DNA from: Candidatus Omnitrophota bacterium
Lineage (GTDB): Bacteria; Omnitrophota; Gorgyraeia; Tantalellales; Tantalellaceae
NCBI GenBank assembly: GCA_016783605.1
Contig: JADHWG010000015.1
Location: 1-32,092 of the forward strand
Length of the DNA stretch: 32,092 bases
Reading direction: 5' to 3'
Position 1 is the first letter of the stretch, and every line of letters begins with the position of its first letter. The position numbers and the translations under genes are program-made. A model generated the notes under the pieces. It was not told the origin of the DNA. It saw only the letters and a program-made list of their open reading frames with translations, and searched no databases. This document shows positions 1 through 32,092 of the stretch, piece by piece.

Positions 1-131
1 TCGGGGAGTTTTTCTCCGACCACTCATCCTGAGCAAAGCGAAGGATCTCTTGTTAATTTTCCAAAAGAATCTATAGAGATCCTTCAGCCCTTTGGGCTTC
101 AGGATGAGGAGTCGGGAAACTCCCCGACCCC
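1..131. repeat. MITE-like inverted repeat, copy 1
   Basis: The two arms, about 1-52 and 74-131, are imperfect reverse complements of each other, sharing TCGGGGAGTTT, CTCATCCTGA and AAGGATCTCT blocks. The right arm overlaps the 3' end of the AbiEii-like gene and encodes its last residues and stop. A related single arm lies at 28530-28594. The left end may continue beyond the window. I see no transposase, so this would be a non-autonomous element. Confidence 0.75.
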
Positions 132-967
132 TCATTTAATTCAAAGTTTTTTTGTTCATCCGGCGTTAAAACATCAAACAACTCTTTTTCAAGCCGAGAA
201 CGCATGTCTTTTATTTCCATGTCACTCCGGCCAAGATTAATTTTATATTTTTTTAAATCCGCGTCTTTACCATCCTCTTCTATCTTCTTTTTAAACAATT
301 CGGCAATTTTGGTATTTGCCAGATCAAACCCATTACGCAAGATAAAATCAAGGTCATAGAAGTCACGCGGCGCTATGGTTTTCCTTAAAGCCGCGGCTCG
401 AAGTTTTTCGCTGACAATTTCATTAAGAGACAGGCAATTGACATTACCTCCGTCAAATAACGGCTCTTTTGTAAACGGATGTAAAAATTTATGTTGTACA
501 AATTTATTCACAGTAGCGATAATCGGATTAAATCTAAGTCCAATTTCAAACTTTACAACCTGTTCCGCAGGTTGAAGTACTGATCTGTACATAAAGCGGT
601 AAACGTATTGCTTTGATTCATTGCGACCCGCTTTTTCAGGATTATCCACGCGCATATCAAATTGTTTAGCAAATCTTTCAATGTTATCTTTTATTGGTTG
701 CATGCATTTGCGTCTTTTCCCGCGAGTAGTTGAATAGTCTGGCAAACGCATACTAAAATCTAAATCTTCACTCAACCTATAATACGAATAGTACATTTTG
801 TTGAGACAGGTCCCCCCTTTAAAAATAAGATTTTCTGAAAGCTCGTTTATTCTCGCAAGGATAACCGTTAAATAGTAGTCTTTTTCAACCAAGTGAGCTC
901 TAAAACCTGTACGTTGAACAGTCATATTTATAACATCCATGAACTGCTTTTTATTCCCGTGAAGCAT
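71..967 (-). CDS. abiEii: AbiEii/AbiGii-family nucleotidyltransferase toxin
   Basis: This 298-residue protein looks like the toxin of a type IV abortive-infection toxin-antitoxin pair; characterised AbiEii-family members transfer nucleotides to cellular targets such as tRNA. The DNA polymerase beta-like nucleotidyltransferase signature is visible: GGT at residues 51-53, followed by RLSEDLDFS around 64-72, which carries the two metal-binding acidic residues. Further on, an EKLRAAALR block and a PRDFYDL block match conserved AbiEii regions. The length is normal for the family. The start overlaps the upstream AbiEi-like gene by 17 bases, the usual coupled arrangement with the antitoxin first. 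Oddity: the last 15-20 residues (from about GSGSFPTPHPEA) are translated from the MITE-like repeat at 1-131, so the native C-terminus has probably been replaced. Family assignment is firm; activity after this change is not known. Confidence 0.88.
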   Translation of the reverse strand: MLHGNKKQFMDVINMTVQRTGFRAHLVEKDYYLTVILARINELSENLIFKGGTCLNKMYYSYYRLSEDLDFSMRLPDYSTTRGKRRKCMQPIKDNIERFAKQFDMRVDNPEKAGRNESKQYVYRFMYRSVLQPAEQVVKFEIGLRFNPIIATVNKFVQHKFLHPFTKEPLFDGGNVNCLSLNEIVSEKLRAAALRKTIAPRDFYDLDFILRNGFDLANTKIAELFKKKIEEDGKDADLKKYKINLGRSDMEIKDMRSRLEKELFDVLTPDEQKNFELNEGSGSFPTPHPEAQRAEGSL

Positions 968-1748
968 TGATGATCACTCTCCACTTTTTATCTAATGTTC
1001 CTTTAAAAGATTTTGAAAACGAGCTTATGGCGGTTTTTTCAATACTTTTCTGAAGCGGCAATAGTTTCTCCTCAGAATACCCCTTAGACTCCATCATAAC
1101 ACCGATTCTTTTTCGAGTCTTTATGTTTGGGAATTTTGCCGAAAATCGAATGAATTTGTTTATGTCGCAACGTTTTTTCTTAAGTTCATTTTCCAATACT
1201 TCGAGAGCAGAATTAATCCCGCCAACCGGTTTGTTAAAATAGACCAGATCAATTAATGTCCTTTCTAAGGAGCTGATCATAACATCCTGCCCATCAATAC
1301 TCACTTTATTAATGCCATACATCCGTTTTTTAGGCACTCTCAAAAAATTAAATTGAATACCACATATTTTTTTTCTCTTTTGCAATGAAGAGTTAATCAC
1401 ATATACCGTCTGAAAAAGCTGTTCAGTTAGATTATAGTAATTGTACATTGTGGAATAGCCGATATAATAATTGTTTCGAGGAAAAAATTCAGGGGGAATA
1501 AGCATCTCATTTATAGCCGCCCCCTCTTCTCCATATTCAAGCGGTGAAAAAACATACACACCTCTTTTAATACTCTGAAAAATACCTTTCTGCTTAAGCC
1601 GATAAACAACCTTATTTCGTTCCACATCACTAAATTTGAAAAAAATGTCCATATCCTCTTTTGTTATGATGCGCTTTTTCTCAAAAGAAAGCCGAGAAAT
1701 CACCTCTATTTCTTTGCCGCCCAGCCGTGTTCTTTTTTTTGTGTCCAT
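951..1748 (-). CDS. abiEi: AbiEi-like antitoxin / transcriptional regulator
   Basis: This 265-residue protein is encoded directly upstream of, and overlapping, the AbiEii-type toxin, where the cognate antitoxin normally sits. The N-terminal 90 or so residues look like a winged-helix module (KEDMDIFFKFSDVERNKVVYRLKQKG followed by a basic turn), as in the AbiEi antitoxin family, which represses its own promoter. The rest matches the AbiEi C-terminal pattern, including SSLERTLIDLVYF near residues 159-171, a typical block in these proteins. The start at 1748 has an AAGG Shine-Dalgarno about 6 bases upstream. A 14-bp perfect palindrome at 1764-1777 between promoter and start is a natural candidate operator. 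The family call rests on context plus the ERTLIDLVY motif. Confidence 0.82.
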   Translation of the reverse strand: MDTKKRTRLGGKEIEVISRLSFEKKRIITKEDMDIFFKFSDVERNKVVYRLKQKGIFQSIKRGVYVFSPLEYGEEGAAINEMLIPPEFFPRNNYYIGYSTMYNYYNLTEQLFQTVYVINSSLQKRKKICGIQFNFLRVPKKRMYGINKVSIDGQDVMISSLERTLIDLVYFNKPVGGINSALEVLENELKKKRCDINKFIRFSAKFPNIKTRKRIGVMMESKGYSEEKLLPLQKSIEKTAISSFSKSFKGTLDKKWRVIINASRE

Positions 1749-1763
1749 AATGCCTTCTTGGGG

Positions 1764-1777
1764 AATTAACGTTAATT
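1764..1777. promoter_or_regulatory. Candidate AbiEi operator palindrome
   Basis: AATTAACGTTAATT is a 14-bp perfect palindrome 16 bases upstream of the AbiEi start and downstream of a sigma70-like promoter. AbiEi proteins are known to bind inverted repeats in their own promoters; binding here is inference. Confidence 0.45.
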
Positions 1778-1790
1778 ATTTAATAGGTCA

Positions 1791-1818
1791 AGTTTATCAC
1801 ACTTTTCAGATATGTCAA
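1791..1818 (-). promoter_or_regulatory. Sigma70-like promoter for the AbiE pair
   Basis: On the minus strand, TTGACA (1813-1818) is followed after 16 bases by TAAACT (1791-1796). The -35 is a full consensus match and the -10 matches 4 of 6. It sits 43 bases upstream of the antitoxin start. Confidence 0.5.
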
Positions 1819-1848
1819 CATTGATACAAAAAATGTCCATAACATCTC

Positions 1849-2208
1849 TCACTTAACTATCATATACCCCGCGACTATCAACAGACAAACGCCGAAAACT
1901 CTTCGTAAGACGACCTCCGGAAGCGGAACGGCGAATTTCGCTCCGAGATAACCTCCCGCGACAAAACCCAAACAAAGTAAGGCCGCGACCGGAAGATTTA
2001 CGTGCCCGCCTTTATAATAAGCCAATGCCGCCAAAATTCCTATCGGCGGAACAAGCATCGCCAAAGTGGTCCCTTGCGCGGCGTGTTGGGAAAACTTAAA
2101 GATAAAAATAAGGCACGGCACGATCACGATCCCGCCGCCTATCCCGATTAGCCCGCTCACAACCCCGGCAAATAACCCCACCAGGATATATAACAATAAA
2201 TTCATCAT
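1849..2208 (-). CDS. Half-size TauE/SafE-family membrane transporter
   Basis: This 119-residue, strongly hydrophobic protein has about four membrane segments. The glycine-rich signature GLIGIGGGIVIVP (about residues 19-31) is characteristic of TauE/SafE (PF01925) permeases, which export sulfite, sulfoacetate or other organosulfur anions. Typical members are about 250 residues with two homologous halves. This one is a single half, so if active it would probably work as a dimer; single-repeat members occur in bacteria. A purine-rich AAGGATATAAGG precedes the ATGATG start. It stands alone between the AbiE pair and the repeat-filled gap after the pilus operon, and the substrate cannot be told from the sequence. 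Confidence 0.82.
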   Translation of the reverse strand: MMNLLLYILVGLFAGVVSGLIGIGGGIVIVPCLIFIFKFSQHAAQGTTLAMLVPPIGILAALAYYKGGHVNLPVAALLCLGFVAGGYLGAKFAVPLPEVVLRRVFGVCLLIVAGYMIVK

Positions 2209-2243
2209 CCTTATATCCTTTCAAAGTCAACTATTGATTTTAT

Positions 2244-2373
2244 GGGACTGTCGCAAAACACCTTTTTCTGTCATCCTCGCGAACGCGGGGATCTGTAACA
2301 TATTGTACTTCTTAGACTTATAGATCCCCGCGTTCGCGAGGATGACATTTTGGAGGTATTTTGCGACAGCCCC
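2244..2373. repeat. Long inverted repeat (MITE-like), copy with two arms
   Basis: Arms at about 2244-2294 and 2322-2373 are near-perfect reverse complements, with GGGACTGTCGCAAAA at one end and TTTTGCGACAGCCC at the other. The inner arms carry TCATCCTCGCGAACGCGGGGATCT. A single arm of the same family lies at 5318-5350. No ORF is present inside. It lies beyond the end of the pilus operon and could form a strong RNA hairpin. Confidence 0.85.
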
Positions 2374-2382
2374 TTTTTATAA

Positions 2383-2402
2383 GGGCACGGCATGCCGTGC
2401 CC
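2383..2402. repeat. REP-like palindrome
   Basis: A 20-bp perfect palindrome with core GGGCACGGCA/TGCCGTGCCC followed by CTACG. Identical cores occur at 27360-27379 and 27612-27631, and the flank CTACGTATTTCAAATT is shared with the copy at 27360. The flanking sequence 2430-2455 is also a dispersed motif (TTGTTACCCGAATTGTGA), seen again near 9780, 17690 and 17930. Confidence 0.85.
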
Positions 2403-2492
2403 CTACGTATTTCAAATTAATTCCCAATTTGTTACCCGAATTGTGATAATGTCCACCTACGAATATGATTTGGGTATGGGATGAAGTGTGTT

Positions 2493-2975
2493 TTATCTTT
2501 TGCTCGTAAGGCGGATTTCGAAGTCTTCCGTGCCGTCGTTGAAAACAACGCTGTTTTCGTTTATTTTTACGATCCTATTACCCGCGACGCTTCCTCCCAC
2601 TCCGACAATTTGGTTATTTACGATCGCGTTCGGCTCTTCGGTATCGAAAACTATTCCCTGCAAATTTAAGTTTGTCGACTCGGTTATGATATGTTTTTTT
2701 GTAACATTCACGGCAAAAGGATCCTTTCGTCCGTATTTTTCTTTGGACAAAGAGGGCTTCGCTTGAGTCTCTTTTGCCGTCACATCTCCGGATGGTGCCT
2801 TAACGGCTGCCACGGAAGCCGCCGCTTTTTTTGCCGTTACATCCTTCGAAACCGCCTTACTCTTTGACGGTACCGCGGATTTACCGGAGTCTTTTTTTGA
2901 CCCGCCGCATCCGGCAGTAAGCAAAATTACGCACGCCGCGACACTAAAAATCCGATATATCTCATTTTTCAACAT
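2493..2975 (-). CDS. PilP/GspC-like pilus assembly lipoprotein
   Basis: This 160-residue protein starts with a lipoprotein signal peptide whose lipobox LTAGC lies at about residues 19-23, so it should be tethered to a membrane. An A/K/S-rich linker covers about 25-85. It ends in a small beta domain (from about NLNLQGIVFDTEEPNAIVN) of the PilP/GspC homology-region type; the pattern of 'G-hydrophobic, P-x-A-hydrophobic-V-N' is typical. PilP links the inner-membrane PilMNO complex to the secretin. It follows the PilO-like gene, overlapping it by 14 bases, matching the order pilM-N-O-P. No secretin gene follows, so the outer-membrane pore must be encoded elsewhere. The family is short and divergent; position and architecture support the call more than sequence alone. 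Confidence 0.78.
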   Translation of the reverse strand: MLKNEIYRIFSVAACVILLTAGCGGSKKDSGKSAVPSKSKAVSKDVTAKKAAASVAAVKAPSGDVTAKETQAKPSLSKEKYGRKDPFAVNVTKKHIITESTNLNLQGIVFDTEEPNAIVNNQIVGVGGSVAGNRIVKINENSVVFNDGTEDFEIRLTSKR

Positions 2976-3570
2976 ACTCTCCCCCCACTATGTACACGTT
3001 TAGGTTAAACCTCATATTTAAAAGTCCCGGGGCATCATTTACGTGTTTTATATCGACCTCCGTTACTCCCAACAATTTTTCGGTAGAAAGCATTCTTTCT
3101 AAAAATTTGGATATGTTATTGTATTTGCCGGTTAAAACAACCTCCACAATACTGACTTTGTAATACACGTCTTCTTCATGTCCGGCACGAAAAAGTGTTT
3201 CAACGGCTTTTGGATCTATTCTTTCAAGATCGATCCCCGTTCTCGCCGCCAATGAATCAAGTCCGTTCAGAAAAGCAAGCGCGTCCTCTTTTGTGAAATC
3301 GTTAAAAAATTTCGCGCGGTTTCTTAAAACATCTTTTTTTAACTTTGTAAAGGCGCTTTCCAGTCGTATTAACCTTTCCACTTTGTCTTTTCGCGTTGCC
3401 ATAAGTTTCTTCTGCGCGCCAAGTTGTCTATGGGCGATCCTATGATGAAAAAGTATCGGAGGGACAATGATATTATAAAGCACATACCCGACGATGAACA
3501 TTATGACTCCGCCGACGATCAGTTTTTCCCGCGTGCTTAAGTTATATAATGGTTTTAGGTTTATTTTCAT
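2962..3570 (-). CDS. PilO/GspM-like inner-membrane assembly protein
   Basis: This 202-residue bitopic protein has a short cytoplasmic N-terminus, one membrane helix (about residues 18-38, LIVGGVIMFIVGYVLYNIIV), a coiled-coil-like charged stretch (about 45-90) and a C-terminal ferredoxin-like region. That is the layout of PilO and GspM. These proteins heterodimerise with PilN or the GspL periplasmic part to align the assembly platform. The start overlaps the stop of the preceding PilM-N gene by 4 bases and its own stop overlaps the PilP-like start, so translation is coupled through the module. Confidence 0.85.
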   Translation of the reverse strand: MKINLKPLYNLSTREKLIVGGVIMFIVGYVLYNIIVPPILFHHRIAHRQLGAQKKLMATRKDKVERLIRLESAFTKLKKDVLRNRAKFFNDFTKEDALAFLNGLDSLAARTGIDLERIDPKAVETLFRAGHEEDVYYKVSIVEVVLTGKYNNISKFLERMLSTEKLLGVTEVDIKHVNDAPGLLNMRFNLNVYIVGGEYVEK

Positions 3571-4904
3571 TTCCCTACGCTCGCGTCCCGTATATCACAC
3601 TTTATGACAAAATAAGCGCGTGTTGAGGCGTCTTCGGTTTCGGTGTCTTTAGATTCTTCCAATTCAACGTTTTTAAAAAACGTTGATTCTTTTAAGGCTC
3701 TCACCAAATCGAAAACGCCGGTGCCGGAAATCGCTTCTCCCTTGAAAACGATCTCTCCTCTTTTGTTGCTGACTAAACTGGCCAAATAGGTATCTTTCGG
3801 AATAACTCTTTTTATTTCGGCGAAAATGCCAACCCAATCTTCCTTGCCGACTTCCTTTATTATTTCTTCCTGTTTCTTTTTTTCAAGACTATACGCGCTG
3901 TCCATTTTTTCGACCCTTAAAAGTTCTTCCAATCTTTTTACCGGTCTTTCCAGATCTTTCTGAACGCCTTTGGCGATGTTCCGCGAATTCCACATTTGAA
4001 AATACAATAGCGAAAAATATACCACGATACCTGCCGCCACAATTGCCAGGACTTTTATAAAAAATGAAAACTGCACGTTAAATTTTGACTCTTTTAATTC
4101 TTCCACTGGCAAAAGATTGATCTTAACGGGAAATTTGTTGTTCGGTGATTCCCTTAACGTGATCCCTTCCGCCGCGGTTAATTCACCTGTTGCCGAGGAC
4201 ACTATTTCCTTTACCTCAAATTCTTCACCGAACTCATTTCTGCAGTAAGCCGTAATGGATTCCATTTCCGTTTGCAATTCATCTAACGTATCAGCTTTAT
4301 GCAGGTAATGTATTTTGCCGTCCTTAAAAATAAATATTGTGGCATTGTCATATTCCACGGCCGCCAAAACAACAGCCCCTTTCAATGAAGAGGCATCTTT
4401 CAAAAAAAGCGCTCTCGCGATAGCTATTGAACTTGCCTCTATACAGCGCAGATTCAATCCCGCCAACTTTATAGTTTCAACATATGAATCTATTATTTCT
4501 CTTTTTGCCGCGACCGATAAAATTTTTAACTGCCGGATCCCGTTCTCATTTATTTCTTCCACTGTGCAAAAATCCGTTAAAAGATCACTACCGGCGAAAA
4601 CCATATATTTGGAAGCCTCTTGTTTTATTATTCGATTTACTTCGCCCGTTCCGACAGCCGGCACTTTCATTAGGCGAAGAACAACACCTCTTCCCCAAAC
4701 AACCGCGCCCATATCTTTAGACTTGATCCCCTGAGACTTCAAGAGATTTTTAAGCTCCTCGGCCGCTTTGTGGGGATCAACTATAACACAATCCTTCGAA
4801 ACCGCCTTTTTAAGAGGAAGTATGACAGGTTCATTGATCTCACTCGTTACGACCCTGATCTCTCTCGGTCCGATATCCAATCCCACTATTGAACTTTTAC
4901 CCAT
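3567..4904 (-). CDS. PilM-PilN fusion (GspL-like) assembly platform protein
   Basis: The N-terminal ~265 residues are PilM-like: the actin-fold phosphate loop SIVGLDIGPREIRVV lies at the very start, and further actin-type blocks (GAVVWGRGVVLRLMKVP, EIIDSYVETIKLAGL) follow. A membrane helix lies at about 280-300 (FFIKVLAIVAAGIVVYFSLLY), then a PilN-type coiled coil and C-terminal domain. PilM and PilN are usually separate genes; the fused layout equals GspL of type II secretion. Start choice: an upstream in-frame ATG at 4919 exists, but the ATG at 4904 overlaps the preceding stop as TAATG and has GGAAAG about 7 bases upstream, so I use it (445 residues). The protein would couple the cytoplasmic ATPase to the PilO/PilP-like periplasmic part. 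Confidence 0.87.
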   Translation of the reverse strand: MGKSSIVGLDIGPREIRVVTSEINEPVILPLKKAVSKDCVIVDPHKAAEELKNLLKSQGIKSKDMGAVVWGRGVVLRLMKVPAVGTGEVNRIIKQEASKYMVFAGSDLLTDFCTVEEINENGIRQLKILSVAAKREIIDSYVETIKLAGLNLRCIEASSIAIARALFLKDASSLKGAVVLAAVEYDNATIFIFKDGKIHYLHKADTLDELQTEMESITAYCRNEFGEEFEVKEIVSSATGELTAAEGITLRESPNNKFPVKINLLPVEELKESKFNVQFSFFIKVLAIVAAGIVVYFSLLYFQMWNSRNIAKGVQKDLERPVKRLEELLRVEKMDSAYSLEKKKQEEIIKEVGKEDWVGIFAEIKRVIPKDTYLASLVSNKRGEIVFKGEAISGTGVFDLVRALKESTFFKNVELEESKDTETEDASTRAYFVIKCDIRDASVGK

Positions 4905-5302
4905 TATTTTTCTTTCCAATATTGTAGTGTCGCGGTACTTCCCACAATTTTTATTCTTGCTTCAATTATTCTTTCGAAATTTCCATATTCGCCTGTAGAT
5001 TCCACGGTGTACACATTCACCGAAACCGCCGTCTGCACTACGGTATAGAACGTATCATCATCCGCGGTATCCGGGAACTCTGTCCTGGCAATGTTTCCGT
5101 CTCCGCCGTCCAGCAAATCATATATGGCCGCTTCCACGCCCGCGTCGGCAATATACGTCGCGATAGCACCGCTTTTCTGATTGCGCAAAATCTCAGTCTC
5201 ACTTGTCGCCGCTTCTAAAAAGCCTATCGTTAAAATAGCCCCCACCATCACCACAAACGCCGCCACCAATAAAACCGCACCCTTGTTATTGTTCAACTTC
5301 AT
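4904..5302 (-). CDS. Short PilX/GspK-like minor pilin
   Basis: About 132 residues, with a class III-like leader MKLNNNKG followed by a hydrophobic helix (AVLLVAAFVVMVGAILTIGF) that lacks the usual Glu5, as in PilX/GspK tip pilins. A soluble region with TSETEILRNQKSGAIATYIADAGVEAAIYDL follows; the 'AxYxADAGxE' block is the hallmark of the PilX N-terminal family. Gram-negative GspK has about 300 residues, so the large extra domain is absent. The reading frame is open up to an ATG at 5347, but those 15 extra codons come from the inserted repeat at 5318-5350; the ATG at 5302 gives a normal prepilin leader. It lies in the slot where gspK sits in gsp operons. Confidence 0.82.
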   Translation of the reverse strand: MKLNNNKGAVLLVAAFVVMVGAILTIGFLEAATSETEILRNQKSGAIATYIADAGVEAAIYDLLDGGDGNIARTEFPDTADDDTFYTVVQTAVSVNVYTVESTGEYGNFERIIEARIKIVGSTATLQYWKEK

Positions 5303-5317
5303 TTTAAAACCTATATT

Positions 5318-5350
5318 GGGCTGTCGCAAAATACTTTTTCCTGTCATCCT
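5318..5350. repeat. Single arm of the CTGTCGCAAAA repeat inside the pilus operon
   Basis: The segment GGGCTGTCGCAAAATACTTT plus CCTGTCATCCT matches the outer arm of the inverted repeat at 2244-2373. It fills the gap between two pilin genes and supplies the TGA stop (5344-5346) of the upstream GspJ-like prepilin. Without a second arm it cannot form the long hairpin, so it is probably a decayed copy. Confidence 0.75.
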
Positions 5351-6189
5351 ATAGTTATACTCGACGTCGGATTATATCTTCCCGCCGGCGAAGCGTTATC
5401 TTTAACATCCATTTTCACCGACCATGATCCCGAAGCAAGCCCTGTCAGATCCTGAGAACCGGTATAAGTTTCGTCTCCATTATTGGTTAAGCTGAAATCA
5501 ACTCTGGTTCCGCCTTTTTTGAGCTGGCATGTGGCGTAATCCAGATTCGTATGATCAACTTGATCACTCCACACCTTAACGTAAAAAATATCCGATGTGC
5601 TAAAAACCGTGTCTTCCGTTGAAAAATCGGAATTTTTTGAAAGTATATATCCTTCACCCGGAACAGGAGTGCTTCTGATGTAAACCATTGATGTTAAAAC
5701 GATCGGACTGACAGCATCGCTTGGCTCCGAAATCGTCATAGATACTCCGACAGCCCTAACATCCTCTGTTTGAGATGTTTTCTTACCGGTTGTATCATAA
5801 TAGTCAAAACCAAGATCGTTCACTCCGGCAACCATACCGGCCAAAATTTCACCGTTTCTTGTCAAATAATCGTTCGTCTCAGTATAGGTAATATTGGTGC
5901 CGTCTACATCATTAAAACTAACGGACCTTCCGCTAGTAGCAGTAAATTCATCCGCCTGGCGAAGTTCCTGAATCATTTTATCCATTCCCACACGCGCGTT
6001 CTGCACAACTTCGCTTCTTTTGTCCGCCGATTCCCAGCTCACGTGAAATGCCCTAAGATAAGGCGTTATCGCCGCCAAAAGTACAGCGACCAAAGCTATA
6101 ACGAACAACACTTCGATTAAAGTAAAACCTTTTCTATCGTATATCGTATGTCGTATATCGTATATCGTTTTTTTTAATGCATATTGCAT
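5344..6189 (-). CDS. GspJ/PilW-like prepilin with repeat-encoded leader
   Basis: This 281-residue protein carries a canonical prepilin cleavage site, RKG/FTLIEV, with Glu5 at mature position 5. A hydrophobic helix (LFVIALVAVLLAAITPYL) and a GspJ/PilW-like region with ARVGMDKMIQELRQADEF follow. The C-terminal half is beta-rich and resembles an immunoglobulin-like domain (YTGSQDLTGLASGSWSVKMDVKD). The only usable ATG gives a 21-residue leader made almost entirely of the local TATCGTATGTCG repeat (residues TIYDIRHTIYDR). The start lies 4 bases after the stop of the four-helix gene at 6194-6571 with no evident Shine-Dalgarno, which suggests translational coupling. The stop codon lies inside another repeat (5318-5350), so both ends of this gene are repeat-derived. 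Confidence 0.85.
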   Translation of the reverse strand: MQYALKKTIYDIRHTIYDRKGFTLIEVLFVIALVAVLLAAITPYLRAFHVSWESADKRSEVVQNARVGMDKMIQELRQADEFTATSGRSVSFNDVDGTNITYTETNDYLTRNGEILAGMVAGVNDLGFDYYDTTGKKTSQTEDVRAVGVSMTISEPSDAVSPIVLTSMVYIRSTPVPGEGYILSKNSDFSTEDTVFSTSDIFYVKVWSDQVDHTNLDYATCQLKKGGTRVDFSLTNNGDETYTGSQDLTGLASGSWSVKMDVKDNASPAGRYNPTSSITIG

Positions 6190-6192
6190 ATC
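6125..6192. repeat. TATCG-rich repeat forming the prepilin leader (copy A)
   Basis: The segment is made of TCGTATATCGTATGTCGTAT-type units, then a T-run and a degenerate ATGCATATTGCATATCG. It is closely similar to 7318-7378 next to the second four-helix gene. It lies between the four-helix stop and the FTLIEV codons of the GspJ-like prepilin and encodes that prepilin's leader. Confidence 0.8.
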
Positions 6193-6193
6193 G

Positions 6194-6553
6194 TTATTTT
6201 AGTTTATGCTTTAGAGATGTCGTCATTTTGGAGATATGGTCTAACTTTTCCGACACTCCTGCAAGTTCCGTTTCGCTGATATACCTTAGTTCCCTTGAAA
6301 TAATAAGTTGCGTTTCAAGCTCAGCGCACGAACCAAGAGATATGTTTAGAAATTGTTTATATTCCTTATTGTAAAACCTTTTGAAACCTTCCGCAACATT
6401 TGATGGTATTGAAATAGCAGCTCTTCTCATTTGAGAAGTTAAACAGTACAATTCCTCTTTGGGAAATTTTCGTGTAATCGCATAAATATCCTTTACAACT
6501 TCAATTCCCTTCTGCCATATTTTTAGTTGTTTAAAACTCTCTATTTTTTTCAT
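6194..6553 (-). CDS. Four-helix bundle protein (S23-like), copy A
   Basis: About 119 residues from the chosen start. It belongs to the four-helix bundle family first known from proteins encoded in 23S rRNA intervening sequences (TIGR02436) and related in fold to the Avd accessory protein of diversity-generating retroelements. Diagnostic blocks are FKQLKIWQKG at the N-terminus and RRAAISIPSNVAEGFKR in the middle. No biochemical function is established for the family. It sits between GspI- and GspJ-like prepilin genes. The frame is open to an ATG at 6571, but GAGGAGGAA lies immediately before the ATG at 6553, and the paralogue also starts at the equivalent MVKIENFKQL, so I use 6553. It is about 85% identical to copy B (100 of 117 aligned residues by eye). 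Confidence 0.85.
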   Translation of the reverse strand: MKKIESFKQLKIWQKGIEVVKDIYAITRKFPKEELYCLTSQMRRAAISIPSNVAEGFKRFYNKEYKQFLNISLGSCAELETQLIISRELRYISETELAGVSEKLDHISKMTTSLKHKLK

Positions 6554-6574
6554 TTCCTCCTCGGTGCACATTTT

Positions 6575-6942
6575 GCTACATACGACATACAGCTCTTACC
6601 CCTGCTCTTTCGATATACTATATGCTACATACGACATACGGCTCTTACCCCTGCTCTTTCGATATACTATATGCTACATACGACATACGGCTCTTACCCC
6701 TGCTCTTTCGATATACTATATGCTACATACGACATACGGCTCTTACCCCTGCTCTTTCGATATACGATATACTACATACGACATACAGCTCTTACCCCTG
6801 CTCTTTCGATATACTATATACTACATACGACATACGGCTCTTACCCCTGCTCTTTCGATATACTATATGCTACATACGACATACAGCTCTTACCCCTGCT
6901 CTTTCGATATACTATATGCTACATACGACATACGGCTCTTAT
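6575..6942. repeat. Tandem array of 49-bp units
   Basis: Seven complete 49-bp units begin at 6575, 6624, 6673, 6722, 6771, 6820 and 6869; a partial eighth begins at 6918. Units differ at only a few positions (CATACAGC/CATACGGC, GCTACAT/ACTACAT, ACTATAT/ACGATAT). Each holds TACATACGACATAC, two near-identical CTCTT(A/T) blocks and CGATATACTATAT. There are no unique spacers, so this is not a CRISPR. The array ends exactly at the stop codon of the GspI-like prepilin (TTA at 6939-6941) and lies directly upstream of four-helix copy A. A single-unit version stands at the same place before copy B. Confidence 0.95.
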
Positions 6943-7373
6943 CCTCTATCCGCCACTTTCGTACTCAGCGTTATATTCGATTCGCCGGGATCGATCGTAT
7001 CATCATTGTTCTCGTCGTACCACACGCAAACTTGGATAACTTTTATGTTTGCGGCGCCGTCATCCGAAACCGTATACTTATAATCATCGTTCGGCGAATC
7101 AAACGCGGTTGTCGACTCTGTCGCGGAAGTGGCGAAACTATCCACAACACCACGCTTGACATCTTCAATCTTTCCTTCCGCCAAAAATATAACCTTGGTG
7201 AGCTCCTCGTCCTTTAAGCTTTTTTCAATGATCTGAGTGGTAATGATCATTATGGGAATAAGCGCCGCGGCTATAAGTATTATGGCCGCTAAAACTTCAA
7301 TTAAAGTAAAACCTTTTCTATCGTATATCGTATGTCGCATGTCGTATATCGTTTTTTTTATCGTATGTCGCAT
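6939..7373 (-). CDS. GspI/PilV-like prepilin with repeat-encoded leader
   Basis: This 144-residue prepilin has a cleavage site RKG/FTLIEV with Glu5, then the hydrophobic helix LAAIILIAAALIPIMIITTQ. The following ATSATESTTAF and KVIQVCVWYDENND regions fit the small GspI/PilV minor pilins that prime the pseudopilus. The leader (TIKKTIYDMRHTIYDR) is translated from the local TATCG-rich repeat. An internal ATG at 7340 would give a 10-residue leader instead of 21. The start lies 11 bases after the stop of four-helix copy B and has no clear Shine-Dalgarno. The TAA stop is the first triplet of the 49-bp array. Confidence 0.83.
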   Translation of the reverse strand: MRHTIKKTIYDMRHTIYDRKGFTLIEVLAAIILIAAALIPIMIITTQIIEKSLKDEELTKVIFLAEGKIEDVKRGVVDSFATSATESTTAFDSPNDDYKYTVSDDGAANIKVIQVCVWYDENNDDTIDPGESNITLSTKVADRG

Positions 7374-7384
7374 ATCGGATAAGG
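7318..7384. repeat. TATCG-rich repeat forming the prepilin leader (copy B)
   Basis: It consists of TCGTATATCGTATGTCGCAT-like units, an eight-T run and TATCGTATGTCGCATATCGG. The sequence matches the copy at 6125-6192 in order and content. It separates the four-helix copy B stop from the prepilin codons FTLIEV. Confidence 0.8.
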
Positions 7385-7744
7385 TTATTTTAACTTGCGT
7401 TTTAGAGATGTTATCATTTTAGAAATATGGTCTATTTTTTCTGACACTTTCTCAAATTCCGTCCCGCTAACATATTCTAATTCTCTTGAAACAATAAGTT
7501 GCGTTTCAAGTTCAGCACAGGAACCAAGTGCTATGTTTAAAAATTGTTTGTATTCTTTATCGTAAAACCTTTTAAAACCTTCCGCGACATTTGATGGTAT
7601 TGAAATAGCGGCTCTTCTCATTTGAGAAGTTAAACAATATAACTCCACCTTGGGGAATTTTCGTGAAATCGTATAAACGTCTTTTACGACTTCAATCCCT
7701 TTCTGCCATATTTTTAATTGCTTAAAATTTTCTATTTTTACCAT
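7385..7744 (-). CDS. Four-helix bundle protein (S23-like), copy B
   Basis: This 119-residue paralogue of the gene at 6194-6553 shares the blocks FKQLKIWQKG and SIPSNVAEGFKR. It starts with a clear GAGGG Shine-Dalgarno 4 bases upstream, within the 3' end of the flanking repeat. It lies between the GspH-like and GspI-like prepilin genes. Upstream is a single repeat unit (7751-7781, CGATATACGATATGCGATATACGGCTCTTA) ending in the stop codon of the GspH-like gene; downstream is the repeat that encodes the next prepilin's leader. The same layout around copy A indicates a cassette that moved or duplicated as one piece. Function is unknown; RNA binding is possible from the family's positively charged bundles, but this is inference. 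Confidence 0.85.
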   Translation of the reverse strand: MVKIENFKQLKIWQKGIEVVKDVYTISRKFPKVELYCLTSQMRRAAISIPSNVAEGFKRFYDKEYKQFLNIALGSCAELETQLIVSRELEYVSGTEFEKVSEKIDHISKMITSLKRKLK

Positions 7745-7750
7745 TTTCCC

Positions 7751-7781
7751 TCGATATACGATATGCGATATACGGCTCTTA
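7751..7781. repeat. Single-unit equivalent of the 49-bp array (cassette B upstream edge)
   Basis: The sequence CGATATACGATATGCGATATACGGCTCTTA shares CGATATAC and ATACGGCTCTTA with each 49-bp unit at 6575-6942. Its last three bases are the stop codon of the GspH-like prepilin, the same register as the array edge at 6939. Confidence 0.75.
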
Positions 7782-8228
7782 AGCTTCCGCCAATTCCACT
7801 CTGCCCGTAGCCACTGTCACTGTAATATCATATTGATTCCCATCAGCGGAAAGTGAAATATCGGTGTCACTCGCCGCGGAAGCGTTGCCGAACGCTTCAA
7901 AAATAAAATCCTTATCACCGCTGACGGTAATAGTCGAATCTATTGTTTCGGTATTGCCTACTTGACCATCTCCTGAATCGTATATTTCGTATTCATTCGT
8001 TGACGCGGTAACTTGAAGCCTGTAATTTTCGTTATTGGTTATTGCCAGGCGGCGCGTATATCTTAGGGTTGAAACTAATTTTTTAGAAGCCGTATACACT
8101 TTCATTTTAACAGTGAACGGAAGACCCATTCTTGGTATCACAATCACGGCCACAAGCATGACGACTATAACAACAAAAATCAACTCGATAAGCGTGTACC
8201 CGCGCGCGCGGAGATTTTTTCCATCCAT
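7779..8228 (-). CDS. GspH/FimT-like prepilin
   Basis: The start ATG at 8228 gives 149 residues with leader MDGKNLRARG, cleavage before YTLIEL (Glu5 present) and a hydrophobic helix IFVVIVVMLVAVIVIP. The region SKKLVSTLRYTRRLAITNNENYRLQV (about 42-67) is the typical GspH/FimT alpha segment leading into its beta domain. The frame extends to an ATG at 8321, but that would overlap the preceding pilin gene by 64 bases and give an implausible 41-residue leader; GGAACC precedes 8228. It lies in the gspH slot after the GspG-like gene. The TAA stop is the first triplet of cassette B's edge repeat. Confidence 0.85.
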   Translation of the reverse strand: MDGKNLRARGYTLIELIFVVIVVMLVAVIVIPRMGLPFTVKMKVYTASKKLVSTLRYTRRLAITNNENYRLQVTASTNEYEIYDSGDGQVGNTETIDSTITVSGDKDFIFEAFGNASAASDTDISLSADGNQYDITVTVATGRVELAEA

Positions 8229-8256
8229 GACCGGTTCCAATATTTTATCTATGTCT

Positions 8257-8604
8257 TTAATCGTGTAATGAATGATCTTCAGGAGTCGTAACGTCACAAT
8301 CCGTTCTATAGGTGGTTCCACTCATTGTATAGGCGCCGCCCGAAGGACATTCCGGTTCTCCGTCCGGAAAATAATCGGTATCCTGCGTAACCGTTACGAG
8401 CGTCCCCGGCCAAGTTCCGGTATCCAGTCTATATTGCTCAATTTGTAAATTCATCATGGATTGATTGGCTTTACACGCGTTCGCTTTCGCGACGGCCGTC
8501 GTTGTTGTTATCCTCCCCAAAGCAATGGCCGCTATTACGGCAATAACAATTACAACAAATAAAACTTCGATCAGTGTAAAACCCTTTTTATTTTCCCCGC
8601 GCAT
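8257..8604 (-). CDS. GspG/PilA-like prepilin (probable major pilin)
   Basis: This 115-residue prepilin has leader MRGENKKG, then FTLIEVLFVVIVIAVIAAIALGRI with Glu5, and a short globular part. The pattern NACKANQSMMNLQIEQYRLDTGTWP followed by FPDGEPECPSGGAYTM is typical of small type IV pilin/pseudopilin and ComGC-type subunits; two cysteines (in EPECPSG and RTDCDV) could form the usual C-terminal disulfide loop. GGAGG sits 4 bases before the start. It is first of the four prepilin genes, directly after the platform protein gene, as gspG is. Confidence 0.88.
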   Translation of the reverse strand: MRGENKKGFTLIEVLFVVIVIAVIAAIALGRITTTTAVAKANACKANQSMMNLQIEQYRLDTGTWPGTLVTVTQDTDYFPDGEPECPSGGAYTMSGTTYRTDCDVTTPEDHSLHD

Positions 8605-8639
8605 CTATCCTCCTTTTTAACGAATCAATATTCAAAAAT

Positions 8640-9749
8640 TTAGCCGGCTGACGTCATTTTAGTCATAACATCAAATATCGGCAGATATATCGCGATCGCG
8701 ATAAATCCTACCAGGATCGCCATAAAAAAAGTCATAATTGGCTCTATCTTAACCACAAGCCTTTTAACAATATCATCCACATCTCTTTCTAAAGCATCAG
8801 CGGATTTCTCGAGCATATAGTCAAGCGCGCCCGATTCCTCCCCGGAAGCTATCATCTGAACGGTTGAGGGAGGAAAAATATTCTGATCTTTTAACGCCTC
8901 TGAAATTAATTTTCCGTTCTGGACGTTATCTGCCATATCTTCCACAATTTCCGAAACAGCCTTGTTATTCGCGACCTTATCCGCCACGGCCAACGATTCC
9001 TGTATGATTATCCCGCTTGAGATCATGTCCCCGAATGTTCTTATGAAACGCGCCGTACTCGAAAGTCTCATAAGGCGTCCAAAAACGGGCATCCTTAGTT
9101 TAATGTTATCCAGCATTTCCTTAAAAACCGTATTTTTTAACGCCATTTTCAAACCGACTATTCCCGCGCCCGACGCGATCAATATTGCCCACCAAAATCT
9201 TCTTACAAAATCGCTGAACGCGACTAAAGCCAGCGTCGGCAAAGGAAGCGTAACGCCTAACCGTTTATAGATGTCGCTAAACACCGGAACGATCACTATA
9301 ACCAAAAACCCGACGACTAAAATTGAGAGTACGCCGACAACCACCGGATAGCTAAAAGCGTTTCTGACGGTTCTACGTAAATTGTCTTGTTTTTCAAGAT
9401 GGTCCGCTAAACGCAAAAGCACCTTGTCCAAAATACCCGCGGCTTCCGCCGCCTTAATGAGCGCGATAAAAAATTCTGAAAAAAGAGCGGGATATTTTTC
9501 CATCGCTTCCGATAAAGAAGCGCCGTTTTCGATATCGATCCGTATCCCCGCGACAGCTTTTTTCAAAACAACGTTTTCCGTCTGTTTTTCCAACGCGCTC
9601 AAACATTTTATGATCGAAATACCGGCACTGATAAGCGTCGAAAACTGTCTTATAAACACTACCAAATCTCCCATCGAGACTTTTTTAGTGCCGAAAACAA
9701 TAATATGCTTAGCTCGTTCCATGGTTACGTTACCTACTTGTTCCGCCAT
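8640..9749 (-). CDS. PilC/GspF inner-membrane platform protein
   Basis: The 369-residue protein contains two tandem T2SSF domains, each with an amphipathic helical bundle and a membrane helix (about residues 120-150 VVVGVLSILVVGFLVIVIVPVF, a middle one near 175-195 and a C-terminal MTFFMAILVGFIAIAIYLPIFDV). Blocks FIRQFSTLISAGISI and SGEESGALDYMLEKSADALE are diagnostic for PilC/GspF. Start choice: the frame is open to 9905, but the first 52 codons run through REP-like palindromes; the ATG at 9749 has GAGGT 7 bases upstream and gives the normal family length. It lies between the assembly ATPase and the prepilins and should anchor the ATPase-driven polymerisation platform. Confidence 0.93.
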   Translation of the reverse strand: MAEQVGNVTMERAKHIIVFGTKKVSMGDLVVFIRQFSTLISAGISIIKCLSALEKQTENVVLKKAVAGIRIDIENGASLSEAMEKYPALFSEFFIALIKAAEAAGILDKVLLRLADHLEKQDNLRRTVRNAFSYPVVVGVLSILVVGFLVIVIVPVFSDIYKRLGVTLPLPTLALVAFSDFVRRFWWAILIASGAGIVGLKMALKNTVFKEMLDNIKLRMPVFGRLMRLSSTARFIRTFGDMISSGIIIQESLAVADKVANNKAVSEIVEDMADNVQNGKLISEALKDQNIFPPSTVQMIASGEESGALDYMLEKSADALERDVDDIVKRLVVKIEPIMTFFMAILVGFIAIAIYLPIFDVMTKMTSAG

Positions 9750-10004
9750 AAATTTACCTCGGGTTCGCCTCTTGTATATTGTCACAATTCGGGTAACAAA
9801 TCGGCAATTTTTTGGAACATACGAGATCCCGACCGAAGAGCCGTGATCTCGTTGCTTTATCAAATCCGTAGGGGCGCGGTTCCCGCGCCCTTTAATCAAC
9901 ATCATCTAATCAACATTTCATCAATTAGGGCGGGGAAACCCCGCCCCTACAATTTGTTCGCTAAATTGTAACAACGTACACCCTACGAAAATCCACCATT
10001 GAGA
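9750..10004. repeat. pilB-pilC intergenic repeats
   Basis: The 255-base gap holds the dispersed motif ATTGTCACAATTCGGGTAAC (about 9779-9798) and two palindromes: GGGCGCGG..CCGCGCCC at about 9871-9890 and AGGCGGGG..CCCCGCCC-type at 9927-9948. Both have CTACG/CGTAGG flanks. The hairpins may lower or stabilise the mRNA between the ATPase and platform genes; I see no gene or strong promoter. Confidence 0.7.
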
Positions 10005-11447
10005 TCAGTAAACAATTCTCTTAATTTCTTCTTTTGTTGTAACACCCTCGGCGACCTTATCCGCGCCGTTTTCCGCGAGCGTTTTCATTCCTTCTTTTTC
10101 AGCCTGTTTTCTGATCTGGAGAACGGATGCTTTGCTTAAAATTAAATTCTGTATGTTTTCAGAAACAGCCATAAGCTCAAACACGCCTATTCTGCCTTTA
10201 TAACCGGTCTCATAACACGCGCTGCATTTTTTTCCTTTACATTCCGGACAGATCGTACGGCATAATCTTTGCGCCGCCGCCCCTATAACCGTGGCGGAAA
10301 CCAAAAACGGCTCCACCCCCATATCGACAAGCCTCGTGATAGCACTGGCGGCATCATTCGTATGAAGCGTGCTCAATACGAGATGCCCCGTAAGCGCCGC
10401 CTGCATAGCTATTTCGGCGGTTTCTTTATCTCTTATTTCACCGACCATTATGATATCGGGATCTTGCCTCAATATTGTTTTTAGTCCCGTGGCAAAAGTT
10501 ATCTTAGCCCCTTCATCGACCTGCACCTGGTTTATCCTGTTTATTTTATACTCGACGGGATTTTCAATCGTGATGATATTGCGCTCGGTCGCGTTAAGCT
10601 GTTTTAATATAGCGTACAACGTGGTTGTTTTTCCGCATCCGGTAGGACCGGTGATAAGCACTATTCCGTATGGTCTTTTAATTAATTTTTCGAAACGCGT
10701 CTCATCTTCCGATGTAAACCCGAGCTCTTCCAAACCTATAAGCATAGCCGTCTTGTCAAATATCCTCATAACCGTTTTTTCACCGGCGACAGTGAGCATG
10801 GTCGAGACTCTCATATCGTATTCGCGGGCGTTCCGATTCAAAACAATGTGTCCGTCCTGAGGTCTGCGCCGCTCGGCAATATTCATGTTTGCCAGCACCT
10901 TTATTCGCGATATAACAGCCGACTCTATGTGTTTGGGAATCGTCATAATGTCATGAAGCATCCCGTCTATTCTGTATCTAACCACCATTTCGGGTTCTTG
11001 CGGCTCCAGATGTATATCGCTGGCAGCACTGTTTATGCCTCCGGAGACAATATCATTTACCAGTTTCACCACCGGGACCTGTCCGACTTCGGAAATCGGC
11101 TCGTCCATGGAAACCATCGGCTTTTTTTTCTTAGCTTTTTTTAATTCCGCGAGGCGAATATCAATAAGAGCTTGCTTACTTATCTCTTCGGCTTTGTAAT
11201 AACGGCCTATGGCTTTAGTGATCTCTCTCTCGGAAGCCCTGAGGGGAGAGATATTGCAGCCTGTCAGAAGTTTTAATTCATCCCTTAAAGGCAAATTCGC
11301 CGGATCCGCCATAGCGACAAAAAGGGTACTATCGTCTAATTTTACGGAAATAACTTTATATTTTCGGGCGATCTCTTCAGGAATCATTCTTACAACCTGC
11401 GCGTTGATCTCTTCCCGGGCAAGTTTTATTTCAGGAAATTCCGACAT
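10005..11447 (-). CDS. PilB/GspE assembly ATPase
   Basis: This 480-residue AAA+-like secretion ATPase has an N-terminal MshEN/GspE-N domain (about 1-95, ending near DELKLLTGCNISPL). The catalytic core follows: Walker A GPTGCGKT at 267-274, an Asp box around ENPVEY 295-300, Walker B RQDPDIIMVGEIRD at 327-340, and the His box around LSTLHTNDA 358-366. A tetracysteine zinc site is intact (C400, C403, C408, C411), which marks extension-type PilB/GspE rather than the PilT retraction ATPase. The start has GGAGGT about 5 bases upstream. It begins 26 bases after a CheY-like gene and precedes pilC, so the assembly operon probably starts further upstream in the regulatory genes. Confidence 0.95.
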   Translation of the reverse strand: MSEFPEIKLAREEINAQVVRMIPEEIARKYKVISVKLDDSTLFVAMADPANLPLRDELKLLTGCNISPLRASEREITKAIGRYYKAEEISKQALIDIRLAELKKAKKKKPMVSMDEPISEVGQVPVVKLVNDIVSGGINSAASDIHLEPQEPEMVVRYRIDGMLHDIMTIPKHIESAVISRIKVLANMNIAERRRPQDGHIVLNRNAREYDMRVSTMLTVAGEKTVMRIFDKTAMLIGLEELGFTSEDETRFEKLIKRPYGIVLITGPTGCGKTTTLYAILKQLNATERNIITIENPVEYKINRINQVQVDEGAKITFATGLKTILRQDPDIIMVGEIRDKETAEIAMQAALTGHLVLSTLHTNDAASAITRLVDMGVEPFLVSATVIGAAAQRLCRTICPECKGKKCSACYETGYKGRIGVFELMAVSENIQNLILSKASVLQIRKQAEKEGMKTLAENGADKVAEGVTTKEEIKRIVY

Positions 11448-11472
11448 CCTCGACCTCCAGGCTATTTGCCTC

Positions 11473-11844
11473 TTAGTTTTTTAAAATTTTTCTGATCTTT
11501 TCCACCATGATCCTATAATCAAAAGGTTTTACGATAAAATCCGCCGCGCCTAAAGCGTTGGCCTTGGCTACATCGTCCAGCTTGTCTTTAGCGGTCAGCA
11601 TAATAACCGGTATGGTCTTCATCAAATCGTCTTCCTTCAGTTTTTTAAGTGCCTGAAATCCATCCATCTCCGGCATTAAAACGTCCAAAAGTATCAGATC
11701 CGGTTTACCGGAGGAGGCTTTTTCCAGACACTTGACGCCGTCCTCGGCAACCACAACTTCATATCCGAAAGATTCCAATCTCACTTTCAATACCGCGATA
11801 AGATCCGGATTGTCATCAACTATTAAAATTTTAGCTTCCGCCAT
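11473..11844 (-). CDS. CheY-like single-domain response regulator (2)
   Basis: This 123-residue protein is only a receiver domain. Acidic pocket DD at 10-11, phosphoacceptor Asp54 in LILLDVLMPEMDG, the switch Thr in PVIMLTAKD and Lys in VKPFDYR are all present, so it should be phosphorylatable. It has no output domain and probably signals by protein contact, as CheY-type proteins do. It lies 26 bases upstream of pilB, so control of pilus assembly or ATPase activity is an attractive but inferred role. It is clearly paralogous to the receiver at 11983-12348. Confidence 0.93.
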   Translation of the reverse strand: MAEAKILIVDDNPDLIAVLKVRLESFGYEVVVAEDGVKCLEKASSGKPDLILLDVLMPEMDGFQALKKLKEDDLMKTIPVIMLTAKDKLDDVAKANALGAADFIVKPFDYRIMVEKIRKILKN

Positions 11845-11937
11845 TGTAGTTCATTCTCCCTTCAACACTCCAATTTCACATAAAATACGAAAGAGGAAAT
11901 AAGCAGGTATATCTATAATATTTTGGATTCAAATACA

Positions 11938-11965
11938 AGTATAAGTATAAAAGCTCATGTGTCAA
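11938..11965 (-). promoter_or_regulatory. Sigma70-like promoter ahead of receiver 2 and pilB
   Basis: On the minus strand TTGACA (11960-11965) is followed after 16 bases by TATACT (11938-11943). This is a strong match and lies in the 138-base gap between the two receiver genes, so receiver 2 and the pil/gsp genes may be transcribed separately from the kinase. Confidence 0.5.
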
Positions 11966-11982
11966 ACTCGTAAGCTCAATTC

Positions 11983-12348
11983 CTATCCAATACTCTTTTT
12001 GATCTTTTCAACCAAAATTCTGTAATCAAACGGTTTTACGACATAATCCGCGGCGCCCAGATCGGTAGCTTCTATGACATCGTCCAACTGACTCTTGGCG
12101 GTAAGCATAATGACCGGAATAGACTTCGTTGACAAGTCTTTTTTTAGTTTTTTTATCGTTTGGAATCCATCCATTTCCGGCATTAAAACATCCAAAAGAA
12201 TAAGATCCGGCTTCTCTTCCTTCGCCTTTATCGCTCCTTCTTCTCCGTTGTAAGCGACCACAACTTCAAAACCAACTTGGTTAAGTCTGATCTTGATCGC
12301 TTTAACCAAATCCGGTTCATCGTCGATCACTAATATTCTTAGCGCCAT
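11983..12348 (-). CDS. CheY-like single-domain response regulator (1)
   Basis: This 121-residue receiver domain has DD at 9-10, phosphoacceptor Asp53 in LILLDVLMPEMDG, Thr in VIMLTAKS and Lys in VKPFDYR. It begins 82 bases downstream of the histidine kinase stop, so the kinase is its probable partner. It shares nearly the entire beta3-alpha3 region (LLDVLMPEMDGFQ) with the next receiver, indicating a local duplication. It has no DNA-binding or enzymatic output. GAGGAAAAA precedes the start. Confidence 0.93.
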   Translation of the reverse strand: MALRILVIDDEPDLVKAIKIRLNQVGFEVVVAYNGEEGAIKAKEEKPDLILLDVLMPEMDGFQTIKKLKKDLSTKSIPVIMLTAKSQLDDVIEATDLGAADYVVKPFDYRILVEKIKKSIG

Positions 12349-12430
12349 TTTTTCCTCCGCGTTTATTGCCGTGTTTAATAATTCTACCCTGTTTCATCGT
12401 CCGTTACAACACACGAAAACCGAACTTGCC

Positions 12431-15400
12431 TCACGCCTGCTTAGCCTTCTCCACCAAGTCCTTATCGTTCTTAGCTTCATCAGGATATGTCGCGGAGCCA
12501 AGACGAAGTTCTATTTTCTTAGTCAAATTCTGCCTTCTCAGATACTCCTCCAGAATATTTTCAAATCTTCCTTCGATCCGAAGCGCGTTATCCATGTCAC
12601 AATCGGCCAAAATAACAGCGATCTCGCTTCTACCTCTGATCGCGATATCTCCTTCCTCTCGCCGCAAGCTGTTCCGTAACACATCTTCCATATCTTTTAG
12701 GATGATCTCTTCAACCGCGCCGCTTAATTTTTTACCCGGCTTATCCAAACTGGTCAAAGACGCGATGATCAAACTCATCTTGGAATTTTTCTTTTGGGCC
12801 CGCTTTATTCCGTCGTTGATATGTTCCAGAAAAACACATTCGAAAGTATATTTTGGCAAAGTAAAATAAAACTTACTCCCTTTGCCGATCTTTGATTCCA
12901 CCCAGATCCGACCATTATGCAATTCGATCATTTCTTTGGTTATAGCCAAACCCAAACCGGTTCCTTTCGCTCCCGCGCCGGCCGTACGCCCAAACTGCTG
13001 AAACTTGGCAAACAGTTTCCCCATATTCTCCGAGGCAATACCCACACCATTATCAATGACACTACACTCCACTTCCTTCTCCGTGCCTTTTATCCTAATA
13101 GTGACTTTACCTTTTTCTTTCGTAAACCTGATAGCGTTTCCGATCAAATTGGTAAAGATCTGGGCTATTTTATCGGGATTGGCATACACCTTCAGTTCGG
13201 GATCGGAAAACATCGTTTTAATCTTAATGTGTTTTTCTTCCGCCTCCGGGTTTAACGTTGAAACCACTCCGCCTGCAATATCAACTATATTTACCGCCAA
13301 CTTTTTAAAAACTTCTTTCCCGGATTCGATTTTGGAAATATCCAAAAGATCATTGATCAGCCTGGCCAGGCGATCAATATTGCCGTCAATAATGCCTATA
13401 TATTCTTTTTGGTCTTTGGTAAGCTTACCGGAAATTTCATCGGAAATAATGGAAGTAAATTCTTTCATCGTTGTCAGCGGAGTTCGAAGTTCATGAGAAA
13501 CCGTGGAAATAAACTCGGTTTTCATTCTGTCTATTTCCCTTTCTTTGGTGACATCTCTCAAGATGGTTACGATCCCGATAACTTCACCATCGGCGTCTTT
13601 TACGGGAGCAATATCGCTATGCAATGTTGTTTTTCCTTCCGCGTTCGAAACAACAATTTCTTTTGTTACCGTCTTTCCTTTACTTTGAGATTCCTCAAGA
13701 GGTTTATCCAATTTCAACAATTTTAACTTCTCGTTCAGCGTTTTACTGATTATCTCTTCATCCGGTTCAAATCCCAACATCCGCCTGGCTTGAGGATTTA
13801 AAACCACTACCTTTCCGCGTTCATCAACCATGATCACGCCCTCAGCCATACTTTCCACCATGCTTTCCATCTTGCTTTTTTCGGCGGTAATGACCGCCTG
13901 CAGTCGTTCAATGGCATTAGATGTCTGGTTGGCGATAGTGTATATAAGTTTTATGTCATCTTCGCTAAAAGCGTCATCCCGACAGCTTGAGACGTTTATC
14001 ATTCCTATGGTTTTACCTCGAACAATGAAAGGCACGTTAAAGAAAGACTTTAACCCGGGAAAAACCCTTCCGTCTTTTGCCTTGGCATTGGGATCGGCTG
14101 GAATGAGAAACGCGCTCAGGCGTTTCTTTCTGATATCTTCGCCCGTAAGCGCGGCGGTGGAATCAATGAGACTGTTTTTAACCTCGTCCACAAATACCGC
14201 GCTTTCGGGATATGCCGGTCTCAAAGTAATATTAGCGGTCGCGGTATCATATAGAAGAGAAGCGCAAATATCATAATCCACTATTTTGAACAAAGACTCC
14301 ATAATGAGTTTTAAGAGCGCTTGATAATCCAAAGTGTATGAAATAGCATTGGATATCTCATAAAGAATGGACAGCTCCATCGTCCGTTCTTTCACTTTTT
14401 CTTCAAGCCCCTTGGAGAAGGACTCCAGCTCCTTATGCGCCATGATCAGTTCTTCCGTTTGCTTCTCAACGGTCTCTTTTTCTTTACGAACATCGTCCAT
14501 TACATTCATCATCGCTTCCTGCGACCGTTCCAAAGTTTTTGTCCGTTTCTCCACTTTCTCTTCCAGGGTCTTTGACAGTTCCTGAAGTTCCGTTTTCGAT
14601 CTTTCCAGGTCATCTATAAGCCTTCTGGTTTCACGCATATCGCGCGCCACTCCAAGAATCCCGATTATTTCCTCACAATGCACACCCTTCTTTTTAAATT
14701 CCGGACAATCGGCTATCGCCTTGTCACGATGCGGACAACTCGCCTTCCGAAGTACCGATCCGGTAAAACTCACAGGAATGGATTCTCCGCCTTTTGTTTT
14801 GTACGTCATATCGAAATTGCGTACCGCCCCTTCTTCAATAAACTTCTCCAGGCGAGCACCTTTTAGAAGCAACCCTTCTTTCTCCGCAAAAACTTTCTCA
14901 ACGGGACTGCCTATGAGTTCTTCTTTCGTATATTCCAAGAGATCACAAGTAGCCTTGTTCACGCTCTTGATAGAACCATCGGGTTTGATAACGATCAGAG
15001 TATCGATCATTGAGGAGATGATACTATCCGTGTAAAGCTTCGCCTCCTGTGTCTCTTTTTGTTCCCTTTTTATGTTTTCCATCATCGTTTTAAAGGAACC
15101 GGCCAAGTCTCCTACCTCGTCTTTCGCGCAAATTTCCACTTCCGTATTCAGGTTACCCCTGCCGATCTCAGCCGCCTTGTTCCTTAATTTTACGATCGGA
15201 ATCGAGATAGAGCGGGAAATAAAAAATCCAAGGATCATTGCCAAAAAAAGAGCGGCGGACGATGCCGCCGCAATGAGTATGTTGAAGTTTTTAATTGATA
15301 TGGTGAGTGTTTCTTCCGCGGATTTGCCGGTTTCCAGCACTTTTTGTAATTGCCGGTTCTGATAAACCCCAATGCCTCCAACGATCGCAACCAATAAAGC

Positions 15401-15442
15401 GACCATTAAAAATCCCAAGATCAATTTTTGACCTATTTTCAT
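12431..15442 (-). CDS. HAMP-PAS-GAF-PAS sensor histidine kinase with degenerate GGDEF-like tail
   Basis: About 1003 residues from the ATG at 15442, which has AAGGAT 4 bases upstream; the longer frame to 15505 runs through a palindromic repeat. Order: membrane helix (~5-27), short periplasmic segment, second helix (~55-78), HAMP (~79-128), PAS (~134-270), a coiled coil, GAF (~360-515), second PAS (~525-635), HisKA with His650 in STVSHELRTPL, and HATPase with N box around N769, DNGVG (797-801) and GTGLGLA (827-833). So it is an active-looking kinase. The tail (~890-1003) resembles a diguanylate cyclase fold (AIRGRSEIAVILADCD, RLGSATYPDEAKN) but lacks GGDEF residues, so it is probably a binding domain. 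The first PAS contains a Cys/His cluster (CPH...C...HC, 236-256). Receivers follow directly downstream. Confidence 0.92.
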   Translation of the reverse strand: MKIGQKLILGFLMVALLVAIVGGIGVYQNRQLQKVLETGKSAEETLTISIKNFNILIAAASSAALFLAMILGFFISRSISIPIVKLRNKAAEIGRGNLNTEVEICAKDEVGDLAGSFKTMMENIKREQKETQEAKLYTDSIISSMIDTLIVIKPDGSIKSVNKATCDLLEYTKEELIGSPVEKVFAEKEGLLLKGARLEKFIEEGAVRNFDMTYKTKGGESIPVSFTGSVLRKASCPHRDKAIADCPEFKKKGVHCEEIIGILGVARDMRETRRLIDDLERSKTELQELSKTLEEKVEKRTKTLERSQEAMMNVMDDVRKEKETVEKQTEELIMAHKELESFSKGLEEKVKERTMELSILYEISNAISYTLDYQALLKLIMESLFKIVDYDICASLLYDTATANITLRPAYPESAVFVDEVKNSLIDSTAALTGEDIRKKRLSAFLIPADPNAKAKDGRVFPGLKSFFNVPFIVRGKTIGMINVSSCRDDAFSEDDIKLIYTIANQTSNAIERLQAVITAEKSKMESMVESMAEGVIMVDERGKVVVLNPQARRMLGFEPDEEIISKTLNEKLKLLKLDKPLEESQSKGKTVTKEIVVSNAEGKTTLHSDIAPVKDADGEVIGIVTILRDVTKEREIDRMKTEFISTVSHELRTPLTTMKEFTSIISDEISGKLTKDQKEYIGIIDGNIDRLARLINDLLDISKIESGKEVFKKLAVNIVDIAGGVVSTLNPEAEEKHIKIKTMFSDPELKVYANPDKIAQIFTNLIGNAIRFTKEKGKVTIRIKGTEKEVECSVIDNGVGIASENMGKLFAKFQQFGRTAGAGAKGTGLGLAITKEMIELHNGRIWVESKIGKGSKFYFTLPKYTFECVFLEHINDGIKRAQKKNSKMSLIIASLTSLDKPGKKLSGAVEEIILKDMEDVLRNSLRREEGDIAIRGRSEIAVILADCDMDNALRIEGRFENILEEYLRRQNLTKKIELRLGSATYPDEAKNDKDLVEKAKQA

Positions 15443-15472
15443 GTTATCCTTTACTTGTTGCTCCGCTTTATT

Positions 15473-15532
15473 CGGGCACATGCAATGTGCCCGTTCGAGC
15501 CGCATACCATGGACAGGTTCCTGTGCCTGTCC
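15473..15532. repeat. Two REP-like hairpins in the kinase 5' leader
   Basis: CGGGCACA..TGTGCCCG (15473-15493) and GGACAGG..CCTGTCC (15511-15532) lie between the promoter at 15586-15614 and the kinase start. Similar cores occur throughout the window. In the mRNA they would form two hairpins just upstream of the ribosome-binding site. Confidence 0.75.
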
Positions 15533-15585
15533 GTACCATTATTATGGATAATGGGTAAGGAGTGTCATTCCTTAGAATTAACAGT

Positions 15586-15614
15586 AGTATATGTTCCGTA
15601 AATCCCAATGTCAA
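15586..15614 (-). promoter_or_regulatory. Near-consensus sigma70 promoter for the kinase operon
   Basis: On the minus strand TTGACA (15609-15614) is separated by exactly 17 bases from TATACT (15586-15591). This is the best promoter match I found and lies just after the ATP-grasp gene, about 144 bases upstream of the kinase start. Confidence 0.65.
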
Positions 15615-15633
15615 ACAAATACGGCAGTATTTT

Positions 15634-16656
15634 TCAGCGCGCGCCTGCCGCCAGAACAATGAGTTTTTGTATAAGTTCTTTGAACGATATTCCCGCTTTG
15701 TTCGCGGAACGTTCAAACTCGTCTTCACGCTCCAAACTTGGATTGAGGTTTACCTCGATTATATACACTTCGCCTTCCGGTGTTACACGCACGTCAAAAC
15801 GAGCATATCCGTTTAGATTAAGCGCCCGATACGCGCGTTTCGATACTGAAATAATCTTTTCTTCCCAATCCCCGGGCAAACGCCCCGCGAAAACGTTCTT
15901 TATTCCCCATTTTTCGCGGTATTTATCGTCCCATTTCGCTTTATAGGTCGCGATACGGGATTCTTCATCGGAAATGCGCCCAAACTTCATTTCCCTGATC
16001 GGAAGCGCCTCTATTCGCTTATTGCCCAAAATGCTGACATAAAACTCTCTGCCTTCGATATATTCTTCCCCTATCGCGTCCATTTGCATATTCTCATGGA
16101 TGAAAAGAACTCTCTCTTTTAACGCCTCATCCGTATCAATAACCGAAGCTAAAGAAATTCCTCTGGACGCCTCCTCACACAAAGGCTTTACTATCATCGG
16201 CAAATCCATCCTTTTCTTGGGTCTCGTAATGGACCGCTTCCTGTAGAAAGAATGAAAATTCGGCACTTTGATCTTGTGAAAACTCAATATCTTTTTGCTG
16301 AGAGCCTTGTTGTTACACAGAGATAAGTTCGCGGGACTTCCACCGGTATAAACAAGACCCAGCATTTCCAAAAGCCACGCTATGTTTTTATCAAAACGAG
16401 ATTTACCCCTAAAAACGTCCGCGACGTTGAACACTATATCGGGTCGATTTTCCTCAACTTCGTCAAGAAGAGGACGCACATTATCACTTATCCCCAAAAG
16501 CCTCACATTGTGTCCGTTACTTTTTAGCGCCCGATAAATATCACTATAGATCTTAAAATCTTCGTCGGCAAATTCTTCTTTATAATCGTATCCGCGTTCT
16601 TTTGAAATTTCACAATCAAAAACCATTAATACATTCAACTTTTTTTTCATTTTCAC
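15634..16656 (-). CDS. ATP-grasp ligase (D-Ala-D-Ala ligase-like)
   Basis: This 340-residue protein has a D-alanine-D-alanine-ligase-type ATP-grasp fold: an N-terminal Rossmann-like part (LNVLMVFDCE.. to NIAWLLEMLGLVYTGGSPANLSLCNNKALSK), the ATP-binding lysine loop in PMIVKPLCEEASRGIS, and the metal-binding C-terminal RFDVRVTPEGEVYIIEVNLNPSL with the Asp/Glu/Asn triad. The motif 'YTGGSP..L..CNNK' is typical of Ddl relatives. Such enzymes join a carboxylate to an amine through an acyl phosphate; the substrate is not identifiable. The usual Ddl catalytic surroundings (HGxxGEDG) are not visible, so true cell-wall Ddl activity is unlikely. It overlaps the metallopeptidase gene by 4 bases (ATGA), so the two form one unit. 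Either Met1 or Met3 could be the start. Confidence 0.85.
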   Translation of the reverse strand: MKMKKKLNVLMVFDCEISKERGYDYKEEFADEDFKIYSDIYRALKSNGHNVRLLGISDNVRPLLDEVEENRPDIVFNVADVFRGKSRFDKNIAWLLEMLGLVYTGGSPANLSLCNNKALSKKILSFHKIKVPNFHSFYRKRSITRPKKRMDLPMIVKPLCEEASRGISLASVIDTDEALKERVLFIHENMQMDAIGEEYIEGREFYVSILGNKRIEALPIREMKFGRISDEESRIATYKAKWDDKYREKWGIKNVFAGRLPGDWEEKIISVSKRAYRALNLNGYARFDVRVTPEGEVYIIEVNLNPSLEREDEFERSANKAGISFKELIQKLIVLAAGAR

Positions 16657-17672
16657 CCCTTAAACCTTCCGGTATACGCGTAATTCATAACTAAAGCGGT
16701 TACATACGTTGATATCTGCACCAAAACAACAGCTTCATCATTGCGAAGATATAATTTAAGTTCCCGGCATCTATTCACGAGCACCTTTAAAAGATCGTTA
16801 ATCAGAAATTTTCGTTCACCCGTACATACCGCCGCGTTATTCAATATCACCTTACGGAAGCTTTTAATAAAATTCGACGCCTTGGTTATTTTTTCAGTTT
16901 CGGGAGAACTTTCCGAAAAAATTCTTTTCAAATACGCGTCATGAAAATCAGGAAATTCTTCCGCCCACTGATCTTGTTTTTTTTTGTAATAATTTTTGAG
17001 CGTTATTCTGAGACTTGACAGACGCCAATGTTTTTTTCCTTTTTTAACGCTCGCGCTCCGCGAACCTATCTTTTTCATAAGCGCGTCAACGTATAAAAGC
17101 TTCTCTTTCGCCTTCCCCGAGGTGTATTCCGCGCGCCAAGCGCCGCCCGGCGTGAGCCAAACGGCAAAAGTTTCGGCGAAATCCTCGTCAGGATGACACT
17201 GAGCGTAATGTTTTTCCAAGTGCCGCACAAAACTTTTTGAATAAGGCCTGAACCTGTATGTGTCTTCATATTCGGACGAAAACGGCCCGAAAAGTTCGCG
17301 CCATTTATTTTTTCGATACAACCTGTAAGCATAATTTACGGCATGCCCCGCCTCGTGCCGCAAAAGCCGCGCGCATTGTTCTTTCGTACCGCCTTCAGCT
17401 TCAAACATCATTTTTCGTTCGAGCTTTAATAGCGCCGGATGCGCTAAAAAAAAAGGAACCCCGATAACAGGTTCCTTGTCCGGCGCGAGCCATTCATCCG
17501 CGAGATAACAAATCGGCTTAAAACCGATCCCTTTCACGTCAAGTTCTCTATAAAGCTCACCGACACATTCCTCAAGCCACGTACCTTTGATCGAAAGCGG
17601 CAGATCCGAGATTCGGAGCCCCAAAAGTTCGTCGATGGACAATTTATCTAAATCAATCGTTTTTTTGATCAT
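16653..17672 (-). CDS. Putative zinc metallopeptidase (HEAGH)
   Basis: This 339-residue protein has no signal peptide or membrane segment. The zinc site LLRHEAGHAVNYAY lies at about 103-116 (HExxH at 106-110). A conserved downstream block, HPDEDFAETFAVWLTPG (160-176), supplies a likely third ligand (Glu167 or nearby), a gluzincin-like pattern seen in the 'putative zinc-binding metallopeptidase' families. The C-terminal ~140 residues are alpha-helical and basic (KKGKKHWRLSSLRITLKNYYKKK). The first gene of a two-gene unit with an ATP-grasp ligase, it may cleave the product or a precursor peptide, but that is inference. The ATG at 17672 is preceded by GAGGTA. Confidence 0.75.
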   Translation of the reverse strand: MIKKTIDLDKLSIDELLGLRISDLPLSIKGTWLEECVGELYRELDVKGIGFKPICYLADEWLAPDKEPVIGVPFFLAHPALLKLERKMMFEAEGGTKEQCARLLRHEAGHAVNYAYRLYRKNKWRELFGPFSSEYEDTYRFRPYSKSFVRHLEKHYAQCHPDEDFAETFAVWLTPGGAWRAEYTSGKAKEKLLYVDALMKKIGSRSASVKKGKKHWRLSSLRITLKNYYKKKQDQWAEEFPDFHDAYLKRIFSESSPETEKITKASNFIKSFRKVILNNAAVCTGERKFLINDLLKVLVNRCRELKLYLRNDEAVVLVQISTYVTALVMNYAYTGRFKG

Positions 17673-18057
17673 TACCTCGTAGGGTGTACATTGTCACAAT
17701 TCAGGTAACAAATCGATAATGACCGGGACCACCCGACCATTTTGTCCCCTCTTCAATTAATCGGACAAGGCAGGCCTTGTCCCTACGAATAATATGAAAC
17801 ATACCACAACAAATCGTACGAATAATATAAAACATGACACAACAAATCGTAGGGGCCGGGCCTGCCCGGCCCTTTTATCCCAATCATCATTGATAACCTT
17901 TATGTGTTGGTGCTATTATAAACGGTTACCTCAATTGTGACAATATACAAGGGGCACATCGCATGTGCCCGAATATTATATTGTGCCCAAACAAGACCGG
18001 GATGGTAAAAAACATATCATCATTCATAAAATCAATTACGGGCACATGCAATGGCCC
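17673..18057. repeat. Repeat-filled intergenic region
   Basis: No gene is visible. It contains the dispersed motif CATTGTCACAATTCAGGTAAC (about 17689-17709) and its reverse-oriented relative (17924-17948). Palindromes lie at 17763-17782 (GGACAAGGC..GCCTTGTCC), 17853-17872 (GGGCCGGGC..GCCCGGCCC) and 17952-17970 (GGGCACAT..ATGTGCCC), with an imperfect one at 18040-18059. Two 33-bp direct repeats stand at 17785-17817 and 17818-17850, both ACGAATAATAT..CAACAAATCGT. A good promoter also lies inside (17915-17943). Confidence 0.8.
17915..17943 (-). promoter_or_regulatory. Sigma70-like promoter inside a dispersed repeat
   Basis: On the minus strand TTGTCA (17938-17943) and TATAAT (17915-17920) are 17 bases apart. 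The -35 part belongs to the repeated motif ATTGTCACAATT. It would drive the metallopeptidase/ATP-grasp unit about 240 bases downstream. Confidence 0.5.
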
Positions 18058-18822
18058 CTACGTTTTTATTTTCATTTCCCAAATCTTTAACCACCGGATC
18101 TCGGGTCCGATAACATTAATGACCGACCATATAAGACCGTATATTCCGTCTTTATAGCCCTGTTTTTTTACGTACAGTTTCCAGAAAAGTTTGAGCGCCT
18201 TCCATGTAAGGCGGTATTTGATCTCTTTAAGAGGAATATCGGGGCGTTTTTGTATTTCCGCGGCGGCTTCGGCATCCGTGTAACAATTCATTTTGTCTAA
18301 AATCTCACGCATGGATACGTAAGGATAGTGATAAAGCTCAGCTTCTATTTTTCCGATATTTCCGGTGATATTAAGAACTTCATGAATGTTTTCCGAATAG
18401 CTTCCCGCCGACTTTTTAAAAAGTTTTGTGACATAGTTATACGCGCCACCGTACTTCAGCGCGTGAGAGAACATAAAGTTCTTCCTCAACATTTTAAAAG
18501 CGATGAACCCGCCCGGATCATTTATCGCGTCCCGGATCTTCCCGGCGGTTTCCGGAGGGACCACTTCATCCGCGTCCATCTGAAGTATCCATTCACTTGA
18601 GGAGTTCTCAATTCCAATATTTCTCTGGCGACAAAAATTGTTATCCAACTTATTCACTATAACTTTCGCGCCGCGCGCGGTCGAGATTGCCCGTGTATTA
18701 TCCGTACTCTCATCATCGACAACAATAACCTCATCCGCCCAAACCACAGACCTTAAAAATCTTTCTATCTTATCTTCTTCGTTTTTCGTTATCACAACAA
18801 CTGATATTTTTGGATCATTCAT
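18058..18822 (-). CDS. GT2 glycosyltransferase (WaaE/KdtX-like)
   Basis: This 254-residue GT-A enzyme has the N-terminal ISVVVITKNEEDKIERFLRSVVWADEVIVVDDESTDNT signature of WaaE/KdtX-type LPS core glucosyltransferases, the DADE-type metal site in LQMDADEVVPPE (near 97-108) and a KYGGAYNYVTKLFKKS block. It should add a sugar from a nucleotide sugar on the cytoplasmic face. The last codons (ACG TAG) belong to a CGTAGGGGCC repeat flank, so the C-terminus ends precisely at repeat sequence. It lies downstream of the O-antigen ligase-like gene, at the end of the glycan locus. Confidence 0.88.
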   Translation of the reverse strand: MNDPKISVVVITKNEEDKIERFLRSVVWADEVIVVDDESTDNTRAISTARGAKVIVNKLDNNFCRQRNIGIENSSSEWILQMDADEVVPPETAGKIRDAINDPGGFIAFKMLRKNFMFSHALKYGGAYNYVTKLFKKSAGSYSENIHEVLNITGNIGKIEAELYHYPYVSMREILDKMNCYTDAEAAAEIQKRPDIPLKEIKYRLTWKALKLFWKLYVKKQGYKDGIYGLIWSVINVIGPEIRWLKIWEMKIKT

Positions 18823-18825
18823 TAT

Positions 18826-18926
18826 TAATCTTTCAGGTTTCAGGCTTCAGGTTTTCCCGCCGAAGGCGGGTCCGCCTTCGGCGGAAAAGCGTGAAGCGTG
18901 TCACGTGTAACGTGTAACTTATAACT
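18826..18926. repeat. Quasi-repetitive spacer with a GC-rich hairpin
   Basis: The gap holds TTTCAGGTTTCAGGCTTCAGG direct repeats, then a hairpin CCGCCGAAGGCGG..CCGCCTTCGGCGG at about 18854-18885, then GTGTCACGTGTAACGTGTAAC simple repeats. It has the same style (short, staggered units either side of a centre) as the flanks of the four-helix cassettes, without a gene inside. Confidence 0.6.
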
Positions 18927-18928
18927 TG

Positions 18929-20377
18929 CTACTCATTCTTTTCAATTGCCACGATTATTCCCATCACCATCCACATCAGCATACTAAGCTGCATGGCAAA
19001 TAAATTTGTGTCAACCACGCTGTGTCCCAAAAACCCGAAAAGCCCGGATAGAAATCCGGCCAAAAGCGCGCGCTGGAATTTATCTTTTGTTTTTACGATT
19101 TTTATGAACACCACAATAAACAAAGTTGCAATTGTTAATAAAAACGTACCTAACCCCAAAAGACCTATCTCCGCCGCCATGTGAAGATATGAATTATGCG
19201 GATAAAATCCGGTTGAAGCCTGTTTTTTATACGAAGGAGCTACGATCGAATAGGTATTCGGACCGGTTCCCGTTATTGGAAAATCTTCAACAATGGCTAT
19301 GGCTTCCTTCCATAGTTTTAGTCTGACGCTTACACTTTCTTCCACATTGGTGGAAAAAGAAACGGAAGGAACAAAAGACGCCGGCGCGATATCAGAAGAA
19401 ACAGACGCAGAAGCGGGGGGAGAAACGGTGGGAGAAACAGAAGAAGAAACGGTGGGGGAAACAGCGGAAGAAGTAGAAAAAGAAAACGATTTCACAAATA
19501 CTTTCGCGCGTTCTTTTACGAAATTCGGAACAATTAACGAACAAATGAGCACAACGACCGGTATCAAAAATAGCAGTCTTATATTTTTCATGATGATACC
19601 GAGAAAGATCAAAGAAAATATAGCGGAAATCCACGCTCCGCGCGAACCGGCAAAGATCAAGCAAATTATCAGAAAAACCGTTAGCGCCCAAAGCACGGAT
19701 CTCATAGACCTAACCACATGGGCGAATTTCCCGAAATGGTCCCGCCATGAATCCATCCAAAAATACGCCAGCGCCAGAACCGGCGGAAGCATCAAAATGA
19801 GCCACGCGGCAAAATCATTTTGGTTCCCGAAAGAAGATTGGATCCACCCTCGCCCGGAAAAAGAAAAATGTCGAATAAAATCCGTGCCGGTAACATATTG
19901 AAAAATCCCGTTCACGGTTATGAGAAATACAGACAATAAAACCGCGATCAATACCTTGTCCCTTTTTTTCGTATCACTCATTACTTCAACGGTTATGAAA
20001 TACATCGCGATATACTCAAAAAGCTTCAGGAATAAACCTTCCAGGCTTAAAAAAATGGAAACGCTTCTAACCGTCGAAGCGAAATTGACAATGAAAAATA
20101 TGAGGATCGGAAAATTCAGTTTTGTAGATACCGGCTTGAACATCGCTATTATCGACACTTTTTTCTCTCTACGATAAACCAAAATTCGTTTTGTGATCCA
20201 CAAAACGAACATGCACGTAAACAATATTTCCATCAAAGATTTGGAAAACGGAAGGCAAAAGATTAAGGCCCATAACAAAAATTCCTGAACCTTGTCTATC
20301 AGCGCCATTAATCGGAAGTGTTCCATTTTAGGGATTTCGCATAGTTTATTCACGATTCCTCGTACAATTTTCGCCAT
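18929..20377 (-). CDS. O-antigen ligase/polymerase-like (Wzy_C) membrane protein
   Basis: This 482-residue polytopic protein, with roughly 10-12 hydrophobic segments, carries Wzy_C/O-antigen-ligase signatures: SRGAWISAIFSLIFLG (near 245-260) and the large periplasmic loop ending TGTGPNTYSIVAPSYKKQ...FYPHNSYLHMAAEIGLLG (near 370-410). These enzymes transfer or polymerise glycans from undecaprenyl pyrophosphate on the periplasmic side. Within the loop is an unusual stretch of about 50 residues (about 300-350) built almost only of S, V, P, T and A (SPTVSSSVSPTVSPPASASV), likely disordered. It is the only O-unit polymerase candidate here, but no Wzx flippase is in the window. An alternative is a protein glycan ligase (PglL-type), which shares the fold. 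Confidence 0.85.
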   Translation of the reverse strand: MAKIVRGIVNKLCEIPKMEHFRLMALIDKVQEFLLWALIFCLPFSKSLMEILFTCMFVLWITKRILVYRREKKVSIIAMFKPVSTKLNFPILIFFIVNFASTVRSVSIFLSLEGLFLKLFEYIAMYFITVEVMSDTKKRDKVLIAVLLSVFLITVNGIFQYVTGTDFIRHFSFSGRGWIQSSFGNQNDFAAWLILMLPPVLALAYFWMDSWRDHFGKFAHVVRSMRSVLWALTVFLIICLIFAGSRGAWISAIFSLIFLGIIMKNIRLLFLIPVVVLICSLIVPNFVKERAKVFVKSFSFSTSSAVSPTVSSSVSPTVSPPASASVSSDIAPASFVPSVSFSTNVEESVSVRLKLWKEAIAIVEDFPITGTGPNTYSIVAPSYKKQASTGFYPHNSYLHMAAEIGLLGLGTFLLTIATLFIVVFIKIVKTKDKFQRALLAGFLSGLFGFLGHSVVDTNLFAMQLSMLMWMVMGIIVAIEKNE

Positions 20378-20418
20378 ATCACCGTTCTCCCCTCCGTTAA
20401 CCCCGTATTGTCAAAAGT

Positions 20419-20449
20419 CTCTAGGGGCACATTGCATGTGCCCCTAGAG
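20419..20449. repeat. 31-base hairpin between dehydratase and ligase genes
   Basis: CTCTAGGGGCACA and TGTGCCCCTAGAG arms surround a 5-base loop, a perfect stem of 13. On the minus strand it is followed by ACTTTTGAC, only a short T-run, so it may weaken transcription between the genes but is not a convincing intrinsic terminator. The core is the same GGGCACA repeat seen elsewhere. Confidence 0.75.
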
Positions 20450-20457
20450 GCTATCCC

Positions 20458-22299
20458 TTAACAACCGGTCCCCCGATCATAAAATGGCACCATTTCTTTT
20501 ATTTTAGCAACTATTCTTTCATTGTTCATAGTGTTAGATAACCGCTGTAAAGCTTTTATGTTTCTTCTTAATTTAACGGGATCAAACTCTTTTGGTTGGG
20601 TTATATAGATCTTGTCGTGTTTTGTCGCCTGATCATGTTCGGCGTCCAGAAGCATTTCTTCATGCATTTTTTCACCCGGTCGGAGACCGATAAATTTTAT
20701 TTCAATGTCTTCCCCGGGTTCAAACCCGGATAATGTGATAAGGTTTTTTGCAAGATCCGCTATTTTTATCTGCTCCCCCATATCCAAAATAAAAACTTCT
20801 CCGCCCCGGCCGATCGCCCCGGCCTGGAGGACTAATTGCGCCGCTTCACGCGGAGCCATAAAAAATCGTTTTACGTTCGGATGCGTTACGGTAACGGGTC
20901 CGCCCTTTTCTATCTGTTTTTTAAATATCGGGACAACACTTCCACTTGAGCCGATAACATTCCCGAACCTGACGGCCATAAATTTCGTCCTGACGGTTTT
21001 TGTTTTTGCTTTTGTCTGAATCATCATCTCCGCGATCCTTTTTGACGCGCCCATAACGCTTGTGGGGTTAACCGCCTTGTCGGAAGAGATCATAACAAAA
21101 CTTTCCGCTCCGTAATGTTCAGCGGCATACATAAGGTTTCTTGAACCAATTATATTGTTCTTAACAGCGGCGGCGGGATTTTCTTCCATAAGCGGCACAT
21201 GTTTATGCGCGGCGGCATTAAACACAATATCGGGCCCGTATTTTGAAAATGTATGTTTCAAAAGCCCTATATCCTTAATGTCTCCTATAACCGTCACGAA
21301 TTCAAAATTCGGCCGACTCCCCAGAATATCCAACCCCAGAAAATACACATCGTTTTCGTTATGGTCAAAAGCGATGATCTTCTCAGGATCAAACCGCACG
21401 ATCTGCCGTGCAAGTTCAGAACCGATGGATCCCCCCGCGCCGGTGATCAGGATCGTTTTTCCCCTAACGAACGAACTTACATCGTCCGTATTTATATGCA
21501 CCGTTTCTCTTCCCATAAGGTCTTCAAGGCGAACATCCCTGATCTGCTTTATCGCGACTTCTCCGGTTAAGATCTTATGAAATTCCGGAACGGTTTTAAT
21601 TTTCACCTCAGCCTTTTCACACTTCGATACAATGTCTCTAACGACTTTTCCGCTGGCGGAAGGAACGGCTATAATGATCTCTTCCACATGATACCTCTTT
21701 ACAATAGAGGCGATATCATCCATCGTACCCAAAACCTTCACCCCGTGTATCTTCGAATGCAGTTTACCCGGATTGTCATCGATAAACCCCACCGGCGAAT
21801 ACTGCCTTTTTCTCGCCGAGATCAATTCCCGCGCGACCATCTCACCCGCGCTCCCCGCGCCGACAATAAGCACTTTTTTAAGATTCCCCTTATACGCCTG
21901 CTGGAATTTCATTAAAACACGCGGCAGAAAACGCGCGCCTGTTACGAGAAAAAGGTGTATCAAATAATCTATGAGAAGTACGGATCGGCCGATCTTGGCG
22001 CTTTTGGTAAAAAATGCCACCGCGATCAAAAGAAGCGTACTGATCATCCCGACACGAACAATATTGGCGGCTTCAGAGACACTCGCAAACCTGAACGACC
22101 ATCGATATACTCCAAAGATATCAAACAAAATAACTTTGATAAAAGAAGCCCAAATTGCGAAGTATATGTATGCGTCTAAAAGTGCCGGCGTTAACTGCCA
22201 ATCAAATCTGATCAAAAAAGCAAGCCCCATGGAAAGCCAGATCAAAAATACGTCTATGGCAACCGTCACTAATTTTCGGAAATTCAAATTCAACATCAT
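20458..22299 (-). CDS. Membrane-bound nucleotide-sugar 4,6-dehydratase (PglF/WbpM/CapD-like)
   Basis: This 613-residue protein has four or more N-terminal membrane helices (~1-110), a first Rossmann domain (CoA-binding-like, VLIVGAGSAGEMVARELI at ~143-160) and a C-terminal extended-SDR dehydratase domain (ILITGAGGSIGSELARQI at ~281-298). The catalytic region SSDKAVNPTSVMGASKRIAE has Met in place of the usual SDR Tyr, as in WbpM/PglF. The enzyme converts UDP-GlcNAc (or a similar sugar) to the 4-keto-6-deoxy sugar. The neighbouring aminotransferase, phosphoglycosyl transferase and GT4 make a bacillosamine-like initiating sugar the simplest reading. SD-like GGAGAAG precedes the start. Confidence 0.93.
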   Translation of the reverse strand: MMLNLNFRKLVTVAIDVFLIWLSMGLAFLIRFDWQLTPALLDAYIYFAIWASFIKVILFDIFGVYRWSFRFASVSEAANIVRVGMISTLLLIAVAFFTKSAKIGRSVLLIDYLIHLFLVTGARFLPRVLMKFQQAYKGNLKKVLIVGAGSAGEMVARELISARKRQYSPVGFIDDNPGKLHSKIHGVKVLGTMDDIASIVKRYHVEEIIIAVPSASGKVVRDIVSKCEKAEVKIKTVPEFHKILTGEVAIKQIRDVRLEDLMGRETVHINTDDVSSFVRGKTILITGAGGSIGSELARQIVRFDPEKIIAFDHNENDVYFLGLDILGSRPNFEFVTVIGDIKDIGLLKHTFSKYGPDIVFNAAAHKHVPLMEENPAAAVKNNIIGSRNLMYAAEHYGAESFVMISSDKAVNPTSVMGASKRIAEMMIQTKAKTKTVRTKFMAVRFGNVIGSSGSVVPIFKKQIEKGGPVTVTHPNVKRFFMAPREAAQLVLQAGAIGRGGEVFILDMGEQIKIADLAKNLITLSGFEPGEDIEIKFIGLRPGEKMHEEMLLDAEHDQATKHDKIYITQPKEFDPVKLRRNIKALQRLSNTMNNERIVAKIKEMVPFYDRGTGC

Positions 22300-22314
22300 A
22301 ATGAGCTTCTCCTT

Positions 22315-23454
22315 TTATAAAACATCGGAAATGATCTTTTTCAAAGTCTGAACAACGCGCTTGATATCTTCATCTTTCAAGTTGCTATAAAAAGGAAGCG
22401 CGATAGTCCTTTCAGAAACAGACTCCGTAACAGGGTAATCTCCTTTTTTATATCCGAACTCCTTTTTATAGAACGGCTGAAGATGAATTGGCGAAAAATA
22501 ATTACTGCATCCTATTCCCGATTGTTTCAGACGTTTAATTATGTCGTCTCTTTGTATTTCAGTAAATTCTTTTTTTAATTTTACGACATACACAAACCAG
22601 CTCATCTTAACATCTTCCCGCGCGTAGGGCAATTCTATCTCTTCCACATTCTTCAACAAATCCCCATATACCGCGGCAACGCGATCCCTTTTACCCAATA
22701 TTTCGTTTATTCTTTCAAGCTGACAGGTTCCCAAAGCGCAGTTGATATCACTTAACCTGTAGTTATACCCAAGCCGCTCATGCCGTAACCAAGCGGTCCC
22801 GATACTTCTTCCCTGATTCCTTGAAGATTCGCAAAATTCCGCTATTTTCCCATCATTTGTCACGATCATTCCGCCTTCACCGGTCGTAATTTGTTTATTT
22901 GGATAAAACGCGAACGTACCGGCCGAACCGAAAGATCCGGCTTTACGCCCCTTATACTCGGCTCCTATCGCCTCGCAACTGTCTTCGATCAGCTTTAGTC
23001 CATGTTTCTCAGCTATTTTTTCCAACTTGTCCCACTCGGCGGGATGTCCGAACACATCCACCGCAAGGATCGCTTTTGTCTTTTTCGTTATACGTTCTTC
23101 AATCAAGTCCGGATCTATATTCAACGTACGCTTATCAATATCAACAAATACAGGCCGCGCGTTTTCAAACAAAATACAATTCGCCGAGGCAATAAAACTA
23201 AAAGGCGTCGTAATAACTTCATCTCCCGCCCCAATGCCCAAAGCTCTCACGATAAGGTGTAGAGCCGAAGTTCCGCTATTAACGGCAACGGCATGTTTCG
23301 TGCCTATAAACGAACTCATCTTTTCTTCAAATTCCGGAAGACGCGGCCCAAGCGATAAATACGGGCTTTCCAAAACATTCAACACCGCTTTTTTTTCTTT
23401 TTCAGTTATGTCCGACCCTGAAAGGGGTATCTGTCTTTCTCCGGATTCATTCAT
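22315..23454 (-). CDS. DegT/DnrJ/EryC1/StrS sugar aminotransferase
   Basis: This 379-residue PLP enzyme has the AVNSGTSALHL pocket (~56-66), DVFGHPAEWDKL, and the PLP-binding Lys in FAFYPNKQITTGEGGMIVTND (~181-201). In context it would aminate the 4-keto sugar made by the adjacent dehydratase (PglE/PseC-like step). Its start overlaps the phosphoglycosyl transferase gene by 8 bases, and it ends 16 bases before the dehydratase, so the three genes are one transcriptional unit. A separate N-acetyltransferase (PglD-like), needed to finish bacillosamine, is not in the window. Confidence 0.93.
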   Translation of the reverse strand: MNESGERQIPLSGSDITEKEKKAVLNVLESPYLSLGPRLPEFEEKMSSFIGTKHAVAVNSGTSALHLIVRALGIGAGDEVITTPFSFIASANCILFENARPVFVDIDKRTLNIDPDLIEERITKKTKAILAVDVFGHPAEWDKLEKIAEKHGLKLIEDSCEAIGAEYKGRKAGSFGSAGTFAFYPNKQITTGEGGMIVTNDGKIAEFCESSRNQGRSIGTAWLRHERLGYNYRLSDINCALGTCQLERINEILGKRDRVAAVYGDLLKNVEEIELPYAREDVKMSWFVYVVKLKKEFTEIQRDDIIKRLKQSGIGCSNYFSPIHLQPFYKKEFGYKKGDYPVTESVSERTIALPFYSNLKDEDIKRVVQTLKKIISDVL

Positions 23455-24061
23455 AGTCTTTTACTTCTCCTCCCGCTCCATACAATCCTTTTCTCGATAA
23501 TACAACCCACGGCGTTTTCATCAGTATCTTCGCGTCAAGTAGTAGCGACCAATTTTCAATATACCAAACATCCAGTTTGATCCTTTCCCGCCAAGAAATA
23601 AGATTCCTGCCGTTCACTTGAGCCCATCCGGTAATTCCGGGTTTTACAAGAAGCCGTTTTTTTTCAAAATCCGAATATTTTTCAACCTGATGCCTTAGCG
23701 CCGGACGCGGGCCTACCAAACTCATATCGCCTTTTAGAACATTAACAATTTGCGGCACCTCATCCAAGCTCCACGCGCGCAAAAATTTGCCCACGCCGGT
23801 AATCCGAGAATCATCCTTTACGATCGCTATCCCCGCTCCCATTTCAGAAGCTCCCTGAACCATGCTTCTGAATTTGTACGCAGTAAAATCCTTGCCGTCT
23901 TTTCCGACGCGCGCATAGGTAAAAAACACCGGTCCCTTGGAATTAAGCTTTATCAAAAGCGCGATAATCAAAAAAAACGGACAACACATCACCATTACCG
24001 CAAGTGCCACCACAATATCAATCATCCTCTTTACAACTTTCCGCGCATCTCTACTCATCAT
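23447..24061 (-). CDS. Phosphoglycosyl transferase (PglC/WcaJ-type sugar transferase)
   Basis: This 204-residue monotopic enzyme has an N-terminal reentrant hydrophobic segment (VKRMIDIVVALAVMVMCCPFFLIIALLI, ~10-37) and the conserved core: GPVFFTYARVGKDGKDFTAYKFRSM, the Asp-Glu catalytic dyad in RAWSLDEVPQIVNVLKGDMSLVGPRPAL, and KPGITGWAQVNGRN. It would transfer a sugar-1-phosphate to undecaprenyl phosphate and so start the repeat-unit synthesis. The short length means the catalytic domain alone, like PglC, without the WbaP/WcaJ N-terminal membrane domain. Confidence 0.94.
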   Translation of the reverse strand: MMSRDARKVVKRMIDIVVALAVMVMCCPFFLIIALLIKLNSKGPVFFTYARVGKDGKDFTAYKFRSMVQGASEMGAGIAIVKDDSRITGVGKFLRAWSLDEVPQIVNVLKGDMSLVGPRPALRHQVEKYSDFEKKRLLVKPGITGWAQVNGRNLISWRERIKLDVWYIENWSLLLDAKILMKTPWVVLSRKGLYGAGGEVKDYE

Positions 24062-24071
24062 CCAAAATCCC

Positions 24072-24222
24072 CTCCCTCGACTTCGCTCGGGACAGGCTAA
24101 CCCCCTTTGCCAAAGGGGGAACCGTTCAATTCAACCCCATAAGTTATACCCCATCCCAATCATCCCCCCCTTTGAAAAAGGGGGCCGGGGGGATTTGTTC
24201 TTCAATTCCACCTACGAGGTGG
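24072..24222. repeat. Clustered hairpins between GT4 and phosphoglycosyl transferase genes
   Basis: The gap holds a CCCCCTTTG..CAAAGGGGG hairpin (24101-24119), a CCCCCCTTTGAAAAAGGGGG-type stem followed by CCGGGGGG (about 24164-24190), and the palindrome CCACCTACGAGGTGG (24208-24222). The last overlaps the GT4 gene's end and contains its TAG stop. Confidence 0.8.
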
Positions 24223-25441
24223 TTTTAGGTTTTCTATTGCATAATTTTTTTGCGCTTACTCTCTTATAAACTTCCATTTCCTTATCCAAAACCATTTCTT
24301 CGTCAAATTTCGATTCAACCCTTTTTCGTCCGGCTTGTCCCATTTTTTTCGCCGTCTCTTCGTCCATCAGTATCCCGCTAATCGCGTCCGCGAGCGGTTT
24401 TACCTCGCGCGGGGGGACAATTTTTCCCGTGACTCCATCGACCACTTCTTCTCTTGATCCACGTATGTCAGTCGCGACAACCGGCTTTCGGCATGCCATC
24501 GCCTCAAGAATACTTCGCGGCATACCTTCACGGAAAGACGGAAGAACAAAAACATCCATAAGAGAGTAAACTTGGGGCATATCATCCCTTAGCCCCGCAA
24601 AAATAATGTTTTCCTTTAAATTATTTTCTGCAATAAGACGCTTTATGATTTCCTTCCCATCCGCGTCCCTGTCGCTTCCGAGAGTGTCCCCGACTATCAA
24701 AAACTTGACCGAAGGAACATGTTCCTTTACAACAGCTATCGCTTTCACAAGTTCTTCTATTCCCTTTTCCCTGACTATCCTGCCCGCGAAGACGACAACT
24801 TTATCTTCTTTTTTTATCCCAAATGATTCTCGCAATTGCGCGTCAGGCTCTTCCGGAATAAATTTGTTTATATCAACACCATTACTTATCCAAACAGCAT
24901 TTTGAGAAAGAGAGATCCCTTCACGAATCGCGGTTTCTCTATCCTCGGCACTTTGTAAAAGCAATATATCCGTACACACTCGGGTCAATATTTTTTCTAT
25001 CCATATAACAACCCGCCTCTTCCATGGCGTCATATTCTCATGAAAATAAAACCCGTGCGCTGTGTAAATAATTACCGGCGCGTCCGCCATCTTTGCGGCA
25101 ACTCTTCCCAACATAGCCGCGAGCGGACTATGAACATGCACAATATCAAATTTTTCTTTTTTTATCAACCGGCATAAAGCGAAAATCGCTTTCAAATTGA
25201 CAATAGGCCTTATTCTCCTGCCGATGTCAACCGTATTGATGACGTAGCCGTCTTTTCTTAGCTGTTCAGTATATCCGCCGGGTGAGGTCGCGACCTGAAC
25301 ATTATACCCCTCTTTGGTCAACCTATCAATAAGAGGAAGCAATAAATATTTGACCGTAATATCTACAGCCGTCACCTGCAAAACTTTTATTTTTTTTACA
25401 TCCATCTGTTTTTCCATGATTGAAACATTAAGACGTCCCAT
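24212..25441 (-). CDS. GT4 glycosyltransferase (PglA-like)
   Basis: This 409-residue GT-B enzyme has an N-terminal acceptor domain (KVLQVTAVDITVKYLLLPLIDRL, then FDIVHVHSPLAAMLGRVAAKM and YTAHGFYFHE). The C-terminal donor domain carries VVVFAGRIVREKGIEELVKA and the E-x7-E motif in SFREGMPRSILEAMACRKPVVATDIRGSREEV. It fits the family that adds the second sugar to an undecaprenyl-diphosphate-linked sugar (PglA, CapM, EpsF relatives). The first ATG at 25441 overlaps the asparagine-synthetase-like gene by 46 bases; ATGs at 25417 and 25405 are alternatives, and none has a strong Shine-Dalgarno. The terminal residues KTTS and the stop come from the CCACCTACGAGGTGG repeat. Confidence 0.9.
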   Translation of the reverse strand: MGRLNVSIMEKQMDVKKIKVLQVTAVDITVKYLLLPLIDRLTKEGYNVQVATSPGGYTEQLRKDGYVINTVDIGRRIRPIVNLKAIFALCRLIKKEKFDIVHVHSPLAAMLGRVAAKMADAPVIIYTAHGFYFHENMTPWKRRVVIWIEKILTRVCTDILLLQSAEDRETAIREGISLSQNAVWISNGVDINKFIPEEPDAQLRESFGIKKEDKVVVFAGRIVREKGIEELVKAIAVVKEHVPSVKFLIVGDTLGSDRDADGKEIIKRLIAENNLKENIIFAGLRDDMPQVYSLMDVFVLPSFREGMPRSILEAMACRKPVVATDIRGSREEVVDGVTGKIVPPREVKPLADAISGILMDEETAKKMGQAGRKRVESKFDEEMVLDKEMEVYKRVSAKKLCNRKPKTTS

Positions 25442-27261
25442 AAGTGATAAGCGTTATTCCTTTTTCCACTAGCGTGTTCTTTCCACAGTTTTCCAATAAC
25501 ACCCGGTTCTAAAATACCGTCTCTCTTTATTTCTTTCTCGTCCAGCAATTCTTCCGCCCAGGCGCGTAGCGGTCCTCTCAGCCACGCGTCAATAGGCACG
25601 CCAAAGCCCATTTTGGGCCGATCTATCATCTCCTCGGGCACATATTTGTGTAAAATACGCCTTAAGATCCATTTATTTTTACCGTTTTTTATCTTCATCG
25701 ACACCGGAAGCGTTTTTGAAAATTCTATTATCTCCGGATCCACTATGGGCGATCTGACTTTTATCCCCGCCGCGCGCGCGGCTTTAGCAACTTTTACGAA
25801 CCCGTCATCCGGAAGATACGTCATTAGATCAAGATACATCATCCTTTCCACAAAATCGGGAATTCGCCCGCGAATGTTCGAAAGATCCAACGCGATTTTC
25901 GGTTCGGTTGATCCTAAGACCAATTTTTCCGGCTCTCTCCAATGAGACGCCAGAGACAAATACATCTCATCCTCAGAACGGCTTTTTACCGCGTCGGCCA
26001 ATTTATGCGCTTTATCCCCAAACATCCGGTGATTAAAAAGAGCGGGATACTTTTTGGAAAATTTATCGGCAATTTTGTCCCAGGTCTCCGGTGGAATTTT
26101 TTTTATGGCTCTGGCGAACATGCCTCTGGCGCCATACGGCATTTTCTTGGCTTTTTTCCAAACCTTATCCGCCCACAGATATCTGTTATATCCGCCGAAA
26201 ATTTCGTCGCCGCCGTCTCCGGAAAGTCCCGTCCGGACTTCTCCTCCCGCGAAAGCAAGAAGAAGATATGTCGGAATCTGGGAAGAATCTGAAAATGGTT
26301 CGTCATATATGTCGGCCAATTTCGGAATAACCTCTAAAGCTTTCTCAGGTGTAACCAAAAACTCCGTGTGATGTGTACCTAAATGCTTGGAAATCTCGCG
26401 TGCGTCCATCGCTTCGTTATAACTGGCTTCATTAAGCGCCATGCTGAAAGTTCTTACTTCTCCCGCACGTTCTGCTGAAGCCAGCGCGGTTATGAGTGAA
26501 GAATCTATTCCGCCGGAAAGAAATACACTCGTTTTCCCGGATTCGGTTCTCCTTACAATCGCGCGTTTAAGAAGGCGTTCCAATTCCCGCGCCGCGTCAT
26601 CTTCATTCTTGCCAAAAAATTCGCGACGACCTTCTTCGGTTATTTTAAGCGCGTCCCAATAAGTATGCTTTTTTAAATTCAGTTCCTTATCAACCGAAAT
26701 AAACGAACCCGCTTCGAGCTTGTTTATTCCTTTATAAATTGAATGCGGAACAGGAACATACGCGAATCTAAAAAACGAACTAAGAACATCTCTATCCAGC
26801 TCCGCGTTAAAAAGTTCATTCGTGCGGAGACTCGTCAGATTCGAAGAAAAAAACAAAGTTCCGTTCTGCGCGCCGTAATAAAACGCGCCCACTCCGGCTT
26901 TGTCTCGAGCGAAAAAGATCCGCTCCTCCCGCGCGTCCCATAAAATGAGACTAAAAACTCCGTTAATTTGTTTCAGCGCCTTTTCCAATCCCCACTTCAA
27001 GATCGCGCCCAATACAACGCGTTCAAAAGACGCGTTGGTTAAAGTTTCATCTTTAAGTTCTTCCGCGACTTCACGACCGTTATAAAGCTCACCACCGAAC
27101 GCGATCACATACCGCCCGCAGTCCGACACCACCGGCTCGGCAGTTTCATTGCCAAGCACAACCCCGCGCGTTTCGTCCCGCCAAAATTTTAGAGCCGTTT
27201 TTTTCCATCCCGCGCGTTTATCCCTATTTCCAATTTGCCAAAACCCGACAATACTTCCCAT
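25396..27261 (-). CDS. Asparagine synthetase B-like protein lacking the glutaminase nucleophile
   Basis: This 621-residue protein has an N-terminal class II glutaminase-like domain and a C-terminal synthetase domain with the PP-loop FLSGGIDSSLI (~247-257) and TGLSGDGGDEIFGGY. Both are intact, so it should adenylate a carboxylate. But the N-terminus reads MGSIVGFW instead of the family's MCGI, so Cys2, the glutaminase nucleophile, is missing. In the glutamine-binding region, FGGELYN replaces FNGEIYN. No alternative in-frame start with Cys is present; an in-frame stop lies shortly upstream. It may use free ammonia or another amine, and could amidate a sugar acid in the glycan (WbpS-like role), which is inference. 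AAGGATG precedes the start. Confidence 0.88.
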   Translation of the reverse strand: MGSIVGFWQIGNRDKRAGWKKTALKFWRDETRGVVLGNETAEPVVSDCGRYVIAFGGELYNGREVAEELKDETLTNASFERVVLGAILKWGLEKALKQINGVFSLILWDAREERIFFARDKAGVGAFYYGAQNGTLFFSSNLTSLRTNELFNAELDRDVLSSFFRFAYVPVPHSIYKGINKLEAGSFISVDKELNLKKHTYWDALKITEEGRREFFGKNEDDAARELERLLKRAIVRRTESGKTSVFLSGGIDSSLITALASAERAGEVRTFSMALNEASYNEAMDAREISKHLGTHHTEFLVTPEKALEVIPKLADIYDEPFSDSSQIPTYLLLAFAGGEVRTGLSGDGGDEIFGGYNRYLWADKVWKKAKKMPYGARGMFARAIKKIPPETWDKIADKFSKKYPALFNHRMFGDKAHKLADAVKSRSEDEMYLSLASHWREPEKLVLGSTEPKIALDLSNIRGRIPDFVERMMYLDLMTYLPDDGFVKVAKAARAAGIKVRSPIVDPEIIEFSKTLPVSMKIKNGKNKWILRRILHKYVPEEMIDRPKMGFGVPIDAWLRGPLRAWAEELLDEKEIKRDGILEPGVIGKLWKEHASGKRNNAYHLWDVLMFQSWKNRWM

Positions 27262-27631
27262 ATCTACATCCTTTTTAAATCCTCATACCAATGGGCACAT
27301 GCAATGTGCCCCTACGAACTACGATTTGTTATTTTTACAACACCCCAATTCCATCGTAAGGGCACGGCATGCCGTGCCCCTACGTATTTCAAATTGACTC
27401 CCAATTTGAGCGACCATCGTTGGGGCACATTGCATGTGCCCGTTCGGAATTACGATTTGTTATTTTAATTATGCCCAAATTCCATCGTAGGAGCACGGCA
27501 TTATTCCACCTCGTAGGTGGGATTTATTCGGAACACCTACGAGGTGGAATCCTTGGGTCCTCCACTTGTTCCACCTACGAGGTGGAATTGATCCACCCGA
27601 TTCCATCGTAGGGGCACGGCATGCCGTGCCC
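27262..27631. repeat. BIME-like array of palindromic repeats
   Basis: No gene. Palindromes GGGCAC(A/G)..GTGCCC stand at 27293-27311, 27360-27379, 27423-27441 and 27612-27631, with a partial one at 27491. CCACCTACGAGGTGG-type palindromes stand at 27506-27520, 27534-27547 and 27571-27585. The spacers between them are themselves related (TACGATTTGTTATTTT..CCCAATTCCATCGTA occurs at about 27320-27357 and 27451-27487). Spacing is roughly 65 bases. The last palindrome abuts the stop codon of the GT2 gene. Confidence 0.9.
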
Positions 27632-28525
27632 TTATTTTAATAAAACGCTTAACCTTTCGCGAAAAACTATTACGGCACATGATAAAATTAATGTTTTTCT
27701 GTTAAACTTATGCTCGCCGAGAGACTCTTTGATCTCATCTTTCGCCTTCTTCAAATCTCCCGCTCTTAAGTACCCTAATGCCTGCCAATAATATACATTC
27801 GAAATAAGCTTTTTTCGAAAACGCTCGGTTAGATCCGGATTTCGTTTAAAAACTTTTTCCAATACTCTCAGCATCTCTCTCTTTGACTGTTCAAGATGCT
27901 TGGCAATATAACTTTCACTTTTTCTGTACCCCGTTAGAGGTGTATTAACACATCCGCCTTTGTAATGTTCCGCCAATCGAATCCACATATCCCAATCCGC
28001 GGGTGTAAAAATTGTTTCATCAAAAAGACCCGCCTTTTTGAAACAACTTTTTCTGACCACGGGCGTAGAATTGCAAACAAAATTCTTTAAAAGAAGTTTT
28101 TTCGCGATCGTTCCGGTTGGTGCTCTTTTAAAACGCGGATAACGGCCTAACGTTTCGCCTTTTTCATCTATAAAATACACTGGCGTATGAACAAATCCGA
28201 AATCCGGATTCGCTTCAAGACATTTAACGCTTTTTTCTATTTTTTCTGGAAAATAAATGTCATCACAATCGAGAAAAGCAATATATTCTCCGCTTGCCTG
28301 TTGGATGCCAAGATTTCGAGCACTCGAAGCGCCGCCGTTTTCCTTGTACAGATACTTTACTTTCCCAAAATAAGGCGCGAGCGCCGACTTTGTCTCATCA
28401 ACGGAGCCGTCATCAACAACAATGATCTCAATGTCCCCATACGTCTGCGCGAGTACGCTTTCAACCGCACGCGCCGTAAAATCAGCTTTATTGTATGCCG
28501 GAATTATAACGCTTACTTGTTTCAT
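27632..28525 (-). CDS. GT2 glycosyltransferase
   Basis: This 297-residue GT-A enzyme opens with VSVIIPAYNKADFTARAVESVLAQTYGDIEIIVVDDGSVDET, then GGASSARNLGIQQASGEYIAFLDCDDIYFPEKIEKS, in which the D-x-D metal site is DCDD (~91-94). The middle block TPADWDMWIRLAEHYKGGC is the usual GT2 acceptor-side motif. The C-terminal ~60 residues are helical and basic and could contact the membrane. The exact linkage cannot be told. It lies just after the RmlD-like gene, separated by the single MITE-like arm at 28530-28594. Confidence 0.92.
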   Translation of the reverse strand: MKQVSVIIPAYNKADFTARAVESVLAQTYGDIEIIVVDDGSVDETKSALAPYFGKVKYLYKENGGASSARNLGIQQASGEYIAFLDCDDIYFPEKIEKSVKCLEANPDFGFVHTPVYFIDEKGETLGRYPRFKRAPTGTIAKKLLLKNFVCNSTPVVRKSCFKKAGLFDETIFTPADWDMWIRLAEHYKGGCVNTPLTGYRKSESYIAKHLEQSKREMLRVLEKVFKRNPDLTERFRKKLISNVYYWQALGYLRAGDLKKAKDEIKESLGEHKFNRKTLILSCAVIVFRERLSVLLK

Positions 28526-28529
28526 AGAA

Positions 28530-28594
28530 AGAGATCCTTCGTCACGCTCGTTCCTCAGGATGAGGGGGGTCGAAAAACTCCCCGACCCCCCTCA
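28530..28594. repeat. MITE-like repeat, single arm (relative of 1-131)
   Basis: It shares AGAGATCCTTC, CTCAGGATGAGG and AACTCCCCGACCCC with the right arm of the element at 1-131, and has an internal GGGGGGTCGAAAAACTCCCCGACCCCCC hairpin. It occupies the gap between GT2 and RmlD-like genes and reaches the RmlD stop codon. Confidence 0.75.
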
Positions 28595-29476
28595 TTTATC
28601 CTTGTTAAGCTTTATGTATTCCTCTAAAGAATCTTCCCAACGCGGCATATTGTCTATACTCATCTCTTTCATCCTGCGATTTTCAAGCATTTCGCTTCGC
28701 GCGCGCGGCGCGGGCAAAGGAAACTTTGAAGAATCCACCGATTGGACCATAACACTATCAGAGAGCCCCATATATTCGACTATTTTTACCGCCATATCGT
28801 GCCTTGTGCATGTACCGTTATTTACCATATGATATAAACCGTATTTGCCTGAATTAACAATAGGCATAATATTCGCCGCGAAATCCTTGGTAAACGACGG
28901 CGTTCCGAATTTATCTGAAACAGCCATAAGTTCTTTTTTCCCGCTTTTTAGCTGTTGAACAATTTTGTATACAAACTTTTTATCAAGATCCCAGCCTCCG
29001 ACCATCCATCCGGCTCTAATAATAAAATATTCATCAAGCGCCGTTTGGATAATTTTCTCCCCGCGAAGTTTACTCTCTCCATACACATTAACCGGATTCG
29101 GCGCGTCAGCTTCAATATAGGGCACGTCCTTTTTGCCGTCAAAGACAGCCCCCGTACTTATGTATACAAGTTTAGCACTTGTTTCCCCGCATGCCTTTAC
29201 CATATTTTCCGTACCAAGCGCATTCGCGCGAAACGCGTGTTCCGGATCTTTTTCGCAAAAATCAACGTCAGTTTCCGCGGCAAAATGAAAAATATAATCA
29301 GGTTTAACCTCCCGCGCGAGTTTTACTACTTTATCCCCGCACGTTACATCAAGCGCTTCTATGTCCGGAAGACGCCGATTGATATCCGTCTGGTAAACCG
29401 TATGTCCCTGTTTTAACAACACCGGTATAACCTCAGCCGCAAGCATCCCCGCCGCGCCGGTAAGCAAAATTTTCAT
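28592..29476 (-). CDS. RmlD-like dTDP-4-dehydrorhamnose reductase family SDR
   Basis: This 294-residue extended SDR has a GAAGMLAAEVI nucleotide-binding loop (~7-17, RmlD-type GxxGxLG variant), the FHFAAETDVDFCEKDPEHAFRANALGTENM block, the catalytic Tyr-x3-Lys in VNVYGESKLRGE (~128-139) and RAGWMVGGWDLDKKFVYKI, all matching the RmlD_sub_bind family. It reduces a 4-keto sugar nucleotide or a related substrate; no RmlA/B/C partner is visible, so dTDP-rhamnose is only one possibility. The stop codon lies at the edge of the repeat at 28530-28594. A near-identical 5' fragment of this gene lies at 30045-30171. Confidence 0.88.
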   Translation of the reverse strand: MKILLTGAAGMLAAEVIPVLLKQGHTVYQTDINRRLPDIEALDVTCGDKVVKLAREVKPDYIFHFAAETDVDFCEKDPEHAFRANALGTENMVKACGETSAKLVYISTGAVFDGKKDVPYIEADAPNPVNVYGESKLRGEKIIQTALDEYFIIRAGWMVGGWDLDKKFVYKIVQQLKSGKKELMAVSDKFGTPSFTKDFAANIMPIVNSGKYGLYHMVNNGTCTRHDMAVKIVEYMGLSDSVMVQSVDSSKFPLPAPRARSEMLENRRMKEMSIDNMPRWEDSLEEYIKLNKDK

Positions 29477-29522
29477 ATTAAGATCCTTTCCAACCCAACC
29501 CGCAACCTCGTGTGGCTACCCT

Positions 29523-29557
29523 CCCCCCTTGGCAACCTACGAGGTTGCCAAAGGGGG
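29523..29557. repeat. Hairpin with AACCTACGAGGTT core
   Basis: CCCCCCTT/AAGGGGG outer arms enclose GGCAACCTACGAGGTTGCC. It lies upstream of the RmlD-like start. The core matches the larger palindrome at 30191-30243 and resembles the CCACCTACGAGGTGG family. Confidence 0.8.
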
Positions 29558-29690
29558 CATGAGGTTGTCGACATCTTTACTATAAGTTCGACCTAAAGTA
29601 AAGTCGAGTTTGCTTTTAGTTTGTAGTTACGCTCCCAAAGAGCACCTTATGATTGCCGTAACATTCTCTAAACACAGACGGTTAGGGGGA
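29558..29690. other. Unassigned spacer upstream of the RmlD-like gene
   Basis: This stretch between the hairpin and the HAD fragment has no ORF and no repeat that I recognise. It contains CGACCTAAAGTAAAGTCG and otherwise looks like plain sequence; it may be residue of the rearrangement. Confidence 0.5.
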
Positions 29691-29785
29691 TTTTGAAACT
29701 ATTTCTAATGTCTCCCGTATCCCTCTCAAATCTTTTATGATACAGCCATTTTTTCGGTTTAGATCCTCCTTTAGATCCGCTTTTT
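29690..29785 (-). pseudogene. Degraded 3' fragment of the HAD phosphatase gene
   Basis: The sequence aligns over roughly 95 bases with the 3' end of the HAD gene (30255-30350): ATCTTTTA..ATACAGCC..TTTT..TCGGTTT..ATCCTC..TTTAGATCCGCTTTT. Identity is about 70-75% by eye with small indels, so the frame is lost. The 5' part is missing and replaced by the MITE-like element at 29786-30044. Confidence 0.75.
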
Positions 29786-30044
29786 AAATAGGGACTTAAA
29801 TAGGGACGTCACCCATTTAATTAGTTAAACCAATAGGAACGTTCATACAGGAGATGCCATTCCAATCTAATAAACTATTTATGTCAAAAACAGTTATCGA
29901 AATATTGAGCTAGTACAAGTCACCATTTACATTATAAGTATTTTTTCACCTAATTAAATGGGTGACGTCCCTATTTACGTACATTATAAGTATTTTTTCA
30001 CCTAATTAAATGGGTGACGTCCCTATTTAAAACGTCCCTATTTA
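29786..30044. mobile_element. Non-autonomous MITE-like element with TIRs
   Basis: The left end AAATAGGGACGTCACCCATT (29798-29824 with the following TAATTAG) is the reverse complement of CTAATTAAATGGGTGACGTCCCTATTT at 29950-29976 and 30002-30028. The right end is duplicated as two 52-base direct repeats (29929-29980 and 29981-30032). A further short AAATAGGGAC or GTCCCTATTT copy stands at each outer edge. There is no ORF. It sits exactly between the two broken gene fragments. The sequence style recalls REP-associated transposase elements, but no transposase is present, so the family is inference. Confidence 0.8.
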
Positions 30045-30171
30045 AAAGCGCTTCTATGTCCGGAAGACGCCGATTGATATCCGTCTGGTAAACCGTATGT
30101 CCCTGTTTTGATAGCACCGGTATAACCTCCGCCGCAAGCATCCCCGCCGCGCCGGTAAGTAAAATTTTCAT
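30045..30171 (-). pseudogene. 5' fragment of a duplicate RmlD-like gene
   Basis: The first ~42 codons of the RmlD-like gene (from MKILLTGAAG to RRLPDIEAL) and its upstream AAGGATCTTAATATG are present with about 5 mismatches in 143 bases, so the duplication or conversion is recent. It then runs into the MITE-like element and stops. The frame stays open upstream to an ATG at 30222, but that part is the palindrome at 30191-30243. Confidence 0.9.
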
Positions 30172-30190
30172 ATTAAGATCCTTTCCAAAC

Positions 30191-30243
30191 CCGGTCTGAC
30201 AACCTCGTAGGTTGCATCGCAACCTACGAGGTTGTCAGACCGG
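30191..30243. repeat. Perfect 25-bp-arm inverted repeat
   Basis: Arms 30191-30215 and 30219-30243 are perfectly complementary (CCGGTCTGACAACCTCGTAG..) around a 3-base loop. The inner AACCTACGAGGTT core is shared with 29531-29549. It lies between the HAD stop (30255) and the RmlD fragment. Confidence 0.9.
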
Positions 30244-30254
30244 TTGCAGATTAT

Positions 30255-30896
30255 TTATTTCAAACTTTTCAAAATTTCCTTTATGCTTCTCAGATCTTTT
30301 ACCATACAGCCGTTTTCTCGGTTTGAATCCTCTTTTAGATCCGCTTTTCTTTCGATAAAAAATACATCCGTCTCTTTCGCGGCGAGACGGTCGCTTTCGG
30401 CGTCTCCTATGTAAACAACCTCTTTTTTCTTAAGGCAGTAACGGCTCAAGATGTCTCTGATAATGACCGGTTTTGTTTTCGGACTGCCGTGTGCTTCCTT
30501 AAAATATGTGTTAATGTTCCTCTCTCTCATGATGTGACGCAGTTCTTCTTCGGGAGTGCCGGAAGCTATGAAAAAGTCGTAAGAAGAGTTTTCGCCGGAT
30601 AAAAATTCAAACGCGCCCGGCACGAACGGAGCCTCAAGCACTTTCTTAAGCACTATTTCGGAAAACATATCGCCAAGCTCAAGTTCTTCTTTTTCCGAAA
30701 GAGATCTTTTAAGAATATTTTCGTAAAAATATCGAAATTTTACATATCTTGAAATACCCGCATTCGCCAAATGGTATTCAACAATTTCCCCAACAGAGTC
30801 CGGATACGCTGAAAAAAGTTCCCGAAAAGCTTCTGTCTTTATGTCACTCGATTCAAGGATCACTCCGTCAAAATCAAAAATAACGGCTTTAATCAT
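30255..30896 (-). CDS. HAD-superfamily phosphatase (subfamily IA)
   Basis: This 213-residue HAD hydrolase has the nucleophile motif FDFDGVILESSDIKTEAF (Asp9 and Asp11), motif II FFIASGTPEEEL, the motif III Lys in SPKTKPVIIRDIL and motif IV VVYIGDAESDRLAAKE. The helical cap between motifs I and II marks subfamily IA, as in phosphoglycolate or beta-phosphoglucomutase-like enzymes. In this cluster a sugar-phosphate or keto-acid phosphate is the likely substrate (inference). Its start overlaps the cyclase gene by 8 bases. A degraded copy of its 3' end lies at 29690-29785. Confidence 0.92.
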   Translation of the reverse strand: MIKAVIFDFDGVILESSDIKTEAFRELFSAYPDSVGEIVEYHLANAGISRYVKFRYFYENILKRSLSEKEELELGDMFSEIVLKKVLEAPFVPGAFEFLSGENSSYDFFIASGTPEEELRHIMRERNINTYFKEAHGSPKTKPVIIRDILSRYCLKKKEVVYIGDAESDRLAAKETDVFFIERKADLKEDSNRENGCMVKDLRSIKEILKSLK

Positions 30897-31476
30897 ATGA
30901 GAGCACCGCCCTTGCCGGCGCGCCGTCGGCGTTCTTCAGCTTTAACGGCAAACACATAAGATTATAGAACCCGTCTTTAGCGCGTTCCAAAATAAGGTTT
31001 TCAACTATTATGACATCATTCGATAAAAGCGCGCGATGAACGGGATGAGACTTGCCAGTGGAAGTTTCGATAGACATTCTCTCGGTACCGACAATTTTAA
31101 TTCCACTGTTAACCGCCAAAATCGCTTTCTCCTCGGTTAAAGCATCTTCATCTGTTAAACCTCTAAGAAGCAATCCTTTAACGTTCCTTTTACTCATTTC
31201 GTCTAAAAAGCCTTTTTCAGAAAACGCGCGTACATCCGTAACCACCGCGCGGCAAATAAGACTCTCCAAACCAATTTCATCAACCGTCTCTCCTTCATCA
31301 AAGATATGACGCGGCGCGTCAATATGAGTGCCGGTGTGACTGCCGAAGGCAACCGAAAGCAAATTACAAGAATCCCCCTTCTCAAGCGCTTTATACGCGG
31401 AAATTTTGACATCGGGATCAGTTGGATATTTTTCCATACCGTCAAAAATAGGTTTTGTTATGTCAATATATTTCAT
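30889..31476 (-). CDS. Cyclase/kynurenine-formamidase-family metal hydrolase
   Basis: This 195-residue protein belongs to the cyclase family (PF04199): the metal-binding motif SHTGTHIDAPRHIFDEGETV (~46-65; H-x-G-T-H-x-D-x-P-x-H) is complete, and a second typical block IVENLILERAKDGFYNLMCLPLKLKNADGAPARAVL closes the protein. Kynurenine formamidase and polyketide cyclases belong here, but many members are uncharacterised. Overlaps with the dehydrogenase (4 bases, ATGA) and the HAD gene (8 bases) show one translationally coupled operon. With a 2-hydroxyacid dehydrogenase and phosphatase beside it, a small-acid building block for the glycan is plausible but unproven. Confidence 0.9.
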   Translation of the reverse strand: MKYIDITKPIFDGMEKYPTDPDVKISAYKALEKGDSCNLLSVAFGSHTGTHIDAPRHIFDEGETVDEIGLESLICRAVVTDVRAFSEKGFLDEMSKRNVKGLLLRGLTDEDALTEEKAILAVNSGIKIVGTERMSIETSTGKSHPVHRALLSNDVIIVENLILERAKDGFYNLMCLPLKLKNADGAPARAVLSYD

Positions 31477-32092
31477 TTCTCCTCCAACGCTTTTAATAGA
31501 TTCTTCACCGCGTCCGTTTCCATTTTTATACGCGCCTCGGCGGCGTAAGAACCTATATGAGGAGTAAGCACAACGTTATTTAACTTTTTCAACGGTCCGG
31601 AATAAGGTTCATTCTCAAAAACGTCGACCGCCGCGCCGGAAAGATTCCCTTTCTTTAAACTGTTATACAAAGCCGTCTCATCAACCACCCCGCCCCGCGA
31701 AACATTCACGATCCAGCTTCCTTTTTTCATCAGGCTAAATTCTTTTTCTCCGATAAGAGGCTCATTATTTCCGTTTGAGGGCACATGCAAAGTGACAATG
31801 TCCGCATCTTTTAAAAGGTCTTCCAAACTTTTGCCTTTCGCGCCCGCACAAAATTTCTCACGCGCATCATAATACATGATCTTTCCTGCGCCTAAACCTG
31901 CCAAAAGCTGTGCCGTTTTCTGTCCGATACGGCCGAACCCGATTATCCCGACTTTTTTTCCCGCGAGAAGGTTACCCGTAACCTTTGTCCACTTTCCGGC
32001 GCGAAGTGCCGAATCCATCTCATTGATCCGTCTTAAAAGATTCAAGATCAGCCCCACCGTTAATTCCGCGACAGCCAAAGTCGGCCCGTCCG
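31473..32092 (-). CDS. D-isomer-specific 2-hydroxyacid dehydrogenase, N-terminus beyond the window
   Basis: The visible ~205 residues cover the NAD-binding domain and C-terminal part of a SerA/LdhA-family dehydrogenase: LAVAELTVGLILNLLRRI, the nucleotide loop VGIIGFGRIGQKTAQLLAGLG, the catalytic Arg in WIVNVSRGGVVDETALY, Glu in DVFENEPYSG and His in VVLTPHIGSYAAEAR. All three catalytic residues are present. The frame is open to the window edge, so the start is not in the window. It oxidises or reduces a 2-hydroxy/2-keto acid such as 3-phosphoglycerate; no ACT domain follows, so it is the short form. Confidence 0.93.
   Translation of the reverse strand, partial: DGPTLAVAELTVGLILNLLRRINEMDSALRAGKWTKVTGNLLAGKKVGIIGFGRIGQKTAQLLAGLGAGKIMYYDAREKFCAGAKGKSLEDLLKDADIVTLHVPSNGNNEPLIGEKEFSLMKKGSWIVNVSRGGVVDETALYNSLKKGNLSGAAVDVFENEPYSGPLKKLNNVVLTPHIGSYAAEARIKMETDAVKNLLKALEEK

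Follow-up and report, generated by a model that had tools for sequence, protein, structure and literature searches.

How two genes of the S23 family came to lie between successive prepilin genes of a gsp operon is the question raised by this 32,092-nt stretch of Candidatus Omnitrophota DNA (the window). The order on the minus strand is gspH, S23-2, gspI, S23-1, gspJ, with the gspH-like prepilin gene at nt 7779–8321, S23-2 at nt 7385–7744 (119 residues), the gspI-like gene at nt 6939–7373, S23-1 at nt 6194–6553, and the gspJ-like gene at nt 5344–6189. An upstream ATG at nt 6571 is a further possible start for S23-1. A sequence-only reading of this DNA had described two S23-like four-helix genes between consecutive prepilin genes, and the Pfam search agrees. 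Both genes match PF05635 with E-values near 1e-40 (4.1e-40 for S23-1 and 6.5e-40 for S23-2), and they are 85% identical. The window S23 scores 136 bits against PF05635 (cut-off 33.8) and 128.6 bits against TIGR02436 (cut-off 24). Members of this family (23S_rRNA_IVP) are annotated in many genomes as "four helix bundle protein" or "S23 ribosomal protein" and, to our knowledge, have no assigned function outside rRNA.

Matching flanks at both copies had also been noted, and each is indeed found twice. On the plus strand, ATACGGCTCTTA is located at nt 7770–7781 and 6930–6941, where its TTA supplies the stop codon of gspH and of gspI, respectively, and TCGTATATCGTATGTCG is located downstream of the S23 genes at nt 7321–7337 and 6137–6153. 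What had gone unrecognised is that these flanks consist of tandem 7-nt repeats (CGTATAT family) arranged as inverted arms; on the S23 gene strand the 5′ arm is G-rich and the 3′ arm C-rich. The 5′ arm of the S23-2 element (nt 7752–7778; inverted repeats I3, I5 and I6) begins at the abutting gspH stop codon, nt 7779–7781, and the 3′ arm covers nt 7314–7380. The gspI stop codon abuts the S23-1 element, whose 5′ arm is amplified into eight tandem units of 49 bp (7 x 7) between gspI and S23-1 (nt 6571–6944; repeat families D1 and D3) and whose 3′ arm covers nt 6129–6187. The flanks of the two cassettes are alike, but the cassettes are not identical, as the eight 49-bp units occur only at S23-1. 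Each 3′ flank runs into the next prepilin gene, as had been observed, and does more than that: the 3′ arms of S23-2 and S23-1 encode the start codon and the entire leader peptide of the following prepilin, GspI and GspJ, respectively (MRHTIKKTIYDMRHTIYDRKG^F, MQYALKKTIYDIRHTIYDRKG^F). Folded as RNA, the arms of the S23-2 element pair around the gene (z = -4.28).

We consider it likely, with a probability of roughly 70%, that both cassettes represent copies of a mobile S23-heptad element, comprising one S23 (PF05635) gene between inverted tandem 7-nt arms, with S23 acting in trans. Inverted arms of heptads, rarely octads, enclose almost all S23 genes at about 110 loci in some 15 phyla, and the heptad sequence differs genome by genome, each having its own. 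Inverted period-7 arms were detected upstream of 75% and downstream of 58% of the S23 genes versus 11–12% of control gene boundaries (p = 3e-39 for the upstream arm). The two arms are complementary in 86 of 111 cognate pairs, versus 18 of 111 for mismatched loci. The S23 gene and its arms are one unit. S23 similarity follows heptad similarity across phyla (0 of 300 permutations), a correlation also expected if the arms are simply inherited alongside the gene. Octad arms do not mark an S23 subclade; they are scattered on the tree, with 4 changes for 5 rows.

The S23 gene is co-directional with its upstream gene at 64 of 70 loci (p = 2e-13), and follows that gene's stop codon at a median of 4.5 nt (about 5 nt). 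The neighbouring genes are unrelated among loci, one locus lying between cas10 and cmr3. The idea that the cassette lands at prepilin junctions is thus replaced by a more general rule, in which the sites follow stop codons of co-directional genes, whatever their kind. Two clean insertions, with filled and empty sites, were found on Nostocales plasmids, with 5-bp target duplications, GTAAT and TTCTA, that both span the stop codon of the upstream gene. Insertion is clean and in the sense direction, duplicates 5 bp of target at the upstream stop codon, and therefore allows the element to be expressed by read-through. Such precise filled and empty sites are those of the window element's relatives on these plasmids, and unambiguous duplications are seen at two insertions only, three further insertions having untidy ends and target duplications that are not clear-cut. 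The 50-kb plasmid comparisons returned the S23 element alone and no further heptad insertions. In one insertion the two arms differ by 14 bp, that is two heptads, and heptads are gained and lost by the arms. S23 genes also decay in place, with remnants at locus L169 and in genome G017, from a related genus. The order of prepilin and S23 genes in the window is not an ancestral arrangement devoid of empty sites, as none of five family-level relatives has an intact S23 gene in its gsp operon. That gene and both flanks form one mobile unit, as first suggested from the window, is borne out by the empty sites with their 5-bp duplications and by the recurrence of this architecture across about 15 phyla.

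The insertion is common to related species in several clades (Chryseobacterium, Planctomycetota and Nitrospira), and some S23 copies are therefore long-lived. These orthologous insertions, together with the strong conservation of the S23 protein and the folding of the arms around the gene as RNA, would also suit a resident operon regulator or processing factor kept by the host and not mobile, the arms serving as an attenuator or as sites for RNase III. In Coxiella, an S23-bearing intervening sequence is excised by RNase III (PMC4990558). We find this explanation quite improbable, however, given the empty sites, the target duplications, the decayed copies, the unrelated neighbour genes among loci, and the gsp operons of relatives without S23.

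S23-1 and S23-2 are sisters on the tree (support 100/99), and G017 retains its decayed S23 remnant at the H/I junction, showing that the H/I insertion is old and predates the split from G017. The two window copies thus need not be two independent landings. S23-1 may have come from S23-2 by local duplication or arm/FTLIEV-codon recombination, with no second transposition, a possibility to which we give somewhat less than even odds. Besides the sister relation, the same position relative to FTLIEV and approximately the same 29 bases over the junction in gspI and gspJ argue for it. The 5′ sides differ, however, with the eight 49-bp units at S23-1, and in genomes of other genera (G001 and G018) heptad arms of other sequences stop at the same point before prepilin genes, which makes independent landing at prepilin starts plausible. 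The gsp operon would tolerate the 3′ arm because a prepilin leader, which is later cut off, can be made from it. Landing at stop codons and turning arms into leaders show how these elements can take up residence in operons and leave them intact.

The heptads extend well beyond the two cassettes. In pattern searches, a 23-mer heptad pattern gave 129 matches in this genome and 0 for the reversed control; therefore the flank repeats are not due to chance. Most of the 129 occurrences are short hairpin elements without S23, composed of inverted heptad pairs around a GC-rich palindrome, with termini like those of the full element, in the manner of MITEs; in this genome their ends are degenerate. Against the 129 matches of CGTATAT-family heptads here, G017 has 24 and four S23-less genomes have 0. 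The heptad of the S23 element in genome G020 likewise has 43 matches in G020 and 0 in S23-less genomes. In 20-kb samples of Omnitrophota, 33 heptad arrays were counted in 600 kb of S23-positive sequence versus 3 in 793 kb of S23-less sequence, while arrays of other periods were alike in both. Hairpin elements that share the heptads but lack S23 are thus dispersed through S23-carrying genomes, and genomes without S23 have hardly any. Carriage by phages is not indicated: no S23 was found among 50,697 phage records, and no exact heptad 23-mer in the viral contigs searched.

Pfam, NCBIfam and PADLOC revealed no transposase, integrase or other catalytic domain in the element, of which S23 is the sole ORF; PADLOC detected nothing. 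The AF2 model of S23-2 (pLDDT 97) has 2GSC as its closest PDB match (TM 0.92, rmsd 0.9); the solved S23 relative, XCC0516 of Xanthomonas campestris, is a pentamer. We infer that S23 itself may move the element. A pentameric S23 would recognise its own heptads on an extruded hairpin or single strand and would act in trans both on full elements and on those lacking S23. Since the element has no known catalytic domain, cutting and joining would be left to host enzymes or to an unrecognised activity. It is about an even chance that S23-heptad elements form a widespread mobile class without a recognisable transposase, in which pentameric S23 recognises the arms and drives stop-codon insertion of full and S23-less elements. 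If S23 suffices with host enzymes, DNA would here be mobilised with no need for a classical transposase.

Alternatively, S23 could be a passenger that does something else, and another enzyme, for instance a Y1 (RAYT/IS200-type) transposase, could move the heptad arms. Y1_Tnp genes are commoner with S23 (39 of 42 S23-positive versus 9 of 17 S23-less genomes, p = 0.001), seven are present in this genome, and the GC-rich palindromic core of the S23-less elements resembles REP elements. Yet three S23-positive genomes are without Y1 and nine S23-less genomes have it, and the core did not prove to be a RAYT-linked REP, adjoining neither of the two Y1 genes inspected of the seven. IS200/IS605-type insertion leaves no target duplication, unlike the 5-bp duplications seen here, and a passenger role for S23 seems unlikely to us. 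REP/RAYT systems, REPINs and MITEs are, like the S23 elements, short dispersed palindromic elements that a single gene of the genome presumably mobilises in trans; the S23 elements differ from them in their non-transposase gene, 5-bp duplications, and heptad array instead of a fixed sequence.

A link to reverse transcription had also been raised. S23 would then act like Avd in diversity-generating retroelements (DGRs), with the transcribed hairpin copied by a reverse transcriptase (RT). The sense insertions behind stop codons would agree with this, as would the four-helix fold, since the S23 model matches the Avd structure 4DWL and the DGR RNP 8UBE at TM 0.77–0.78, and a sub-threshold match to NF033474 (E = 2e-8). 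Both proteins are pentamers (S23 in 2GSC, Avd in 4DWL). The Avd profiles score below cut-off (PF22296, 30.7 versus 40 bits; NF033474, 34.4 versus 80 bits), and the S23 element lacks the linked RT and template/variable repeat of a DGR. RTs are no commoner with S23 (10 of 42 S23-positive versus 4 of 17 S23-less genomes), so that 32 of the 42 have no RVT_1 gene, and the only RVT_1 gene in this genome, on contig C20, is a DGR RT that has an Avd-like gene of its own and is unlinked to S23. Selection on the arms at the RNA level was not supported either: arm mismatches are 98 G.U versus 91 A.C, and this lack of G.U excess gives no sign of RNA-level pairing. Rfam has no match in nt 4800–9000. RNA-based movement is therefore highly improbable, and the proposed association fell away.

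Among known systems, the 23S rRNA intervening sequences (IVS) of Leptospira and Coxiella, long suspected to be mobile or selfish, carry a PF05635 ORF inside terminal inverted repeats (PMC4990558). The complementary termini around the S23 ORF are present in the window too. Unlike IVS, S23-heptad elements are found in protein operons, after stop codons and not in rRNA, and have tandem-heptad arms, target duplications, and S23-less derivatives; the window copies lie between prepilin genes and not in 23S rRNA helix 25 or 45.

Reports of heptanucleotide repeats go back decades and assign them no cause; the cyanobacterial STRR are also heptameric. Described cases include the inverted repeats of Xanthomonas (GGGAATC) and Nostoc (GGGGAYT), with no assigned function (PMC4692102), those of Geobacter (PMC2700814), and the TAACTGA repeats of Beggiatoaceae (PMC4679880). 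They are tandem intergenic 7-nt units like those here, often as facing pairs in Xanthomonas and Geobacter. The papers on them name no gene or mover, whereas the present analysis ties the repeats to S23 genes across phyla. We found no paper making this connection in the open-access literature, and an earlier description elsewhere is possible. No Xanthomonas S23 was present among the plasmid matches listed. The S23-heptad link gives both partners a testable role, with S23 as the factor recognising and spreading the arms, and, if true, would also account for heptanucleotide repeats that so far lack an explanation in Nostoc, Xanthomonas, Geobacter and other bacteria. A point against the main reading is a second heptad family in this genome (TTTCAGG), for which no S23 gene was found; one of its S23-less inverted elements is located in the window at nt 18824–18933, and the family recurs elsewhere in the genome.

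The minus-strand gsp/pilin operon of the window runs gspE, gspF, gspG, gspH, S23-2, gspI, S23-1, gspJ, and then on to gspL-like genes. S23-1 (6194–6553) and S23-2 (7385–7744) are full PF05635 members, 85% identical, and the only PF05635 genes in the 1.65 Mb source genome. The AlphaFold model of S23 (pLDDT 97) aligns with Xanthomonas campestris XCC0516 (2GSC; TM 0.92) and, at TM 0.77, with Avd of the Bordetella phage diversity-generating retroelement (DGR).

On the gene strand, the 5′ arm of S23-2, GAGCCGTATATCGCATATCGTATATCG, begins at the gspH stop codon, and the 3′ arm is CGATATGCGACATACGAT(A)8CGATATACGACATGCGACATACGATATACGAT. The arms are built of tandem 7-nt units (heptads), G-rich 5′ of the gene, C-rich 3′ and mutually complementary; when folded as RNA, they base-pair with each other and so enclose the gene (z=-4.28). 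The 3′ arm is shared by S23-1, whose 5′ side consists of eight 49-bp units. In both copies the following prepilin takes its start codon and its leader peptide from the 3′ arm. Prepilin leaders encoded by other heptad sequences, for instance NESRVTSHESRSNKG and HDIRHTTCDVRLTTCDNKG, occur in gsp operons of the relatives G017 (L152), G018 (L156) and G001 (L157).

The sequence-only reading held that gene plus flanks is a mobile cassette landing at prepilin junctions. Its mobility is borne out by empty and filled sites, the clean, duplication-bearing pairs of which come from Nostocales plasmids, none pairing with the window copies. The element is present in Trichormus variabilis plasmid C and in Scytonema, and absent from four inspected conjugative plasmids about 97% identical around the site. 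The empty site reads AAAAAGTAATTAACAAA and the filled site AAAAA-GTAAT-[element]-GTAAT-TAACAAA. The other clean site lies in Nostoc ATCC 53789 pNsp_a, where TTTAGG-TTCTA-[element]-TTCTA-GTTATGC corresponds to empty TTTAGGTTCTAGGTTATGC. Gene and arms thus insert as one unit with a 5-bp target duplication, which each time holds the upstream gene's stop codon. The element is the sole heptad insertion in 50 kb of plasmid alignment; its arms have slipped by two heptads between Trichormus and Scytonema, and at this site in Nostoc C052 pE it has decayed, leaving S23 truncated. Three further presence/absence sites are real with untidy ends. One of the three lies in the type III-B CRISPR operon of a Picosynechococcus PCC 7003 plasmid, where the element separates cas10 from cmr3 (L181, 1992–2348) and from which it is absent in PCC 7002 pAQ6 (L183).

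Landing follows a rule. S23 is co-directional with its upstream neighbour in 64/70 cases (p=2e-13) and with both neighbours in 52/70, and the array starts a median 4.5 nt past the upstream stop codon (n=50). We infer that this sense orientation would allow S23 to be made by read-through.

S23 loci, drawn from relatives, genome contigs and plasmids, were found in Omnitrophota, Planctomycetota, Nitrospirota, Bacteroidota, Cyanobacteriota, Acidobacteriota, Calditrichota, Thermodesulfobacteriota, Myxococcota, Patescibacteria, two archaeal groups and others. Period-7 arrays flank the gene in nearly all of them, on one side or on both. In 150-bp windows, 75% pass the period-7 test upstream and 58% downstream of S23, versus 11–12% at other gene boundaries of the same loci, a control rate that is itself raised by S23-less elements. 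The two arms complement each other in 86/111 cases when both come from one locus and in 18/111 when the loci are mismatched; the G-rich arm is upstream in 73/86 loci. Octads replace heptads in 5/101 tree rows, dispersed over the S23 tree. The heptad varies from genome to genome, and between phyla its likeness rises with that of the S23 protein (Spearman 0.23; 0/300 permutations). By this covariation, gene and arms travel together and possibly recognise each other. In Planctomycetota and Chryseobacterium, insertions are kept at one locus across species (L070, L074, L078, L086, L092, L096; L101, L109, L110, L127, L128), which points to long life or domestication of some copies.

Restriction to the prepilin operon did not hold up: a heptad 23-mer pattern matched the source genome 129 times (reversed control, 0), mostly in dispersed S23-less elements of 75–110 bp. 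These consist of a G-rich arm, a GC-rich palindrome (CCGCCGGAGGCGG..CCGCCTCCGGCGG) and a C-rich arm. A second family (GGTTACA/TTTCAGG) has the same core; one S23-less inverted TTTCAGG element, with its GC-rich palindromic core, lies between two genes of the window at 18824–18933. The core occurs almost exclusively within heptad arms.

Such elements co-occur with S23. Samples of 20 kb held 33 period-7 arrays in eight S23-positive Omnitrophota genomes (600 kb; two arrays belong to one S23 element itself) versus 3 in thirteen S23-less genomes (793 kb), the source genome being left out because its samples came from contigs with known matches. For periods 6, 9 and 10 the two groups showed no significant difference. 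The source-genome pattern is matched there and in G017, and in none of four S23-less genomes; the relative G020 matches it too, but also matches its control pattern. G020's own S23 heptad is abundant in G020 only. Perfect CGAGATA arrays stand at the extreme ends of its contigs C24, C33, C38, C9 and C12, as if recent identical copies had broken the assembly.

The gsp operons of G017, G013, G001, G002 and G018 hold no intact S23 gene. Since the G017 H/I junction keeps the final S23 codons and 3′ arm, the H/I insertion is older than the split of the two genera and decayed later in G017. S23-1, sister of S23-2 in the tree, may stem from local duplication or from another jump.

S23 would recognise heptads and act in trans, with host enzymes probably cutting and joining. 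S23 has no recognisable catalytic domain; a hidden activity is conceivable, as E34, E55, E78 and E80 are invariant among 32 diverse members. Movement by reverse transcriptase (RT), once thought conceivable, is disfavoured by the source-genome RT context, RT distribution and arm mismatch data. IS200/RAYT-type (Y1) transposases could instead move the elements, and their presence correlates with S23 across genomes; however, three S23-positive genomes lack them and IS200/605 chemistry does not match 5-bp duplications.

In 23S rRNA intervening sequences (IVSs), S23 ORFs flanked by inverted termini have been described and a mobile origin has been proposed (PMC4990558). Facing heptad pairs are described in Xanthomonas (PMC4692102) and also in Geobacter, where they were interpreted as putative sites for a regulator (PMC2700814), and a mobile repeat-binding protein was speculated on for TAACTGA repeats (PMC4679880). 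Our search of open-access papers found no published link between S23 and heptads. The element belongs with the S23/IVS kind as a variant; proof that S23 is what moves it would make it a separate class.

Two other loci were noted. A gene pair at window 71–1748 resembles, by eye only, the AbiEii/AbiEi toxin-antitoxin system. Source-genome contig C20 carries a DGR (L162, 9297–10869) of RT gene and adjoining Avd-like gene; no link to heptad elements was seen, and a possible variable-protein gene nearby has a C-terminal NGNYWSSTQ-type motif.
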